Shown: piece after piece, positions 1 through 64,000 of the stretch
Layout of the letters: every line of letters begins with the position of its first letter
How positions within the stretch are numbered: the stretch's first letter is position 1
NCBI GenBank assembly: GCA_947384285.1
Contig: CANDGI010000002.1
Coordinates: forward strand, 62,001-126,000
Origin: an uncultured Lachnospiraceae bacterium
GTDB lineage: Bacteria; Bacillota; Clostridia; Lachnospirales; Lachnospiraceae
Length of the DNA: 64,000 bases
Direction: 5' to 3'
Program-made: the position numbers and the translations under genes
Notes under the pieces: model-generated
Database searches by the model: none
Seen by the model: only the letters and a program-made list of their open reading frames with translations
What the model was told of the DNA's origin: nothing

Positions 1-981
1 AACTTCATAACAGTTCCACTTTCCGCCGCATCCATCAGACTCATATTGGCGGTAAGAATTCCCTTCCTCCTCCCGGCAATATACCCGGAAATACCCATTT
101 TCCAGCAAATCGCTGTCCAGCTCAATGGGCTGCCCAGCACAGAAATTTTTTACAGCGCATCCTGTCTTATGCTGAAATGCTTCCAAAAGAAATCCATGGA
201 CGGAAAGAAGCTGGGGCGCAGTATCATAGGATGCTTCTTTTAAAACGCCCCGGATACAATAACCGCTGTTTGGCATCCCAGAATAAACCACAGCCCCGTG
301 GATTCCAGAAAACACCAGCTCCCCATGGGTAAGGAAGGCCTCTGTTTGATCCTTACAGGAAATTTCCTGAAATCCTTCCTGGGTATAGCACTGCCAGGAA
401 ACCTCTGCAAACCTCTGGCCTGCTGTCCCCTCAAAATCATTGCGGCAGGGCGTCTTTACCACATCCACATAAAAATAAAATTCCTCCTCTTGCGGCAGGG
501 AGTCCATGATAAAATACACTGCATTTCCCGCTTTGGGGCAATCACCGAAAATTTTTATGCTCATAGGTATCTCCTCCTGCAAGAGCACGCCCCCATCCAG
601 GATTTTTTCTTCCTCCATGCCATAGACCCCCACCAGCTTATGCCCTCCTGCTCTCTGGGGCTTCTCTGTCTCAAAAACCGTTTCCCCCACCCAAAACTGC
701 TGATATGCCGGAAACAGAACAGATTGCCCCGGCTGTTTCATCTTTAGCAATACCCTGGCACAGGCCCCGGGACGGCGGATAATGCCTGCCATCTTCAGCA
801 GGTTTTCCACCGCTCCCTGGGAAAATCCATCCATACTCTTCTGCTGCATCATATGAAATGCAATAAAATATTCCAATATGGTAACGCCAGGGTCGGAAGG
901 ATTGAAATTCGTCCACTCCGAAGTGTACACAGGAATTTTTTTCAGGCTCTCTTCCCACCATTCTTCAAATGTCTTATCCAT
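1..981 (-). CDS. CIS baseplate protein (Afp12-like / gp6-J-like), C-terminus outside window
   Basis: The frame is open from an ATG at 981 to the left edge (327 codons, no stop), so the gene is partial. An SD-like GAGGG lies just upstream. The N-terminus reads MDKTFEEWWEESLKKIPVYT and continues through FNPSDPGVTILEYF. The 'DPGVTILE' motif is typical of the large baseplate wedge proteins of phage tails and CIS (TIGR02243-like 'putative baseplate assembly protein'). It starts about 40 nt after the stop of the baseplate J gene and shares its strand, as Afp11 and Afp12 do in Afp/PVC loci. Many Cys and Tyr residues and no membrane segment are visible. I infer that it links the spike hub to the sheath baseplate. 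The remaining length and C-terminal domains cannot be judged. Confidence 0.75.
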   Translation of the reverse strand, partial: MDKTFEEWWEESLKKIPVYTSEWTNFNPSDPGVTILEYFIAFHMMQQKSMDGFSQGAVENLLKMAGIIRRPGACARVLLKMKQPGQSVLFPAYQQFWVGETVFETEKPQRAGGHKLVGVYGMEEEKILDGGVLLQEEIPMSIKIFGDCPKAGNAVYFIMDSLPQEEEFYFYVDVVKTPCRNDFEGTAGQRFAEVSWQCYTQEGFQEISCKDQTEAFLTHGELVFSGIHGAVVYSGMPNSGYCIRGVLKEASYDTAPQLLSVHGFLLEAFQHKTGCAVKNFCAGQPIELDSDLLENGYFRVYCREEEGNSYRQYESDGCGGKWNCYEV

Positions 982-1021
982 CTGCCTTCCCTCGCTTTAT
1001 ATAATATTTAGCTTTCTTCGG

Positions 1022-4000
1022 CTAACGCGGCTCCAGGATATGTACCTTGTGCTGCCCGCTTTTACAGATAAAAAAAAGAGAATCCGGCATTTTTTCCAAT
1101 TCCATCTCACACACTCCTGTTTTGCCCTGATATTTTCCTGTAATCATGATATGCTGGATGTCTGCCTTGCAAGAGGTTCTGCGAAGGCATAGAAGAATCT
1201 GGGACGGCTTTGGCAGCTCCCCGATTTCCCAGCCTGTATGGGATTCATCAGAAATGGGATTCAAAAAATCCTTCAGTGCCTGGATTAATTTGTTTTGAAC
1301 CTGAAAGCTTTCCTCCCATCCTTCCTTTTTTACCCACAGCTCCACAGATATTTCTACCGGTACCGGCGCAGCCACAGAAAGCTTATCCTTGCGGATAGAC
1401 ATCTCGCACCGGGCATAGAGATGCTCTTTGATTCCGTCCGCTTCCCGGATAAAAGAATCCGGTCCTTTGGCAAAATCCTTCATCAACACCACAAGGCAGA
1501 TATGGCCTGGCTCCCTGGCTCCCGCCGGGTTCCTCCCCACAAGGCAGGATACCTTATCAATATTGTCCGAATAGGACTTCACCTCCCGGACATAGTCTAA
1601 CCGGGTCAGGACTCTCCGGCGGCGGCTGAATTGTCCGGCTCCCCTTTTCAAGGCTTTGTCCAGGGTTTCCTGGCCAGCTCCCCCAAAGGCTGGGAGAGGA
1701 TTATTGCAGCTTCCATAAAAAGGAACCTTTGATACAAAATTCCGGATTGCCCCTGCTGGGACATTCCCGTCTGCCCCATCACATACCCTGACCGCCGCAC
1801 AGAAGGTTACATCCCCGGTGACCCCTGGGATTTTCACATGTACGCCATCCCCGAACCGCAGCTCCCCCTGTGCCCTGTCTAAGATATAATGCCTGTCCTG
1901 CGGCCTGGAATTTTCAAAATCCCAGACCTCCTCCCATTTCACATAAAAATTCTGGATATGTCCTGCGGTATCATATTCTGCACGAGCCTTTTTTGGCATT
2001 TCCTGCAGCAAGGCTTCCATCTGAGCCTTAGAGCAGCAATCCTTCTCATTCACCCATATATCCGCGTCCAGGATATCATTTTCTGACAACTGAACATGCA
2101 TACCCGGCCGAACCTGCTCCAGATAGAACTCTTCCTCCTCCAGAGATTCTATATTCTGCACCCAGACCCCGTTTACCCTTACCTGGTTCAAAAAAGGCTG
2201 CGCCATTGGTGTTTGTCCTCTGCCTTCCTCTCGAATCCTAAGCCAGTATCTGCAAACCCCCGCTTCCTTTGTTGGGGCAGAATCCCCTGGCGCCATAACG
2301 CTGGCAATTCCCGTATGGGCAAACCCGTCTGTCCCGTCCAGCGCCCGAAGCTCCCGGAATCCATGGCGGGAAGCGTACTCAAAGATAAGCTTCCTCCCAG
2401 AAAAGCCAGGCTCGTTCCTGAATTCAAAATACAGGTTCACCGGGCTTCCTTCCCATTTCTTTTCAAATCCCAGGTAAAGGGCATTCTCCCTGTATCTGGA
2501 AGGAGCGAACACGCACACCGGCTCACCAGCCAGCAATCTGGCTGCCAGATCCTCCCTTTCTGCCCCATACACCCGTTCCAGGCAGGAGGGCCTTTCGTAC
2601 CTTCCCTCATAGCTGTAACGGATTTCCAAATGCTCCAGCACCGGATAAGCATGGAGGGCTGGAAGCATATAGCAATTGTCTGCCTTCGTCAGCCGCATAC
2701 GGATACAGCGGCCCTCATAGGAGCCAATCTGGGACGGATGAAAATCCCTGGGGCAAAGAAAAGAAATTTGATAATCTCCCGGACGAGCCAAAGCGAACAT
2801 CCCTTTGTAATCCCGCCCGCAAACCGGACAGGCGGACATTCCTTTGTAATCCCGCCCGCAAACCGGACAGACAGACATTCCTTTGCAATCCTGCTGGCAG
2901 GCCAGCCGCTTCCATCCTTTCCCGTTAAAATATTCCAGCGATATCTCCTCTGCAAAAACTTTTACCGGGGTAATCTTAGGCTGCATGGGCGGTTTTCTTT
3001 TCACCAGGCGTAAATCCTCCATCTCTGGCTCTTGAAAGGGCAATCCCACTGTATGCTTCAAAAAAGATACCTGAAAATCCAGGGTGATTTCCGCATTTTC
3101 CTTGGAAAAACAAACATCATCCCCAATGTAGCACTCCTCAAATAATTGCAGTGTATTCCCAAAAGGCGCGAATTTTTCCACGTCAAAATCCATGGTTCCG
3201 TTTCCGGCATAAGGAGCCCTATGGGCAGCGCCTTCCGAGGAAACCAGAATCTCATCCAGCACAACCGCGTGCTCCAGCGGCTTTAAAGCCTCAATCACCA
3301 GCTCTGAGCCTGTGGGCTTGTCCCTTCCAATCATAAGGGTGTCTGGCTGAAGTTTTACTTCCTCTGCCTCCACAAATCCTTCCCGGGCAGGATAGAGAAT
3401 CCGAAATTCCCCCTCCACTATCCTTTCCGCCAGATTTTCTTTTCCCGCCAGTTTCAGATAGACGCTGCCATTTTCCGGGGCAAGCATATGCTTATGGGCA
3501 AGGATTAAGGCATTTTTTCCCATTCCCCTTTCTGGAAAAGAAAACAGCTCCCTGCCAGCAAAGTCCTGGTTTCCCACTGGGCTTTGCTCTGCCAGATAGT
3601 CCTGGCAGGCAAATTTCCCAAGCAGGGGCAGGGTTACGCCAGTGATGCCTTCGGCCATAAAACAATGGGTCAGCCTGCTGGCTGTGAGATAGCATCCGGC
3701 GCTGGTTTCAAATACAATATTTTTTCCTTCCGCTTCTGCGGACAGCTTCGTTCCCTTTTCTAAAAATGCTCCGCCAAAGCCTTCCGAAGCCTGGGAAAAG
3801 AGGACGCAGCTCTTTGCCGGATGCGCCGGAAGCCGGGACAAGCCCAGCATATTCACAAAATCCATCTGAAACTGTTCCAGCTTCCGGTTAAATTTCCTCA
3901 GATTCCACTCCATCTGCTCTGCAAACAAAAGGCCAAGGACAGAGCCGATATCCGGGCATTCCTCTTCAAAATGCCACTCCGGGGTATAAGCCTCCGCCAG

Positions 4001-4117
4001 CTTTGCAATTTCTTTCCTGATATCCCCAGCCGTCCTGCCATCCAATGGACTTTCCTTGACGTCCCCAGCCGTCCTGCCATCCAATGGACTTTCCTTGAAT
4101 CCTGTCCATTCCTCCAT
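1022..4117 (-). CDS. CIS baseplate J-like wedge protein (Afp11-like), 1031 aa
   Basis: This is a large baseplate wedge protein. The C-terminal third has the baseplate-J layout: LRFGDGVHVKIPG near residue 720, then RAGQFSRRRRVLTRLDYVREV, and a final PVPVEISVELWVKKEGW core. The start is supported by AAGGAGAAG upstream of ATG 4117. It follows gp25, the phage and CIS order. Two in-frame 39-bp duplications stand out. The N-terminus carries KESPLDGRTAGD twice. Near residues 412-438 CPVCGRDYKGM is duplicated, producing two CPVCG motifs 13 residues apart that resemble a zinc ribbon. In the family this protein helps form the baseplate that triggers sheath contraction. Baseplate identity is solid; the exact Afp11 equivalence is inferred from gene order. 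Confidence 0.85.
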   Translation of the reverse strand: MEEWTGFKESPLDGRTAGDVKESPLDGRTAGDIRKEIAKLAEAYTPEWHFEEECPDIGSVLGLLFAEQMEWNLRKFNRKLEQFQMDFVNMLGLSRLPAHPAKSCVLFSQASEGFGGAFLEKGTKLSAEAEGKNIVFETSAGCYLTASRLTHCFMAEGITGVTLPLLGKFACQDYLAEQSPVGNQDFAGRELFSFPERGMGKNALILAHKHMLAPENGSVYLKLAGKENLAERIVEGEFRILYPAREGFVEAEEVKLQPDTLMIGRDKPTGSELVIEALKPLEHAVVLDEILVSSEGAAHRAPYAGNGTMDFDVEKFAPFGNTLQLFEECYIGDDVCFSKENAEITLDFQVSFLKHTVGLPFQEPEMEDLRLVKRKPPMQPKITPVKVFAEEISLEYFNGKGWKRLACQQDCKGMSVCPVCGRDYKGMSACPVCGRDYKGMFALARPGDYQISFLCPRDFHPSQIGSYEGRCIRMRLTKADNCYMLPALHAYPVLEHLEIRYSYEGRYERPSCLERVYGAEREDLAARLLAGEPVCVFAPSRYRENALYLGFEKKWEGSPVNLYFEFRNEPGFSGRKLIFEYASRHGFRELRALDGTDGFAHTGIASVMAPGDSAPTKEAGVCRYWLRIREEGRGQTPMAQPFLNQVRVNGVWVQNIESLEEEEFYLEQVRPGMHVQLSENDILDADIWVNEKDCCSKAQMEALLQEMPKKARAEYDTAGHIQNFYVKWEEVWDFENSRPQDRHYILDRAQGELRFGDGVHVKIPGVTGDVTFCAAVRVCDGADGNVPAGAIRNFVSKVPFYGSCNNPLPAFGGAGQETLDKALKRGAGQFSRRRRVLTRLDYVREVKSYSDNIDKVSCLVGRNPAGAREPGHICLVVLMKDFAKGPDSFIREADGIKEHLYARCEMSIRKDKLSVAAPVPVEISVELWVKKEGWEESFQVQNKLIQALKDFLNPISDESHTGWEIGELPKPSQILLCLRRTSCKADIQHIMITGKYQGKTGVCEMELEKMPDSLFFICKSGQHKVHILEPR

Positions 4118-4166
4118 CTTTCTTCTCCTTCTAAGGAACTGTTCAAAAATAACTTGTGGACAGCTC

Positions 4167-4580
4167 CTATTGCGTATAAAACGGAACTGCCATGCTGTCC
4201 TTCCTGTGTCCGCCCAAGACCATGTAAGTGAGATTTACCATCAAACACCCCCTGCCTGGGACAGGCTTCATCTCTATTTCCACCTGGGATACCCTGGGCT
4301 CCTGGGTCAGGATGTCCGAACGGATATCCCTTGCCAGCATGGTCATCCTGGTTTCTGTCATATCCATAAATGTGTATGCAATCATACTGCTGCCAAAAGA
4401 AGGCCGCACCATCCGCTCCCTTTTGGACGTCATCAAAATCAAATAGATGGATTCCCTCACGGACATCACCCCTTTGGATACCGCAAACCTTCCGGTGGCT
4501 GGGTCCACCTGGGGCGGAAATTTCATCCCCATTCCCAGAAAATTATTTTCTTCCACAGCTGACTCCTGTATATATTCCAT
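4167..4580 (-). CDS. gp25/GPW-family baseplate protein, 137 aa
   Basis: The protein has the GPW/gp25 signature: SVRESIYLILMTSKRERMVR followed by PSFGSSM. In T4 and CIS particles gp25 ties the baseplate to the first sheath ring. I chose the ATG at 4580 (MEYIQESAVEEN) because it gives the usual family length and has GAAGGAAG 9 nt upstream. The frame also opens from a TTG at 4652 that overlaps the end of the spike gene. The 72 nt between them are two imperfect copies of a 36-bp unit (both contain TTGGATAG and AGATATG), so the longer start probably reflects a local duplication. It lies between the spike and baseplate J genes, as expected. Confidence 0.85.
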   Translation of the reverse strand: MEYIQESAVEENNFLGMGMKFPPQVDPATGRFAVSKGVMSVRESIYLILMTSKRERMVRPSFGSSMIAYTFMDMTETRMTMLARDIRSDILTQEPRVSQVEIEMKPVPGRGCLMVNLTYMVLGGHRKDSMAVPFYTQ

Positions 4581-4644
4581 TTGAATCTGGCTTCCTTCAT
4601 ATCTGCTTCTATCCAATTTTAATTTGGTTTCCCCATATCTGTTC

Positions 4645-5463
4645 CTATCCAATTTTTACCAGGCTTCCTCCTATGGATGTCTGTCCGCTGCTGGTAACCT
4701 TTACCTGTCCTCCGCCCTCAAGGGTAAGCCCGGCGGAAGCTTTCAGGCTGCCGTTTCCGTCTGTTTTCATTTCCATTCCTTTGCTGGCTGTTTCCTTTAG
4801 CACATTGCATTTCACATGGATGGCGCCATTTTCCCCGTTCAAAGTGATTTCAATGCTGTCCCCCACCTGGATGGCCAGCTTTTTCTCCGCAGACACTTCC
4901 ATCCTGCCATTTTCCGTCTTAATTACAATCCCATTCTTTTTGTCTTTATCGCTGATGGAAATCTGGCTTTTTTCATTGTCCAGCTCCAGCCTGTGGCACT
5001 CCCCCGCTGTTCTTATGAAAATCTTATCCTTTTCCCCGCCATCGCTTTCCTTGCTGTCCACAAAGGTAATCTCTGAACCATGCCTGGTCTTTATCTGCTT
5101 ATACTGATTATTTTCATCTGCCGCAGACTTTAAAAAGCGGGAATTATTTTTGGGGATACAGCCAATCACATAAGGCTTTTCGATATTTCCCTCTTCAAAT
5201 GCAAGGACTGCCTGATCCCCTGTTTCCGGCAGGAAATAATGGCCCCATGCTTCCCCTCCGAAGGGCAGGGCAACCCTTGCCCATTTTAAAATATTTGCAT
5301 TCTCATCCCGCTGGGGAATCTGCACGCATACCCTGCCCGGCATTTCCTTGTTATAATTTTCTGTTACAATTCCTGTGAGAATCCCAAACACCCGGTTCTC
5401 CCCCAGCTCTGTTTTTGTCATCTGTTTGGCAGTTATTTCATCCATAATATTATATAAAGACAT
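4645..5463 (-). CDS. CIS spike protein (gp5/VgrG OB-fold, baseplate assembly protein V type), 272 aa
   Basis: The N-terminal half shows the OB-fold of phage gpV/gp5 and VgrG: GILTGIVTENYNKEMPGRV, then VQIPQRDE, WARVALPFGG and FLPETGDQAVLAFEEGN. The C-terminal half is Gly/Ser-rich with short alternating strands (SAEKKLAIQVGDSIEITLNG), consistent with the triple-stranded beta-helix needle. It follows the separate hub gene, so hub and spike are split here rather than fused as in VgrG. The stop lies 8 nt inside the longest possible gp25 reading frame. In the family it forms the trimeric puncturing tip; a PAAR cap is not seen in the window. Confidence 0.85.
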   Translation of the reverse strand: MSLYNIMDEITAKQMTKTELGENRVFGILTGIVTENYNKEMPGRVCVQIPQRDENANILKWARVALPFGGEAWGHYFLPETGDQAVLAFEEGNIEKPYVIGCIPKNNSRFLKSAADENNQYKQIKTRHGSEITFVDSKESDGGEKDKIFIRTAGECHRLELDNEKSQISISDKDKKNGIVIKTENGRMEVSAEKKLAIQVGDSIEITLNGENGAIHVKCNVLKETASKGMEMKTDGNGSLKASAGLTLEGGGQVKVTSSGQTSIGGSLVKIG

Positions 5464-5496
5464 TTGTTCCCCTTCCTTAAGAAACCGGCAAACTAA

Positions 5497-5515
5497 CCCT
5501 GTGTATCGAAATATA
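5497..5515. repeat. Dispersed CCTGTGTATCGAAATATA element, copy 1
   Basis: The core CCTGTGTATCGAAATATA lies in the 124-bp gap between hub and spike genes. The same core recurs at 8196-8214 (one change), 21164-21184 and 35500-35522. The other three copies are preceded by a hairpin; this one has only a weak one. It looks like a degraded copy of a small intergenic palindromic element. Confidence 0.55.
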
Positions 5516-5587
5516 GATTGTTACTGTGGCACCCGCACGGTTAAAAATCATCGTTTTGCATGGATCCGGTATATCAGTGCTTTCTTG

Positions 5588-6733
5588 TCATGGTGTAAAA
5601 TCAAGGGCGCAGGTGTTTCCTTCCAGGTAGGTCAAAAACCCTTCTTCCCGGCGGAAAACATGGCGGACTGTCTGCAGATAAAAGCAGTTTTCCACGGCTT
5701 CCCCCAGGGCGTTGATACGGATGTAGCGTCCTGGAACCAGCTCCGGGATTCCCACTGTTTTACAGGCAATGCTTCCAAACCCAAAGGCGTTCTGCTCCGC
5801 CAGAAATTCTGCACGGCTCCCGGCTTCTTCCTTAGATACAGCCCCGGGATCTGTATAGACTTTCGCACTCCCTTTCAGCAGCGCTTTTGCATGGCTTCCG
5901 GTAGATATTTTATTTTTTATCTTTTTCTTTGCATTGACAGCCACGGCTTTTCCAGTATCCATGCCCCTGACTTCCACCTGCTCTGTAAGCCCTGCAATAT
6001 CGTAGCCGATTTCAAATCCCAAAAGCCCGCTGTCTGGCCCAAGCTCCATCAGCATCTCCTTATTCTTTCTGGCCTTCCTGAAATAGACGGTGCCGCAGTG
6101 GGTAAAAAATTCATAATTGTACCGTTTGGCAGCCCTTACCACAAACTCATAATCACTTTCATTCAGGAACTCTATGCTCCTTGCCTCCTTGCCTGTCCCG
6201 GAAACCTGCTTATCCGGGGTATCATCAATTTCAAGCTTCAGCAATCCATACTGCTGCATTTTACTGTAAGCCGCCCTGGCAAAAACCTCCTTCACCGCAT
6301 CCGAGTAGGATTCTGCCTTCAGCTGCTTTGCAAATCCACACGCCATCATAATTCCCCGGACATCCATTGCCGTCACCTGGACATAAGGATGTTCCTCCTG
6401 TTCATAAATAAAGTCCACCCTGGTGATCACCCCAAGAAATACTTTTCTAGCCTGGTTTTGATAGCCAAAGCTGATTTCCGCTTTTGCCCCAAGCTGTATG
6501 TACTTTTTCAAACCGCCAAACTCAAATTCCCAGGTATATTTTGAAAAAGCATTGTAAATGCAGAAAGTTGCCATGGACGCCTCAAATCCGCAGGTAAGCT
6601 CCACCTCCATATCATTGAGGATAAACCTTTCCTGATTGTCTGCAAAATCCTTTTCTCCCACCTTGAGCACTGCCACTGGATGTTCAAAGCCATAATATAT
6701 CTTTTTTAAATCCTCATATTGATACGATGCCAT
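5588..6733 (-). CDS. CIS hub protein (gp27 / phage late control D family), 381 aa
   Basis: The protein resembles the GPD/gp27 hub that carries the spike. Typical features are YGFEHPVAVLKVGEKDF at the start, GVITRVDFIYEQEEHPYVQV, LNESDYEFVVRAAKRYNYEF near the middle and LVPGRYIRINALG near the end. The frame is open to 6973, but I chose ATG 6733 (MASYQYEDLKK): AGAGGTGG sits 5 nt upstream, and the longer version would overlap the preceding gene by 188 nt. It follows the tube-initiator-like genes and precedes the spike, the standard hub position. The first 80 residues of the long reading are out-of-frame sequence of the neighbour. Confidence 0.85.
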   Translation of the reverse strand: MASYQYEDLKKIYYGFEHPVAVLKVGEKDFADNQERFILNDMEVELTCGFEASMATFCIYNAFSKYTWEFEFGGLKKYIQLGAKAEISFGYQNQARKVFLGVITRVDFIYEQEEHPYVQVTAMDVRGIMMACGFAKQLKAESYSDAVKEVFARAAYSKMQQYGLLKLEIDDTPDKQVSGTGKEARSIEFLNESDYEFVVRAAKRYNYEFFTHCGTVYFRKARKNKEMLMELGPDSGLLGFEIGYDIAGLTEQVEVRGMDTGKAVAVNAKKKIKNKISTGSHAKALLKGSAKVYTDPGAVSKEEAGSRAEFLAEQNAFGFGSIACKTVGIPELVPGRYIRINALGEAVENCFYLQTVRHVFRREEGFLTYLEGNTCALDFTP

Positions 6734-6785
6734 TTCCACCTCTGCTTGAAAAGCCCTGCTTTCACAATCCTTCTCTCCTTTGTTT

Positions 6786-7310
6786 TCACCTCTGGGAAAG
6801 CTTTTGGAAATCTTTCCACGCCTTTTCCCAATATCCTTGCTCCGACTTATTTGTCCCTGCATCACAATCCGCTTCTGCCTGCCGGATGGAAAGGCTGGCG
6901 TTTGCCCGGATGGGAGCTCCATTTCCACGAAACATGGTATAGGATGCGCTGACGCTTTCCAGTTCTCCGCCAAAACTCATATCTCCCCAGGCAAAAACCA
7001 CCTGCCGCCCGGCCTCCTGCATCACAAGGGACAAAAGCTCTTCTACCTGTCTCTGGACAAATCCCGTCTGGTTCTCGTCCATTTCCTCAAAGAAAAGCTC
7101 TACATGCAATGTGGTTTCCGGGGGAAAAACTGCGCTCTTTTGTGTTTCAAGCCCTGTTTCCCCAGCGCCCCTCTCCTCAACCAATCCGGCTCTGGAAGAA
7201 AAGGAAAGGGAAGCAGGATTGTACTGTACCGTCATATCCTTGCAGGCTGCAGTTTCCTTTGAATCTTTGCTTGTTTTTCCTATTTTCAGTATTGCCTTCT
7301 GGAAATCCAA
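6786..7310 (-). CDS. CIS tube-initiator-like protein (Afp7-type N-domain), copy A, 174 aa
   Basis: The protein has the hallmark of the CIS tube domain (PF19266-like): VQYNPASLSFSSRAG, then THVELFFEEMD-like strands and VSASYTMFRGNGAPIRANAS. In Afp/PVC this protein connects hub and tube, and usually carries a C-terminal LysM domain. Here the C-terminus is a short Gln/Lys/Trp-rich tail and LysM is absent. The start is a TTG at 7310 with AAAGGAAGGG 6 nt before it. It is a paralogue of the next upstream gene; both share the QYNPxxL and SYxMFxxxGxPxRA motifs. Confidence 0.8.
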   Translation of the reverse strand: MDFQKAILKIGKTSKDSKETAACKDMTVQYNPASLSFSSRAGLVEERGAGETGLETQKSAVFPPETTLHVELFFEEMDENQTGFVQRQVEELLSLVMQEAGRQVVFAWGDMSFGGELESVSASYTMFRGNGAPIRANASLSIRQAEADCDAGTNKSEQGYWEKAWKDFQKLSQR

Positions 7311-7331
7311 AATATCCCTTCCTTTCTCTCA

Positions 7332-7552
7332 ATGTCCACCGGCGCCGCCCACAGGATTTTGTTATGCCATTTCCACTTGGCTTGGAGAACTTGCTTAATA
7401 TTCAGCTCCGCCGCCCGCAGGATTTTGTTATGCCATTTCTACCTGGCTTGGAGAACTTGCTTAATGTCCACCGACGCCGCCCGCAGGATTTTGTTATGTC
7501 ATTTCTACCTGGCTTGGAGAACTTGCTTAATATTCAGCTCCGCCGCCCGCAG
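7332..7552. repeat. 66-bp direct repeat, about 3.3 copies
   Basis: The segment CTTGGAGAACTTGCTTAA begins at 7381, 7447 and 7513, giving a 66-bp period (22 codons). Units alternate slightly: odd junctions read TGTCCACCG and even ones TATTCAGCTCC, so a 132-bp higher-order unit is visible. The array starts within the 3' end of the second tube-initiator gene and fills the gap to the next. It has no unique spacers and is not CRISPR-like. It will form part of the polycistronic mRNA between the two genes. Confidence 0.9.
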
Positions 7553-8100
7553 GATTCCCCCATGCACAGGATTCCCACCCACACTTCTGCCCGAAGGGGG
7601 CTGCCTTTGGGGTGGAACATCACGTAAGAGGCCTGGACAGTATTCAAATATCCGCTGTAGCTTAGCGTTCCCCAAATCAAACTGACTTTCCTGGTATATC
7701 TGCTCCGAAGGGCGGCAAGCAGCCCTTCCACCTGCTGCTTTACCAATGGTTTGTCATCATTGGTTCCATCAAAAATGAGCTTGAAATTTACCCGGATCCG
7801 GGGCGATAACCGGTATGGCCGCAAAGCATTTCTGCTTCCGGCTGCATCCCCGATACAGTCCTGGGAATCTGCCGCGCCTTCTGCTGATATTTGAAGTTCT
7901 GCGGGATTAAACTGTACGGTAAAGCGGATTTTTTCTTCTTTGCTGTTGTTCCATTCAAAATTTTCTGCACTTATGCCTTGTGTGCTGATTCCTGGTATCT
8001 TTTTTGTTCCTGCTTCTGTTAGCTGGATTTCTCCTGGCTCCTGGTTTATGATCTCGATGACTGCTTTTTGAAGCTTGCAAGTGTCTCTTGGTTTCTGCAT
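7534..8100 (-). CDS. CIS tube-initiator-like protein (Afp7-type N-domain), copy B, 188 aa
   Basis: This is a paralogue of copy A. It has FTVQFNPAELQISAEG, INPRIRVNFKLIFDGTN-like strands and VQASYVMFHPKGSPLRAEVW, the same order of motifs. The predicted start is the ATG at 8100 (MQKPRDTC), which has TGGAG 7 nt upstream; an ATG at 8112 is also possible. The C-terminus (GESCGRRS) is created by the first unit of the 66-bp array, so the natural end may have been altered by the repeat. Its place directly after the tape-measure-position gene fits a tube-initiator role. Confidence 0.75.
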   Translation of the reverse strand: MQKPRDTCKLQKAVIEIINQEPGEIQLTEAGTKKIPGISTQGISAENFEWNNSKEEKIRFTVQFNPAELQISAEGAADSQDCIGDAAGSRNALRPYRLSPRIRVNFKLIFDGTNDDKPLVKQQVEGLLAALRSRYTRKVSLIWGTLSYSGYLNTVQASYVMFHPKGSPLRAEVWVGILCMGESCGRRS

Positions 8101-8172
8101 GATAATCTCCATTTCTTTGCAAAAGGATTGCAGGGAAATCTAAAACGAATTTTTTACATTTTGGATGCGGAC

Positions 8173-8214
8173 GGAAATGCAGGCGCGCCTGCATTTCCTG
8201 TGTATCGAGATATA
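8173..8214. repeat. Perfect 26-bp palindrome plus dispersed element, copy 2
   Basis: GGAAATGCAGGCG and its exact reverse complement form an uninterrupted palindrome (8173-8198). TGTGTATCGAGATATA follows directly. The element lies in the 257-bp gap after the repeat-protein gene. The rest of that gap holds no gene I can support. The RNA could fold into a 13-bp stem without a U-tract, so a processing site or attenuator is possible. Confidence 0.7.
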
Positions 8215-8369
8215 GCATCCTGAATTCATGCTAGTTTGAGCTGCTAACGTTCAATCTGATAGTGCAGATATCACACTGGGCGGCGGATGCTTTGCGTTAA
8301 GAGGGCATCAGGTGCGAAACCTGATGGATTCCTTAGCGTGGATGGTGGGAGTAATTTTTCAAACATGTT

Positions 8370-11300
8370 CTAAATTCCCCGCCGTTTTCTTTCATTTGAG
8401 AGCTTTCTTTCTAATTTCCGGCAGACTTGCTCGGAAATATCATTTATTTTCCGCTGCATGGTTCGCTGTACCAGTTCTGTGATATCCTGGGCGTTTTTCT
8501 TTTCCCATTGTTCTGCCTGCGTATGGATTTGCTGCGCCGCTGCTATTGCCTGAGTTTGCGTCTGCCGCGCCGCTGCCATTGTCTGGGTTTGCATCTGCTT
8601 CCCTGCTATCGCTGGCTGGAACTCTGCCTGCTGTCCTGCCATTGTCTGGGTTTGCATCTGCTTCCCTGCCATAACCGGCTGGGGCTGGAGCTGCTGCCCT
8701 GCCATCGCTGGCTGGGGTTGTATCTGCAGGATTCCTTCTGCTTTTTGTTTCCCGATTTCCACTTTAGCCGTCTGGGGTTCTTTATGGTAAAAATGCAGGC
8801 TTTGCCCTGGAAATAAAATCTGGCTCTGTTCCTTCTGGCCTGTAATGATTGGATTTATGAAAAAACGGATATGGTCTGTTTGTTCCAGAAATTTACACAA
8901 TTGCGCTGTCTGCTCTTTCACTTTCTCTGTGTATTCCTGGGGCTTCTCCGTTTTCAGTTTGTTCAGGGATTGCAATTGTTCTTTCAAATTTTCAGTTTCA
9001 ATTTCTTTTATCAGTATTTGACCTGTTTCCTGGCGGAAATGTAAAAATTTCTTAAGGAATGCTGCGTGTTTTTCTCTTCTTTCTTTTGTTTCTTGCAATA
9101 ACTCCGTTATCTTTTCCAGTTTTGCAGCTTCCCCTATCTGAGCATGTGCTGCCACTTGTTCTCTTCCGGCATTTTCTGATTTTGATATCTGCCTGCCAGG
9201 ATTTCCTTCCAGAATCTTTGTCCTTACGGATTCCTCTTTCAAATATCTGCCAGGATTTCCTTCCCATGTCTCCGTCTTTACGGATTCCTCTTTCAAATAT
9301 CTGCCAGGATTTCCTTCCCATGTCTCCGTCCTGCCAGATTCCTCGCTCAAATATCTGTCAGCTAATTCAGGATGTTCCAGGAAAAACAACGTCTCTTTTC
9401 TTGTTCTCTCCCTGTCAATCCGAATTGGAAGAACACTCTGTGCCATCCCTGCCGCGTACTCTGTCTTTTCCAGCTTCCTTTTGCCTTCTTCCCTCAGTTT
9501 TGTTCCTTCCAGCTTCCTTTTGTTTTCTTCCCTCAGTTTTATTTCTTCCAGATTCTTTTTATATTCCTCTTTCTGCCTTGTTTCTTCCAGTTTCCTTTTG
9601 TTTTCCTCATTCAGTCTTTGTATTTCTTCCTTGAGCATTCTGTTCTGCTCTTCTGTTTTTGGGGAATCTCTCATATCATTTTCCAATGCCTGGCTGATTT
9701 GATTAATTTCCTCCAATATTTGAATTTCATCCCTGCCTGTTACATGGTACAGGCTCCCCTCTGGTATTTCCGGTTTGATTCCTTCTGATGCCTGAAATTC
9801 GTCTTCTCCTGTTACATGATACAGGCTCCCCTCTGGTATTTCCGGTTTGATTCCTTCTAATGCCTGAAATTCGTCTTCTCCTGTTACATGGTACAGGCTT
9901 CCCTCCGCTGCTGGCTTCTCTCCCTGGAAAAGCCGTATATTTTCCTGTGCTTTCCCTGCTTTTTCCTGCAAAAACCTTGTATTTTCTTCTGCGTTTTTTA
10001 TTTCTTCTTGCAGGAAGAGCATGTTTTCTTCTGCATTTCCTGTTTTTTCTTGCAGGAAGAGCATGTTTTCTTCTGCATTTTTTATTTCTCCTTGCAGGAA
10101 GAGCATGTTTTCTTCTGCGTTTCCTGTTTTTTCTTGCAGGAAGATCATGTTTTCTTCTTCATTTTTTATTTCTCCTTGCAAGAATGAGAGGTTTCTTTTT
10201 AGGCTCCCAGCCTTCTCTGGTAAAAGCCTTGCGCTTTCTTCTCTCCCTGCTTCTTCCTGCAAAAACCTTATACTTTCCTCATCTGTCCTTATCTTTTCCT
10301 GCAAGTACTTTGTGCTCTCTTCTCTCCTTATCTTTTCCTGCATGTACTTTGTGCTTTCTTCTCTCCTTATCTTTTCCTGCAAGTACCTTGTGTTTTCTTC
10401 TCTCCCTAACTTTTCCTGCATGTACCTTGTATTTTCTTCTGTCCTTATCTTTCCTTGCAAAAACCATGTATTTTCTTCTGCATCAAAGTCGTTCCTCTGG
10501 GAAAATGCCATCAGCATTTCTATTTCCTGCCTTCGGAATTCATTCACAGACTTCTGGTACTGGCTGTTCTTTTCCTGCTTCCCCAGCCATATCTGCTGAA
10601 AATGATAAGCCCGGAAACGGCTCAGCGTATGTTCCAATATCTTTCCAAACCCTCCCTGGAACTGATACCAGTTTCCCCGATGGTTCTGCCTTAGATTGAA
10701 GCAGGCCTGGAAAAGGCTTTCAGAAACATTCAAAAGAGCTGCCGCTGCCAGTTCACGAATCATATCTCCTTCCAGGTAAGTTTTTTCTCCTGTGCCTTTC
10801 TCGTAACGATTCACCCTCTGGCCTATCAAAGGGCTTTTTTCCATAAGGACATAATGTTCCAGCCTTTTAAGCTTCAAGGCTTCTGCAGTGCGGATCTGCT
10901 CTGCCATGGCGGCTTCCCCGCTTTCAATCTGGGAAAATCCATACAGCACATTTTTTTGGAACGCGGCTGCTATATGATAAAGATCCGCAGACTGCAGCCG
11001 CGTGAAAATTTTATCATGAATCCAGTAAACCGGGACTACATCTGTGCGCTCTGTTTCCATACGCCCTATATCTATATGCTCCCGTTCCAGCCTTTCCTTT
11101 TCTTCTATCCTTTGAGCCATTGCCCTTAGGTAATCTTTATTGGTTTCGTATAAGCGAGATAGTTCTTTGATGTTTTTGGCATCCTCCTGTATCTCATAGA
11201 ACTGCCCCATAAATTCAGATACATTTTTTACCCCCAGCTTCTGCAGCATAATCTGTACATATACGGCGTCCTGATAGGTAAATCCAATGGAATCTGCCAC

Positions 11301-11564
11301 GATAAGCCTGTTCCATAGATTATGTACCAGGGAAAGGCGCACTTTCTGATAATCCTCATTTCTATTCTGGATTGCAAGGGTTGTCATGCCGCCTTCCTGC
11401 AAGTATACCTCCGTTGGCTGGCACATCAGATGAAACAGCTCCTCCCGGCCGTATTCTACCTGCATCAAACTGTAATTTCCACGGATTCTTTCTCCAAACC
11501 CATCCAAAGCATGTACCATCGGGACAAAGATTTTCAACTTTATCGGTTCTTTCAATATCAACAT
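8370..11564 (-). CDS. Large coiled-coil repeat protein in the tape-measure position, 1064 aa
   Basis: No family is recognised with confidence. Residues 1-350 look globular. Residues ~361-553 are about a dozen 14-residue units of the type EENTRYLQEKIRRE. Residues ~553-608 hold three 24-residue units starting EGSLYHVTG, and ~728-791 three 18-residue units (RYLKEES...WEGNPG). Residues ~940-1020 are Gln-rich (QMQTQTMAGQQ). The C-terminus is basic. No membrane segment is visible. In contractile tails the gene between tube/chaperone and tube-initiator is the tape measure, and length and coiled-coil character fit. An unrelated adaptor or cargo protein is also possible. It is translated from ATG 11564, 13 nt after the second tube gene's stop. 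Confidence 0.8.
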   Translation of the reverse strand: MLILKEPIKLKIFVPMVHALDGFGERIRGNYSLMQVEYGREELFHLMCQPTEVYLQEGGMTTLAIQNRNEDYQKVRLSLVHNLWNRLIVADSIGFTYQDAVYVQIMLQKLGVKNVSEFMGQFYEIQEDAKNIKELSRLYETNKDYLRAMAQRIEEKERLEREHIDIGRMETERTDVVPVYWIHDKIFTRLQSADLYHIAAAFQKNVLYGFSQIESGEAAMAEQIRTAEALKLKRLEHYVLMEKSPLIGQRVNRYEKGTGEKTYLEGDMIRELAAAALLNVSESLFQACFNLRQNHRGNWYQFQGGFGKILEHTLSRFRAYHFQQIWLGKQEKNSQYQKSVNEFRRQEIEMLMAFSQRNDFDAEENTWFLQGKIRTEENTRYMQEKLGREENTRYLQEKIRREESTKYMQEKIRREESTKYLQEKIRTDEESIRFLQEEAGREESARLLPEKAGSLKRNLSFLQGEIKNEEENMIFLQEKTGNAEENMLFLQGEIKNAEENMLFLQEKTGNAEENMLFLQEEIKNAEENTRFLQEKAGKAQENIRLFQGEKPAAEGSLYHVTGEDEFQALEGIKPEIPEGSLYHVTGEDEFQASEGIKPEIPEGSLYHVTGRDEIQILEEINQISQALENDMRDSPKTEEQNRMLKEEIQRLNEENKRKLEETRQKEEYKKNLEEIKLREENKRKLEGTKLREEGKRKLEKTEYAAGMAQSVLPIRIDRERTRKETLFFLEHPELADRYLSEESGRTETWEGNPGRYLKEESVKTETWEGNPGRYLKEESVRTKILEGNPGRQISKSENAGREQVAAHAQIGEAAKLEKITELLQETKERREKHAAFLKKFLHFRQETGQILIKEIETENLKEQLQSLNKLKTEKPQEYTEKVKEQTAQLCKFLEQTDHIRFFINPIITGQKEQSQILFPGQSLHFYHKEPQTAKVEIGKQKAEGILQIQPQPAMAGQQLQPQPVMAGKQMQTQTMAGQQAEFQPAIAGKQMQTQTMAAARQTQTQAIAAAQQIHTQAEQWEKKNAQDITELVQRTMQRKINDISEQVCRKLERKLSNERKRRGI

Positions 11565-11576
11565 AACGTTTTGGGC

Positions 11577-12047
11577 TTACCCTTCCTTTTCCTCCACCAG
11601 CAGTTCCTGGTATGCAATCGTGACTTTCTCTGTCAACAATCCACTGCTCAGGGCGTCCATCCCCTTATATTCCTTTGCCGTCACCACACAGCCTTTAAAG
11701 GCATAGCTTCTGCTGGCTTTCTCAAACTGATTTAATTTCCTGCTTACCAAAAGCAGCAAAGGCTGCTCCAGCACAGCCCCCAGGGGAAGCGGATCCACAT
11801 CGCCGCTTACCACATAACGCTCCACTTCCAGCTCTGGCGGCCTGGATGCGGGCTTCCTTCGTATGTGGACATAATCGTTCTGCCCACCTTCCTGGATATA
11901 ATCGTATTCCTGTTCCATTCGGAATGCCTGCACGGATTTGCAGGCCAGGTCATATCTTGCCTCTACCCGCAAAAGAAAATTATAGCCAGCCAAAGGCTCT
12001 TTTCCCTGTGGGGCTTTTGGATTTTCCTGTGCATTCCATGACGCCAT
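11577..12047 (-). CDS. CIS tail-tube-like protein, second paralogue (gp19 family), 156 aa
   Basis: The protein has the T4 gp19-like tube pattern: LAGYNFLLRVEARYDLACKS, EGGQNDYVHIRRKP and a final TEKVTIAYQELLV strand. AAAGGAAAAC precedes ATG 12047. It is shorter and more divergent than the main tube protein at 12648-13199. CIS loci commonly encode two or three tube paralogues, where the minor one forms the lowest tube ring above the hub. It follows the DUF6760 ORF by a few nucleotides and precedes the tape-measure-position gene. Confidence 0.8.
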   Translation of the reverse strand: MASWNAQENPKAPQGKEPLAGYNFLLRVEARYDLACKSVQAFRMEQEYDYIQEGGQNDYVHIRRKPASRPPELEVERYVVSGDVDPLPLGAVLEQPLLLLVSRKLNQFEKASRSYAFKGCVVTAKEYKGMDALSSGLLTEKVTIAYQELLVEEKEG

Positions 12048-12059
12048 ATGTTTTCCTTT

Positions 12060-12290
12060 CTAATGAAACGTAGGTTTCAAATCAAAAATGCTTTTTTCTT
12101 TTCTGCTGTTTTCTTTCGAGGGATTTAGGCTGCGGTTAATAGAAGAAATTTCTTCGCACCACCGCCGCCTTACTGCATGCTCCAACTCCATCACTTCCCC
12201 ATTGCTCCAGTGGAAATAATAGGAAATGAATGCCATCTCTTTGTAAAGCTCGTCCTTGGGATACAGCCTTAACCCTCTCGCGTAAAATTT
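12060..12290 (-). CDS. DUF6760-like small CIS ORF, probably reached by -1 frameshift
   Basis: This frame encodes RLYPKDELYKEMAFISYYFH, then WSNGEVMELEHAVRRRWCEE and ISSIN. That is the conserved pattern of the small DUF6760 CIS proteins (YP-x-D-x-LY-x-E-x-AF...HW...LEH...R-x-RW). It has no ATG, GTG or TTG before the conserved part: the frame opens right after a TGA and reads DAPKFYARGLRLYP. It overlaps the end of the chaperone-like gene, and the overlap contains the slippery heptamer described separately. I infer that it is made as a C-terminal extension of that protein (116 + 74 = 190 residues). Initiation at a rare codon cannot be excluded. Confidence 0.75.
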   Translation of the reverse strand, partial: KFYARGLRLYPKDELYKEMAFISYYFHWSNGEVMELEHAVRRRWCEEISSINRSLNPSKENSRKEKSIFDLKPTFH

Positions 12291-12631
12291 AGGGGCGTCT
12301 CAAAGGTTTTTCCGCATTCCGGGCAGACTACCTGCATGGCTGGAGGTTCAATATCATTGATTCTCTGGTACATATCCTGGAGAAAGGCCAGGTCTGCGGT
12401 AAAAAACTGTTCAATCTGCGTGGCTGAAATAATCTCCATCCCCTCTATCTCCGTAATCACCTTGGAAAGTACGGCTATGGTGAGAAAGGAGGGGTTTGAC
12501 AGAACCCGCGGATCCCTTGTGGCGCTGATTTCATCCCCTGCGGTGGCAAGGCGCATTTTTCCCTTTTTATGCACCTGCCCCTTTTCGTCTACAATACCTT
12601 TGGGCAGCTCAAACTCATAAACTGTCTGCAT
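12269..12631 (-). CDS. CIS tail/baseplate assembly chaperone-like protein, 120 aa (short form)
   Basis: The protein sits between tube and tape-measure genes, where phages and CIS encode assembly chaperones. It begins MQTVYEFELPKGIVDEKG, has a helical middle (FTADLAFLQDMYQRINDIE) and ends with CPECGKTFETPLNFTREG, a lone CPxCG half-knuckle. AAGGAGG lies 5 nt before ATG 12631. The 0-frame stop is at 12269-12271. Five codons before it lies A AAT TTT, from which a -1 shift enters the DUF6760 frame. In phage lambda the equivalent chaperone G/GT pair is made by a -1 shift. The assignment rests on position and small size, not on a confident family match. Confidence 0.7.
   Translation of the reverse strand: MQTVYEFELPKGIVDEKGQVHKKGKMRLATAGDEISATRDPRVLSNPSFLTIAVLSKVITEIEGMEIISATQIEQFFTADLAFLQDMYQRINDIEPPAMQVVCPECGKTFETPLNFTREG
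12284..12290 (-). promoter_or_regulatory. Putative -1 ribosomal frameshift site A AAT TTT
   Basis: On the coding strand the heptamer AAATTTT reads A AAT TTT in the chaperone frame, an exact X XXY YYZ slippery site. Slipping back one base pairs AAA and TTT, and the next codon TAC continues straight into the DUF6760 ORF. The 0-frame stop follows 12 nt later. A weak downstream stem (AAGGCT with AGCTTT, loop about 14 nt) is possible. Confidence 0.6.
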
Positions 12632-12647
12632 AATGCCTCCTTAATTC

Positions 12648-13199
12648 CTAGCTGGCACCGCCTGAGGATGATGCCGCAGCCTTGTTTCCCGCAATCACCA
12701 GTGATTCATAGGCAAGCTCTATGGATTCCACTGCAATCTGGCTGTTCATTGCATTCATATCCGGCCCATTATATTTGGTTACCCAGGCCTCCTTAAATAC
12801 CCATACATTTCCTCCGGCAGCTGCTGCCTCTGTATTTATCTTATTCGGCATTTCCACGGAAGCTCCTGTGTCCATCAATTCCACCCGGACGTCCAGGCGG
12901 AAATTCTTATCCCTGCTGGTAATCCCCCGTTCTGAACTGACGCATTGTGCTACCCAGTTCCGGAAACTGTCATCCATGATATAGCCGTATTTTAGTGTTA
13001 TATTCCCATGATGAACCAATCCCGGAACCTTGATGGGGGCAAGGCTTATGGAGTTCCCCTGCCTGAATTCCACCACATCGACGCTTGCCTCAATCCCTGT
13101 CACCTCGCTGAAGGAGGCAACCCCTGTGCCTGCCGTGACAACAAAATTCATGCTTGTCATAGGATAGGGCAGCGCGCTTACATTTTTCATCGCTGGCAT
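12648..13199 (-). CDS. CIS main tail tube protein (gp19 family), 183 aa
   Basis: The protein matches the gp19/Hcp-like tube pattern of CIS: MNFVVTAGTGVASFSEVTGI near the start, VEFRQGNSISLAPIKVPGL, a central NITLKYGYIMDDSFRNWV and a C-terminal AVESIELAYESLVIAG strand. GAGAGGAGAA precedes ATG 13199. It lies 26 nt after the sheath gene, the standard sheath-tube pair. In the particle it stacks as hexameric rings that are driven out on contraction. The Ala/Ser-rich tail (NKAAASSSGGAS) is unstructured-looking. Confidence 0.9.
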   Translation of the reverse strand: MPAMKNVSALPYPMTSMNFVVTAGTGVASFSEVTGIEASVDVVEFRQGNSISLAPIKVPGLVHHGNITLKYGYIMDDSFRNWVAQCVSSERGITSRDKNFRLDVRVELMDTGASVEMPNKINTEAAAAGGNVWVFKEAWVTKYNGPDMNAMNSQIAVESIELAYESLVIAGNKAAASSSGGAS

Positions 13200-13225
13200 G
13201 ATTTTCTCCTCTCTTTCTCTATTTT

Positions 13226-14908
13226 TTATTCTCCGCCTTCCGCTGTATTCTGGCTGACGCGGAAAATGACAAATTCCGCTGGCCTGGAGGGTGCAATGCC
13301 CACCTCGCAGATGAGCTTTCCATTCTGGATATCATCTTTTGTCATGGTATCCGGCCCGATATTGACAAAATACGCTTCCCCAGCGCTGTCTCCCACAAGC
13401 ATCCCTGCCCGCCACAGCCCCTCCAGAAAAGCATTGATGGAAATGGACACCCGAGACCACAGGGCAGGGTCATTGGGTTCAAACACCACCCAGCTGGTAT
13501 TTGCCTGAATGCTCTCTTCCACATAAATAAACAGGCGGCGCACATTGACGTAACGGAAGGCGCTGCTGCTGCTGGCTGTCCTTGCACCCCAGATACGGAT
13601 TCCCTGGCCGGCAAAGGCGCGGATTAAATTGATTCCCTGGGGATTCAATAAATCCTGCTCCACCTTCGTATAATTTACTTTCAGCCCTGTGCACGCTACG
13701 GTTTCATTTGCCGGAGCCTTATGTACGCCGCGGTTTCGATCTGTCCTGGCATACACTCCCATCACGGCCCCGGAGGGCGGAATAAATTCTGGGCAGCCGG
13801 CAGACGGGTCAAATACCTGGACCCATGGATGGTACATGGCGGCATAGCTGCTGTCCACCATGCTCCTGTATTCCGCCAAATCTTCCGGCTTTACCGCATC
13901 CCTTGGCATATCCAGCACCGCAAAACGGCTCCTTGCATTTTCACAGTGTGCCACCAAAGAAACCATAACCTCTGGAATCGTAATACCTGGAACCGCCATC
14001 ATGCTCACATTGGTATTTTCCAAAAATGCCTGGATTCCCGTGCGCTTTCCCGGGCCTTTATCCTCCCCGATAAAGGTATCCGCGCCTGCTTTTCCCACAG
14101 AGCCGTCCGACCCTTGTGCCAGACAGACTGTACATGGTTTTTCCTGAAAAATTGCATCCATCAAGCTCCTTGGCTCCTCCAAGGGCGCGGCTGCCACCTT
14201 CACCAGCGCAGACCGCTCCATACGGGCGCCAATATAAGCCGGAGATGATGCATTAAAGGTAACTCCCGTATATTTTTCCACTTCCTCCATGCAGGAGACA
14301 ACCACCTGCAGCTCCTCAAGAAACAGGACGACCCCAGGCAGCAAGGATGGGTCTACCACATTCTGTTCAAATCCCTTTTCAAATGTAACCTTCTTATCAA
14401 GGATGCTCACAATCCGGTTATATTCTTCCCCCGCCCTTACAATATCCCCTTCCCGAAAACCTTCCAGGGACTTTGCCGTGTAAACGCCGTTTTCTTCTGC
14501 AATCAACTGCAGCTTGCGCCTTTTCATCCCTTCTATCTCCACACGGATTTTATTCCCCCATTTCCCCTCATCTGCCGCCTCAAAAGAAAGGGCTCCCACG
14601 TTTGCCCTTGCCTTTCTTGCGTCCTTGGGAATCACACGGGAAATATAACAGCGTGTGCCGCCATTTGCAAAAAACTGCTCCACACAAAAAGGGAGATAGC
14701 GGAAATTTCCGTGGGTAAAACCACTTAAATACCCTCCAAACTGTTTCCGGTAGCTTGCAAAGCTTGTGACAAGCGCCGGCGCCCCGGCAGAGGGGCCTCT
14801 TTCTGCAAAGCCAACAAATCCTGCGGTGCTTGTCCCCACCCCTTCCATAGGGCGGGGGGAATTGTCAATTTCTTCCACATATACTCCTGGTGATAAATAT
14901 TCCGCCAT
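13226..14908 (-). CDS. CIS contractile tail sheath protein, 560 aa
   Basis: The N-terminus MAEYLSPGVYVEEIDNSPRP and the following GVGTSTAGFVGFAERGP are typical sheath motifs. The C-terminal third carries the family core: NPQGINLIRAFAGQGIRIWG, ARTASSSSAFRYVNVRRLF, an EESIQANTSWVVFEPNDP helix and IGPDTMTKDDIQNGKLICEV. ATG 14908 is preceded by AAAGGA. The frame is open to 14983, but that upstream part comes from the 38-bp repeat array. The sheath surrounds the tube and contracts to eject it. One sheath gene is present; many Afp-type loci have two or three. Confidence 0.93.
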   Translation of the reverse strand: MAEYLSPGVYVEEIDNSPRPMEGVGTSTAGFVGFAERGPSAGAPALVTSFASYRKQFGGYLSGFTHGNFRYLPFCVEQFFANGGTRCYISRVIPKDARKARANVGALSFEAADEGKWGNKIRVEIEGMKRRKLQLIAEENGVYTAKSLEGFREGDIVRAGEEYNRIVSILDKKVTFEKGFEQNVVDPSLLPGVVLFLEELQVVVSCMEEVEKYTGVTFNASSPAYIGARMERSALVKVAAAPLEEPRSLMDAIFQEKPCTVCLAQGSDGSVGKAGADTFIGEDKGPGKRTGIQAFLENTNVSMMAVPGITIPEVMVSLVAHCENARSRFAVLDMPRDAVKPEDLAEYRSMVDSSYAAMYHPWVQVFDPSAGCPEFIPPSGAVMGVYARTDRNRGVHKAPANETVACTGLKVNYTKVEQDLLNPQGINLIRAFAGQGIRIWGARTASSSSAFRYVNVRRLFIYVEESIQANTSWVVFEPNDPALWSRVSISINAFLEGLWRAGMLVGDSAGEAYFVNIGPDTMTKDDIQNGKLICEVGIAPSRPAEFVIFRVSQNTAEGGE

Positions 14909-14954
14909 AACTATTTTTCCTTTCTTCTTAATACATCCACGCCATGCGCAGCCT

Positions 14955-15173
14955 ATCCTGCTGCAGAAGCCGGCAGCTTTCATTGTAATCCCATCCTGCT
15001 GCAGAAGCCGGCAGCTTTCATTGCTGCCCCATCCTGCTGCAAAAGCCGGGTGCTTTCATTGTAACCCCATCCTGCTGCAGAAGCTGGCAGCTTTCATTGC
15101 TGCCCCATCCTGCTGCAAAAGCCGGGTGCTTTCATTGTAACCCCATCCTGCTGCAGAAGCCGGGTGCTCTCAT
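14955..15173. repeat. 38-bp tandem repeat, six copies, between cap and sheath genes
   Basis: Units start at 14955, 14993, 15031, 15069, 15107 and 15145, each with ATCCTGCTGCA. Alternate copies share the variant GTAACCCC or GCTGCCCC, giving a 76-bp higher-order period. On the coding strand each unit contains GCTGC...GCAGC, able to form a 5-bp hairpin, and an ATGAAAGC preceded by a G-rich stretch. The last unit reaches into the stop codon of the cap gene. There are no spacers, so this is not a CRISPR array. Confidence 0.92.
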
Positions 15174-15745
15174 ATATTTTCCAAGGAAACCTGCACCTCC
15201 CTGACCGGAACAATATCCATAATGTTTTCACTGGATATCAATACCGGCGCAGCCTGGTAAAAAAGGCTGAAACGGTATGGCTGTCCAACCGCCTGCCAAA
15301 TCTGGAGCTTTGTTTCCAGGCTTATCTGCGTCTGGGACAGCAGCACCGGAGGCTCCGGCATTTCAAGCCATGGCTGCAGCAGATTAGGCGATACCTGCAT
15401 CCGGTCTCCTAGCACCTGCGCCGTGCGGCCGATGATTCTTTGTACATCCACGGATTTGTAATTTGCCTGGGATGCAGGGTTGATAAAAACCATAAAGTAA
15501 AGCCGGTACAGCTTCGGCGGCTGGCGGAAAGCCATCTTTCCGGTTTCCCGGAACCTTGGCAGGGAAACCTCCTTTTCTTCCTCCATATGGTACAAGAAAA
15601 GCCCCAGCATATAATCCCTCCCCTTTTCCCCGGGATCTGCAATTTCAATCTGCGAAGGAGCCAGAATCAATTCCGGGCACATCTTTTCCCGTAATACCCC
15701 AGCCAAATATCTGCTGATATCGGCGATAATCGAATAATCCGCCAT
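15170..15745 (-). CDS. Pvc16/Afp16-type CIS tube-terminator (DUF4255-like), 191 aa
   Basis: The protein shows the Pvc16 N-domain pattern: MADYSIIADISRYLAGVLRE, then LAPSQIEIADPGEKGRDYML and GLFLYHMEEEKE. A mid-region KLYRLYFMVFINP and RIIGRTAQVLGDRMQV follow. In Afp and PVC this protein caps the distal end of tube and sheath and sets final length. GGGAGGG precedes ATG 15745. It is the first recognisable particle gene after the accessory block and precedes the sheath across the 38-bp array. Its short length fits a cap domain alone. Confidence 0.8.
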   Translation of the reverse strand: MADYSIIADISRYLAGVLREKMCPELILAPSQIEIADPGEKGRDYMLGLFLYHMEEEKEVSLPRFRETGKMAFRQPPKLYRLYFMVFINPASQANYKSVDVQRIIGRTAQVLGDRMQVSPNLLQPWLEMPEPPVLLSQTQISLETKLQIWQAVGQPYRFSLFYQAAPVLISSENIMDIVPVREVQVSLENI

Positions 15746-15748
15746 AGC

Positions 15749-17968
15749 CTACCCTCCCAGGCTTGCATGGAGCATGCTTAGATACTCCGAAGCCCTTGTC
15801 TCCATTTCCTTGGTAACCAACAACGCCAGGCCGCTTTCCGGCACATACCGGGAACTGCATTGGAAAAACTCTTGTGCATCCTCCTCTGGCAGATAAATAT
15901 CCTCCAAAAAGCCTGCATTCCTGCTTAATTCTTCGGTTCCCTCCCCCTTTTCATACGTGGATGCAAAGGCATGGAAGGTATAGAAACTGCCTTTCCTTGC
16001 CAGGGTAGCTTTCTTTTTCTGGTGATCAAAAACATACCGGAAGCCCAAACATTCTGAAATATTTTTTATCGGAATGTATTCGTACACCGGATCATTGTAT
16101 TGCCGGAAGATATAGGAATTTCCATCGGCCTCCATCTGTGCCGCCAGAATCTGCGCCATTTGCTTACTTGTAGTGCTTTGATACTGCTCCAGGAATTCCA
16201 GCAATGCCAAGAGAACTGCCGCCTGCTCCTCCTGCCCCAGCTCTCCTAGTTTCCCGCCAGCCTGCTCTTCCAGCAGCCTTTGCAGTTCCTCCTGCGAGGG
16301 AGTAAGAATGTGAAAACCCTCCCCTTCGGCCAAATCTGCATTCTGTTGGGAGCTGGCTGTATCTGAATCCTCCCCCAGCGTTTCCCCGGATTCCTCCATC
16401 TGTTTTTCCAATCTGCCTATCTGCCTATCCAACTCCGCTATCTGTGCTTCTGCTTTTTTGGCCCCAGCCAAATCATTGGCTTCCAGGGCGGAAAGCTTCT
16501 CTTCCTGTTTCTTCTCTTTCTGCTCCAGAAGCCTTGCCTGTCCGCTTTCATGTTCCGTGGGATTCCTTTGTGCATACAAGGTATTCAAATCATTTGCATA
16601 GGAATCTATGCTGTCTTTTGCATAGGAAGAAAATGCATCATCCCTGATACTATTTTTCAGGTTCTCCCCTTCCTGAAGAAGAGTTTGCAGAAAATCCTTT
16701 CCTTCCTGGGCAGACATCTTTGAAAGAGCCGCATGTTCCAAAAACTGCAATTCGCTGTTGGCTGCCTGTGCTGCGTAAAACTGTTCCTTTAAGGCCGCAT
16801 CCAACATGCCCTGGGCAGCATTTTCCCGGGAGGCCTCCTTCTGATATTTTTCTCCCGGCCCATTGATAAGCAGATCTTCATAGGCTTTTTTGGCCGCCGG
16901 AAGAATGGTATTCTTTAAATATTCCAGTTCCCTTCCGGCATCCCTTGTTGTGTTTTGTTTGATGCTGCCCAAAAGCGCAGCCTTCTCGGCCAAATTTTCA
17001 CAGGAGGCAAAATCCCCTGCCCTGGCAGCATCTGCCAGCGCCTGGCTCACTGCATATTCTTCTTTTCCAAGAATGGTTGTCCCTTCTGTAAGCTTCATAG
17101 AATCATACGTTAGAATGCCCTCCTCCAGATTTTTCAGGCTTTCCTTTGCCCCTTCCTTCAATTCTCCGCCAGCTTCCAAAGAAATCCCTGCCTGGCTTCC
17201 CAAAAGAAGCTCCATCAACTGTCCCAGCGGTTCCCGGAGCCTGCTCAATACCATGGATCTTCTGGCGGCATCCACAGCCTCCATAACTGCTGTAAGGGAA
17301 AGCCTGTCCTCTGCGCTGGCCTGCATATAATAATTTTGAAGCCCCAAAAGCTGTGCGTCCAGATTCCCCGTCTCTTCATCCCTTACATCCATTCCGAAAA
17401 ACTCCCTGATTTTTTCCTCATAGAATTCATCTGTTTCATCCTTATCCTGCTTGCCTGCCAGAATATCATACTGCAGCTTCAAAGGCTCCAGCTCACTCAA
17501 ATGTTCCAAATCATACGGATCGGAAAGATCGAACATGCAAATGGGCTGTCCCGTCCGCAGATCATAGGTAATCCCATCCGATTTGGTATGGTGGGTCAAA
17601 AACAATCCATTTATCACCTCATCCTCCACCGGGGTTCCTTCTTTTGTAATATCTTTCAAGGAAAAAGCGTTGGAAATGTCAAACCACATGCCTTCTGCAA
17701 GCTCAGATTTGTAATACTGCAGATCCTGGCCGCTTTGGGAAGCGGAATCCGCCGCAATCCGGTAAATTTCATCATTCATGGCGCTTAAGTGAATCAGATG
17801 GGTTCCTATGAGAAGGGTAGCATCCTCAATCTCCGATGCTGTGATATGGACTGCCTGCTCTTCCTCCAGCAATGCCTGCACCTCTATGGTTCCTAAGGTA
17901 TGCCATGTGAAAATCAATAGGGCGCAAAAAGCAGCTGCCCTTACGGCATATTTTTTCTTTTTATTCAT
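15749..17968 (-). CDS. Secreted coiled-coil protein with copper-amine-oxidase-like C-domain, 739 aa
   Basis: A basic start and hydrophobic stretch (MNKKKKYAVRAAAFCALLIF) form a signal peptide or single anchor. Most of the protein is helical and Glu/Gln-rich, with a clear coiled coil at ~500-540 (QKEKKQEEKLSALEA, QIAELDRQIGRLEKQMEE). The C-terminal ~100 residues include YIPIKNISECLGFRYVFDHQ and KKATLARKGS. These resemble the copper-amine-oxidase N-domain used by Clostridia for surface proteins. Its ATG overlaps the previous stop (ATGA), so it is translationally coupled to the TolC-like gene. I know of no such protein in standard Afp loci; a role in anchoring the system to the envelope is a guess. 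Confidence 0.8.
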   Translation of the reverse strand: MNKKKKYAVRAAAFCALLIFTWHTLGTIEVQALLEEEQAVHITASEIEDATLLIGTHLIHLSAMNDEIYRIAADSASQSGQDLQYYKSELAEGMWFDISNAFSLKDITKEGTPVEDEVINGLFLTHHTKSDGITYDLRTGQPICMFDLSDPYDLEHLSELEPLKLQYDILAGKQDKDETDEFYEEKIREFFGMDVRDEETGNLDAQLLGLQNYYMQASAEDRLSLTAVMEAVDAARRSMVLSRLREPLGQLMELLLGSQAGISLEAGGELKEGAKESLKNLEEGILTYDSMKLTEGTTILGKEEYAVSQALADAARAGDFASCENLAEKAALLGSIKQNTTRDAGRELEYLKNTILPAAKKAYEDLLINGPGEKYQKEASRENAAQGMLDAALKEQFYAAQAANSELQFLEHAALSKMSAQEGKDFLQTLLQEGENLKNSIRDDAFSSYAKDSIDSYANDLNTLYAQRNPTEHESGQARLLEQKEKKQEEKLSALEANDLAGAKKAEAQIAELDRQIGRLEKQMEESGETLGEDSDTASSQQNADLAEGEGFHILTPSQEELQRLLEEQAGGKLGELGQEEQAAVLLALLEFLEQYQSTTSKQMAQILAAQMEADGNSYIFRQYNDPVYEYIPIKNISECLGFRYVFDHQKKKATLARKGSFYTFHAFASTYEKGEGTEELSRNAGFLEDIYLPEEDAQEFFQCSSRYVPESGLALLVTKEMETRASEYLSMLHASLGG

Positions 17969-20010
17969 GATATCTTTTCCCTTTTCAGGCTCAGGGAATC
18001 TGTATCAAACTCTGCCTGGTACATCTCTCCCTGGCTTCCGTCATAAAACCTTACCTTCAATTCTTCCAAACTTCCATTTAACAAAGACAGATACGTAAAG
18101 GGCTGCTCCACGGGAAGCAGGCTCCCTCCGAAAAGCTGTTTTCCCTCCTGGTTTTCCAGGCTGTAATAGGCGGGGGCTTCCTCTCCTGCCGACCTTATAG
18201 GCGTAATTGCAATGCTCATCATGCCGTTTTCCCGCGCCTGCACCTGATACTTTGCCACAGTCAAATCTTCCTCCTCTTTCCTCCGATAGCCGCCCACAAC
18301 CGAAAGCGGCCCTTCATACTCTGCCGGGTCAATCACGCAGTCGTCGATAAAGGTATCCCCCTGGTACAGCCGAAGAACCACTTTTTCTGCCTGCTCTTTG
18401 TCCAGCGCAAGATGGCGCAGCCTTTGGCTCAAGCTGGTACGTTCCCCGATCTTTACATTGTCAATCCACAGCTCAAAGGATGTGATTTCCAGTCCATATC
18501 CTTCCGGGATGGAAATCCCGATTTCAAAAAGATTGTCCTCCGCATAAGTCCTGATATCGTAACGGGCTCCCTCCATCCGCTCTTCCTCCACCAGGCTGTC
18601 TCCTCCCTGCGCTGCCTTTGGGCTTGTCCCAGCTTCATACATCAGGGATGTGGCTGCCCCGCAGCACAGCCCGTCCAGGGAATACAAAGCCTGGGTATAG
18701 GAAGACAAGGTTTCTAACAGCGTCAGCTGGTTCTCCTCATACATCTCCTGTAATGCGGTTAATTCCTCCAAAGACAGGCTCCCAGCCCGGTTCAAAACCA
18801 GGGCAAGCTCCACCTCCTGTTCCAGGGAATCCACCTCCTCCTTCAGGGAATCATAGGCATTTTTTGCGGTTATCACCGTATCATAACTTTCTTCCACCAT
18901 ATCCAGCAGCTCTTTTTTTGCATCTGCTTCCTCCTTTACCGCCTCCTGGTATTCCAAAATATTGGTATACAAGGTATAAGGCTCATCCTCCACATACCGC
19001 ACGCCGGAAATCTGCCCCTTGAACCACTCTTTAGGAATTTTGATAAACAGGATTTTGATATTGCCCTGCCAGGGCGCGTCCACATCCTCCAGCAGCTTGT
19101 CATACTGGGCTTTTAAGGCATCGGAATGAATGCTCCCGCCGCTTTTCACCCTGTGGAGAAAGGAATCCAGCCGATCCATCCTGCCTCCGTACTGGCTGCG
19201 CATCATGGCATAATTGGTGTCCAATGCAATCCTTTGAAGCTGAGCGGCCGCCTTTACCTCATAGAAGCTTTGATCCTCAGCCAGTGTGTGCTCTTTTAGG
19301 GCGGCAAGGTCTGCCCGGCTCATGTCCGTCTCCATATAAGGATTCAGAAAACGGTATCCGCTCCTTACATCCAGATTTATCTGCTCTCCCAGCTTCTTCT
19401 TTGCTTTTTCAAACTTCCGCACCTTCCCGGCTGTCTTTTGTTCCAGGGAACGGACGGCCTTTTCCAGGGAAGCTGCGTCATCTGCATTGGCCTGTCCAGC
19501 CAAAAGCTTTGCCCGGATGCGCTTTAAATCCTCCTGCCGCATTTCCAGCTGTTCTTCATAAAATCCAATGGTTTCCTGGAGGGTGTAGGCTTCTGTAAAC
19601 TGGTTTCCAACGGTTTCATACACATCATACTGCACCACCGACATTTCATGGCGCAGGCCGTTTATCTCGGACTGGATTTGCATAGGTTTATAGGTGAATT
19701 CAAATTCTTCTGCCAGATCCGGCTTCTCCGGGAACTTGAAAGACAACAGGGGCGTCCAGCGGAAGGATGCCATGTTTTTTTTCTTTAACCGGATGGATTT
19801 TATCGCCTCCTGGTACTTCACCTGGGACAATGCCAGCTTATCTTGAAGCTTTTGATAAGCGCTGCTGTTTTCCATTGCCATTGTCTTTGCCTGGGTGACA
19901 TTCAGCGTTCTCCCTGCCCCATAGCTTTTGATGGCATACGCCTGTTCAAAAGCCCCGGCCGCCAGAGCAAGGCAAAGGGCAATACCGATGATTTTTTTCT
20001 TTCCTTCCAT
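17965..20010 (-). CDS. Secreted TolC-like (OEP-fold) coiled-coil protein, 681 aa
   Basis: It has a signal peptide (KKIIGIALCLALAAGAFEQA, ending at AYA) and then two long helical-hairpin blocks typical of outer-membrane-efflux-like proteins. These are TLNVTQAKTMAMENSSAYQK...KYQEAIKSI, and later KNAYDSLKEEVDSLEQEVE followed by NRAGSLSLEELTALQEMYEE. The C-terminal ~230 residues are strand-rich with no family I recognise. TolC-fold proteins without an outer-membrane barrel occur in some Clostridia as surface proteins. Its coupling to the next secreted gene and position inside the CIS operon suggest an envelope-spanning part of the system, but that is inference. GAAGGGG precedes ATG 20010. Confidence 0.8.
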   Translation of the reverse strand: MEGKKKIIGIALCLALAAGAFEQAYAIKSYGAGRTLNVTQAKTMAMENSSAYQKLQDKLALSQVKYQEAIKSIRLKKKNMASFRWTPLLSFKFPEKPDLAEEFEFTYKPMQIQSEINGLRHEMSVVQYDVYETVGNQFTEAYTLQETIGFYEEQLEMRQEDLKRIRAKLLAGQANADDAASLEKAVRSLEQKTAGKVRKFEKAKKKLGEQINLDVRSGYRFLNPYMETDMSRADLAALKEHTLAEDQSFYEVKAAAQLQRIALDTNYAMMRSQYGGRMDRLDSFLHRVKSGGSIHSDALKAQYDKLLEDVDAPWQGNIKILFIKIPKEWFKGQISGVRYVEDEPYTLYTNILEYQEAVKEEADAKKELLDMVEESYDTVITAKNAYDSLKEEVDSLEQEVELALVLNRAGSLSLEELTALQEMYEENQLTLLETLSSYTQALYSLDGLCCGAATSLMYEAGTSPKAAQGGDSLVEEERMEGARYDIRTYAEDNLFEIGISIPEGYGLEITSFELWIDNVKIGERTSLSQRLRHLALDKEQAEKVVLRLYQGDTFIDDCVIDPAEYEGPLSVVGGYRRKEEEDLTVAKYQVQARENGMMSIAITPIRSAGEEAPAYYSLENQEGKQLFGGSLLPVEQPFTYLSLLNGSLEELKVRFYDGSQGEMYQAEFDTDSLSLKREKIS

Positions 20011-20015
20011 GGCTG

Positions 20016-21122
20016 TTACCCCTTCTCCATAAAATACATGGCAAATTCCCCGTTCTTTTCCTTGCTGAAAAAAGTATACCGGATTCCCTCTTCCATAAAA
20101 GAATACAGATAAACCAGATAACTGGAATCGTAATCCTCCACCACTGCCACGTCCGAAAACTCATTGGCAAGCTCCATATCTCCCGGGCCAAACAGACTGC
20201 TTTCCTTCTCATTCAGATAGGAAACCGCAACGGCTTCTGCCAGGGTAAGGGACGCATTTCCCTCATACTCCGGCTCCCCCAGCAGCGCTTTCAGCTCTGG
20301 AATGGACGTGCAGCAGCTGCCCTTGATGGAAATCTGCTTTTTCAGCACATAAATCCCCTCCACCTGCACGCTGCCTTCCAAAGCCGCCCCATTCAAAGCA
20401 CCGCAGTAAACCGCATCAATCTCTTCCATCACTACGGAAAACTCCCCCTCCCCACCCGTATAAATCTTTCTTCTGCCCTGGTAAACCTGGCTGGTTTCCT
20501 CCGCTGTTTTCCCAAGGAAATCGCTGTATAAAAGCTCATCCTGGCTGAAATTGCCGCAAAATATTTCCTGGTTCCCAGAATTAAACAGCTTCCCTTCCCC
20601 ATGCTTTTTGCCCCTTTCAAACCCTCCTTCGTATTCTTTGCTCCCATTTTCCCGGTAAAGGATTCCCATGCCGTTAAATTCGTTTTCCTGGAAGGCGCCC
20701 TGGTACTTCAGCTTCCCTCCTGGGTAATAGAGCTTTCCTTCCCCTTCATACTGGTTTTGTGCAAATTCTCCGGTATAGGCTGCTTCGCCGGATGCTTGAT
20801 ACAAGGTTCCCTTTCCAGAAACAGCACCCTGCTCTACATTCCCTTCGTAGGCAATGTACCCGGACTTTGCCCGGATTCTTACGTTTCCTTTGGCAAATTT
20901 CAGCAGAGGGGAGTTGTAATCATAGGTTGGGGTTCCTCCTGCTCCCTTTCGGGAGGGGGGATGCAGCAGGAAAAAGCAGCACAGGCCCAGCAGGCCAAGG
21001 GAAAGCATGGCTGCTTTTGCCAGGCGCTTGCTGACCAGCCAGGAAAAGATGGGGAGGTAGTCTGTTTGGCTTTTGGGGGTGATGCTTAGCAGCTTTTGTA
21101 TTCTTTTCATAGATTTTCTCAT
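20016..21122 (-). CDS. Membrane-anchored MORN-repeat protein, 368 aa
   Basis: A transmembrane helix lies at ~residues 34-55 (AAMLSLGLLGLCCFFLLHPP), leaving a short basic cytoplasmic N-terminus. Residues ~80-205 hold about six MORN repeats of the form Y-x-G-x-F...GxGxLYYPxG (for example YTGEFAQNQYEGEGKLYYP and YEGGFERGKKHGEGKLF). The C-terminal 160 residues have no recognised domain. MORN repeats bind membranes or serve as scaffolds. It is 5 nt upstream of the TolC-like gene and in the same operon. ATG 21122 follows AAAGGA with very tight spacing; an ATG at 21110 is an alternative. Confidence 0.82.
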   Translation of the reverse strand: MRKSMKRIQKLLSITPKSQTDYLPIFSWLVSKRLAKAAMLSLGLLGLCCFFLLHPPSRKGAGGTPTYDYNSPLLKFAKGNVRIRAKSGYIAYEGNVEQGAVSGKGTLYQASGEAAYTGEFAQNQYEGEGKLYYPGGKLKYQGAFQENEFNGMGILYRENGSKEYEGGFERGKKHGEGKLFNSGNQEIFCGNFSQDELLYSDFLGKTAEETSQVYQGRRKIYTGGEGEFSVVMEEIDAVYCGALNGAALEGSVQVEGIYVLKKQISIKGSCCTSIPELKALLGEPEYEGNASLTLAEAVAVSYLNEKESSLFGPGDMELANEFSDVAVVEDYDSSYLVYLYSFMEEGIRYTFFSKEKNGEFAMYFMEKG

Positions 21123-21163
21123 TCCTTTATATATTGGATTGGGGCGGAAAGGCAGGATGCCCT

Positions 21164-21184
21164 TTCCTGTGTATCGAAATATAA
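21164..21184. repeat. Dispersed TCCTGTGTATCGAAATATA element, copy 3
   Basis: The core lies immediately before the stop of the pseudokinase-like gene, in the gap before the MORN gene. It is preceded by a hairpin, GGAAAGG with CCTTTCC (21146-21167). Confidence 0.6.
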
Positions 21185-21185
21185 T

Positions 21186-22082
21186 TTACTGAATCAAGGA
21201 CTCTTTGCCAATCTTTTCAAAGGAACTGGTGAACATGCGTAAAAAAGGAATATCGCCCACTGTTATCTGGGAAAACAGCATGAGAAAGGCTGCTATGCCA
21301 ATCAAAAGAGAACATGCCAAAAGTACACGTATCAAAACCTTACGTTTTTTCCTAAAAAATTTCCCTATTTTCTCCTTGAATTTTCCTTTCTTTTGGATAG
21401 GAAAATCCAGATGGATGTCTTGGAGCAATTCTAAAAAATCCTGGTATCCTTCTTTTTGAATTTTTTTCTCAATCAGATTCCTTCCGGCTGTATGCATTTT
21501 CGATGGCTCCTGCATCAATTCCAACATTAATTCTGCGCATTTTATGGCACATTCCTGTTCTCCTGCATCTGGGTTCAGCTGGCTAAGATCTATCTGATAC
21601 CCTAGGAAAATGCTTCCGTCTTTTTGCATATGTATCTGCCGTTGTTTTAAAATCAGGTAGAGCACAGGCCATGGCTCTTTGGAAGAGATACACGCTGCAA
21701 GAAGGCTTTGGCATATCTTCTGGCATTTTTCTTGGGAACGGGCTTCCGTTTGAAAAAACTGATCCAGCGGCCTGGCTTTTTGGCAGGGATACGCCACCCA
21801 GAATCCGTCTTTTCCGGCGACCTGCTGTCCCTGCGGATTCCTGCCGCTTTTTTTCCCTGTCTCCCAGATTTCCATCAGAAGCTTTGCTGTCTCATGTTTT
21901 TTTATTGCAAGCATCGTATAATATCTGCATGCCTGCCCCTGTCCAAAGGGAACCGGGGACGCTAAGGCCTTTGCGCTATGCCATCCTGCTGGAATGTCCT
22001 TTGCAACCCACACATCATTGGCTTCATATTCCTGAACCTTCCATATAGGATTCCATTTTCTTTCCTCTTCACTGTAAACCAT
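21186..22082 (-). CDS. Membrane protein with pseudokinase-like cytoplasmic domain, 298 aa
   Basis: Residues 1-230 are soluble and residues ~247-270 form one transmembrane helix (VLIRVLLACSLLIGIAAFLM). The order of elements recalls a degenerate Ser/Thr kinase C-lobe. A hinge-like FWVAYPCQKARPLDQFF is followed by a helix (CQKICQSLLAACISS), then IHMQKDGSIFLGYQIDLSQL at the place of the catalytic and Mg-binding loops. The HRD, DFG and P-loop residues are missing. It would therefore be a pseudokinase at best, and the similarity is my impression rather than a proven match. GCAGGAG precedes ATG 22082, and the gene starts 4 nt after the fibre-like gene's stop. Confidence 0.7.
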   Translation of the reverse strand: MVYSEEERKWNPIWKVQEYEANDVWVAKDIPAGWHSAKALASPVPFGQGQACRYYTMLAIKKHETAKLLMEIWETGKKSGRNPQGQQVAGKDGFWVAYPCQKARPLDQFFQTEARSQEKCQKICQSLLAACISSKEPWPVLYLILKQRQIHMQKDGSIFLGYQIDLSQLNPDAGEQECAIKCAELMLELMQEPSKMHTAGRNLIEKKIQKEGYQDFLELLQDIHLDFPIQKKGKFKEKIGKFFRKKRKVLIRVLLACSLLIGIAAFLMLFSQITVGDIPFLRMFTSSFEKIGKESLIQ

Positions 22083-22085
22083 GGG

Positions 22086-23969
22086 CTACTCCTGCCTGCT
22101 CCCGTTGTCCTGCTTTGTGCGTACCACCGCATAGGCATACGCACAAATCACAGGCATGTCCGTGCAGTAAATACGGATTTCATATACCCCTTCTCTGCCT
22201 GGAGCCGTGTACACGCCATCCGGGGTAATCGCTCCGCTTCCTGGTTCCGTCAATTCATAGGTAAGGCTTGCAGGCTCCATGTGATGGAAGCTTACATGGA
22301 AATAACAGCTTTCCCTTATGCCTAAAATGACGGTAGGCGTGTCTGCCCGAATGCTTCCCTCCCCATCTTCTTCCTCCCATGCTTGCTGGAAAGAAGGGAA
22401 TAGCACGGCAACCCACCGGCAGGTAAGCAAGGGGGCGCTGATATTTTTCAGAAGCTTTGCGGCAGCGATAAAGCTCCCTTTATCATTGAGTACTTTTACT
22501 GCCGTCTCCACATAGCCCATCCCTTCCGTTTCCCTTGGGAATAAAGCTGCATTTCCGTAAACAACGCTATTTCCATAAACGGCGTTCTTTCCATAAACAG
22601 CGCTATTTCCATTGGCTCCTGGCACCGTTTCTGCGCTGCAGCATTCCAGGCCCAGCTCCACATACACATTGCCCCTGCCCAGCCCATGCATAATCTCCCC
22701 AGAATAGCAGATACTTCCTTTTCTCGCTCCCGTGCCCAGCGGTATCTCAAGGATTCCTGTGGACAGAAACGGCGTATCCCATCTTGTTTTTGCATTTGTG
22801 GGAAGCTCTACTTGTTCCTCTCCTTTCTTTTCCTTCCCACGGGGCAAAGGAACGTTCTCCCGGAAATATGAGCCATACTCCCTGCGTTTTCCTTCCCAGC
22901 CAGGCGCACAGATATATCGTTTGACGCCCCGTTCCGTCACCTGGTCAATCAGATAGGCGCTGTCTGTTCGCAGCAATCTCAGCTTGGCAAGAACCACATA
23001 ATCTTTTTTCTGTTCCAGGCTCAGCATTTCCAGATTGGTTCTGGCTGCTTCCTCCATCACAAGCTGGGCGGGATGCTCCTCCCAAATCTGCACCTGAAAG
23101 GATTGATTTCCGTTTTCTGCCTGGTACAATTGATTTCCGTTTTCTGTCTGGGACAATTGATTTCCGTTTCCTGCCCGAAACAATTGATTTCCGTTTTCCG
23201 CCTGGAACACCAAGTCGGTTTTTCCCTCCTGCGGATGCTCCGCTTCCACCCAGTAATCTTTCCCTGCCGTCTCTCCTTTTTCCAGCGACAGCCCTTCAAA
23301 TCCCATCTGCAGTTCATGATTTCCATCCTCAGTCCGAAAAGCCGGCATTTGGAGCGTTCCCTGCCAGGTGATGGGCAAAGGCTCCTCTGACAATTTTTCC
23401 AGTTCCAGATGAACCTTTACAAGCACGCCTTTGCACACAGCCGCCGGCATGGTAAGCTCTATCTGAAAATCCTGCTCCTTGCACAAACAGATTTTCCGGA
23501 AAAAACTGTCTTCCAGCCGGAAGCCCTCTGCCGCCTCTTTTTCGTCCTTTAAAAATAATTCATATCCCTCGCTCATCCGGTTATATTCATAGGAATCGCC
23601 CTTTTCCTGCTGGTTCACTGCAAAGACAGCCTGTATCGGCGTCTCCTGGTAACGTATGCAAAGCAGCGTTTCCTTCCCCTTAATCTGGGAAAACCCTGGG
23701 ATTGCAGATAGCTTTTTCACCACCGATTCCGGGATTACAATTTCCCGCCCGAAATCATCTATCGCTGCTCCGCTCTCCACCAAAACAGATAAATCATCCA
23801 AGCTGAACACATTTAAGCCGCATAGAATCCCCGAACCATGAACTATGGAATTGATAAAACGCCTTTTATTGTTGAAGTATGCCTGCTCTGCCTGAAAATC
23901 AGGGGAGGTAAGCATCTTGCCGGAATAATACCGATTGCGCTCAAAAGGAAATAACTGGTTATTTTTCAC
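22086..23969 (-). CDS. CIS-associated fibre/adaptor-like protein with Ig-like C-domain, 628 aa
   Basis: The N-terminus KNNQLFPFERNRYYSGKMLT, SPDFQAEQAYFNNKRRFINS, IVHGSGILCGLNV matches a pattern I know from eCIS loci (R-x-Y-x-GK-x-LT-x-x-DF-x-x-EQ...HG-x-G-x-x-x-GL). The C-terminal ~75 residues (GSGAITPDGVYTAPGREGVY) look like a bacterial Ig (BIG) domain. In between, a 27-bp repeat gives four NGNQL-type units (residues ~250-290), and AVYGKNAVYGN/SVVYGN repeats lie near residue 470. I chose the GTG at 23969 because AAGGAGGT is 7 nt upstream; an ATG start would overlap the response regulator. It may be a surface fibre or attachment protein. Confidence 0.75.
   Translation of the reverse strand: MKNNQLFPFERNRYYSGKMLTSPDFQAEQAYFNNKRRFINSIVHGSGILCGLNVFSLDDLSVLVESGAAIDDFGREIVIPESVVKKLSAIPGFSQIKGKETLLCIRYQETPIQAVFAVNQQEKGDSYEYNRMSEGYELFLKDEKEAAEGFRLEDSFFRKICLCKEQDFQIELTMPAAVCKGVLVKVHLELEKLSEEPLPITWQGTLQMPAFRTEDGNHELQMGFEGLSLEKGETAGKDYWVEAEHPQEGKTDLVFQAENGNQLFRAGNGNQLSQTENGNQLYQAENGNQSFQVQIWEEHPAQLVMEEAARTNLEMLSLEQKKDYVVLAKLRLLRTDSAYLIDQVTERGVKRYICAPGWEGKRREYGSYFRENVPLPRGKEKKGEEQVELPTNAKTRWDTPFLSTGILEIPLGTGARKGSICYSGEIMHGLGRGNVYVELGLECCSAETVPGANGNSAVYGKNAVYGNSVVYGNAALFPRETEGMGYVETAVKVLNDKGSFIAAAKLLKNISAPLLTCRWVAVLFPSFQQAWEEEDGEGSIRADTPTVILGIRESCYFHVSFHHMEPASLTYELTEPGSGAITPDGVYTAPGREGVYEIRIYCTDMPVICAYAYAVVRTKQDNGSRQE
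23102..23215. repeat. 27-bp in-frame tandem repeat, four copies
   Basis: Copies of ATTGATTTCCGTTTTC recur every 27 bp, encoding nine-residue NGNQLxQxE units in the fibre-like protein. The sequence between units differs (LFRAG, LSQTE, LYQAE), so the array has drifted. Confidence 0.85.
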
Positions 23970-23982
23970 ATTTCTTACCTCC

Positions 23983-24696
23983 TTACCTGTCATAGAATAC
24001 ATAGCCGATTCCACGGACGGTCTGAATCATGCCGCTGTCTTTTCCATCCACCTTTTTCCGCAGATTGGAAACATGGACCATCACGGTCCGCACATCCCCT
24101 AAATCATCTGTTTTCCACACGCATTGGTAAATCTCTCCATAGGTTAGAAGCTTGCCCATGTTGGAAATAAACAGTTCCAGCAATTTATATTCAATGGGGG
24201 ATAAATGCAGCCTTTCCCTGCGCTTTCCGCTATCATCCATCTTCCATACCATATGCCTGGATAAATCAATGCGAAACTGGCAAAATGCCAGAATCCTCCC
24301 ATTCAGCCTGCCTTTTTGGTATGTCCGGCAGCGTCTGACATTCGATTCAATCCTGGCAAGAAGCACCTTTAGCTCCACCGGCCTTGCCACATAATCATCG
24401 CCCCCGTTATTTAAGGCTTCCGCGATTCTGTCCCCATCGCTTGTATTTCCCAGAAAAACAACCGGCACAAATGTTATCTTCCGAATCCGCTTGCAGAATT
24501 CCACCCCGCTTTCATCCGGGAGATCCGTATCCAGCAGAATCAAATCCATGGCTTCTCGTCTCATCCTATGCTCCGCTTCCCTGGCGGAAGCTGCCCAGAT
24601 GACCTGCCAGGCATTTTTTTCAAGCTGTGCCTTTACCGTGGCGCTCAGCTTTTTATCCTCTTCCACCAGCAAGATTTTTCCCTTTGCCAATTTCAT
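23983..24696 (-). CDS. OmpR/PhoB-family response regulator with atypical receiver, 237 aa
   Basis: The N-terminal receiver runs from KGKILLVEEDKKLSATVKAQ; the phosphoacceptor is the first Asp of LLDTDLPDESG. The C-terminal winged helix is clear (LSPIEYKLLELFISNMGKLL, VMVHVSNLRKKVDGKD, IQTVRGIGYVFYDR). Two receiver features are unusual. The acidic pair is Glu-Glu rather than Asp-Asp, and the invariant Lys near 'DYxxKP' is Arg (DYVARPVEL). ATG 24696 is 1 nt after GGAGGGG, so the TTG two codons later may be the real start. No histidine kinase is encoded nearby. It is the last regulator before the CIS genes and likely controls them. Confidence 0.88.
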   Translation of the reverse strand: MKLAKGKILLVEEDKKLSATVKAQLEKNAWQVIWAASAREAEHRMRREAMDLILLDTDLPDESGVEFCKRIRKITFVPVVFLGNTSDGDRIAEALNNGGDDYVARPVELKVLLARIESNVRRCRTYQKGRLNGRILAFCQFRIDLSRHMVWKMDDSGKRRERLHLSPIEYKLLELFISNMGKLLTYGEIYQCVWKTDDLGDVRTVMVHVSNLRKKVDGKDSGMIQTVRGIGYVFYDR

Positions 24697-24821
24697 CCCC
24701 TCCCTTGAAAAGCGAAGCAATTCTTTTCGTTTATGCCGTGTCTTTTCTTCTGAACTGCGAAACGGAATCACGGCGCTGGAACTATGCTTTCTATCATAAA
24801 TTATATCTTTTTCGATTTTTT

Positions 24822-25598
24822 TCAACAATACCGCCCAGGCGCGGTTCCTGCCGTTTGTGCACAATCCCCTCCTTCCTGCTTCATTTTCCAGAACAAAAAA
24901 TCATTGTAACGGTTCAGCGCCTTGCTGTGCTCCCGGCGGCTGACTGGCAGCACCTCTCCGTTTACCAGAAAACACTCCGCTGTGTCAAACCGCCTGGCGT
25001 GCTCTAAGTTCACCATACACCCTCTGGCAATTCTGGCAAACTTGGCCTCCTGCTCCAGCTCTTTTTCTATGATATGGAAAGGCGCCTTTACCCAGGAATT
25101 CCATTTGCGGTTTTCCATATGGATTTCCACGCCTCGGTCCTTGCTTTTGATATATAAAATCTGGGATTTGGGAAATTTGCGGATTTCCCTGCCGCTTTGC
25201 ACACACAGGCATTCTTCCTGGGCACGGTTTGTCTGCCACCGTTCTAAGATTGCCTGTACCGCCTGCTTTGTCACCGGTTTCACCAGATAATGAATCGCCC
25301 CCACCGCAAAGGCCTCCACCGCATAGTCTCTGCTGCTGGTTAGAAATGCAATCTGAGGCTCTAAATCCAGCCCGCAGATTTCTTTTGCAATTTCAATTCC
25401 GTCCCTTCCTTCTGCCATCATAATGTCCAGCAAATATAACTGATACGTTTCCCCTGCCCGGATCCTTCCCAGCAGCTCTTCTCCATTCAAAAAGCATGCA
25501 AGCTCTGTCTTAGCTGCCAGGTGATGCAGCGCAGCTTCCAGGTTCTTGCATATCAGTTTCATTTCAAAGGCATCGTCTTCACAAACTGCAATTTTCAT
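24822..25598 (-). CDS. LytTR-family (AgrA/ComE-like) response regulator, 258 aa
   Basis: A receiver domain starts MKIAVCEDDAFEMKLICKNL; the phosphoacceptor Asp is in LYLLDIMMAEGRDG and the Lys in IHYLVKPVTKQAV. The C-terminal ~100 residues form a LytTR DNA-binding domain (ILYIKSKDRGVEIHM, FARIARGCMVNLEHA, VSRREHSKALNRY). ATG 25598 follows GGGGGATAAGG. LytTR regulators typically act in peptide quorum-sensing circuits (AgrA, ComE, BlpR), and a double-glycine peptide gene lies 112 nt upstream in the same direction. No partner kinase gene is present here. It probably binds upstream of the peptide promoter or a CIS promoter. Confidence 0.9.
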   Translation of the reverse strand: MKIAVCEDDAFEMKLICKNLEAALHHLAAKTELACFLNGEELLGRIRAGETYQLYLLDIMMAEGRDGIEIAKEICGLDLEPQIAFLTSSRDYAVEAFAVGAIHYLVKPVTKQAVQAILERWQTNRAQEECLCVQSGREIRKFPKSQILYIKSKDRGVEIHMENRKWNSWVKAPFHIIEKELEQEAKFARIARGCMVNLEHARRFDTAECFLVNGEVLPVSRREHSKALNRYNDFLFWKMKQEGGDCAQTAGTAPGRYC

Positions 25599-25709
25599 CC
25601 TTATCCCCCTTATCCCAATTGATTTTTCCCAAAAGATATGGGACATCCCATTTCTGGGACATCCCATATCCTGTGCCTTCCAAACACACGCTCTCATACA
25701 GCGGTCTTT

Positions 25710-25838
25710 TTAGTTCCTTCCCAGTATGCATCCGCCAGGAGCGCCCTTGCGTCCGCCTACCACCTTTTCCAGCTCTTTTTCTGTTAGCTTTCTTCTGGTA
25801 TTTTCTTTTGCATCTGCAGCTTTTCTCTCTTTTTTCAT
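25710..25838 (-). CDS. Small double-glycine-leader peptide (putative signal or RiPP/bacteriocin precursor), 42 aa
   Basis: The leader is charged and helical and ends KLTEKELEKVVGG, a textbook double-glycine processing site (Leu, Leu and Val at leader positions, then GG). Cleavage would release a 13-residue core, RKGAPGGCILGRN, with one Cys and several Gly. ATG 25838 has AAAGGGGG 8 nt upstream, and a sigma-A promoter lies about 90 nt further up. The exporters with a C39 peptidase that could cut and secrete it are encoded just upstream. The core is short for a bacteriocin and closer to a pheromone. Cys modification is possible, but no modifying enzyme is seen in the window. Confidence 0.8.
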   Translation of the reverse strand: MKKERKAADAKENTRRKLTEKELEKVVGGRKGAPGGCILGRN

Positions 25839-25927
25839 AAGGAATCCCCCTTTTTCAATGAAATGCCCCGATTTTTTTGTGACAATTTCCAAACCATACC
25901 CAGCATGTGTTTTTGGTTTGTGCCTTC

Positions 25928-25956
25928 AATATAGCACCGTTTTTTTTCTTTTGCAA
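25928..25956 (-). promoter_or_regulatory. Sigma-A promoter of the peptide gene
   Basis: On the minus strand -35 TTGCAA (25951-25956), a 17-nt spacer ending in TG, and -10 TATATT (25928-25933) form an extended -10 promoter. Transcription would start near 25921, giving a leader of about 83 nt before the peptide ATG. It could transcribe the peptide, both regulators and possibly the CIS genes. Confidence 0.7.
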
Positions 25957-25970
25957 TTTTCTTGGGGGAA

Positions 25971-25990
25971 TCTTTAGAATTCTTTAGAAA
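25971..25990. promoter_or_regulatory. Tandem direct repeat upstream of the peptide promoter
   Basis: TCTTTAGAA occurs twice with a 10-bp period (TCTTTAGAAT, TCTTTAGAAA), about 15 bp upstream of the -35 box. Helical-turn-spaced direct repeats at this distance are the usual binding sites of OmpR-type regulators. The regulator identity is inference. Confidence 0.45.
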
Positions 25991-26065
25991 CCTCTTTGAA
26001 TTACCTCTTAATCCGGCTCTCGGTATCTGTCCAGAGACACTTTGACCGCTTTTAGGAACTGTAGG

Positions 26066-26201
26066 AAAATAAGTGATACAGATTGCGCAGGATATTTCTT
26101 CGAGTGTGCAGGCCAAAAAACGTAGGCGTAGCGGGCTACGTTGAGGCTTTTTGGCCTGTGCAATCGGAGAAATAGACAAGTCAAGATGTGTCACTTATTT
26201 T
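26066..26201. repeat. 136-bp long imperfect inverted-repeat element
   Basis: Outer arms AAAATAAGTGATACA (26066-26080) and TGTGTCACTTATTTT (26187-26201) differ at one position. Inner arms CAGGCCAAAAA (26109-26119) and TTTTTGGCCTG (26148-26158) are perfect, and ACGTAG pairs with CTACGT inside them. The whole element can fold into one long cruciform or RNA stem. It lies in the 456-bp gene-free gap between the NHLM operon and the peptide gene. It resembles a MITE or large intergenic repeat and may also terminate the exporter operon. The rest of the gap holds the peptide promoter. Confidence 0.85.
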
Positions 26202-26348
26202 TTATTCAGGAAAAGAAATAAAAACTTGAACGCCTGACACCTCTGCCGTTGCAAAATCCAAACCTTTCTCATTCCCGGCCTTAACATTTCATAACGAATC
26301 GGGCAAAAGAATCGGCATTCATCTCTTCAATCTTACTTTTCGCTGCAA

Positions 26349-28535
26349 TCACACAAGCTGCTGCCCTTTTACCAAATCTGCAAAGACTCCATCCTTTTTT
26401 ATCAAATCTTCATACTTCCCTTCCTCTGCAATCCTGCCTTCATCCATCACAAATATTTTGTCACAGCGCTGTATGGTAGAAAGCCTGTGGGCAATGACAA
26501 TCCTGGTACATTTCATCTGCCCAAGGGCTTCTGTTACTTTCCTCTGGTTTAAGTTGTCAAGGGCTGATGTGGCCTCGTCAAGCATCAATATTTTTGGCCT
26601 TGAGACAATGGCTCTTGCAATGAGAATCCGCTGCTTCTGCCCTCCGGAAATGGTTCCGCTCCCTTCGCTGACTATTGTATGCATTCCCATGGGCATTTCC
26701 CGGATGTCCTCTGCAATCCCGGCAATCCCTGCCGCTTCCCAGGCATCCTTTGGCTCAAGCCAGGGAGCCGCAATTGTGATGTTCGACAATATGTCCCCGT
26801 CAAACAATCCTCCGTCCTGGAGGACGCTGCCAATTTTCTGGCGCAAAGAGACAAGATCCAGCTTTCGGATATCTTTCCTGTCGTAGTACACCGCACCGCT
26901 TTTTGGATGTTCAAATCCCAGCAAAAGACGAAGCAGCGTTGATTTGCCGCAGCCTGTCTTCCCCACAATCCCCACATACTGGCCAGGGCGTATTTTCAGG
27001 GAGAGATCCCGGATGATATCTGAGCCATGCTCTGCATAACGGAAGGAGACATGGCTTACTTCTATTCCACCAGAAAGTTTTTTCACCCGCTCTTTCCCTT
27101 GGGAATGTTCCGGCAATTCCTGCAGTATGGGCTTTGCCATGTCAAAGGCCGCAATTGCCCAGGGAAGAATCCCAGCTTCCTCCTGAAAGCTTTGGATTGC
27201 TCCTGTTACCAAAGCCCAGGAGCTGCAAAAAGCCATAAATCCAGCCTGCCCCATCCCCGCTTTTGCTGCGGCTCCAAACAAAAAAGCCCATCCGCCGTAA
27301 GCTGCAAATGCCGCCAGTGCAGGAAGGATGGTAAGGAGCATGGGAGGACGGTAGGCTGCCTTGGCATATTCCTGGTACCGTCTTGCCCAATTGGCAAAGG
27401 CTCTCCGTTCCGCCCCCGCCAGCTTCAATTTCTGTATACCGGAATACAAGGCATGCTCCATCCCTGCCGTCCTGCTCTTTGCCAAAAGCTGCCGCCTTGA
27501 CAGCTTCGCCTGATACCAGGCTCCAATTCCATTCATCAAAAGGACAATGGCAAAAATTCCCAGGGCAGGCAGAAAAAGCTTTGGAGCCATGCACCCAATC
27601 TGCAGCATGGAAACCAGGGCGCACAGCAAGGATAACAAAAACTGCACCCCCGCTTCCATCAAATCTTTCACTGCTTCCAAAAAGCTGTCCATGCGTTTTG
27701 CCAGCTCCCCGGCACTGTACTTCTTGAAAAATTCTGCTGGAAGGCAAAGCATCCTCCCAAAAACCGCCGCCTCCACAGCAACGCTGATTTTCACGGAACA
27801 TCTTCCAAAGGCCATGGTACGGGCAGCAAAAAACAGCATAAGGGACAGGGAGGTTCCTGCCAGGACAAAAGCGAAAACCGTTAACATCATCTGATTGCTT
27901 TCCGGCAAAATCCGTTCAAACATATACCAGGTAAGATAAGGCGCGGCAAGGCCTGCCAGGCTCACCGCCAAAAATGCCAGCACCAGCTGGAACCCATCAG
28001 AAAACCCCAAGGTTTCCCCGCAGAACTTCAGCAATTCTTTTCCTCCCACAGGCTTCATAGGCAGCGGCCGGTAAAAGCAGACTGCCTGTTCCTGGAACCT
28101 CTTCCAGTTCTTTCCATTGACAAGCACCCATTTCCCTGTTTCATAATCAAAATACCTGTACCCACGGCTTCTGGGCAAAAGAGCCGTTGGCTCGCCCTCC
28201 TTGGTAAAACCAAGAAACGCCCCTGTGGCTTTCCTATACCAGCCATCCTCCAGCTTCACCTTCCTGTGCATCATCCCATGAAGCCGCAGCAGTTCTTCCA
28301 GCTGCCCTAAAAAATCCCCCTCCTTAACCTGGATTCTGCCTGTTCTGATATGGTAAAAATCAAAAATCTGCCTGGCTGTTTCTGTGGTCTTTTTCCGGCT
28401 GCTCAACGGCATTTTTGTAAAAGCCTTTTCTCCCTGGACCGCTGCGGCAAGATCCGCAAATGCATCCTGAAACAATTCCATCTCCTGCTTTTTGCGCAAT
28501 GCTGCTTTTTCCTCAAACCAATCCAACATTTCCAT
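26349..28535 (-). CDS. NHLM/NHLP-type peptide-export ABC transporter, permease-ATPase without peptidase, 728 aa
   Basis: Residues 1-170 form a cytoplasmic N-domain in place of a peptidase (ALLPRSRGYRYFDYETGKWV). Six membrane helices follow between ~185 and 450, then a full ABC ATPase. Its Walker A is GIVGKTGCGKSTLL, its signature SGGQKQRILIARAI, its Walker B ILMLDEATSALD and its switch IVIAHRLSTI. This matches the second ABC subunit of NHLM bacteriocin exporters. It lies 11 nt after the peptidase-containing partner, and the two probably work as a heterodimer. The operon order is phosphatase, HlyD-like, peptidase-ABC, ABC, then the peptide gene after the inverted-repeat element. Confidence 0.9.
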   Translation of the reverse strand: MEMLDWFEEKAALRKKQEMELFQDAFADLAAAVQGEKAFTKMPLSSRKKTTETARQIFDFYHIRTGRIQVKEGDFLGQLEELLRLHGMMHRKVKLEDGWYRKATGAFLGFTKEGEPTALLPRSRGYRYFDYETGKWVLVNGKNWKRFQEQAVCFYRPLPMKPVGGKELLKFCGETLGFSDGFQLVLAFLAVSLAGLAAPYLTWYMFERILPESNQMMLTVFAFVLAGTSLSLMLFFAARTMAFGRCSVKISVAVEAAVFGRMLCLPAEFFKKYSAGELAKRMDSFLEAVKDLMEAGVQFLLSLLCALVSMLQIGCMAPKLFLPALGIFAIVLLMNGIGAWYQAKLSRRQLLAKSRTAGMEHALYSGIQKLKLAGAERRAFANWARRYQEYAKAAYRPPMLLTILPALAAFAAYGGWAFLFGAAAKAGMGQAGFMAFCSSWALVTGAIQSFQEEAGILPWAIAAFDMAKPILQELPEHSQGKERVKKLSGGIEVSHVSFRYAEHGSDIIRDLSLKIRPGQYVGIVGKTGCGKSTLLRLLLGFEHPKSGAVYYDRKDIRKLDLVSLRQKIGSVLQDGGLFDGDILSNITIAAPWLEPKDAWEAAGIAGIAEDIREMPMGMHTIVSEGSGTISGGQKQRILIARAIVSRPKILMLDEATSALDNLNQRKVTEALGQMKCTRIVIAHRLSTIQRCDKIFVMDEGRIAEEGKYEDLIKKDGVFADLVKGQQLV

Positions 28536-28546
28536 CTGTACTGCCC

Positions 28547-30763
28547 CTATTCTACCGACACAATCCTTGTATAACAGCCATTCTTTTTATATAACTCCTC
28601 GTGGGTGCCCTGCTCTGCAATTTTTCCCTTCTGCATAACAATAATCCTGTCGCAGTCCCGGATGGCAGACAGCCGGTGGGCGGCTATCACACAGGTAATC
28701 CCTCTTTCGGCAATGGCATTTACCACCTTGGCTTCCGTCTGTGCATCCAGTGCGGAAGTAGCTTCATCCATCAGAAGAATCCCTGGATCCTGCGCCAGCG
28801 CGCGGGCAATCTCAATTCTCTGCCGCTGTCCGCCGGATAAATTTCTTCCCCCTTGGGAAACCATGGTGTGGTAGCCATTTTCTTTTTCCATAATCTCTTC
28901 ATGGATCTGGGCATCCCTTGCGGCAAGAATCATCTCATAATCTTCGATGGAAGCATCCCACATTTTAATATTGTTCCCGATGGTATCTTCGAACATCACA
29001 ATATTCTGATCCACCACTGCCAGGGAGCCTGCCAAGGCCTCCCGGCTAATCTCCTTCAAGGGCTTTCCCCCAAGAGAAATACTTCCCGTCCAGGGCTCAT
29101 ACAAACCGGAAATCAATTTGAGCAAGGTGGATTTTCCGCAGCCGGATTCTCCTACAATGGCAACCTTTTCTCCCGGCTCCACCCTCAGGCTGAACTCTGT
29201 AATCAAAGGCTCTGCCAGCCTGGAATACCCAAAGGTTACATTTTTTACCTCCACTCTTCCTTCTAACCTAGCCGTTTCCTCTTTGCCGCCCAGCCCAGCC
29301 ATTCCCTCTTCTTTGTCCTGTCCGGCCGTTTTCTCTTTGCTTCCCTGCCTGGCCGTTTCCTCTTTGCTGTCCCAGGAAGCTTCCGCCCGGTAATTCATGA
29401 TATCCTGAATCCGTTCCATATGCGTGCGCATTTCCTGTATCTTCTGCCCCGCAAAAAGAATCTGTTTTGCTGGATACAAAAATCCAGCCAACAGCCCCTG
29501 AAATGCAATCAGCATGCCAAGGGTAAACCGGCCTTTCAAAATCATAAAGGAACCAATACTCAAAACTGCCCCATTCGCCAGGGAAGATACCAGGACAGAC
29601 AGGCTCTTTGCATACTGCTCCACCTTTATTTTCGAAATTTCAGATGCATTCACCGCCGCCTGATGCCCCGCCCATTTACAAAAAAATCCATGCTCCACGC
29701 CGCTGGCTTTCATGGCCTCAATCATTTCAATGCCGGATAATTCTGCCGAACGCAGCTTTCCCATATCCCGAAGCTGCAGCCTTGCAATCTGCATCCGCTT
29801 GCTGGAACTGTACATCGACAGTATGAAATCTACTGCAAAAGCCGTTATTCCCACCAGGGTAAGCGCCGGGCTGTAACCTGCCATCAACACCAGATAGCAT
29901 GCCAACAGCGCCAGGTTCACCGCCGCCGGAGCAGCCAGGTGCAGCAGCACATAGGCTATGCTTTGGTTTTCCTGCTGGCGCTCTCCCAAATCCCCTGGGA
30001 ACCTTTGGGAAAAAAACTCCATGGGAAGCCTTAACACATGCCGCATATATTCTGCACTGGCTGTAACGGCAAGCTTTCCCTCTGCTTTCTTCAAATATAT
30101 TTTCTGGACGGCATTGGCAAGAAACTGCAAAACCGCTGCAAAAGCCACGGCAAATGCTAAAGGATACAGCCATTTTTCATTGCCCATCTTAAGAATATCA
30201 TCCAGAAACACCCGGGAGAACGCAGGCCGTATGGCCTCTAATATGGTTGCCGCCAGACAAGCCAGAGCTATCAGGAGACAGGCGCCGGTTTCTGCGCATA
30301 CCCGTTTTCCTGCAAATTGAATGAGGCTGTTTCTGCTTCCTTTTTTCTGAAAACCTTCTCCCGGTTCAAAGCAAAGGCAGACACCGGTAAAAGACTTATC
30401 CAGCTCTTCCATGGCAACGGTTACCCGCCCCCGGTCTGGGTCGGCGATCACTGCCTTTCCCCTTCTAAAACCGCATAAGACAACGAAATGGCTGAACTCC
30501 CAGTGAAGTATGCATGGAAATTCCACTTCATTCTTCAAGTCCTCTATCTCGCACTGGAATGCACTGGTTTCCAGCCCATAGCTTTTTGCTGCCCGCAGAA
30601 TATTCCTGGCATTTGCCCCATCCCGGGAAACGCCGCACTGGATTCTCAGCTGTTCCAAGGTTGCAAAGCAGCCGTAATATGCAAGTATCATGGCCAGGGA
30701 GGCTGCACCGCATTCTGTGTGTTCCATCTGGATGATTGTGGGGACTTTTACGCATTTCTTCAT
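28547..30763 (-). CDS. NHLM/NHLP-type peptidase-containing ABC exporter (C39), 738 aa
   Basis: The N-terminal ~140 residues are a C39 peptidase. The catalytic Cys is in MEHTECGAASLAMILAYYG (Cys18), the His in ILHWEFSHFVVLCGF and the Asp in VIADPDRG. Membrane helices follow at ~155-430. The ABC ATPase has Walker A AIVGESGCGKSTLL, signature LSGGQRQRIEIARAL and Walker B ILLMDEATSALD. It would cut leaders after the double glycine and export the core; the adjacent 42-residue peptide is the natural candidate. A degenerate ~10-residue repeat (KEETARQ, KEKTAGQ, KEEGMAG, KEETARL) has been inserted between membrane and ATPase domains. Confidence 0.92.
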   Translation of the reverse strand: MKKCVKVPTIIQMEHTECGAASLAMILAYYGCFATLEQLRIQCGVSRDGANARNILRAAKSYGLETSAFQCEIEDLKNEVEFPCILHWEFSHFVVLCGFRRGKAVIADPDRGRVTVAMEELDKSFTGVCLCFEPGEGFQKKGSRNSLIQFAGKRVCAETGACLLIALACLAATILEAIRPAFSRVFLDDILKMGNEKWLYPLAFAVAFAAVLQFLANAVQKIYLKKAEGKLAVTASAEYMRHVLRLPMEFFSQRFPGDLGERQQENQSIAYVLLHLAAPAAVNLALLACYLVLMAGYSPALTLVGITAFAVDFILSMYSSSKRMQIARLQLRDMGKLRSAELSGIEMIEAMKASGVEHGFFCKWAGHQAAVNASEISKIKVEQYAKSLSVLVSSLANGAVLSIGSFMILKGRFTLGMLIAFQGLLAGFLYPAKQILFAGQKIQEMRTHMERIQDIMNYRAEASWDSKEETARQGSKEKTAGQDKEEGMAGLGGKEETARLEGRVEVKNVTFGYSRLAEPLITEFSLRVEPGEKVAIVGESGCGKSTLLKLISGLYEPWTGSISLGGKPLKEISREALAGSLAVVDQNIVMFEDTIGNNIKMWDASIEDYEMILAARDAQIHEEIMEKENGYHTMVSQGGRNLSGGQRQRIEIARALAQDPGILLMDEATSALDAQTEAKVVNAIAERGITCVIAAHRLSAIRDCDRIIVMQKGKIAEQGTHEELYKKNGCYTRIVSVE

Positions 30764-30773
30764 GGGTTTTTCC

Positions 30774-31274
30774 TCATTCTAGAAGCATTTGCCAGAATTT
30801 TACTTCTTTTGTTACAAGATGGCAGGTTATCTCTTGGTGTTCTGGCAGATTGTTGTCTGGCTGGATGATTATTTCTATGTTCCAGGCGGAAAGCTTTGTG
30901 GCGCGGAAATAATCGGTCAAATAGGGGATTCCTGCCTTTTCTTTTTCTATTGGCTCTTTGGCAATCCAGATGATTCTGCCAATTTTTCTGCCTTCTTGTT
31001 CTGCTTTCATGCCTTGCTGCAGGTTTTCTGCTTCCTCTGGGCTTACAAAGGCATGAATGGTTCCGTTTTCTACCATGCCGTTTATGGGAATGGTTCTTTT
31101 GAGGCTGGCTGCCCTAAGGAAGATTCCGGCGCTGATGAGCAAAAAGAATATCCCGCCTAACAATGCCCATGCCCCTTTGCTTGTGACCTTAATATAACCG
31201 TCAAGCTTATCTGGGGAAACAAATTCCTCCAGGCTGGCTTTCCGAAACATTTCTTCTTTCATCTTCTCCCCCAT
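30774..31274 (-). CDS. NHLM-type HlyD-like secretion protein, short form, 166 aa
   Basis: The N-terminus FRKASLEEFVSPDKLDGYIK VTSKGAW matches the start of NHLM-system HlyD proteins (R-x-x-x-LE-x-x-SP-x-x-LD...VT). One membrane helix follows (ALLGGIFFLLISAGIFL). The remaining ~110 residues have a beta-rich HlyD-like end, but the long coiled-coil hairpin is missing; family members are usually clearly longer. The gene begins at ATG 31274, which overlaps the phosphatase stop (TGATG), so it is translationally coupled; ATG 31262 is an alternative. It likely acts as the adaptor of the two ABC subunits. Confidence 0.8.
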   Translation of the reverse strand: MGEKMKEEMFRKASLEEFVSPDKLDGYIKVTSKGAWALLGGIFFLLISAGIFLRAASLKRTIPINGMVENGTIHAFVSPEEAENLQQGMKAEQEGRKIGRIIWIAKEPIEKEKAGIPYLTDYFRATKLSAWNIEIIIQPDNNLPEHQEITCHLVTKEVKFWQMLLE

Positions 31275-32803
31275 CAATCACAGATTTGCAGCGCTACCAT
31301 TGTGATGTCGTCTGCCTGGTCTGCGCCTTTGGTAAATTCCTGCAAGGATAACCGCACCGTTTCAATCCAATCCTTTGGCTGCATTTTTTCTGTGTGCTTT
31401 AGGGATTGTTCCAGACGCTTTTCTCCATATAGCTCCAGCTCCTGATTTACCGCTTCTGTGACCCCGTCCGTATACAAGAGTATTTTATCATTGGTTTCCA
31501 GAGAAACCTTCTGGTTCCTGTAGCGAATTCCTTTGATTCCTCCCAGCACAAACCCAGGCCTTACCGCCACCTTCTCCACCGTTCCGTCTGCATGCACCAG
31601 ATAAGGCGGATTATGCCCCCCATTGCTATAGGTAAGCTCTTTTGCGGCCAAATCCAAAATCCCTAGAAATACCGTTACAAACATTCCCTCCTCATTGTTC
31701 CCTGCAAGCTGTTCATTGGCTGTTTCCAGCGTTTTTGCCGGATTCCTTTCCTGGAAACTCTGATTTTTAATCATGGTTCTTGCACTCATCATAAACAATG
31801 CTGCCGGTACGCCTTTTCCAGATACATCTGCAATGACCAGCGCCAGATGGTTCTCATCCAGCAGGAAAAAATCATAGAAATCCCCGCCTACCTCTTTTGC
31901 CGGCTCCATGGCAGCATAGATATCGAACTGGCGGTATTCTGGAAACGCCGGAAAAACACATGGAAGCACAGAAGCCTGTATCTTGCTTGCCACATCAAGC
32001 TCCGCCCTTGTTCTCATAGATTCCGTGGCAAGATCCACCGCCTCAAAAATTGCCCAGTACATCCAGAGGTAAACAAGAATCAACATCCCTGGCAGCACGC
32101 ACCAGACAACCTGGTTCATGAAACGCACAGACAAATAGGTGATATCCATCACAGAGAAAAAAGAAAGAAAACTGCAAAATGCAATACAGGAAATGACAGG
32201 CACCTTCACAAAGGTTCCCATTCTTCTATCTGAGGTATCCAAAATTTCTGCAAGCTTTTCCCTCAAAAATCTTCGATATCCAAGGAGGGCAGCCCCAAAC
32301 CCCAAAAGAAGCAGAAGGAAATAGGCCAATCCCCCTACATCATCTGCCTTGGGATTGTTAAAAAGCCTGGGAAGGCAGGCTAAGGGAACGATATAATTGC
32401 TCAGTACCAACGCCGCTAACACAATCAAAGCCGCTGTAAAAAGTTTGGTTGCCCTGTCATTGGTAAAACCATAAAGAGCCGAGAGGGCAATGGCAAGCGC
32501 CGAAAGAAGCATCCGAACGATGTCTGCCAGCATCCAAAGAAGAGAAAAGCCCAGGTTATAGGAAACATCTGCAACCTGCTTCTCAGTCATATTCCACACA
32601 ATATTTTTCATATGCTGGGACAGGAAGCTTGCCCCAAAGGTAAGTGCAAGCGTGGCAGTAAACAACATAAGGTAAACTGCCAGAATCTTTTTTCCTTGTT
32701 TCCGATGGCGCTGCAGGGTCAATGAAAGCATCCCGATTCCCCACGTCACGCAAACGCCTGACTCTGCCAGATGCCTGGCTGCCGTTTCCATATCAAATCC
32801 CAT
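31274..32803 (-). CDS. Membrane PP2C-type phosphatase (SpoIIE/RsbU domain), 509 aa
   Basis: About eight membrane helices occupy residues ~15-265. The C-terminal ~240 residues are a SpoIIE-type phosphatase: RAELDVASKIQASVLPCVFP, EVGGDFYDFFLLDENHLALV, IADVSGKGVPAALFM, SNGGHNPPYLV, LLYTDGVTEAVN and a final DQADDITMVAL. The Asp residues that bind metal are present. RsbU-like enzymes dephosphorylate STAS anti-anti-sigma proteins in partner-switch systems. Its neighbour is an RsbW-like kinase 12 nt upstream; no STAS protein is seen in the window. GGGGTGGG precedes ATG 32803. Confidence 0.92.
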   Translation of the reverse strand: MGFDMETAARHLAESGVCVTWGIGMLSLTLQRHRKQGKKILAVYLMLFTATLALTFGASFLSQHMKNIVWNMTEKQVADVSYNLGFSLLWMLADIVRMLLSALAIALSALYGFTNDRATKLFTAALIVLAALVLSNYIVPLACLPRLFNNPKADDVGGLAYFLLLLLGFGAALLGYRRFLREKLAEILDTSDRRMGTFVKVPVISCIAFCSFLSFFSVMDITYLSVRFMNQVVWCVLPGMLILVYLWMYWAIFEAVDLATESMRTRAELDVASKIQASVLPCVFPAFPEYRQFDIYAAMEPAKEVGGDFYDFFLLDENHLALVIADVSGKGVPAALFMMSARTMIKNQSFQERNPAKTLETANEQLAGNNEEGMFVTVFLGILDLAAKELTYSNGGHNPPYLVHADGTVEKVAVRPGFVLGGIKGIRYRNQKVSLETNDKILLYTDGVTEAVNQELELYGEKRLEQSLKHTEKMQPKDWIETVRLSLQEFTKGADQADDITMVALQICD

Positions 32804-32815
32804 GTTCCCACCCCA

Positions 32816-33229
32816 TTATTTTAATTTTTTTGTAATAGTAAGGATATTTTTTCCATTTTCATAGTGATATGCTGTCTGATCCATACTCTTTTTCGCCATA
32901 TAAATTCCAAGGCCGCCAACCTCACGTTCCTCCACGCCGAGGGTAATGTCCGGGTCATCCCTTTGCAAAGGGTTATACGGCCTGCCTGTATCCTCAAACC
33001 GAACGGATATCTGCTTCCTTTCCTCGTCCACAGAAAGCATAATCTTAGCCTTCCCGCTCTTGGGATGGTATGCATAGCTTGCAATATTCACAAATATCTC
33101 TTCCAGAGCAATTTCCAGCTGCATCCGCACCTGCCGGGAGCAATTAATTCTTTCCAGCTTTCCAGCCATAAAATCATTGACATCTTTTAAATTTTCCAGC
33201 TCTGCAAAAACGGTAATTTCACATTCCAA
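32816..33229 (-). CDS. RsbW/SpoIIAB-like ATP-binding protein (HATPase_c_2), 137 aa
   Basis: The GHKL ATPase motifs are in place: N-box ALEEIFVNIASYAYH, G1 RFEDTGRPYNP and G2 EVGGLGIYMAKKSMDQ. The size equals a stand-alone anti-sigma-factor kinase. The start is a TTG at 33229 with AGGAGGA 7 nt before it; there is no ATG that keeps the whole fold. It heads the exporter operon and is followed by a SpoIIE-type phosphatase, the usual kinase-phosphatase pair of a partner switch. The target is unknown. A membrane switch regulating secretion, as phosphatases do in type VI systems, is a possible analogy. Confidence 0.9.
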   Translation of the reverse strand: MECEITVFAELENLKDVNDFMAGKLERINCSRQVRMQLEIALEEIFVNIASYAYHPKSGKAKIMLSVDEERKQISVRFEDTGRPYNPLQRDDPDITLGVEEREVGGLGIYMAKKSMDQTAYHYENGKNILTITKKLK

Positions 33230-33409
33230 AAGGATTCCTCCTGAAAGCTTCTTAATTTTACGTAATTATCCTATCATTCCATAACTCTTAACGCAAGAAA
33301 TGCACTTTTTTCTTTAGTAAATCTTTAAAAAGCAGCCTAGAGCGTGTAATTTCCCACAAATCAATTATCCATGCAAGCACGGCTGCCTGCCTCTCTGTCT
33401 GCGGGAATA

Positions 33410-33452
33410 AAAAAGCCTTCCGCTATGTTTTTCACACAGCAGAAGGCTTTTT
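33410..33452 (-). terminator. Intrinsic terminator after the TfoX-like gene
   Basis: AAAAAGCCTTC (33410-33420) pairs perfectly with GAAGGCTTTTT (33442-33452); an inner GCTATGT/ACACAGC stem extends it with one mismatch. Read on the minus strand it ends in a T-run, 11 nt after the stop at 33464. The A/T ends also let it work in the opposite direction. The remaining bases to 33230 hold the leader of the exporter operon; I see no certain promoter boxes there. Confidence 0.8.
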
Positions 33453-33463
33453 AGGATTTCCCA

Positions 33464-33820
33464 TCACTTTTTTGCTTTTTTTCTGGTATTGGGCAGTTCC
33501 TGATACATTTCATGCAGAACTTCCGTCATCAATTCTGCATTTTCCACATCCTCCACTACCACCATCAATGTTTTGGAACCCTCATAAGGATATGCCCGCT
33601 GGGCGTCCGGCATCAGCCGAAGAACCGACTCTGTTGGTTTTAGAAACAGGCAGTTGTCACAGATGTTCCCGATAAGCTTTCTTTGATCCGCGAAAGCTGC
33701 TGCAGCTTCTGCATCCTGAAAATAAACACAGTATTCTCCCATCATTTTTCTGGTGGCCACATCACCTGCTCTTCGAAGATTCTCCACAATATAATCATGA
33801 AATTCCTTTGTGGTTGCCAT
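33464..33820 (-). CDS. TfoX N-terminal domain family protein, 118 aa
   Basis: The protein shows the short TfoX-N pattern common in Firmicutes: YIVENLRRAGDVATRKMMGE YCVYFQD, then KLIGNICDNCLFLKPTES and AYPYEGSKTLMVVVEDVE. It is a stand-alone domain ending in a Lys-rich tail. AGGTGAG precedes ATG 33820. Its function in Gram-positives is not established. It lies downstream of a VOC-family gene with a 30-nt gap, so they may be co-transcribed. Confidence 0.85.
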   Translation of the reverse strand: MATTKEFHDYIVENLRRAGDVATRKMMGEYCVYFQDAEAAAAFADQRKLIGNICDNCLFLKPTESVLRLMPDAQRAYPYEGSKTLMVVVEDVENAELMTEVLHEMYQELPNTRKKAKK

Positions 33821-33850
33821 TTACTCACCTGCCTTTATCTCCGTGCTTTT

Positions 33851-34240
33851 CTATTCTGTAAAAGAACCGATTTCCACTAAATTTCCCTCAGGATCTGCAA
33901 TGTAACAAGTCCTCTGTCCCCAAGGCTCCGTTGTAGGTTCCAGGATACCCTCTGCCCCGGCGGCGGTAATATCTCTATAAGCCTTGTCCACCGCTGCATA
34001 ATTCTCCACGCTCAATGCTATCTCATAATGGCCGTTCACTCCAGAACAATACGATAGTTTCCTGTTTACCATTTTTTCAAAATCGCTTTTCCGGTACAGA
34101 AGAAACAGCGTCCCGTCCTTTTCCAGGAAAACGTTTGTGGCATTTTCATCCTCTTTGATTTCAAATCCAAGCACATCCCGGTAAAATCCCACCATCACCG
34201 CCATGTTGTCTACCATAATTCCAAACCCATCCAACTTCAT
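33851..34240 (-). CDS. VOC (glyoxalase/bleomycin-resistance fold) family protein, 129 aa
   Basis: Two beta-alpha-beta-beta-beta units are apparent: MVDNMAVMVGFYRDVLGFEI at the start and YEIALSVENYAAVDKAYRDI, ending ERTCYIADPEGNLVEIGSF-like (QRTCYIADPEGNLVEIG). AAGGAGGAA precedes ATG 34240. The C-terminal Glu of 'LVEI' is the usual metal ligand. The substrate cannot be deduced. The start codon lies within the end of an uncertain upstream ORF. Confidence 0.88.
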   Translation of the reverse strand: MKLDGFGIMVDNMAVMVGFYRDVLGFEIKEDENATNVFLEKDGTLFLLYRKSDFEKMVNRKLSYCSGVNGHYEIALSVENYAAVDKAYRDITAAGAEGILEPTTEPWGQRTCYIADPEGNLVEIGSFTE

Positions 34241-34566
34241 GCTTCCATTCCTCCTTGATTAATATTAATGAAGAAAGTCCATCTGCCTTCACGCTGTGAA
34301 AGCTGCGCAGATGCCCTTGTATAAACTATTTTATCATAGAGAACATGACAGCTGTATGGCATGTTAGTATGAAATCCTTGGAAATCATTTGTCTGTTCCT
34401 CCCAACTTTTTATTCCATATCCAGCCATGTTGTTTCTGCCTAGAGCGAACGTTTCATATTGGAATACGTACGGAATGGAAATTGCCCACTCTAGCGCGTC
34501 AATTCTCTGGAACCATTTTTGCTGGACATATTCAAAAAAATTTTGTACTTGAGCGGCAGACCGCAT
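34237..34566 (-). pseudogene. Uncertain ORF or gene remnant partly made of a repeat element
   Basis: A 109-codon frame overlaps the VOC gene by 4 nt and supplies its ribosome-binding site. I recognise no domain. Its middle (34441-34496) is a palindromic segment with CTAGAGCG and CTCTAG ends and the internal stretch GCGAACGTTTCATATTGG. That closely matches the repeat element at 35455-35538, so the ORF is a chimera with an inserted element. It may be a decayed gene. Expression as a protein is doubtful. Confidence 0.4.
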
Positions 34567-34612
34567 AGATACAGGCTATCTGCATATACTGATTAAGAGG
34601 TGGTTTTCCGAA

Positions 34613-35116
34613 ATGAGACAATTAAAACGCTGGTGCATCCTTGGAATATTTTTCGTCTTGGCAGCGGGGACGCTTTCACATTTTGTATATGACTGGACAA
34701 ACCAAAACTTTTTTGCAGGCTTTTTTACCCCGGTCAATGAATCTGTCTGGGAACATATGAAACTATTGTTTTTTCCAATGCTGCTCTATTCTATTCCAAT
34801 GGCTTTTCAATTAAAAGAAAACAAGCCATGCATCCTTTCTTCCCTATGCTTCGGGATATTGTCAGGAACATTATCTATCCCGCTTTTTTTCTATGGATAC
34901 ACTTATATTCTTGGGAAAGATATGCTGCTTTTGGATCTTGCGGATTTTGCTTTGAGCGTTATCCTTGCTTTTTTTCTTGTGTACAAATCTGCATTATCCT
35001 GCAGGCTGCAGGCATATGCCGCCAGCCTCTGCCTGGCGGTATGTATCCTCCTCCTATGCTTTGTGGTGTTTACCTCTTATCCCCCGGATCTGGCCATTTT
35101 CCACGAAACCGGATAG
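34613..35116 (+). CDS. DUF6512-family integral membrane protein, 167 aa
   Basis: The N-terminus LSHFVYDWTNQNFFAGFFTP VNESVWEHMKLLFFP is characteristic of DUF6512. Five membrane helices are predicted by eye (residues ~8-25, 50-65, 75-95, 100-125, 135-155). AAGAGGTGG lies 9 nt before ATG 34613. The function of the family is unknown. It is one of few plus-strand genes and is followed by a regulator remnant. Confidence 0.85.
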   Translation: MRQLKRWCILGIFFVLAAGTLSHFVYDWTNQNFFAGFFTPVNESVWEHMKLLFFPMLLYSIPMAFQLKENKPCILSSLCFGILSGTLSIPLFFYGYTYILGKDMLLLDLADFALSVILAFFLVYKSALSCRLQAYAASLCLAVCILLLCFVVFTSYPPDLAIFHETG

Positions 35117-35127
35117 GAAACAGGCAA

Positions 35128-35421
35128 GCTGGCAGGGAACAGGAAATCACCGCATGGGTAAAGGATATTTTCGCCAAAGAGCATCAGACGTTCCAAAAAC
35201 GTTTCCTGTCTATGCTTATGGAATTAGACGAAACCAAATGGAACCTGTTAGAGGAAATCCTGCAGAAAATCATGCAGCCTCTCCCCGGCCAGAATTTTTC
35301 CCAGGAGGAAACCACTGTTTCGCAAGCCGAAGCAGCATATATAAAAAGCTGCTCAAAGAGTGCACAGAAAAAGGCCTCGCCTGTTTCGAATATTACCGCA
35401 GACGCCGCAAACGCTAAGTGA
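35128..35421 (+). pseudogene. Remnant of an XRE-family regulator C-terminus
   Basis: An open frame without its own start encodes EQEITAWVKDIFAKEHQTFQ, KRFLSMLMELDETKWNLLEE, then a polar tail. This resembles the C-terminal segment of small HTH (XRE) repressors in gut Clostridia, where a KRF-x-x-x-L-x-x-L-x-x-x-x-W stretch follows the DNA-binding domain. The HTH part is absent: the frame starts right after the DUF6512 stop. It looks like a deletion remnant. Confidence 0.5.
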
Positions 35422-35454
35422 AAAGAGCATGGATAAACGCATACCCTCCTAACA

Positions 35455-35538
35455 CTACAGCGAACGTTCCATATTGGGATACGCAGGTCAAGGCAGGATG
35501 CCTTTCCTGTGTATCGAAATATCAATTGTCCGCTGTAG
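35455..35538. repeat. Dispersed palindromic element, copy 4 (most complete)
   Basis: End arms CTACAGCG (35455-35462) and CGCTGTAG (35531-35538) are perfect. The following ~25 bp pair imperfectly (ATATTGGGATACGCAGG against CCTGTGTATCGAAATAT). The centre is a hairpin AAGGCA/TGCCTT. The same right half occurs near 5500, 8200 and 21170, and the left half near 34450. It occupies much of the 35422-35655 gene-free stretch and behaves like a MITE. Confidence 0.7.
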
Positions 35539-35585
35539 CATTAGAGCCTGTCTCTTCTCACCCGCAAAATTTTTTTCAAAAAAAT

Positions 35586-35614
35586 TTGCATATTCGTAAT
35601 TGGATGTGTATAAT
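35586..35614 (+). promoter_or_regulatory. Sigma-A promoter of the InlB-repeat/DUF5722 gene
   Basis: -35 TTGCAT (35586-35591), 17-nt spacer and a consensus -10 TATAAT (35609-35614). The ribosome-binding site follows at 35643, giving a leader of about 35 nt. Confidence 0.75.
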
Positions 35615-35655
35615 AGGAGAAAATTTTATTAGAGAAAGAAATGGAGGCAGCACAA

Positions 35656-38400
35656 GTGAAGGAAAAACGAAAGCGGAACACAGGATGGAGCCAGAAGACA
35701 GGAAAACGCATAACAGCATTGCTTCTTTCCATAATGCTTGTATTTGGCTGTATTGGCACAGAAGCAAATGCGGCGGCACAGGGCTCCGGCAGCGGAAAAA
35801 CCAATGCAGATGCACAGGCTGTTAACCGCACAAAAGCAGCGGTTTTAGAACATCCTGCAGCATCAAGTGCAAAAGCAGCAGTTTCGGAACATCCTGCAGC
35901 ATCAAACCAGGTGCCGCAATCCCTGCAAAGAGATGTGTCTCCCGACGATGCGCAAAAGCCGGGCACGCCGGAAGAACCAGTCAAGGAGTACTGGATCGTC
36001 ACCTTTAATTTCAAAAGCGGAAGGCTCAAAAATGACCCAGACACATCAAAACTAACGATGAAGGTAGAAAAAGGCCAGGCTCTGTCAAAAGCCATGGCGC
36101 CGGTGCTTCTAAGGCCTGGCTATCTGTTCCAGGGCTGGAAGGATACAGCGGGAGCATCCTATTCCTTTGGACAGCCCCTTTCCGGGAACCTGACCCTGAA
36201 CGCCTCCTGGAAGGCCATCACCTACAAAGTGCATTTCCACCCAAACGGCGGCACCGGCTCCATGAATGACCAGTCGTTTACCTACGGGAAAAGCAAAACC
36301 CTGACAAAGAACAGCTTCAAGCGCAGCGGCTATTCCTTCCTGGGCTGGAATACCAAAAAAGACGGCACCGGAACTTCTTATACGAACAGGCAGAAGGTCA
36401 AATCCTTAAGCCAGACACAGGGAGAAACCGTCCAACTGTACGCCATGTGGCAGGGATATTCTTACCGGATCCACTATGAAGGCAACGGGGCTGACAGCGG
36501 AGCGATGGCTGACAGCCTCCATGTGTACGGCACAAAAAGCCTCCTGAACAAAAACAGCTTCAAGCGCAAAGGCTATACGTTCGCTGGCTGGAACACTCAA
36601 TTGGATGGAAAAGGGAAAACCTACAAAGACAAAGCAGCTGTAACAAACCTTGCCGTGACAAAAAACCAGACAATTACCCTGTATGCAAAATGGAAGGCTA
36701 TCACCTACAAAATCTCTTATAAGCCCAACAAAGGGAAAATGCCCTCCTCGGTCCGGAAAAGCTACAAGGTTAACACCAAGACCTTTACCTTGCCAAAGCC
36801 CACCCGGAAAGGCTATGATTTTGACGGATGGTACAAGGATAAGAAATTCAAAAAAAGAGCAGACCGGATAAAAACGGGAAGCACCGGGAACCTGACCCTT
36901 TACGCCAAATGGGTAAAATGTACGCGTAAACCTGCCGCCAACGCTGCAAAAATCAAATCATGCAAGGCAGTAAAAACCAAAACCGTACAGGTTAAGGCCA
37001 CGGTGAAAAACAGGATTGCAAGTTCCGATGACTACTATTACCTGGCCTATATAGACCCCATCCGCAAAACCCCCTATAAGATGGCGGCCAGAGCCTATAA
37101 AAAGAAAAATATCACATTTTCCCTGAAAACCACGGACAATCAGGGATATGCTACCTCCATGTTCGGGATTGCAGTAAAAAAAGACAAAAAGTACCACCTA
37201 ATCAGCAACACTTCCTTTGTGTCCAAACCAGAAAAGGCCGCAGGGAATAAAACAAAATACACTCCTGGAAAAACAAAAAAAGGCATCCAGTTCTACTCTG
37301 ATGTGAACGAAATCGACGACTGCAGCGCCAAACAATATTTCCTGAACCTGACGGTGTCCATGTTAGCAGACAACGGAACCGTCCCCTACCTGTATAACGG
37401 CAAAACCTATTACTTTAATTCCATGGATTATTACAAGCAGATTATCCAGGAATGCAACCAGAAAAAGGTCGTGGTAACCATGCAGATAATGTTAGACTGG
37501 CATGCGGGAAATACCGATTTGATTAATCTGCAGGCACGCAAGCCAGGCGCCCTTTACTACAGCTGGAACATTTATTCCAATGCATCCAGGGAAAAAATGG
37601 AAGCCATGTTCTGCTACCTTGGCATGATATTCGGGCAGAAAAACTGCTATGTATCCAACTGGGTGCTGGGAAACGAAGTGAACCATCCAGCTGGATGGAA
37701 CTATGCAGGCAGCATGTCCGATGATGCATATTTCCAGACCTATGCCTACGCCTTCCGCGCCCTGTATTATGCCGTAAGAAGCCAGCAGGCAAACGCCCAT
37801 ATTTTCATCTGCACAGATAACTACTGGAGTCCCTCCAGGGGCAGGCGGTACGGTGCAAAACAGGTCATTGACAATTTTGCGGTGCACTTAAACAAAATCC
37901 AAAAAGGCCTCAAATGGAATCTGGCTTACCATGCCTACTCCTTCCCACTGACCTACACACGGGTCTGGAACGGCTATGGCATCACCAACACTATAAATAC
38001 GCCTTCTGTTACCATGAAAAACCTGAAGGTGCTGACAGACTATATCAAAAATACCTACGGCTCGTCCGTGCGGATTATCCTTTCCGAGCAGGGCTATTCC
38101 TCTGGCCAGGGAGAAGACCTCCAGGCGGCAGCATTGGCTTACAGCTACTACATTGCAGCCTGCAACCCGATGATTGACGCATTTATCATACGCAGCTACA
38201 AGGACGATCCGGTGGAGGTTGCGCAAGGATTCCTGCTGGGCATCCAGGGCAAGGAAGCCTTTGACGTCTTCAAGTACATGGACACCTCCCGGGCGTCCCA
38301 GTATACGGACAAATATTTAGGAGTAATCGGGGCTGGTTCCTGGTCCCAGATTGTGCCAGGCTACAAGGCCAGCAGAATCCGCAGCATGTACCGCCGTTAA
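35656..38400 (+). CDS. Secreted InlB-repeat (Listeria-Bacteroides repeat) and DUF5722 protein, 914 aa
   Basis: A signal peptide (RITALLLSIMLVFGCIGTEA, cut near NAAA) is followed by a linker with a duplicated EHPAAS unit. Four InlB-type B-repeats come next (residues ~110-410; each has G-Y-x-F-x-G-W and ends LxAxWK). The C-terminal ~380 residues match DUF5722, a TIM-barrel-like glycosidase-related domain: VVVTMQIMLDWHAGNTD, SNWVLGNEVNHPAGWNY, WNLAYHAYSFPLTYTRVWNG, IILSEQGYSSGQGE. The Glu in 'GNEVN' and 'SEQG' could be the catalytic pair. No LPXTG anchor is present. GTG 35656 is preferred because GGAGG lies 8 nt upstream; ATG 35641 contains that same SD. Confidence 0.88.
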   Translation: MKEKRKRNTGWSQKTGKRITALLLSIMLVFGCIGTEANAAAQGSGSGKTNADAQAVNRTKAAVLEHPAASSAKAAVSEHPAASNQVPQSLQRDVSPDDAQKPGTPEEPVKEYWIVTFNFKSGRLKNDPDTSKLTMKVEKGQALSKAMAPVLLRPGYLFQGWKDTAGASYSFGQPLSGNLTLNASWKAITYKVHFHPNGGTGSMNDQSFTYGKSKTLTKNSFKRSGYSFLGWNTKKDGTGTSYTNRQKVKSLSQTQGETVQLYAMWQGYSYRIHYEGNGADSGAMADSLHVYGTKSLLNKNSFKRKGYTFAGWNTQLDGKGKTYKDKAAVTNLAVTKNQTITLYAKWKAITYKISYKPNKGKMPSSVRKSYKVNTKTFTLPKPTRKGYDFDGWYKDKKFKKRADRIKTGSTGNLTLYAKWVKCTRKPAANAAKIKSCKAVKTKTVQVKATVKNRIASSDDYYYLAYIDPIRKTPYKMAARAYKKKNITFSLKTTDNQGYATSMFGIAVKKDKKYHLISNTSFVSKPEKAAGNKTKYTPGKTKKGIQFYSDVNEIDDCSAKQYFLNLTVSMLADNGTVPYLYNGKTYYFNSMDYYKQIIQECNQKKVVVTMQIMLDWHAGNTDLINLQARKPGALYYSWNIYSNASREKMEAMFCYLGMIFGQKNCYVSNWVLGNEVNHPAGWNYAGSMSDDAYFQTYAYAFRALYYAVRSQQANAHIFICTDNYWSPSRGRRYGAKQVIDNFAVHLNKIQKGLKWNLAYHAYSFPLTYTRVWNGYGITNTINTPSVTMKNLKVLTDYIKNTYGSSVRIILSEQGYSSGQGEDLQAAALAYSYYIAACNPMIDAFIIRSYKDDPVEVAQGFLLGIQGKEAFDVFKYMDTSRASQYTDKYLGVIGAGSWSQIVPGYKASRIRSMYRR

Positions 38401-38407
38401 ATCCATA

Positions 38408-38512
38408 GAAGGGGCTGCTGGGAAATGATAGGTTATCCACAATTTATACTGTAGTGCTTTCAGCAGCACAACTATATATTGCAGGTAAATCCCATTTCCC
38501 GGCAGCCCCTTC
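38408..38512. repeat. 105-bp inverted-repeat element (copy 1) between convergent genes
   Basis: The 20-bp ends (38408-38427 and 38493-38512; GAAGGGGCTG... and ...CAGCCCCTTC) match with one mismatch. An inner GTGCT/AGCAC hairpin sits at the centre. A second copy with an insertion lies at 48774-48969. Placed between the converging DUF5722 and gltD genes it could act as a bidirectional terminator, although no T-run follows. Confidence 0.85.
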
Positions 38513-38616
38513 CAATTCAATAATTCCGCCGTATCCGTTTTTGTAAAAAAGACAGGATATATATTTTATTTTTCTTCACGGGCTTAATACCCCGTATGTC
38601 TGCACCAGGGTGCATT

Positions 38617-40107
38617 CTAAGCGCCAAGATTGGTATAGCCCATCAAGCTTGCATCCACCTCCCGGGCTGCCTCCCGGCCCTCCCGGATTGCCCATACCAC
38701 CAGGGACTGGCCTTTATGCATATCTCCGGCCGTGAACACATTTTTCACATTGGTTTCATACTGTCCATTCCCAGTCTGCACATTTGTCCGCTCCGTTAAA
38801 GTGACCCCGAAGGCATCTGCAATGTACTTTTCCGTTCCCAGAAAACCTGCTGCAATCAATACCAAATCTGCATCCAGCTTTTTCTCGGAGCCTGGCACCT
38901 CTGCCATTACCATACGCCCTGTTTTTTCATCCTTCTTACTCTCCAGCTTTACAGTAACCAGGCCGCAGAGCTTTCCGTTTTTGTCCTTTAAAAATTCCTT
39001 TACGGTGGTCTGATAAATCCGCGGGTCATGGCCGAACAACGCAATGGCTTCCTCCTGGCCGTAATCCGTTTTGCAGACCTTGGGCCACTGGGGCCAGGGA
39101 TTATTCTGTGCCCGTTCCATTGGCGCTTTCGGCATCATCTCAAGCTGAACCACCGAAGCTGCCCCATGGCGGAGGGCAGTGCCGACGCAGTCATTTCCGG
39201 TATCTCCGCCGCCGATCACCACTACGTTCTTTCCTTTGGCAGAAATATACTTATTATCCTTCAAACCAGAATCCAAAAGGCTTTTCGTAGTAGCGGAAAG
39301 GAAATCCACTGCAAAATAAATTCCTTTTGCATCCCTGCCAGCCGCCTTGATGTCGCGAGGGTTTTTGGCTCCGCAGGCCAGGATGACCCGGTCGTATTCT
39401 TTCAGCAGCTTGGCGGCTTTCACATCCTTTCCCACATTGGTTCCGGTGACAAATTCTATGCCTTCTTCTTCCATGATGCGGACTTTCCGGCCAATGATAT
39501 GCTTTTCCAGCTTCATGTTGGGGATGCCATACATAAGCAGCCCGCCCACCCGGTCATCCCGTTCATACACAGTGACCTGATGGCCCCGCTTATTGAGCTG
39601 GTCTGCCGCTGCAAGGCCCGCAGGGCCCGAACCAATCACCGCAACCCTTTTCCCCGTGCGGACCCTCGGAGGCTTGGCCTTGGCAAACCCCTGCTCATAA
39701 GCATTTTCAATAATCCCATATTCATTTTCCTTCACGGAAACTGCATCCCCGTAATGGCCGCAGGTACAGGCCGCTTCACAGAGGGCCGGGCACACCCGGG
39801 AGGTAAATTCCGGGAAATTGTTGGTTTTTGCCAGACGGTTATAGGCCTGCTCCCAGTTTCCCGTGTACACCAAATCATTCCATTCCGGCACCAGGTTGTG
39901 CAAAGGGCAGCCAGAGACCATTCCCATAAGCTCCATCCCCGACTGGCAGAAAGGCACGCCGCATGCCATGCATCTGGCTCCCTGCCTTTGCTGCTCCTCT
40001 TTGCTTAAGGGGGTGTGGAACTCATTGAAATTTCCAATCCGTTCTTTGGGGGATGCCGCCTTGGCTGTTTGTCTGTTATACTCCATAAATCCTGTTGGTT
40101 TTCCCAT
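38617..40107 (-). CDS. gltD: Glutamate synthase small subunit (NADPH), 496 aa
   Basis: The N-terminal ferredoxin-like region has the [4Fe-4S] cysteines (RCMACGVPFCQSG, GCPLHNLVPEWNDL, CPALCEAACTCG). An FAD-binding GxGxxG follows (RVAVIGSGPAGLAAADQL) and an NADPH site (VVVIGGGDTGNDCVGTAL). The C-terminus has VFTAGDMHKGQSLVVWAI. It passes electrons from NADPH to the large subunit for making glutamate from glutamine and 2-oxoglutarate. GGGAGGG precedes ATG 40107, 14 nt after gltB ends, so the two form one operon. Length is normal. Confidence 0.96.
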   Translation of the reverse strand: MGKPTGFMEYNRQTAKAASPKERIGNFNEFHTPLSKEEQQRQGARCMACGVPFCQSGMELMGMVSGCPLHNLVPEWNDLVYTGNWEQAYNRLAKTNNFPEFTSRVCPALCEAACTCGHYGDAVSVKENEYGIIENAYEQGFAKAKPPRVRTGKRVAVIGSGPAGLAAADQLNKRGHQVTVYERDDRVGGLLMYGIPNMKLEKHIIGRKVRIMEEEGIEFVTGTNVGKDVKAAKLLKEYDRVILACGAKNPRDIKAAGRDAKGIYFAVDFLSATTKSLLDSGLKDNKYISAKGKNVVVIGGGDTGNDCVGTALRHGAASVVQLEMMPKAPMERAQNNPWPQWPKVCKTDYGQEEAIALFGHDPRIYQTTVKEFLKDKNGKLCGLVTVKLESKKDEKTGRMVMAEVPGSEKKLDADLVLIAAGFLGTEKYIADAFGVTLTERTNVQTGNGQYETNVKNVFTAGDMHKGQSLVVWAIREGREAAREVDASLMGYTNLGA

Positions 40108-40121
40108 TTCCGCGTCCCTCC

Positions 40122-43100
40122 CTAGTTTTCCATGCCGGCATAAAATGCCTCAATCTGTGCCTGTTCTGAGCTTAAGCCTTTTTCTTCCATCTGCACAATC
40201 GCCATCATCATCCGGTTGTAATCGTAAGGGATGATTTTTTTGAACTTGGGCAGATATTCGCTGAAATGATCCAGCACCTCTTTCCCCTTCCGGGAATTGG
40301 TCAGCGCCACATGCTCTTTTATCATATCTTTTAATTCCATCACGTCATATTTGGATGTGATTTCCTGGGAAAATACCATTTCTTTGTTGATTCTGGTATA
40401 CAAATCATTTTCCTCATCCAACACATAGGCAATGCCGCCGCTCATGCCTGCCGCAAAGTTTTTTCCTGTTTTTCCAAGGACAACCACCCGGCCTCCTGTC
40501 ATATACTCACAGCCATGGTCGCCTACGCCTTCTACCACGGCAACCGCGCCGGAATTGCGGACGCAGAACCGCTCTCCTGCCACCCCGTTAATAAACGCCT
40601 TGCCGCTGGTGGCACCATAGAGAGCCACATTTCCAATAATGATATTTTCATCCTGCTTGTATTTTACCCCGGCGGGCGGATACACCACCAGTTTTCCTCC
40701 GGATAAGCCTTTTCCAAAATAATCGTTGCTGTCTCCCACCAGCTCCAGTGTCAGCCCTTTTGGAATAAAGGCGCCAAAGCTCTGGCCGCCTGCCCCGGTG
40801 CATTTTACCAGGAAGCTGTCTTCCTCCAGGGCATCGTCAAACCGTTTGGTGATCTCTGAACCGAACATGGTGCCGAAGGAACGGTCCGTGTTGCCTACCT
40901 CCACATCAATGCTTCGCTTCCGGCCGCCTTCCAATGCAAATTTCAGCTGTTTCAGCAGGACCTTTTCATCCTTGGTTTTCTCCAGTCCAAAATCGTATAC
41001 CTGCTTAGGGTCAAAAATTACTTTTGCCTTTGGCCCTGCAAATGGATTGTTCAAAATCCCTGACAAATCCAGTTCCTTTTCCCGCTCATTCAAATCTTCC
41101 CTTACCTTCAGCAAATCGCTGCGCCCTACCAGCTCATCTACGGTGCGGATGCCCAGCTTTGCCATATACTCCCGCAATTCTTCGGCGATAAACCGCATGA
41201 AATTAATCACATACTCCGGTTTTCCTGCAAAACGTTTCCGAAGCCTGGGATTCTGGGTTGCAATGCCTGCCGGGCAGGTATCCAGGTTGCAGACACGCAT
41301 CATGACGCATCCCATGGTTACCAAAGGCGCGGTTGCAAATCCAAATTCTTCGGCTCCCAGCATGGCCGCAATGGCTACATCCCGTCCCGTCATCAGCTTG
41401 CCGTCCGTCTCAATCCGCACCTTGTTGCGCAGCCCGTTTAAAATCAAGGTCTGGTGGGTTTCTGAAAGGCCCAGCTCCCAGGGCAGGCCTGCATTATGGA
41501 TGGAACTGCTTGGGGCAGCTCCCGTCCCTCCGTCGTAGCCGGAAATCAGCACCACCTGGGCGCCTGCCTTGGCAACGCCTGCTGCAACGGTCCCTACTCC
41601 TGCTTCCGATACCAGCTTTACCGTAATCCTTGCGTCCTTGTTGGAATTCTTCAAATCATAGATCAGCTGCTCCAAATCTTCAATGGAATAGATATCGTGG
41701 TGGGGCGGCGGGGAAATCAGGGAAACCCCCGGGGTGGACAGCCTGGTACGGGCAATCCATGGATACACTTTCTTGCCCGGCAGATGCCCTCCTTCTCCCG
41801 GCTTCGCTCCCTGCGCCATTTTAATCTGGATTTCCTTGGCGCTGACCAGATAACGGCTGGTCACCCCAAACCGGCCGGAAGCCACCTGCTTAATGGCAGA
41901 ACAGCGGTTTTTCCCATCCTGGCCAATCACCAGGCGTTCCGGGCTTTCGCCGCCCTCGCCGCTGTTGGATTTTCCATGAAGGCGGTTCATGGCGATCGCC
42001 AACGTCTCATGAGCCTCCTGGGAAATGGAGCCGTAGGACATAGCGCCCGTTTTAAACCGCGTCACAATAGCGTCCACAGGCTCCACCTCCTCCAGGGGGA
42101 TTTCCTTTTTGGGATAATGGAAATCCATCATGCCCCGGATATTTGATTTCCTCTCCTCTGCATCGGCTGCCTTGGTATACTCCTTAAACAGCTGGTAATC
42201 TCCCCGTTTTGCAGACTCCTGCAGCAGATGGATGGTCAATGGGTTGTATAGATGGCTGTCCGCGCCGCTTCGCATCTTATGGCGTCCCCTGCTCTCCAGG
42301 GTCAAATCCGTTTCCAGCCCCAGCGGATCATAAGCGCTGGAATGAAGGGCGTCCACATCTTTTTCAATATCCTTCAGCGTGATTCCGCCGATACGGCTGA
42401 CCGTACCCGTAAAATACTTATCAATCACATCCAAGCTTATGCCGATTGCCTCAAAAATCTTGGCTCCCTGGTAAGACTGTATGGTAGAAATCCCCATTTT
42501 CGCTGCAATTTTTACAATCCCATGGATGATTGCGTGATTGTAATCTGCAACGGCTGCATAGTAATCCTTATCCAGCATATGCTCATCAATCAGCTGTTTT
42601 ACCGTATCCTGCGCCAGGTAAGGGTTGATGGCGCAGGCGCCGTAGCCCAAAAGGGCTGCAAAATGGTGCACCTCCCTTGGCTCCCCGGATTCCAGAATGA
42701 CAGCCAGGGCCGTACGCTTTTTCGTCTTAATCAAATGCTGCTGCAAGGCTGAAACAGCCAGCAAAGAGGGAATGGGCACATGGTTTTCGTCCACGCCCCG
42801 GTCTGACAAAATCAGGATATTGGCGCCATCCCGGTAAGCCCGGTCCGCTTCCACAAACAGCCGGTCAATGGCTTTTTCCAGGCTGGTATTTTTATAGTAA
42901 ATGATGGGAATCTCCACCACCTTGAACCCTTCCACCTTCATGGCTTTAATTTTCATCAGATCCGTGTTGGTAAGAATGGGATTGTTTACCTTAAGCACCT
43001 GGCAGTTCATGGGCTTTTCCTCCAGCAGGTTGCCATCCTCCCCGATATATACGGTGGCACTGGTGACTACCTCCTCCCGGATGGAGTCGATGGGGGGATT

Positions 43101-44663
43101 GGTCACCTGGGCAAATTTCTGCTTGAAATAATTGAACAAGGGCTGATGATCCCCAGCCAGCGCTGCCAGAGGCGTGTCAATCCCCATAGCCGCTGTGCCT
43201 TCTCCGCCGTTTTTGGCCATGGGCAGGATGGCCTCTTTCAAAGATTCATAGGTATAGCCGAAGGTTTTCTGCATTCTCTGACGTTCCTTTTTCTCATATT
43301 CCGGCACACGCTGGTTTGGGATTTTCAAATCCTCAAGATTAATCAGGTTCCGGTCCAGCCATTCCCCGTAGGGCTGCTTCCCGGCATATTTTTCTTTCAG
43401 CTCATCATCATCAATGACACGGCCCTGCACCGTATCCACCAAAAGCATTTTTCCTGGCCGCAGCCGTTCCTTTGCCACAATCTTCGTGGGGTTAATCTCG
43501 AGAACCCCCACCTCTGAAGATAAAATCAGATAATCGTCCTCCGTAATATAATACCGGGAGGGACGCAGGCCGTTCCGATCCAAAACCGCTCCTAAAATAT
43601 CCCCATCGCTGAACACAATGGACGCCGGGCCGTCCCAAGGCTCCATCATCGTGGCATAATACTGGTAAAAATCCTTTTTCTTCTGGCTCATCAGCCCATT
43701 GTTTGCCCAGGGCTCCGGGATGGTAATCATCACCGCCAGGGGCAGCTCCATGCCGCTCATCACCAGAAACTCCAAGGTATTGTCCAGCATGGCGGAATCA
43801 GACCCTTCTGCATTTACCACCGGAAGCACCTTCTGCAGCTCTCCTTTCAGGTATTCGGATTCCATGGTCTCTTCCCTGGCCAGCATCTTGTCCGCATTTC
43901 CCCGGATGGTATTGATTTCCCCGTTATGTACGATAAAGCGGTTGGGATGGGCGCGCTCCCAGCTGGGGTTGGTGTTGGTGGAAAACCTGGAATGCACCGT
44001 TGCGATGGCCGACTCATAATCCTTATCCTGCAGATCTGCAAAAAACAGCCGGAGCTGTTCTACCAGGAACATCCCTTTATACACAATCGTCCGGCTGGAA
44101 AGGGAAACCACATAGGTATCATCGCTGGACTGTTCAAACACACGCCTTGCCACGTAAAGCCTCCGGTCAAAATCCAGCCCCTTGGCAATATGCTTCGGAC
44201 GTTCCACAAATCCCTGCAGGATGCAGGGCATACAGTCCACTGCTTTCTGTCCCAGCTTTTCCGGGGCGATGGGCACCGTCCGCCAGCCCAGAAATTCCAT
44301 GCCCTCTTTTTTCACAATGACCTCGAACATTTTCTTTGCCTGGTTCCGCTTCAGCTCATCCTGGGAAAAGAAAAACATGCCGATTCCGTAATCGCTCTCC
44401 TCGCCCAAGTCAATGCCTGCCTCTTTTGCCGCCTTTTTGAAAAATTTATGGGAAATCTGCAGAAGGATTCCTACGCCATCCCCGGTTTTCCCTTCTGCAT
44501 CCTTTCCCGCTCTATGCTTTAAGTTTTCAACAATCTTCAATGCATCTTCTACCGTTTTGTGGGTTTTGACTCCCTTGATGTTGACTACTGCACCGATTCC
44601 GCAGTTATCATGCTCGAAGCTTGGGTCGTACATACCCATAGCTGTTCTCTTTGTTTCCTGCAT
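40122..44663 (-). CDS. gltB: Glutamate synthase large subunit, 1513 aa
   Basis: After a short N-terminal stretch the catalytic Cys of the class II glutamine amidotransferase appears ([16 protein letters not shown]; the propeptide is only ~20 residues). The central and FMN domains contain [20 protein letters not shown] and [11 protein letters not shown]. A further stretch reads [20 protein letters not shown], and the 3Fe-4S cysteines are in [20 protein letters not shown]. The C-terminal beta-helix domain ends [28 protein letters not shown]-like. It converts glutamine and 2-oxoglutarate to two glutamates. AGGGAGGAT precedes ATG 44663, and a promoter lies 60-88 nt upstream. Confidence 0.97.
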   Translation of the reverse strand: [1513 protein letters not shown]

Positions 44664-44722
44664 GTTCTCATCCTCCCTGCTGTTTGCTTTATCATGGTAA
44701 AGCGCTGCCTTGCACTGAAATT

Positions 44723-44751
44723 AATATACACCTTTTTCCTGCTCTTGTAAA
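44723..44751 (-). promoter_or_regulatory. Sigma-A promoter of gltBD
   Basis: On the minus strand -35 TTTACA (44746-44751), 17-nt spacer and -10 TATATT (44723-44728). The leader to gltB is about 55 nt. I see no other signals in the A/T-rich gene-free stretch from 44752 to 45150. Confidence 0.7.
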
Positions 44752-45150
44752 TAGTTTTTTTCTCATTATTTTCTGATAATAAGATAATATTGTACTATAT
44801 ATGTAGCTTTCTGAAAATTATATTGATTTTTCCGTATTTGCAAGATGTACAGAAACAATTCCTTCTGCATTTTTATAAAAATTTCTCTAACTTTTTATTA
44901 GAAAACATCCGGGCATTCTATATTTTTTTGAATTGTGTAAAAATTCCTGCCTGCATAAAAACACTTTCTTTGAATGGACATTTTAAAACTGTGATGATAT
45001 TCTTTGCCAGAGTGGGCAATCTATTAAAAATGCCAGCTGCTGTAATTATGCTGATGCAGGGCTGCTAATGAGCGTTCCTATCGCTGCGCCTCATACACTA
45101 CAGAAAACACCGAAAATACGCTAACCCCTTTTTCCATAGCTTATATTCGG

Positions 45151-45282
45151 TCAAACTTCCAGCTTCTCTATGCTCTCTTTCGCAAGACTGGTATATCGAA
45201 TAATTTTTTCTATAGGTTCACCATCTGCTTTCATATTCCGGGCAATTCCAAGTTTCTCTTCATGCCTTGCATTTTTATTCAT
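45151..45282 (-). pseudogene. C-terminal remnant of an Rpn/PD-(D/E)XK transposase-like gene
   Basis: The last 43 codons encode RHEEKLGIARNMKADGEPIE, KIIRYTSLAKESIEKLEV. That is the typical tail of Rpn-family (PD-(D/E)XK nuclease) recombination proteins ('EIARNMKxxGxxxExIxxxTGLSxEEIExL'). The rest of the gene is missing; the flagellin terminator abuts it. It is evidence of past rearrangement at this edge of the flagellin locus. Confidence 0.6.
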
Positions 45283-45284
45283 AA

Positions 45285-45312
45285 GAAAACGCCGGCAGAC
45301 GCCGGCGTTTTC
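45285..45312 (-). terminator. Flagellin intrinsic terminator
   Basis: GAAAACGCCGGC (45285-45296) and its exact complement (45301-45312) form a 12-bp stem with a 4-nt loop, 17 nt after the flagellin stop. On the minus strand the stem ends in TTTTC followed by TTAT. Confidence 0.88.
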
Positions 45313-45328
45313 TTTAGAAAATATAGAA

Positions 45329-47311
45329 TTACTGAAGCAGTGACAATACGCCCTGTGTGGACTGGTTTGCCTGGGCAAGCATGGACTGCCCTGCCTGGGC
45401 AAGGATATTGTTCTTGCTGTATTCCACCATCTCAGAAGCCATATCGGTATCACGGATACGGGATTCTGCTGCTGTGGTGTTTTCCACAACATTATCCAGG
45501 TTCGCAATGGTATGCTCTAATCTGTTCTGGACTGCGCCAAGCGCGGAACGCTGTGCAGATACCTTGGAAATTGCATCTGCGATTGCGTCAATTGCGTAAG
45601 TTGCGGAATTTCCGCTGTCGTCGGATACGTTCAATCCCTTGATTCCAAGACCTGCTGCATCCATGGAATCAATGTCGACGGTGATCTTGTTAGTCATATC
45701 TGCATCAGATCCTACATGAAGATTGAAAGATAATGCTTTTTTCACTTCTACGCTGCCCTGTGCAATTGTGAACTTACCATCCCCGTTATTGGTTACAGCA
45801 GCTGCAACATCTGTACCGATACTGGAAGCATTCTGCAATTCTTCTGCCATCATTTCATACGCTTTCTCAGCGCTGATTACCTTTTCACTTCCAGACTCTG
45901 GCAAACCAATGTCACCGATAACCGTCTGTGCGCCGCCGCCATCTATATTAATGGTATCCCCATCATGGATTTTTGCTAAAATTGCATCCTTTGTCAGCTT
46001 AAAAGCTGCCTCATCTACATCCGCCTCATCCACAATTGTATATTCAATCTGCTCTGTAGCGGTTGATATTGCGACTTTCTTTGTGCCGTCAGCGTCCAAA
46101 GCATCAATGGCATCATATATATCTTTTGCAGACGCTGGAGCTGCTGCTGTTGCTTTTGTAGTAACTCCGTCTACTGTAACACTGTCGCCGGTAGAAAGCA
46201 CTGGCTTTGTATTATCTGTAATTCCAGCCCCAGCTTTGGCAACCGTTTCAGTATCTACATTTTTCAGTTGGGCTGAACTTATCTCTCCTTTTTCCAAAGC
46301 AGAAACAATAATGGTTTTTGTCACAACAGCAGCATCCGCTGTAGCAGCGGCTTTATCTGTAACATTTGTATGGAATTTACTACTTGTAACCTGCTTTCCT
46401 GCAGCAAGCGCGTCTTCGATCAATTTTCCTACATTATCTAATCCCACTGTCCCTGCTGTATCGCTGGTTGTTGTAGCTGATGCACTTCCGGTGTTTATCG
46501 TATAAACAGTTTCTCCAATGGTCACTGTGTCAGCGGCTGCCCAATTAATATCGCCGGCCGCAATCTTGTCTGTCACCGTATAGGTGTTTCCATCATATGT
46601 TACACTATCGCCAGCTGTCAATGCCTGTGTCGTAAAAAGTGCATCTGTAGAAATTTTATACCCATCCGTACTTGTATTCAATTCAGCAGGATCTATATAA
46701 TCTTTTCCTACTGCCGCTTTCGGAGCTTGGCCAATTTCATATTCCTTCCCTCCGATGGTAACCTTATCGCCATTTTCCAGAGGCTTATCCAATTCAAAAA
46801 TCGACACCCCGCCGCCCTTATCGGTAAGCTTCCCTTTGATCCCTGCGTCGTGGGCTCCAATGGTCTGGGTTGTGGTAGCTCCGGCCTTATCGCCTTTCAG
46901 CAGATAAATTTCATTGAACTTGGTTGTCTCTGCCACACGGTCAATCTCTGTGGTCAGCTGGTCAATCTCCGCCTGAATCGCATCCCGGTCAGATTCGGAA
47001 TTGGTTCCGTTGGCTGCCTGGGTTGCCAGCTCATTCATACGCTGCAGCATGGAATGCACTTCCGTCAAAGCGCCTTCTGCCGTCTGTACTGCGGAAACGC
47101 CGTCCTCTGCGTTGGTGGAAGCACGGTCAAGGCCGCGGATCTGTTTTCTCATTTTTTCAGAAATGGTAAGGCCGGCTGCGTCATCTGCCGCCCGGTTAAT
47201 CCGGTAACCAGAAGATAACTTTTCCGAAGATTTTGCCTGTGCGCTTGTGGTGATTCCTAACATTCTGTTAGAGTTCATTGCTGTTAAGTTGTGTTGTACT
47301 ACCATTGACAT
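45329..47311 (-). CDS. Flagellin, 660 aa with enlarged variable domain
   Basis: The conserved N-terminal D0/D1 is complete (MSMVVQHNLTAMNSNRMLGI, SSGYRINRAADDAAGLTISE, LQRMNELATQAANGTNSESD), as is the C-terminal D1/D0 (GAVQNRLEHTIANLDNVVEN, DMASEMVEYSKNNILAQAGQ, ending LSLLQ). Residues ~165-560 form a Thr/Ala-rich variable domain with repeated GDSVTVDG-type strands, larger than in minimal flagellins. ATG 47311 has AAGGAGGAA upstream; the longer frame from 47359 is not needed. It follows csrA by ~95 nt and carries two candidate CsrA sites in its leader. No export or hook gene lies nearby, so this is a detached flagellin locus. Confidence 0.95.
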   Translation of the reverse strand: MSMVVQHNLTAMNSNRMLGITTSAQAKSSEKLSSGYRINRAADDAAGLTISEKMRKQIRGLDRASTNAEDGVSAVQTAEGALTEVHSMLQRMNELATQAANGTNSESDRDAIQAEIDQLTTEIDRVAETTKFNEIYLLKGDKAGATTTQTIGAHDAGIKGKLTDKGGGVSIFELDKPLENGDKVTIGGKEYEIGQAPKAAVGKDYIDPAELNTSTDGYKISTDALFTTQALTAGDSVTYDGNTYTVTDKIAAGDINWAAADTVTIGETVYTINTGSASATTTSDTAGTVGLDNVGKLIEDALAAGKQVTSSKFHTNVTDKAAATADAAVVTKTIIVSALEKGEISSAQLKNVDTETVAKAGAGITDNTKPVLSTGDSVTVDGVTTKATAAAPASAKDIYDAIDALDADGTKKVAISTATEQIEYTIVDEADVDEAAFKLTKDAILAKIHDGDTINIDGGGAQTVIGDIGLPESGSEKVISAEKAYEMMAEELQNASSIGTDVAAAVTNNGDGKFTIAQGSVEVKKALSFNLHVGSDADMTNKITVDIDSMDAAGLGIKGLNVSDDSGNSATYAIDAIADAISKVSAQRSALGAVQNRLEHTIANLDNVVENTTAAESRIRDTDMASEMVEYSKNNILAQAGQSMLAQANQSTQGVLSLLQ

Positions 47312-47317
47312 AATTTT

Positions 47318-47375
47318 TTCCTCCTTGTCTTTGAATGCCGCAAATCCGTTTGCGTGCATGGGTGCAGCCTCCTGC
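47318..47375 (-). promoter_or_regulatory. Flagellin leader with two putative CsrA-binding sites
   Basis: On the coding strand GCAG-GAGG-CTGC (47364-47375) is a perfect 4-bp hairpin that displays GGA in its loop, the classic CsrA target. A second AAGGAGGAA (47318-47326) is the flagellin SD itself. This two-site layout copies the known hag leader of Bacillus subtilis, where CsrA blocks ribosome access. The csrA gene lies just upstream. Confidence 0.65.
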
Positions 47376-47406
47376 TTTTTTTGAAAACAGCGGATGCTTC
47401 ACGTTT

Positions 47407-47709
47407 CTAAGTTTTTGCAGGACTTTCTGTCTGTAAATCCCTGCGCGCGCTCTTCCGTTCCGCCATAAGGATTGCCTTGATTTTTTCCTTGGCTTCCGGT
47501 GAAAGCTCTCTGTCCCGGTAATGCTTCACCTCATTTCCCGGGCCTGCCGCCATCCCGTACCGTTCCAACGCCTCACTTCTTACAATGTTGTAAGCCCTGG
47601 GTGCATCAATCAGAACCCTCAGGTTATTGGAACTTCCTCCTGTAAATACCAGTTTGATATCATCCCCAATCAGAACATATTCCCCTGGCTTTACTGATAA
47701 TTTCAGCAT
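47407..47709 (-). CDS. csrA: CsrA-like translational regulator with C-terminal extension, 100 aa
   Basis: The first ~55 residues follow the CsrA fold: MLKLSVKPGEYVLIGDDIKL VFTGGSSNNLRVLIDAPRAY, NIVRSEALERY. The RNA-binding Arg of 'I-x-R-x-E' is kept; the N-terminal strand has Val and Lys where Arg/Lys are usual. About 40 extra charged residues (ELSPEAKEKIKAILMAERK) follow, making it longer than the common 60-75. AGGAGGT precedes ATG 47709. In flagellated Firmicutes CsrA represses flagellin translation and is antagonised by FliW, which is not in the window. It is the first gene downstream of the invertible segment. Confidence 0.85.
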   Translation of the reverse strand: MLKLSVKPGEYVLIGDDIKLVFTGGSSNNLRVLIDAPRAYNIVRSEALERYGMAAGPGNEVKHYRDRELSPEAKEKIKAILMAERKSARRDLQTESPAKT

Positions 47710-47798
47710 ATTAACCTCCTGTTCTCCCTGCCGGATTCCCCCGTGGTAAAATTTGTTCAGCCATTGTAGGTAAGAGGTAACGGCCAAACAAAAGATTA

Positions 47799-47827
47799 AT
47801 GCAACAGTTCTTATACAATTGTTGCAG
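47799..47827. repeat. Left 29-bp inverted repeat (recombination site) of the invertible segment
   Basis: This repeat is the reverse complement of 48511-48539 with 27 of 29 positions matching. It is itself an imperfect palindrome, TGCAACA at one end and TGTTGCA at the other, with 12-bp arms around a central TAT. That is the form of a tyrosine-recombinase core site. Confidence 0.85.
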
Positions 47828-47843
47828 ACTGGAGGTACAAAAA

Positions 47844-48425
47844 ATGGGAACAACACAACCAATCCGCGAGAAAGATGATTTGAAAAAATTTCTGGATTAT
47901 TATCACAACTGCCGCCCAAATGCCAGGAATTATGCGCTTATTACATTCGGGCTGCACACTGCGCTGCGTATCGGCGACATTCTGAATTTAAAATGGGAAG
48001 AAGTGTATGATTTTGACTCAAAATGCTTCCGGGAGCATTTATTCCTGAGAGAAAAAAAGACCGGAAAACAAAATATTGTGGCAATGAACTGCCATTTAAC
48101 GGAAACATTGAACGTTTATAAAAAAAGCCGCAACCCAAAGCCTACCGACTATATTTTTACAAAAACCACTGATTACACACGGCCTTTGAGCCGTTCCCAG
48201 GCCTTCCGCATTATGAAAAAAGCCGCGGCGGAGACACTGCACACCACCCATGTAAGCTGCCATTCCCTTCGCAAAACCTTTGGCTACCACGCATGGAAGC
48301 AAGGGGTCCCGCCTGCGCTTTTAATGGATATTTTCAACCATTCTTCTTACACCATCACCAAGAAATACCTGGGGATTGAGCAGGATGAACGGGATTCTAT
48401 TTTTATGAAAATTGATTTTTTATAA
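47844..48425 (+). CDS. Tyrosine recombinase inside the invertible segment, 193 aa
   Basis: The catalytic residues are all visible: Arg in HTALRIGDILNLKWEE, Lys in EKKTGKQNIVA, His-x-x-Arg in VSCHSLRKTFGYHAW, His in FNHSSYTITKKY and the nucleophile Tyr in TITKKYLGIEQ. At 193 residues it is a compact enzyme close to the FimB/FimE and other small invertase sizes, with only a short N-terminal SAM-like region. ATG 47844 has GGAGG 8 nt upstream. It is flanked exactly by the 29-bp inverted repeats and so would invert its own gene along with the sigma-28 promoter. It probably acts on these two sites. Confidence 0.92.
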   Translation: MGTTQPIREKDDLKKFLDYYHNCRPNARNYALITFGLHTALRIGDILNLKWEEVYDFDSKCFREHLFLREKKTGKQNIVAMNCHLTETLNVYKKSRNPKPTDYIFTKTTDYTRPLSRSQAFRIMKKAAAETLHTTHVSCHSLRKTFGYHAWKQGVPPALLMDIFNHSSYTITKKYLGIEQDERDSIFMKIDFL

Positions 48426-48466
48426 AAAATATTCAGGGGAAAAGGATAAAAAATGAATTTAGGGGC

Positions 48467-48493
48467 TAAAGTTTTCTAGATAATTTCCGATAT
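48467..48493 (+). promoter_or_regulatory. Sigma-28 (SigD/FliA-type) promoter inside the invertible segment, pointing away from csrA
   Basis: The boxes are CTAAA (TAAA at 48467-48470), a 16-nt spacer, and CCGATAT (48487-48493), matching the flagellar sigma consensus TAAA-N14..16-GCCGATAT. In the present orientation it reads right, through the right repeat into a stem-loop. After inversion it would read left toward csrA, about 135 nt from the csrA ATG. Confidence 0.8.
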
Positions 48494-48510
48494 AGGAAGT
48501 GTACAGAAAA

Positions 48511-48539
48511 ATGCAACAATTGTATAAGAAATGTTGCAT
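48511..48539. repeat. Right 29-bp inverted repeat (recombination site) of the invertible segment
   Basis: This is the partner of 47799-47827 in inverted orientation, 27 of 29 positions identical, also with TGCAACA/TGTTGCA ends. The two enclose 683 bp containing only the recombinase gene and the sigma-28 promoter. Confidence 0.85.
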
Positions 48540-48554
48540 TTTTCTTATTTTCTG

Positions 48555-48597
48555 CAATAGAAAGTCTGCGGAATGCACTTTCTATTGTTTGACTTTT
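48555..48597 (+). terminator. Terminator-like hairpin just outside the invertible segment
   Basis: CAATAGAAAGT (48555-48565) and ACTTTCTATTG (48577-48587) form a perfect 11-bp stem with an 11-nt loop, followed by TTTGACTTTTT. It would stop transcription from the sigma-28 promoter in the OFF orientation and from the recombinase gene. Confidence 0.7.
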
Positions 48598-48773
48598 TGT
48601 TACGTCAAAGCCGAACACGCAAATCAAACGTAACTGGAAATAGTATTCCCATCTATAAGAAAAACTTATGTGCAGAAATAACTTATGAAGCCGCGCAGGA
48701 TTTTTTCAAGAACGCCGCGAAAAATCCTGCGCATCCTGTCTGGAGGGTTTTTATCTTACAGAAAAGCCAAATA

Positions 48774-48969
48774 GAAAGGGGCTGCCGGGAAATGATAAGT
48801 TATCCGCAATATATATTGTGGCGCTTTCAGCAGCACAACAATATATTGCAGATATTACTCCGGCGGTTAAATATCGACGTTTTTACTTGCAGATGAAAAT
48901 TTATTCTGCGTAAAATTCGTCGACATTTAACCGCCGGAGTAATAAATTCTATTTCCCGGCAACCCCTTT
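48774..48969. repeat. Inverted-repeat element (copy 2) carrying a second nested element
   Basis: The ends AAAGGGGCTGCCGGGAAAT (48775-48793) and its near-complement (48951-48969) match copy 1 at 38408-38512, and the left ~75 bp are clearly homologous. Between the homologous halves lies an extra palindromic insert of about 90 bp, described separately. Confidence 0.85.
48854..48943. repeat. 90-bp palindromic element inserted in the previous one
   Basis: Perfect 19-bp arms (48854-48872 and 48925-48943; ATTACTCCGGCGG...) enclose further complementary stretches (CGACG/CGTCG, GCAGA/TCTGC). Copy 1 lacks it and reads GGTAAAT at the junction, so the insertion point is between AT and AAAT. No gene fits inside it. 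Confidence 0.85.
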
Positions 48970-49213
48970 TTTAGGAAGCGACGCTCCAGGCCATCTAGCC
49001 ATTCAATACCGCCAGCGAGGGCCTGGAAAGCCCTATGGATTCTCTATTCTTGTTTTACTGGCGGCTGCTGATAAAGCTTTCGGTTGATTTCGTTTTTTAG
49101 GATTTCAATTTCAGCTTCCTGTCCGCCGTTTTTTAATGACACTCAATCCGCTCCACAATCGTTGGCTGGTCAAAGAAGACACTATTTAGTTCTTCTCCTC
49201 CTGGCATCTCATC
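48970..49213. other. Gene-free stretch with short coding-like remnants
   Basis: No complete gene is visible. On the minus strand two short frames look like decayed coding sequence: GEELNSVFFDQPTIVERIEC ending at a stop near 49139, and QEAEIEILKNEINRKLYQQP ending near 49050. The second would suit the tail of a recombinase-like protein. I cannot assign them. Confidence 0.35.
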
Positions 49214-50425
49214 TCACTTCATGGAATCAATAATGGCATCTGCCAGCGCATCCAAATCAACATTTTTGTCTGCGCCCATAGAGGATGCGATGCTCAGCCT
49301 TTCATTGAGAAGCGTCATGTCCTTTAATTCCTCATCGATGAATTTCTGCATCAAATCCCCGGATTTGCAGGCCCAGGAGCCATTTTCAATCAGCGCGAAG
49401 GTACGCTTCTGAAGGTTCAGGGCTTTCATATCCATCAGGAAATTATGCATCACAGGATAGATGCCCAGGTTGTAGGTCACAGACCCCAGCACAATATGGC
49501 TGTATTTAAAGGCTTCTGAAATCAAATAGGACACATGGGTGTTGGATACATCGTATACCGCCACATTGGCGCAGCCCTTCTCGCAGAGCTTAGCAGCCAG
49601 CGCCTGGGCAGCCCCTTCGGTATTTCCATACATGGAAGCATAGGCAATCATGACACCCTTCACTTCCGGCTCATAGCGGCTCCATTTGTCGTACTTTTCC
49701 ACAAGATACCCTAAATTCTCGCGCCAAACCGGCCCGTGGAGCGGGCAGATATATTTAATCTGATCCAGGATTCCCCCGGCTTTTTTCAGCAAAAGCTGAA
49801 TGTGGGGACCATATTTTCCTACAATATTCGTCAGGTAACGGCGGGCTTCATCCAGCCAATCCCTGTCAAAATCCACTTCATCTGCAAACAATTTTCCGTC
49901 CAATGCAATGAAGGAACCAAAAGCGTCCGCAGAAAACAGTACGCCGTTTGTGGTATCAAAGGTCACCATAGCCTCCGGCCAATGCACCATAGGCGCTTCC
50001 ACAAAGGTTACCGTGTGGGTTCCAAAGCAGTGGGTGTCCCCTTCTGCCACTGTTACGCATTCGTGGGCATCTGGATGGAATCCAAACTGCCGCATCAGCA
50101 TAAAGGATTTTTCCGTAGAAATAATTTTTACCTCTGGATAGCGCAGCAGAATCTGTTCCACGCAAGCCCCATGGTCCGGCTCCATATGGTTGACAACCAG
50201 CCAGTCCAAGGAGCGCCCTGCCAGCACGTAATCCAGATTTTCCAACAACTGCCGGCAGGCTGACCAGTCAGCCGTATCAAAAAGAACAGTCTCCTGATCC
50301 AGCAGCAAATACGCATTATAGCTTACACCATAAGGAATGGGATGAATATTTTCAAACAAATGAAGCCTGTGGTCATTGGCGCCGACCCAGTACAAATCTT
50401 CTGTTACCTTCCGTACACAATACAT
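49214..50425 (-). CDS. FprA-family A-type flavoprotein (flavo-diiron protein), 403 aa
   Basis: The N-terminal metallo-beta-lactamase-like domain contains the diiron ligands H-x-E-x-D-H (VVNHMEPDHGACVEQ), a distal His (APMVHWPEAM), Asp (LFSADAFGSF) and His (ICPLHGPVW). The C-terminal flavodoxin domain starts VMIAYASMYGNTEGAAQALA and has a GSVTYNLGIYP loop. Such proteins reduce O2 to water or NO to N2O, usually taking electrons from rubredoxin. ATG 50425 has AAAGGAGGAAAG upstream. It lies 82 nt after a gene that ends in a rubredoxin domain, so both are probably in one operon. Confidence 0.93.
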   Translation of the reverse strand: MYCVRKVTEDLYWVGANDHRLHLFENIHPIPYGVSYNAYLLLDQETVLFDTADWSACRQLLENLDYVLAGRSLDWLVVNHMEPDHGACVEQILLRYPEVKIISTEKSFMLMRQFGFHPDAHECVTVAEGDTHCFGTHTVTFVEAPMVHWPEAMVTFDTTNGVLFSADAFGSFIALDGKLFADEVDFDRDWLDEARRYLTNIVGKYGPHIQLLLKKAGGILDQIKYICPLHGPVWRENLGYLVEKYDKWSRYEPEVKGVMIAYASMYGNTEGAAQALAAKLCEKGCANVAVYDVSNTHVSYLISEAFKYSHIVLGSVTYNLGIYPVMHNFLMDMKALNLQKRTFALIENGSWACKSGDLMQKFIDEELKDMTLLNERLSIASSMGADKNVDLDALADAIIDSMK

Positions 50426-50506
50426 ATTCTTTCCTCCTTTTACCTCACATTCTGCAGCAAGATTAGCTGCCGCCGATAACATATTTTATAACATTCCAGC
50501 CAGAAA

Positions 50507-52423
50507 TCAGCTTTCAATAAACTGCTCCTTGCTCTCCGCGCATTCCGGGCATACCCAGTCGTCTGGAAGCTTCTCAAAAAGGGTTCCCGGAGCGGCTCCA
50601 GAATCTTCATCCCCTTCTTCTGGTATATATTCATAACCGCAGCCGCTGCATACATACCGCTTGCCGATTGGAGCAGGCTTTGGCACAGGCGGGCGTTTCA
50701 TTTTCACCATGGGAGGCGCAGGCTGCTTTTCCCCGGTGTCTAAAGCTTCTGCCAAGAGAGGCAGGATTTCATTCACATCTCCCACAATTCCATAATCGCA
50801 GTTTTTAAATATAGGCGCATTGCCATTCTTGTTGATTGCCACAATGGTAGAAGCGTCTTTGATTCCCTTCAAATGCTGTGTGGCGCCGGAAATTCCGCAG
50901 GCTATGTAAAGGTTGCCCCTGAATTTCTGGCCTGACATTCCCACGTAACGGCTTAAGGGCACATATTTCAGGGTCTCCGCTACCGGACGGGAGGAGCCGA
51001 TGGCCGCCCCGGCTGCCTTGGCAAGATTTTCAATCAATTTCATATTTTCTTTGCTTCCAATGCCCTTTCCAGCGGAAACCACCCGTTCTGCCTGGGCAAT
51101 GGGGGTATCGCTTGGAATGCCTACCGTAAAATCATGTCCATCCTTTTTCAAAGCTTCCGCCAGGGCTTCCACCTTCTCTTTTGCCCCGCCGTCCCGGAAA
51201 ATATGGCCTTTGCGCACTCCGGTGATGGGCGCCGGCTTTTTCGCCGCAGAACGGCTGCCTTTGCCGCCGGAATCCTTGGGCATCCTTCCAATCAGGTTCG
51301 AAGCGATTACCACGCGCTGGATTTCATTGGTTCCTTCGTAGATGGTCGTGATTTTTGCATCCCGGTACATCCGCTCTACGTCCATGCCTTTCAAAAAGCC
51401 GGTGCCGCCGAAAATCTGCATGGCACTATTGGTAACCTCCAATGCAATGTCAGAGGCGTACATTTTTGCCATGGCAGCTTCCATGGCATATGGGTCATGG
51501 GCTTCTTTTAACTCTGCGGCGGAGTAAACCAGGAAACGGGCGCAGCGCAGCTTCGTTGCCATATCCGCCAATTTAAAGGAAACTCCCTGCTGTGCGGCAA
51601 TGGGTTTTCCAAACTGGACACGCTCTTTGGCGTAATCTAAGGCCTGCTCAAAAGCTCCCTGGGCAATTCCAAGCGCCTGTGCGGCAATTCCGATACGTCC
51701 GCCGTCCAGGGTAGCCATTGCGATTTTGAACCCTTCCCCTTCCTTGCCTAAAAGGTTTTCCTTGGGAACCTTCACATCATTGAAAATAAGCTCCGCAGTT
51801 GTGGAAGAGCGGATTCCCATTTTATCATAATGGTCGCCGAACTCAAAGCCTTCCCAGCCTTTTTCCACAATAAACGCTGAAATTCCCCGGGTTCCAATAT
51901 CCGGCATGGTCACTGCGAATACCACATAGGTGTCGGCCTTGGGCGCATTGGTAATAAAAATCTTCCCTCCATTTAAGAGGTAATAGCTGCCTTTATCAAC
52001 CGCCGTGGTTTCCGTTCCTCCTGCATCCGAGCCTGCATTTGGCTCTGTCAGTCCAAAGGCCGCAATCTTCTCTCCCTTTGCCAGGGGAACTAAATATTTT
52101 TGTTTCTGTTCCTCATTTCCAAATGCAAAGATAGGAAAAGAGCCTAAGGAAACATGGGCGGACAATATAACGCCGGCGCCGCCGTCCACTCTGGCAAGCT
52201 CCTCCACTGCAATAGCGTAGCTTGTGATATCAAGCCCTGCTCCGCCGTATTCTTTAGGATAAGGGATTCCCATAAGCCCCATCTCCCCAAGCTTTTTCAC
52301 CGCCTCCTCTGGAAATTCATTTCCCTGGTCCAAGGAGAACGCAATTGGCTTAATTTCCTCTTCTGCAAAGGCACGGATCTTTGCCCGCAAGGCCTCATGT
52401 TCTGTTGTGGTCTGGAATAACAT
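50507..52423 (-). CDS. Acyl-CoA dehydrogenase - EtfA - rubredoxin fusion protein, 638 aa
   Basis: Residues 1-380 are a full acyl-CoA dehydrogenase ([67 protein letters not shown] with the catalytic-base Glu). Residues ~400-575 are the FAD-binding half of electron-transfer-flavoprotein alpha ([62 protein letters not shown]). The last ~55 residues are rubredoxin ([27 protein letters not shown]). AAGGAGGT precedes ATG 52423. The fusion would hand electrons from an acyl-CoA to FprA via rubredoxin. No separate EtfB is present. Confidence 0.94.
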
Positions 52424-52518
52424 ATCTATTACCTCCTTTTCTTTTATAGACTGCCATGGAACGAAGCATTCTATGTTTTTACTGATTTTAATATAACAAA
52501 TATCATTTTTTCTGTCAA

Positions 52519-53415
52519 TTATAACGGTAACTTTCTTATATTTTTTCTATTCTGCAGTGCAATCACCACAAGAATCCCAGCGCCAGCCAGGACGAGAGCC
52601 ACTGTACTTCCCACAAAGGCGTCCTTGTTTTTCTCCATCCACCGGAACATCCCCGTCTCCACCCGGAGCACGGAGGTTAGGTTCGCACCGATATGAGCCA
52701 GCAGCGCCCCGTAAAAATGGCCGGACTTTTCCATAAACCAGGCAAGCATGATACCCAAGATTCCTGCATAGACAAATTGCACCAGGTTCATGTGAAGCGC
52801 GCCAAAGAGAAGCGCTGAACATACCATGGCAGCTGCCCGGCTGCGTTTCTCCCGCTTTGCACCTTCTTTTGTTTTTTCTTCATTATTTAAAATCATCAGG
52901 TCGCAGAGCCTTCCATACACCACGCCCCGGTACAACAGTTCTTCCAGGACAGGGGTCAGCAGGCAGGCTCCCAGCAATTCAAATAAAATACCTCCGGCAA
53001 AAAAATGCCCGGCTGCTTCCTGATAGCCCTGGGAAATCTCTTCCAGGGCAGTCAGCGCAAGCACGTTATTTAAGGCCATGCCAATCACCGCGCCTGCCAA
53101 GAACATCCATATGCCGTTACATATTTTTAAGGCGCTGGCCTTATCCCGAAACTCCATTTCCATATGCTCCCAGAATACCGTAGGCTCTTTTTTATCCCTC
53201 TGCCAATACCGGGCAATAAATGGAATCGTCACTGCCACCGCCGCTGTCTGCAAGGCCATGTACTGTTCCTGGTAATCTGCCCCCAGGAAGGAAGCCAGCA
53301 TTGCAAACAAGGACATGGCTAAATTTATCACTGCAAAATAAAGCAGCACTGGATATATCACATTCCAGGACTTAAACATTGCGTGGTTACTGTACGGGTT
53401 ATTTTTCTGATTCAT
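52519..53415 (-). CDS. CPBP (CAAX/Abi) family intramembrane protease, 298 aa
   Basis: Seven or eight membrane helices and the family motifs are present: [16 protein letters not shown] (Glu-Glu and Arg), [20 protein letters not shown] (His) and [13 protein letters not shown] (His). ATG 53415 lies inside the end of the upstream gene (17-nt overlap) and has AAGGAG upstream. The substrate is unknown; in bacteria such proteases often serve peptide or stress pathways. Confidence 0.9.
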
Positions 53416-54190
53416 CTTCTCCTTCTTTCTCTAACACCGGCGCACCGCTGGTTTCATCTTCAATCTGAAGCTCTACCTGGCGCAGCTTTGCATCCTCTGC
53501 AATGGCCTGCATAATCCGTTTCACATCCCCAGGGGAAAACATGCCGATGGCATTTATAAGCCCGTCAATATTATCCCTGTTTACAACCAGGCAGCCGCCT
53601 TTTTCCAAGGGGATGTTCAGGCAGCGATCGGGATTTGACACGTCTCCCAGGTACAAGCCGTTCTTCTCAAAGTCGCACTGGAACACTGTGCCGTTATAAG
53701 TTATCATGCCATCTTTATCTGCCAGGATAGCGTAGGGCGCATTCCGTCTTCCAATCAGTTTCTGGATTGCTTCGTCCTTGATTTCATCTGAGATGGCATC
53801 CTGGATTTCCAGCTGTTCCGCTGTTCCATGTTCCTCTGTTCCAGAATCAATCTTGTAAAACCGCATGCTGCGGGCTTTTCCATCCCACAGCACAGTTGCT
53901 TCGTATTCCTGCTGTTCTTTGCTTCCTTTTCCTAAAATACAGCCTTCTTCCTGCTCCTTTTTCTGCTCCAAGGCTGCTTTCTTCCGCCGTTCCAAATCCT
54001 CCTTATATTCTTCTATGGAGTGATCTGCCTTTTCTAACAGCCTATCCCATTCTTTATCGGATAATTCACCGATCGTCTTTCCGGCGGGGCTTTCCTTTTT
54101 CTCCATCTCCGGCTTCCTGTTCTTTGCATATTGTGTAACTGCCTGTGAAAAATATCCATTTCCGGTATTGCCCTGTACTTTTCCTAACAT
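53399..54190 (-). CDS. Hypothetical soluble protein, 263 aa
   Basis: I do not recognise a family. Residues ~25-85 are highly charged and helical (SIEEYKEDLERRKKAALEQK). The rest alternates strands and helices, with YNGTVFQCDFEKNGLYLGDV followed by an Asn-rich loop and FSPGDVKRIMQAIAEDAKLR. No signal peptide or membrane segment is visible. ATG 54190 has CAGGAGG upstream; the longer frame to 54280 is unlikely. It overlaps the CPBP protease by 17 nt, so the two are co-translated. Confidence 0.75.
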   Translation of the reverse strand: MLGKVQGNTGNGYFSQAVTQYAKNRKPEMEKKESPAGKTIGELSDKEWDRLLEKADHSIEEYKEDLERRKKAALEQKKEQEEGCILGKGSKEQQEYEATVLWDGKARSMRFYKIDSGTEEHGTAEQLEIQDAISDEIKDEAIQKLIGRRNAPYAILADKDGMITYNGTVFQCDFEKNGLYLGDVSNPDRCLNIPLEKGGCLVVNRDNIDGLINAIGMFSPGDVKRIMQAIAEDAKLRQVELQIEDETSGAPVLEKEGEDESEK

Positions 54191-54324
54191 AATTTTTCCT
54201 CCTGATTTTCTATAAAAATGAGGAATGGCACTTACTTCCATTTTCCATAGAAATAAATGCCATCCGTAGCTGTTATACATATCGGCAGTTCCCGGAAAAA
54301 ATTAACAGCGCCCCTTTTACAAAA

Positions 54325-54465
54325 AACTTCCATCCTTACTGGGGAAACTTCCATCCTTACTGCGAACCTTACTGCGGAAACTTCCATCCTTACTGCAGAA
54401 ACTTTTGGCTTTTACAGTAAAAAACTTCCGTCTTTATTCGTGGAAGCCTTTGGCTTTTACAGTAA
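54325..54465. repeat. Degenerate short repeats downstream of ddh
   Basis: GAAACTTCCATCCTTACTG-type units recur three times at ~20-30-bp spacing, followed by two copies of TTTGGCTTTTACAGTAA. The last touches the ddh stop codon. The segment fills the 266-bp gap after ddh; no gene is seen in it. Confidence 0.75.
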
Positions 54466-55443
54466 GCTCTTCCTAAGTTCCTCGCCGCTCTTCGGGCTTA
54501 GGTAAGCCGGAGCAATATCAAATACGGTCTTGCATCCGCTCTGCCCTTCTTTGGACAAACAAAAAGCTGCCCTTGCATACGCCGCAATCACGCTGGCCGT
54601 GAATTCTGGATTGGAATCCAGTTTCAGGCTGTACTCTATCACATGGCTGTTTTCCTGCTCCCACCCGGTCCTGCCAGAACGGATGACAAATCCGCCGTGG
54701 GGGATGCCGCTGTGGTTCTTTAACAGCTCCTCTTCACTGATAAAATGCACCGTTGTATCATAATCTGCAAAATAGTTTGGCATGGTTTTGATTTCTTCTT
54801 CCACCTTTGCTTTGTCTGCTCCTTCCTCCAAAACCACAAAGCACTCCCTGGTATGCTTCTGCCTGGTGGTAAGCTCCGGGTTTTCTCCAGCGCGCACTGC
54901 TTCCAATGCAGATTCCACCGGAATCGTATACTGCTTAGCATTTTTTACACCTGAAATCCGGCGGATGGCATCGGAATGCCCCTGGCTGACACCTTTGCCC
55001 CAGAAGGTATAGTCCCTGCCCTCTGGCAGGATCGCATTGGCATACATCCGGCTTAAGGAAAACATGCCCGGATCCCAGCCTACGGAGATAATCCCAACCT
55101 TCCCACTTGCCTTTGCCGCCTGGTTGACCTGTTCAAAATGTTCCGGAATCCTTGCATGGGTGTCAAAGCTGTCCACCACATTAAAATACTGCACATACTC
55201 CGGCGTCTGCTCTGGCAGGTCTGTGGCGCTGCCGCCGCAGAGAATCATAACGTCAATCTTATCCTTCCATTCCGCTGCCTCTGTAACCTTGCACACTGCC
55301 GCTCCCTCTGTGAGGATGGAGACGGAAGCGGGATCTCTTCTGGTAAACACAGCAGCCAGCTCCATATCCGGGCTCTGCTTGATGGCGCACTCCACGCCCC
55401 GTCCAAGATTTCCATAACCTAAAATACCAATTCTAATGCTCAT
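54457..55443 (-). CDS. ddh: meso-Diaminopimelate D-dehydrogenase, 328 aa
   Basis: The N-terminal Rossmann motif is IRIGILGYGNLGRGVECAIK, followed by the NADPH-phosphate-binding FTRRDP. Substrate-domain motifs include WDPGMFSLSRMYANAILPEG, FWGKGVSQGHSDAIRRI and TRQKHTRECFVVLEEGAD. The enzyme makes meso-diaminopimelate from tetrahydrodipicolinate in one step for lysine and peptidoglycan. AAGGAGTG precedes ATG 55443; the start overlaps the end of the HAD gene by 11 nt. Length is normal for the family. Confidence 0.95.
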   Translation of the reverse strand: MSIRIGILGYGNLGRGVECAIKQSPDMELAAVFTRRDPASVSILTEGAAVCKVTEAAEWKDKIDVMILCGGSATDLPEQTPEYVQYFNVVDSFDTHARIPEHFEQVNQAAKASGKVGIISVGWDPGMFSLSRMYANAILPEGRDYTFWGKGVSQGHSDAIRRISGVKNAKQYTIPVESALEAVRAGENPELTTRQKHTRECFVVLEEGADKAKVEEEIKTMPNYFADYDTTVHFISEEELLKNHSGIPHGGFVIRSGRTGWEQENSHVIEYSLKLDSNPEFTASVIAAYARAAFCLSKEGQSGCKTVFDIAPAYLSPKSGEELRKSLL

Positions 55444-56104
55444 CTTCTGCACTCCTTTCAAAATATGCCGCCACCTCCGGCAAAGTATCAAAAATCTCTG
55501 TCACTCCGGCTTTTCTCATCTCGTCAAAATCTGTCTCAAACCCATAAGAAACGCCGATACAGTCAATCCCCGCCTCCCTGGCGCCTCTGGCGTCATACCG
55601 GCTGTCGCCGATTAATACGACTTCCTTTTTATCTGAAATGCCAAGGCGTTTCAATGCATCCTTTAGCACTTCTATTTTCGTCCCGATATTCTCCTTTAAC
55701 CTGGCTCCGCAAATCACGTCAAAATACTGGGCAATGCCAAGACGCTCCAAAATCCGGCAGCATGGCACTTCCTCTTTGGAAGATGCCACACTAATCTGAT
55801 AGCCTTTTTCTTTCAGGCTCTTTAACGCCTCTTCCACCCCTGGAAATAACTCACACTCAAAAAGCCCGATGGTTTCATAGCGTTCCCGGAAAATTAAATC
55901 TGCTTTTTTCGCTTCCTCCTCCGAAAGCCCATACTCCCTTTGAAAAGATTCCTCCAGCAGCGGGCCGATAAAGCGGCGGACCTGCGCCCGGTCCGGCTCT
56001 GGTATCCCATATTTCTCGGAAGCATACTGAAGGCTTTTGGCAACGCCTTCTTCTGTATTGACCAGAGTTCCGTCCAAATCAAATAAAATTGTCGTCTTTT
56101 TCAT
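55433..56104 (-). CDS. HAD-superfamily phosphatase (phosphoglycolate-phosphatase-like), 223 aa
   Basis: The HAD motifs are in order: I = ILFDLDGTLVNTEEG, II = ISVASSKEEVPC, III/IV = LGISDKKEVVLIGDSRYDARGAREAG. A helical cap follows motif I. AAGGAGG precedes ATG 56104; the longer frame to 56242 adds Cys-rich sequence without an SD. It is co-transcribed with ddh. Substrate specificity cannot be read from the sequence. Confidence 0.9.
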   Translation of the reverse strand: MKKTTILFDLDGTLVNTEEGVAKSLQYASEKYGIPEPDRAQVRRFIGPLLEESFQREYGLSEEEAKKADLIFRERYETIGLFECELFPGVEEALKSLKEKGYQISVASSKEEVPCCRILERLGIAQYFDVICGARLKENIGTKIEVLKDALKRLGISDKKEVVLIGDSRYDARGAREAGIDCIGVSYGFETDFDEMRKAGVTEIFDTLPEVAAYFERSAEDEH

Positions 56105-56165
56105 AAGGCCTCCTTCTCTCGTTCCTGCAGGCTCCTGCAGCTGCCATAGCTGACATAAATTGCCG

Positions 56166-57671
56166 TCATTGCAAACGTTCCAGCAGTTTTCTGCGCTTTT
56201 CATCAAAAAGCAGCTCCTGATTATATTGATAATACCGCTCACAGCCGCAGTCCTGCAAAAATTTTACACTGTAGTAATTGGAATTCAATTCCGTGATAAA
56301 CATAACCATTTCCTGGCTGGCGCCAAAGGCTCCTTCCAAAAAATCGAAGGCATATTCCAGGGTCTGGGACGCCTGTTCCTCCTGCTTTTCAAATGCACTG
56401 TTTTCCTGATCGAACAGCTCTTTGACGCGCAAGAAAGCTTGTTCTTTCTCCGCCAGCATCTCCAGCTTCAATATCTGCTGAAAGCTTTCCATGGCATCCA
56501 GCAGCCTATGATGCTGCTTCTCATCCTCCCTGGTTAAAAGTTCTGCTTTTTTCTTGTTTGTATAGTCTATATTTAATTTTTTGCAGACATTTTGGAATAA
56601 CTCATATCCGTTTAGGTTTTCGGAGGGCGCCTCTGTCCGCTCCTTGAATTCCATCAGGCGGGACTGCAGCATCTCCATATATGCTTCCCCTTCCACCGCC
56701 TTTTTCAATTCCTCGTTGACCTTGGAAAGAATCAAGCCAAGCACGCTGAGACGCTCGTCAAAGGAGGCATGGGCAACCTTTTTTAAAAGAATTTCATCCA
56801 AATGCCCCTGAAAAATCTCCTCCAGCTGATAATCGGCCTGATACTTTTCATACAGCTCCAGGTAATTGGCAAAATCTTTGGCAATTTTCGGAAACTGGAT
56901 GTACTGGGACACTACCTCGCGGTCAATGGTTTTCCCAAGCTTCTCATAAACCTGGATAAAATCTGACAAATCCTCCCATCCACGGGGCGTGGCAAAGTTC
57001 CTTCCGTCCACGGTAGTCTCCATCTGATAAAAATTCTGCTTTTTTGTATTCAGATAGGAAATCACCGCCCCGTGAAGCCCTTGCTGGTAGGCATACTCCT
57101 TCCACACGCCGAACTCTGCCTCCACCTGGATTTTTTTCACCCGGTCCATGGTTACCACGTCAAATTCCCGTACTGATTTGTTATATTCCGGGGGATTTCC
57201 TGCGGCAATGATGACCCACCCTTCTGGAATTTTATGATTTCCAAAGGATTTGCATTGAAGAAACTGCAGCATGGCCGGCGCCAGGGTCTCCGATACACAA
57301 TTTATCTCGTCCAGAAAAAGGATTCCCTCGCGAAGCCCAGTCTGCTCCATTTTTTCATAGATAGAAGCCACAATCTCACTCATGGTATATTCTGTCACCG
57401 CATATTCCCGCCCGCCGTACTGCTTTTTGGAAATAAAGGGCAGCCCAATGGCACTCTGCCTGGTATGGTGGGTGATGGTGTAGGCCACCAGCCCAATGCC
57501 GCATTCCCTGGAAATCTGCTCCATAATCTGGGTTTTCCCAACGCCCGGCGGCCCTAAGAGAAGCACCGGGCGCTGGCGGATTACGGGAATCTCATAGGCT
57601 CCGTAAGCATCCTTTGCCAGATAAGCCGCAATGGTATCTTTGATTTCTTCCTTCGTTCGTTTAATATTCAT
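56166..57671 (-). CDS. MoxR-family AAA+ ATPase, 501 aa
   Basis: The ATPase core has Walker A LLLGPPGVGKTQIMEQ, Walker B GILFLDEINCV, sensor 1 VIIAAGNPPEYN and a conserved NFATPRGWEDLSD near the lid. The C-terminal ~200 residues are helical and specific. AGAGGAG precedes ATG 57671, which overlaps the end of the next gene by 11 nt. MoxR ATPases work with VWA-type partners as chaperone pairs, and such a partner is encoded directly upstream. Confidence 0.9.
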   Translation of the reverse strand: MNIKRTKEEIKDTIAAYLAKDAYGAYEIPVIRQRPVLLLGPPGVGKTQIMEQISRECGIGLVAYTITHHTRQSAIGLPFISKKQYGGREYAVTEYTMSEIVASIYEKMEQTGLREGILFLDEINCVSETLAPAMLQFLQCKSFGNHKIPEGWVIIAAGNPPEYNKSVREFDVVTMDRVKKIQVEAEFGVWKEYAYQQGLHGAVISYLNTKKQNFYQMETTVDGRNFATPRGWEDLSDFIQVYEKLGKTIDREVVSQYIQFPKIAKDFANYLELYEKYQADYQLEEIFQGHLDEILLKKVAHASFDERLSVLGLILSKVNEELKKAVEGEAYMEMLQSRLMEFKERTEAPSENLNGYELFQNVCKKLNIDYTNKKKAELLTREDEKQHHRLLDAMESFQQILKLEMLAEKEQAFLRVKELFDQENSAFEKQEEQASQTLEYAFDFLEGAFGASQEMVMFITELNSNYYSVKFLQDCGCERYYQYNQELLFDEKRRKLLERLQ

Positions 57672-58971
57672 GATTCAACTCCTCTTCCCCCAAAATCAGT
57701 TTGATTGCCCAGGGAGGTACATCCACATCCTGGTAATCCTCCCGGAAAAATACAAACGCCGTGTCATATACCGGTTTTTTCAAAGGATAGATGCCATACC
57801 CGTCTGTAAAATAAATCAATCCCCGGAGTTTTTGGAATCTTTTTTTCTCCAGGAGTGCATCTACATAGGCAAAAGCCGGACGGAAATCCGTACCGCCCAT
57901 GCCTTGCACCTGAAAATGCTCCATATATTCTGCCAGCTGCTTTTGGCTTTCGATTACCACATCAGACTGCACCCGTTCATCACATTGGACGATATGGATG
58001 CAGAACCTGCGGTAAAAGGATTCCGACTGGCTTAAAATGCTGTAGGTTTCCTCCAAAAATTTCTGTACCAGCGCTGTCTTACAGGACATGGACGTATCAA
58101 TCACAATCACAAAATCTTCAATTTTCTGCACCTCACGGGTTTCCTGATGCTCAATCAAGGGCATATTTCCATATAATTCCATCCCGTAATTGTAAAAAAT
58201 ATAGTCAAAGCTATCCAAATCCACCTGCATTTCTTCCTTCAGCACACAGAATTTTTTCAGGAAATCCCGGTAGTCGTACCGCTCTCGGTTTTCCACCCGA
58301 AGCTGCTCTTGCAGCCCCTTGGAGCCCTCTGCTGCCTCCTTGGAAAAGGTTTCAAGCTCCGTCTCCATTTTATCCCGGATATCCTGCCACCGGTTCTGCT
58401 GCTCTATGGGGGGCTTTGGCCCAGAATGCTCCTTCTGCCAAAGCTCATGGCTGTCTACCGTGAATTCCTGTACCAGCCTGGCTGTCACACGGATATCCGG
58501 TTCTGCCTTTTTCAGCAGGTGGTATACCCCCTCCCCATGAATCACCGGAATTTTTTTCAAAAGCCCCTCGTACACCGCCCTGCGGTAAGGCTTGGGCGGA
58601 TTGCGCAGGCACCGAAGGGGCAGCCCGTCCAAAATATATTCCACCGCAATGTCACAGGCCAGGTTCCAGTAAAGCAGCTCCTCTTCCTCCCTCCTTTGAA
58701 ACACATGGTGAAAGAGACAGTGGAGGATACTGTGAAGGTAACAGCGGTTTACCGGCACCGTCCCTGCTTTATACTGGCCAATGAGAAATTCCGGGTTGTA
58801 GCGGAATACCAAACCGTCTGTGGCAGCCGTCCCCAAGGACATGGAAGGCTCCGGCCGCAGGCCGTGAAGAGCCACATCCAGAAAACGCAGGTTTAAGTAC
58901 AGCTGGTTTCTGCAGTCCACCAGAATTTCATTACAGATATCCACTTTCTCCAACAAAGCATCTTCAAACAT
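57661..58971 (-). CDS. VWA-like / putative metallopeptidase partner of MoxR (DUF2201-type), 436 aa
   Basis: The N-terminal half has an HSILHCLFHHVFQRR motif and DIAVEYILDGL, as in the putative metallopeptidase domain that precedes VWA-like domains. The C-terminal half has DFVIVIDTSMSC (a MIDAS-like D-x-S-x-S), QGMGGTDFRPAFAYVDALL and GLIYFTDGYGIYP. ATG 58971 has AGAGGT upstream; a GTG one codon earlier is possible. It and MoxR overlap by 11 nt, the usual pair. The client is unknown. Confidence 0.88.
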   Translation of the reverse strand: MFEDALLEKVDICNEILVDCRNQLYLNLRFLDVALHGLRPEPSMSLGTAATDGLVFRYNPEFLIGQYKAGTVPVNRCYLHSILHCLFHHVFQRREEEELLYWNLACDIAVEYILDGLPLRCLRNPPKPYRRAVYEGLLKKIPVIHGEGVYHLLKKAEPDIRVTARLVQEFTVDSHELWQKEHSGPKPPIEQQNRWQDIRDKMETELETFSKEAAEGSKGLQEQLRVENRERYDYRDFLKKFCVLKEEMQVDLDSFDYIFYNYGMELYGNMPLIEHQETREVQKIEDFVIVIDTSMSCKTALVQKFLEETYSILSQSESFYRRFCIHIVQCDERVQSDVVIESQKQLAEYMEHFQVQGMGGTDFRPAFAYVDALLEKKRFQKLRGLIYFTDGYGIYPLKKPVYDTAFVFFREDYQDVDVPPWAIKLILGEEELNHEY

Positions 58972-58981
58972 CACATACCTC

Positions 58982-59911
58982 TTACAGCGTAAATTTCTTT
59001 CGTTTCCCCGGAAATCTTCGGTGCAGAATGTCCATAAGGCCGCTTAATTCCCGGGCATCCTTCCTGGCATTTGCCGCCTGCAGCAGCATCTCCACTTCTT
59101 CCCTTGTCTCTGCAAATGACTCCGCCATCCATCTTAGCTCTTTCGTTTTTTCCTGTTCCAAAAAATATTCCGCCGCTTCCACCCAATGATGGCCAAGCCA
59201 CAGCCCATATTGCTCCTTTGCAGAATCTTCCAATTTAAAAGGATGCATAAGCCTTGCAGCTGTCATCTCAATAATGCTTGTTAAGTCTATATTATATTTT
59301 CCAGTTTCAAATAATTTATCATACTCAGAAAAAACAATTCTGGTATCCTGGAAGGTATTCCGGTATTGTATCCCCATCCCATGGGTCTGTGTATTTATAA
59401 TCCTTGCCGGGGTATTTTCTACCGCCTCCTCAAAAAATTCGGGATATACCAGGCGGCATTCCAGCACTCCTTCTCGATAGCAATCCACTGCCACAGATTG
59501 CTTCAAATCCTGCAGGATTTCCCTAAGACAGGATTTCCCTTCCTTTTGATGCAGCAAAAGATGGGTTAAATTCTCGCAGCCAATAAAGCCTCCGGCTCCC
59601 ATAAAAGCAATATTACTGTAAAAAGACAGCTTCCGAAACCTGGTACAATTGTAAAAAACGTACCTTCCTAGCCGCCGTAAGGTCTCCGGGAGGGATAATT
59701 CCTCCAATGCCAGACCGCAGACGCAAGGCAGACCGCTGGCATGTTCTGCTTCTTCCTCTGCCTCTTTGGCAAAGGCATAGGCCGACAGCTCCGTCACTGG
59801 CAGGCCATCCAGCTCACTCGGCACCTCAACCTTGCTGCTGACGCCATAACAACGGAGAATACGGATGCCATCTTCTGTCTTCTCATAGGCAAAACTTTGC
59901 TCTTCCATCAT
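58982..59911 (-). CDS. Leucine-rich-repeat (BspA/LRR_5-like) protein, cytoplasmic, 309 aa
   Basis: Residues ~30-120 carry LRR_5-type repeats (VEVPSELDGLPVTELSAYAF, LEELSLPETLRRLGRYVFYN, FRKLSFYSNIAFMGAGGF). The C-terminal 190 residues are helical and unassigned. There is no signal peptide, so unlike most BspA proteins it is cytoplasmic. It ends 11 nt before the VWA-like gene and probably supplies a binding module to the MoxR/VWA pair. Confidence 0.8.
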   Translation of the reverse strand: MMEEQSFAYEKTEDGIRILRCYGVSSKVEVPSELDGLPVTELSAYAFAKEAEEEAEHASGLPCVCGLALEELSLPETLRRLGRYVFYNCTRFRKLSFYSNIAFMGAGGFIGCENLTHLLLHQKEGKSCLREILQDLKQSVAVDCYREGVLECRLVYPEFFEEAVENTPARIINTQTHGMGIQYRNTFQDTRIVFSEYDKLFETGKYNIDLTSIIEMTAARLMHPFKLEDSAKEQYGLWLGHHWVEAAEYFLEQEKTKELRWMAESFAETREEVEMLLQAANARKDARELSGLMDILHRRFPGKRKKFTL

Positions 59912-60027
59912 TTCCGTAACCTTTCTATTTTCTGATTACACAGCGCGCTTCCATCACGCGGAGCCTGCCTGGGGCAAGCCCCATGTCCATCCCTGTTATG
60001 GAAGCCGAAAACTTTCATAATTATAAA

Positions 60028-60852
60028 TTATAATTCTTCCAGCATCTGCCCCACGGTCTTATTTCTCAGAGGATGCCGCAGAAAAGGTGCAAGCTCTGCC
60101 AGTGGTTTCAATACAAATTCCCTGTTTTGCATGTCCGGGTGGGGAATCTGAAGCTCCTCTGAGTCAACCACCCAATCGTCATAGAAAATAATATCCAAAT
60201 CCAGCGTTCTCGGCCCCCAGTGCACCAGCCGCTCCCGGCCGGCCCGCTGCTCAATCTGATGCAGCAGCTCCAACAGCTCCCAGGGGGTCAGCAGGGTTTT
60301 TAATTGTATCATTCCATTCAAAAAATCCGGCTGGCCTGTCATGCCATAAGGCTTGGTTGCAATGATTTCGGACACCTTTTCTACCTGGCAGTCCTCACAT
60401 TTCCTCAATCCTTCCAGCCCCATTTTAATGTAATCTTCCCGTTCTCCCAGATTGGAGCCTATGGCAACAAACGCCTGATGCCATCCTCGTTCAATCTCCA
60501 CGGATACAGATTCCAATGGAAGCCCTATGGGAGCCCAGGGCTTTAAAACCTCCAATTTGATTTTCTCCATAGCAGGAAACTGGAGCAAGACAGCCCGGGC
60601 CATCTGCTCCGCCGCTGTCTCTATCAGCTGAAAGGTATGCTCCATCATAAATGAACTCATAAAATGGGAAACCTGTCCATAATGGATGGTTTTTATTAAA
60701 TCATCCTTTAATCCGGCTTCCCTGGTATGGGTGTAGAGAACCGCATTGATTTGGAACTTCTGTCCCAGCCTGTTTTCCTCTGGCAGAACGCCGTGTTTCC
60801 CAAACACTTCCAGATTTTTAATGTAAATTTTATCCCACGTCTCTTTGTGCAT
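60028..60852 (-). CDS. folBK: Bifunctional dihydroneopterin aldolase / HPPK (FolB-FolK fusion), 274 aa
   Basis: Residues 1-120 are FolB (DKIYIKNLEVFGKHGVLPEE, IETAAEQMARAVLLQFP, VSVEIER). Residues ~127-274 are FolK (AFVAIGSNLGEREDYIKMGL, LLHQIEQRAGRERLVHWGPR, TLDLDIIFYDDWV, IPHPDMQNREFVLKPLAE). The fusion catalyses two successive steps of folate synthesis, giving hydroxymethyl-dihydropterin diphosphate. AGGAGGG precedes ATG 60852. It is the last gene of the folate operon; I see nothing notable in the 116-bp gap below it. Confidence 0.95.
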   Translation of the reverse strand: MHKETWDKIYIKNLEVFGKHGVLPEENRLGQKFQINAVLYTHTREAGLKDDLIKTIHYGQVSHFMSSFMMEHTFQLIETAAEQMARAVLLQFPAMEKIKLEVLKPWAPIGLPLESVSVEIERGWHQAFVAIGSNLGEREDYIKMGLEGLRKCEDCQVEKVSEIIATKPYGMTGQPDFLNGMIQLKTLLTPWELLELLHQIEQRAGRERLVHWGPRTLDLDIIFYDDWVVDSEELQIPHPDMQNREFVLKPLAELAPFLRHPLRNKTVGQMLEEL

Positions 60853-60908
60853 TGCTGCATCCCTCCTGGATTGTCTCTTCTTTCCTCCCTGCGGATGTCG
60901 AGGTCACT

Positions 60909-61727
60909 TTATCCACGCTGCCATCCCTCCCGGATTGCTTCTGCCATCTGGATGGCGCGCTTATTCTCCTTGATATCATGCACCCGGACAAAAGCACAGT
61001 GATTCATAACCGCCCACGCAGTGATAGCCAGCGTCCCTTCCACCCGTTCTGTTACCGGCAGATCCAGCGCCAGGCCCACCACGGATTTCCTGGAAGCTCC
61101 AAGCAGCAAGGGATATCCCAGGCTGTGCAATTCCCCAATCTTGTAGATTGCCTCCAGGTTATTTTCATAAGTCTTTCCAAATCCAATGCCCGGATCTAAA
61201 ATAATCTTATCCTCCGAAATTCCTTCTTCTCTGGCAATTGATAACGTATCCGCCAAATCCGCCTTTATTTCCTTCATAAAATTATGATAATCAGCCTCTT
61301 TCCTGTTATGCATCAGGCAGCAGGCAGCGCCAGATTCCCGGATCAATCCAGCCAGCGCCCTGTCATATTTCAAGCCCCAGATATCATTGACCAGATCCGC
61401 CCCTGCTTTCAGGCAAGCCCTGGCAACCCCAGCCTTATAGGTGTCAATGGAGACCGGAATATTAAATTCTTTTTTAATATCTTCAATGATTTCCGCTGTC
61501 CGCTGTATCTCCTGGGCTTCGCCAACCATCTGATAGCCTGGCCTTGTGGATTCACCGCCAACATCAATGATGTCCGCTCCTTCCTCTATCATCTGCTGTA
61601 CACGGGCAAGGGCAAGATCCTTCCGGTTAAACCTTCCTCCATCCGAGAAGGAATCCGGCGTCACATTCAAAATTCCCATGATATAGGTGTGCTTTCCTGT
61701 CTCAAACATCCTGTTTCCTATTTTCAT
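60909..61727 (-). CDS. folP: Dihydropteroate synthase, 272 aa
   Basis: The family signatures are MGILNVTPDSFSDGGRF near the start, DIIDVGGESTRPGY, then SIDTYKAGVARACLKAGADL VNDIWG and ILDPGIGFGKTYENN. It joins p-aminobenzoate to hydroxymethyl-dihydropterin diphosphate and is the sulfonamide target. GGAGGAGAAC precedes ATG 61727. It lies between folE and folBK. Confidence 0.97.
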   Translation of the reverse strand: MKIGNRMFETGKHTYIMGILNVTPDSFSDGGRFNRKDLALARVQQMIEEGADIIDVGGESTRPGYQMVGEAQEIQRTAEIIEDIKKEFNIPVSIDTYKAGVARACLKAGADLVNDIWGLKYDRALAGLIRESGAACCLMHNRKEADYHNFMKEIKADLADTLSIAREEGISEDKIILDPGIGFGKTYENNLEAIYKIGELHSLGYPLLLGASRKSVVGLALDLPVTERVEGTLAITAWAVMNHCAFVRVHDIKENKRAIQMAEAIREGWQRG

Positions 61728-61827
61728 GTTCTCCTCCGTCTGCTCTTATTAAACTTCCATTCCATTTTTATAAAATCAGTAAAAATTCCCCACCGCTCTA
61801 GCATGTGTTTGAACGGGGGGATGTTTT

Positions 61828-62388
61828 TTAAACACGCTCCAGCATATGCCAGAATTCCTCCTGCAAATCCTTGTCCTTCTCAAAGGTTCCCCTGGCAGCC
61901 ACGGTCACCGTCCGGGCACCTGGCTTCTTGACGCCGCGCATGGTCATGCACATATGCTCTGCCTCCACCACGACCATGGCACCCTGGGGCTTCAAATACT
62001 CCATCAATGCATCTGCAACCTGCACCGTAAGGCGTTCCTGGAGCTGGGGGCGTTTTGCATAGATCTCTACGGTTCTTGCCAATTTGCTCAATCCCACCAC
62101 TTTTCCATCTGGAATATAGGCAATATGAACCTTTCCATAAAAAGGCAGGAGATGATGCTCACAGGTGGAATAAAATACAATGTCTTTCTCCAAAACCATG
62201 CCGCCCTCCTCCACCGAAAAGGTTTTCCCCAAATGCTCCTTTGGCGTCTGTCCGATTCCTGCAAAAATCTCCTCATACATTCTGGCAATCCGCCTGGGCG
62301 TCTCCTTGAGCCCTTCCCGGCTGGCATCCTCTCCCATCCCTTCCAGCAAAAGGGTGACTGCCTGTTCTATTTTCTCTTTATCTATCAT
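61828..62388 (-). CDS. folE: GTP cyclohydrolase I, 186 aa
   Basis: The core motifs are complete: [20 protein letters not shown]-type (the His-His and Cys zinc ligands), [36 protein letters not shown] and [17 protein letters not shown] with the second zinc Cys. It turns GTP into dihydroneopterin triphosphate. AGGAGAG precedes ATG 62388. The spacing to folC (69 nt) and folP (100 nt) fits one operon. Confidence 0.97.
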
Positions 62389-62457
62389 ATCATCTCTCCT
62401 AAGTCCCTTATCTGCCTTGCCACAAAGCGGGGCAGGCTCATTGAAAGCCTCTGCCTC

Positions 62458-63783
62458 TCAATCCGAAAGGGAATGCCGCAGAAACTCCCTTCCAGCCAGG
62501 CTGGCCACGGCCTTTTTCAGCTCTCCCAGATAAGAAAGGGAGCCAAAGGCCAGCACTGACGCCCCTTCCCTGGCCGCACAGGCTGCTGCTTCCTTGGCCG
62601 CCGCAGAAACCGTCTCGCAGCAGGTAACATTTCCATGATACTGTCTGGCTTTTTTAGCCAGCTCCCTTCCATCTAAGGCTCTTGGATGATTGGGTGTAAC
62701 CACAAAAACCTTCCATGCCAATGGCAGCATCTCTTTTAACATCTTTTCATATTCTTTGTCTGCAAGTACTCCTATTATATAGATAATTTTGCCATTTGTA
62801 AAACCCATTTTCAAAGTTTCCCGTAATTTTTTTGCCGCATCCTCATTGTGCGCCCCGTCCATAATAAACAAAGGGTCTTTGGACAAGATGGAAAAACGCC
62901 CTTCCCAGCTTGCTTTTTTCAAGCCCTGCTTGATCTGGGAAAGAGAAATGCTCCAGCCCGATTCTCTCAATGCTTCGATGGCCTCAATGGCGCAGATGCT
63001 GTTTTCCACCTGATATGCTCCTGCCATAGAAAGCTGTATCTCCCCATAGGAGCCATAGGAGAAGCACAAAAGCCCCTGCTCCCGGCGTATCCCCTCTGCA
63101 TCTTCCTTTTCGGCATAGGTAAGGGAAGCGTGCTTTTCCCTGCACATCTTTTCAATAACCTGCCGCACCTCTTTCTGTTTCGGCCTTACCGCCACCACCC
63201 TGCCCCCTTCCTTGATAATCCCGGCCTTCACCTGGGCAATCTCCTCCAAAGCATTCCCCAAAAATTTCATATGATCCATGCTGATGGAGGTAAGGACGCT
63301 TACCAAAGGTTTCCTTATTATATTGGTAGCATCTGTATCTCCTCCCATTCCTGTCTCCAGCAGGACAATCTCACAATTTTTCCGGTAAAAATACAAAAAA
63401 GCTGCCGCCGTTTCCACCTCGTACAAGGTAGGAACAGCCTTGCCCTTTTCCTTTATTCTGTCCCAGGCCTCCTTGACAGCGGTAAATATCTCTGCAAAAT
63501 CCTCCTTAGAGATGGCCCCCTGGTTCATCTGGTACTGCTCCCTCCTGCCAAAGACAGCCGGTGAGGTGTAGATGCCTACCTTGTATCCCGCCTCCTTCAG
63601 AACAGAGGATGCCATGGCGCACACAGAACCCTTCCCGTTGGTTCCAGCCACATGGACGATATTAAGCTTATCCTGCACATTTCCAAGCTCCTCCATCAAT
63701 TCCCGGATACTGTCAAGCCCCAGCACGCTGCCTGATTTTCCTGCCTCCTCTAAAAATTCCTGTATCTTTCTTTCTTTTAACAT
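62458..63783 (-). CDS. folC: Folylpolyglutamate synthase / dihydrofolate synthase, 441 aa
   Basis: The Mur-ligase-like motifs are present: VHVAGTNGKGSVCAMASSVL (ATP P-loop), GIYTSPAVFGRREQYQMNQG, ETGMGGDTDATNII, SISMDHMKFLGNALEEIAQV and FIMDGAHNEDAAKKL. It adds glutamate to dihydropteroate and to folates. I chose ATG 63783 with AGAGG ~9 nt upstream; the frame to 63810 adds an unsupported nine residues. It heads the fol operon; the A/T-rich upstream region contains no riboswitch I can recognise. Confidence 0.95.
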   Translation of the reverse strand: MLKERKIQEFLEEAGKSGSVLGLDSIRELMEELGNVQDKLNIVHVAGTNGKGSVCAMASSVLKEAGYKVGIYTSPAVFGRREQYQMNQGAISKEDFAEIFTAVKEAWDRIKEKGKAVPTLYEVETAAAFLYFYRKNCEIVLLETGMGGDTDATNIIRKPLVSVLTSISMDHMKFLGNALEEIAQVKAGIIKEGGRVVAVRPKQKEVRQVIEKMCREKHASLTYAEKEDAEGIRREQGLLCFSYGSYGEIQLSMAGAYQVENSICAIEAIEALRESGWSISLSQIKQGLKKASWEGRFSILSKDPLFIMDGAHNEDAAKKLRETLKMGFTNGKIIYIIGVLADKEYEKMLKEMLPLAWKVFVVTPNHPRALDGRELAKKARQYHGNVTCCETVSAAAKEAAACAAREGASVLAFGSLSYLGELKKAVASLAGREFLRHSLSD

Positions 63784-63901
63784 ATTTTTTTCCTCTCTGC
63801 TCGTATACATTAATGGTAGAAGTGTTCCAAAAAATTTTACCCAATTTTATAAAGAAATTCTTAATTTTTATTGTCCAATGTATAAAATTTTCATTTATCC
63901 G

Positions 63902-63930
63902 TTGACTTTTTCAAAAAAATAAGCTAATCT
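63902..63930 (+). promoter_or_regulatory. Possible promoter for a gene beyond the right edge
   Basis: TTGACT (63902-63907), 17-nt spacer and TAATCT (63925-63930) on the plus strand. No gene follows within the window. Confidence 0.4.
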
Positions 63931-64000
63931 TTGCTATGGAAATTACACATTCATACTTTGTTCACAATTAGTTCACATATGGATTTTATAACATAAACTT

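Follow-up and report, generated by a model that had tools for sequence, protein, structure and literature searches.

The classic precedent for a recombinase gene lying inside its own invertible flagellin segment is hin-fljBA of Salmonella. There, the recombinase gene and a promoter are both within the segment, the promoter reads into the flagellin operon in one orientation only, the operon includes the gene for a post-transcriptional regulator (FljA), and another flagellin has its own promoter elsewhere; the recombinase, Hin, is a serine recombinase. In E. coli, fimS is an invertible promoter served by FimB and FimE, short tyrosine recombinases made of the catalytic domain only, which are encoded outside the segment, and its target is the fimbriae. 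The Hin locus is mentioned in an excerpt of PMC11868660, and the fimS system in an excerpt of PMC2784873. In C. difficile, flagella are also controlled by a recombinase-made inversion, the flg (flgB) switch, which involves RecV and Rho; according to the parts of PMC7446863 that we drew on, its promoter is not part of the segment, the recombinase works from another place, and Rho-dependent transcription termination turns the flgB operon OFF. For the C. difficile cwpV switch, excerpts of PMC2784873 describe a model with an intrinsic terminator at the inverted-repeat junction in the OFF orientation; the segment is 195 bp long, carries neither promoter nor recombinase, and controls a cell-wall protein. 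Finally, the Hag-FliW-CsrA system of flagellin homeostasis in B. subtilis (PMC6529632) combines a CsrA-family protein and FliW with a flagellin leader that has one GGA in a hairpin loop and another in the Shine-Dalgarno sequence.

The window analyzed here, a 64-kb stretch of a single contig (G000:C2:62001-126000), comes from a draft genome of the family Lachnospiraceae (3.2 Mb in 74 contigs, 83% complete). Within it, a recombinase gene and a sigma-28-like promoter are enclosed by 29-bp inverted repeats (47799-47827 and 48511-48539) that match at 27 of 29 positions, as the original prediction had stated. This repeat is far beyond chance: the best pair of 29-mers within 47300-49000 matches at 28 of 29 positions, and the maximum in 200 two-base-block shuffles was 22. 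Each arm is itself palindromic (TGCAACA-N13-TGTTGCA), in agreement with the core sites proposed for it, and the two sites lie at 47799-47826 on the csrA side (left; ATGCAACA-N-TGTTGCA) and at 48512-48539 on the non-gene side (right; the inverted-repeat partner of the left site). The left site stands ∼90 nt upstream of a csrA paralog (47407-47709, minus strand), and csrA has a flagellin gene downstream of it (45329-47311, minus strand), the two co-oriented genes forming one unit. On the plus strand, the order from the left site is recombinase, whose Shine-Dalgarno sequence adjoins that site, promoter, right site, and T-tract. We consider it highly probable that this locus, which includes the gene for its own recombinase, works as a self-contained switch for flagellin phase variation and is now OFF.

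Relatives of the recombinase were present in 57 of the 61 genomes searched, many of the weaker matches being ordinary Xer-type proteins. We compared 94 distinct recombinase loci, consisting of the best 80 of 570 relatives from a scan of one genome per species, the best locus from each of 20 genomes, and the window, minus six duplicates. As judged by tblastn, csrA was a neighbor in 82 and flagellin in 84 of these best-match loci, both in 78 and neither in 6, although these counts, like all counts across the set, are not independent because the loci are related by ancestry. Among their sources are isolates as well as metagenome genomes that bear the names Roseburia, Eubacterium, Acetatifactor, Petralouisia, and Lachnospiraceae, and one genome (G019) has six switch loci, all six with csrA and flagellin. 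The csrA-flagellin switch arrangement is common in the family and not unique to the source genome. The original prediction had called so compact a combination of recombinase, promoter, and CsrA-flagellin target unusual, a view contradicted by these 78 of 94 best-match loci; for a recombinase within its own flagellin segment there is also the Salmonella precedent. Sites of the same TGCAACA-type palindromic form flank the recombinase in 73 of the 94 best-match loci when a looser palindromic regular expression is used, and a strict site rule resolved 58. The 21 loci without two recognized sites under the looser scan include L037, L057, and L014, in which the recombinase is outside the segment, the larger segments L081, L088, and L114, the locus L111, and loci at contig ends.

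The recombinase (47844-48425, plus strand) has 193 amino acids and comprises the catalytic domain only, with PF00589 (95.6 bits; cut-off 27.1), a tyrosine-type domain, as its sole Pfam match. Tyrosine recombinases share the catalytic set Arg-Lys-His-Arg-His-Tyr. The corresponding residues R42, K72, H140, R143, H166, and Y175 were identical in 19 of 19 aligned relatives, and the phage integrase domain together with this set places the protein among the tyrosine recombinases and not among the Hin/Gin serine recombinases. A 208-residue alternative reading starts from an ATG within the repeat; the 193-residue start is used by all 19 aligned relatives. The protein aligned to the C-terminal part only (residues 150-304 of 317) of XerA (5hxy). 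The enzyme resembles FimB and FimE in its short, catalytic-domain-only form, but the NCBIfam model for FimB/FimE-type invertases (NF007371) gave 44.2 bits against a cut-off of 222, and FimB and FimE are encoded outside the fimS segment. Here, the gene lies between the sites, as it does in 55 of the 58 strict-rule loci; it is outside in 3. Searching the source genome with the recombinase gave at most two further, much weaker matches. Compact variants of 215-448 bp were seen at L037, L014, and L057, with the order csrA, site, promoter, site, recombinase, the last gene being just outside the segment.

The original prediction had placed a sigma-28-like promoter inside the segment, pointing away from csrA and flagellin, and our results bear this out. 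The promoter (CTAAA-N16-CCGATAT; 48466-48493, plus strand) is the sole match of its class over the 64 kb; because 0.7 matches were expected by shuffling, the motif taken alone does not reach significance there. Its placement is conserved: 65 of the 73 two-site relatives have a sigma-28-like match within 100 nt inside the right-hand site, compared with 1.1 expected from mononucleotide shuffles (the regular expressions for sigma-28 vary slightly between the strict-rule, shuffle, and looser-scan counts). Two two-site loci, L038 and L070, had no sigma-28 match in the looser scan. Inspection by eye showed a promoter of the form TTAAGT-N-TACGATAT, which the regular expression missed, in four G019 loci and one G001 locus. 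A fliA gene is present in the source genome (C9:89121-89780). With its promoter inside the segment, the locus departs from the cwpV type, and it differs in the same respect from the flg switch as excerpted in PMC7446863.

Both orientations of the segment occur in related genomes. Under the looser scan of the best-match set, 67 of the 73 two-site loci were OFF, 2 were ON (L039 and L094), 2 lay between divergent flagellins, and 2 had no promoter match. None of the 58 strict-rule loci was ON. The recombinase lies within the segment in 51 OFF loci and immediately beyond it in 3 others that are also OFF (L037, L057, and L014); in 2 further OFF loci it is reversed with respect to the promoter (L110 and L112), and the remaining 2 have flagellin on both sides (L106 and L109). 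L111, which has an ON look for a flagellin without csrA and one recognizable site only, is a probable single-site ON locus.

The ON state of L039 and L094 reflects real inversions and not rearranged neighborhoods. L039 (ON) and L043 (OFF) are collinear over ∼3 kb on one side (437-3430 with 788-3780), at the dead-flank site (5929-5964 with 5847-5882), in csrA (6647-6846 with 6665-6862), and in flagellin, and the segment alone is reversed (6307-6567 with 6273-6013; promoter and site, 6620-6674 with 5911-5857). L094 (ON) and L060 (OFF) are likewise inverted, a thinner pair with a 45-bp alignment on the non-gene side. In both ON loci, the promoter leads straight to the Shine-Dalgarno sequence of csrA. 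Because the first pair is collinear on both sides with the segment alone inverted, and a second pair repeats the pattern, the segment has inverted in nature; the search for both orientations in relatives, proposed in the original prediction as a check, thus gave the outcome that it anticipated.

In L106 (Eubacterium xylanophilum ATCC 35991; 4866-7758) and L109 (an Acetatifactor metagenome genome; 5043-7614), the segment separates a divergent pair of near-repeat flagellin genes, their 5′ parts making up long inverted repeats, and these loci are likely either-or flagellin switches. Contig ends fell within 360 nt to the right of the recombinase in 8 of 24 cases and to the left in 2 of 19; this crowding is no clear sign of mixed orientations because several of the nearby ends are located within flagellin or tRNA repeats.

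For the OFF state, the original prediction had proposed a terminator hairpin just outside the right repeat (48555-48587). A hairpin with a weak T-run does fold there (48553-48590, plus strand; -14.8 kcal/mol, z -3.7), but a terminator and sigma-70 scan with a loop limit of 8 did not list it, and the stronger hairpin is formed by the right site together with the T-tract next to it (48505-48545; -16.6 kcal/mol, z -4.9). This site hairpin was also missing from the scan, because its loop exceeds the limit. The fold of the csrA-side site gave -7.8 kcal/mol and z 0.0. Going beyond the original prediction, the recombination site is the stem of an intrinsic-terminator-like hairpin (48505-48552, plus strand), in which a mobile A-tract and the site are completed by a fixed T-tract in the non-gene flank (48540-48552).

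The relatives show the same asymmetry. The 10 nt outward of the site contained a mean of 6.9 T on the non-gene flank versus 2.6 on the gene flank, and among 71 one-sided loci the T-rich side was the non-gene flank in 69 and the gene flank in none, with 2 ties. The T-tract follows the gene side and not the recombinase, also in the ON loci, L110, and L112; where flagellin is on both sides (L106 and L109), the T-tract is on neither flank. An A-tract lies on the inner side of the promoter-side site (5.0 A in 8 nt versus 2.5 at the other site) and would form one long hairpin with the site and the T-tract. When the promoter-side arm was folded with the non-gene flank, the mean was -19.4 kcal/mol, compared with -13.1 kcal/mol for the gene flank; a simple terminator rule held for 65 of 69 loci with the former and 6 of 69 with the latter, and the gene flank gave the more stable hairpin in 5 of 69. 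These data suggest that termination in the OFF state is probably brought about first by the recombination site itself with its T-tract. The cwpV model, as excerpted in PMC2784873, offers a precedent for a terminator at the site, and the flg switch is likewise OFF by termination, although Rho-dependent there according to the excerpts of PMC7446863. This terminator-in-site design gives a simple, testable rule for calling the switch state from sequence alone.

The flank search of the switch loci did not find a promoter of the recombinase's own. A -10-like hexamer pointing inwards was enriched in the last 25 nt of the non-gene flank before the site (22 of 69 loci, 4.3 expected; 4 in the gene flank), with no -35 to go with it in these loci (2.8 of 6 matching versus 2.6 in shuffles). 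This hexamer could feed the recombinase in the ON orientation. Because the enriched -10-like element lacks a -35, we did not adopt a model in which the non-gene flank expresses the recombinase solely in the ON orientation and would thereby bias the switch to OFF.

The csrA paralog of the switch encodes 100 amino acids with a C-terminal extension and matches PF02599 with 59.4 bits (cut-off 27). Residue 44, in CsrA-family numbering, was Arg in 83 of 83 csrA paralogs, and residues 24 and 25 were Gly in 82 and 83 of them, respectively. Residue 6, in strand 1, was Val, Leu, Met, or Ile in all 83 and never Arg, whereas RsmE and the canonical CsrA of the source genome have Arg at this position. The PF02599 match and Arg44 place the protein in the CsrA family; its NCBIfam equivalog score was 28.7, compared with a cut-off of 73.

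The flagellin of the switch (660 amino acids; PF00669, 149.6 bits; PF00700, 98 bits) has a long variable middle. Its leader contains a hairpin (CGCAAA-CGGA-TTTGCG; 47339-47354, minus strand) that we predict to be a CsrA site on the basis of GGA-loop conservation and covariation, and a second GGA is in the Shine-Dalgarno sequence (CAAGGAGG; 47320-47327, minus strand). A GGA-loop hairpin was found in 79 of 87 flagellin leaders (83 distinct loci) at a median of 24 nt before the ATG, compared with 6.3 expected by shuffling. In an alignment of 44 leaders, 7 of 7 pairs changed on both sides and 92.5% of cells could pair, with a covariation score of 0.654 versus 0.197 for shuffled and at most 0.167 for slid partners; this alignment leans towards the hairpin because the 44 were picked by eye from 97 leaders, mostly with the hairpin visible within 61 nt, the unpicked count being the 79 of 87. 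CsrA regulation of hag in B. subtilis has the same look, with a GGA-loop hairpin in the leader. A covarying GGA-loop leader hairpin is a signature of CsrA control, which makes the switch flagellin a predicted CsrA target. The two GGA motifs and the FliW gene of the genome correspond to the Hag-FliW-CsrA arrangement; unlike in B. subtilis, an extra, divergent csrA is tied here to a phase-variable flagellin, besides the canonical fliW-csrA.

The source genome contains five flagellin-like genes and flgL. The canonical csrA is on contig C23 with flgL, fliW, flaG, and fliD (flaG and fliD were named by eye from reading frames), and a third csrA is on C4. The flagellin gene at C15:19998 is preceded by a fixed sigma-28-like promoter, identified by eye and with its position checked (L032 1272-1297), and its leader has a GGA-loop hairpin (TTGCAGC-ATGGAG-GCTGCAG); the csrA paralog is co-oriented with the switch flagellin. 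A second csrA-flagellin unit, on C4, has one site at L026 6811-6837 and another at 7540-7566; a variant of the promoter (TTAAGT-N-TTCGATATAT; L026 7496-7524) faces away from its csrA, and no recombinase was found in the 16-kb stretch analyzed. This pair of sites might be served in trans by the recombinase of the switch on C2. The flagellins on C2, C4, and C15 are 74-96% identical over their first 140 residues; both ends are shared and the middles differ (660, 399, and 419 amino acids, respectively). The shared ends and the promoters point to three flagellins of one kind, of which one is fixed and two are switchable, both of the latter being OFF.

Taken by analogy, the parallel with hin-fljBA is close in logic. 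In both, the recombinase gene and the promoter are inside the invertible segment, the promoter reads into the flagellin operon in one orientation only (here OFF; ON in L039 and L094), a post-transcriptional regulator is encoded in the operon as well (FljA in Salmonella, a CsrA paralog in the present locus), and another flagellin has its own promoter elsewhere. They differ in that the Lachnospiraceae enzyme is a tyrosine recombinase, which keeps the locus out of the Hin class, in that the site is a predicted terminator stem here, and in that several copies occur per genome (six in G019). With respect to the flg switch as excerpted in PMC7446863, a single csrA-flagellin unit takes the place of the flgB operon.

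We propose the following mechanism. The recombinase made inside the segment would pair the two inverted sites and flip the segment, as its family, the sites, and the natural inversions suggest. In the OFF orientation, the promoter would direct transcription away from csrA and flagellin, and the transcript should stop at once because it meets the site and the T-tract hairpin of the fixed flank. Inversion would bring the promoter and the site hairpin against the csrA-side flank, with the csrA-flagellin unit ∼130 nt downstream, and read-through into both genes would be expected because this flank has no T-tract. The csrA paralog and the flagellin would then be made together; the flagellin mRNA, through its leader hairpin and Shine-Dalgarno GGA, would be a target of CsrA proteins, with FliW as the expected antagonist. 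In ON cells, a different flagellin would join or replace the one with the fixed sigma-28-like promoter.

The strong excess of OFF loci bears on other readings. A skew of 67:2 would also fit switches that hardly ever flip, and it is the main loose end of this study; it may reflect selection in the gut or in culture, an orientation-dependent supply of recombinase, or rare flipping. If the locus were a relic that once flipped and is now locked OFF, leaving csrA and flagellin effectively silent, then the OFF orientation of 67 of the 69 promoter-bearing loci that have a single gene side would be expected, as would the C4 copy, which retains sites and a promoter variant with no recombinase within 16 kb in a genome that offers at most two much weaker matches. 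However, the recombinase is intact with all six catalytic residues conserved, the sites still match at 27 of 29 positions, the csrA and flagellin frames are open, and relatives have ON forms, so that we regard a locked state as unlikely.

The same excess of outward-facing promoters, and the stable hairpin that their predicted RNA would hold, could mean that the present orientation is the working one, in which the sigma-28 promoter either yields a short RNA that is terminated or acts for the right flank, and csrA-flagellin has a promoter of its own. This is very improbable in view of the T-tract, which remains on the non-gene side even where the recombinase is reversed (L110 and L112) and is missing where flagellin is on both sides, and of the two ON loci, whose promoters lead directly to csrA. 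That the recombinase segment is a mere small mobile element which landed beside flagellin genes is the least credible of these readings: related modules do adjoin other predicted secreted proteins (L140 and L142), and 6 of the 94 best-match loci have neither csrA nor flagellin by tblastn, but csrA, site, recombinase, promoter, site, and T-tract keep a fixed order and spacing across genera, and the sites flank a promoter as inverted repeats, which a switch requires, and are not insertion ends. The original prediction of an invertible sigma-28 promoter with its own recombinase in the OFF state is the reading that the anatomy and the comparison both support.

A broader interpretation of this switch is offered tentatively, and we think it possible rather than probable. 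Flagellar phase variation of the Salmonella kind may have been re-invented convergently across the Lachnospiraceae, with the ON state supplying a new flagellin and a specialized CsrA that would act on the GGA-loop leaders of the other flagellins to block their translation; a single inversion would then swap the filament. The site would double as the OFF terminator, built or broken by strand exchange, and up to six modules per genome would allow combinatorial flagellin coats. Our survey, which covered titles, abstract openings, and excerpts of open-licence literature, found no description of a self-flipping csrA-flagellin switch; the excerpted text of PMC3720852 contains no recombinase or phase-variation words. 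Earlier mention elsewhere in the literature is possible, and the novelty of the switch is provisional.

Lachnospiraceae flagellins are dominant among the flagellin antigens of Crohn's disease. Antibody responses to flagellins of the gut microbiota in this disease are reported in an excerpt of PMC11285207. If the csrA-flagellin units of the family are phase-variable and most sequenced genomes are OFF, flagellin exposure would depend on the switch state and not on gene content alone, and gene-based surveys of flagellin repertoires would misread it. The dedicated CsrA linked to a switchable flagellin makes a connection between homeostasis and antigen choice testable.

Modules with a like recombinase, sites, and a sigma-28-like promoter were also observed beside other predicted secreted proteins, at L142 (3349-4253 and 4285-5997) and L140 (near 3470-4260, and 4092-6371). 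The neighbors are a Big_2 Ig-like protein and a repeat protein with a sub-cut-off transglutaminase-like match, and on the other side a polysaccharide deacetylase or a related choline-binding-type protein. Because these two loci adjoin such proteins, the module may serve surface proteins other than flagellin. In the window itself, just beyond the switch (48775-48969), nested inverted repeats with 19-nt ends (95%) and 32-nt inner arms (91%) have the look of a small non-autonomous element.
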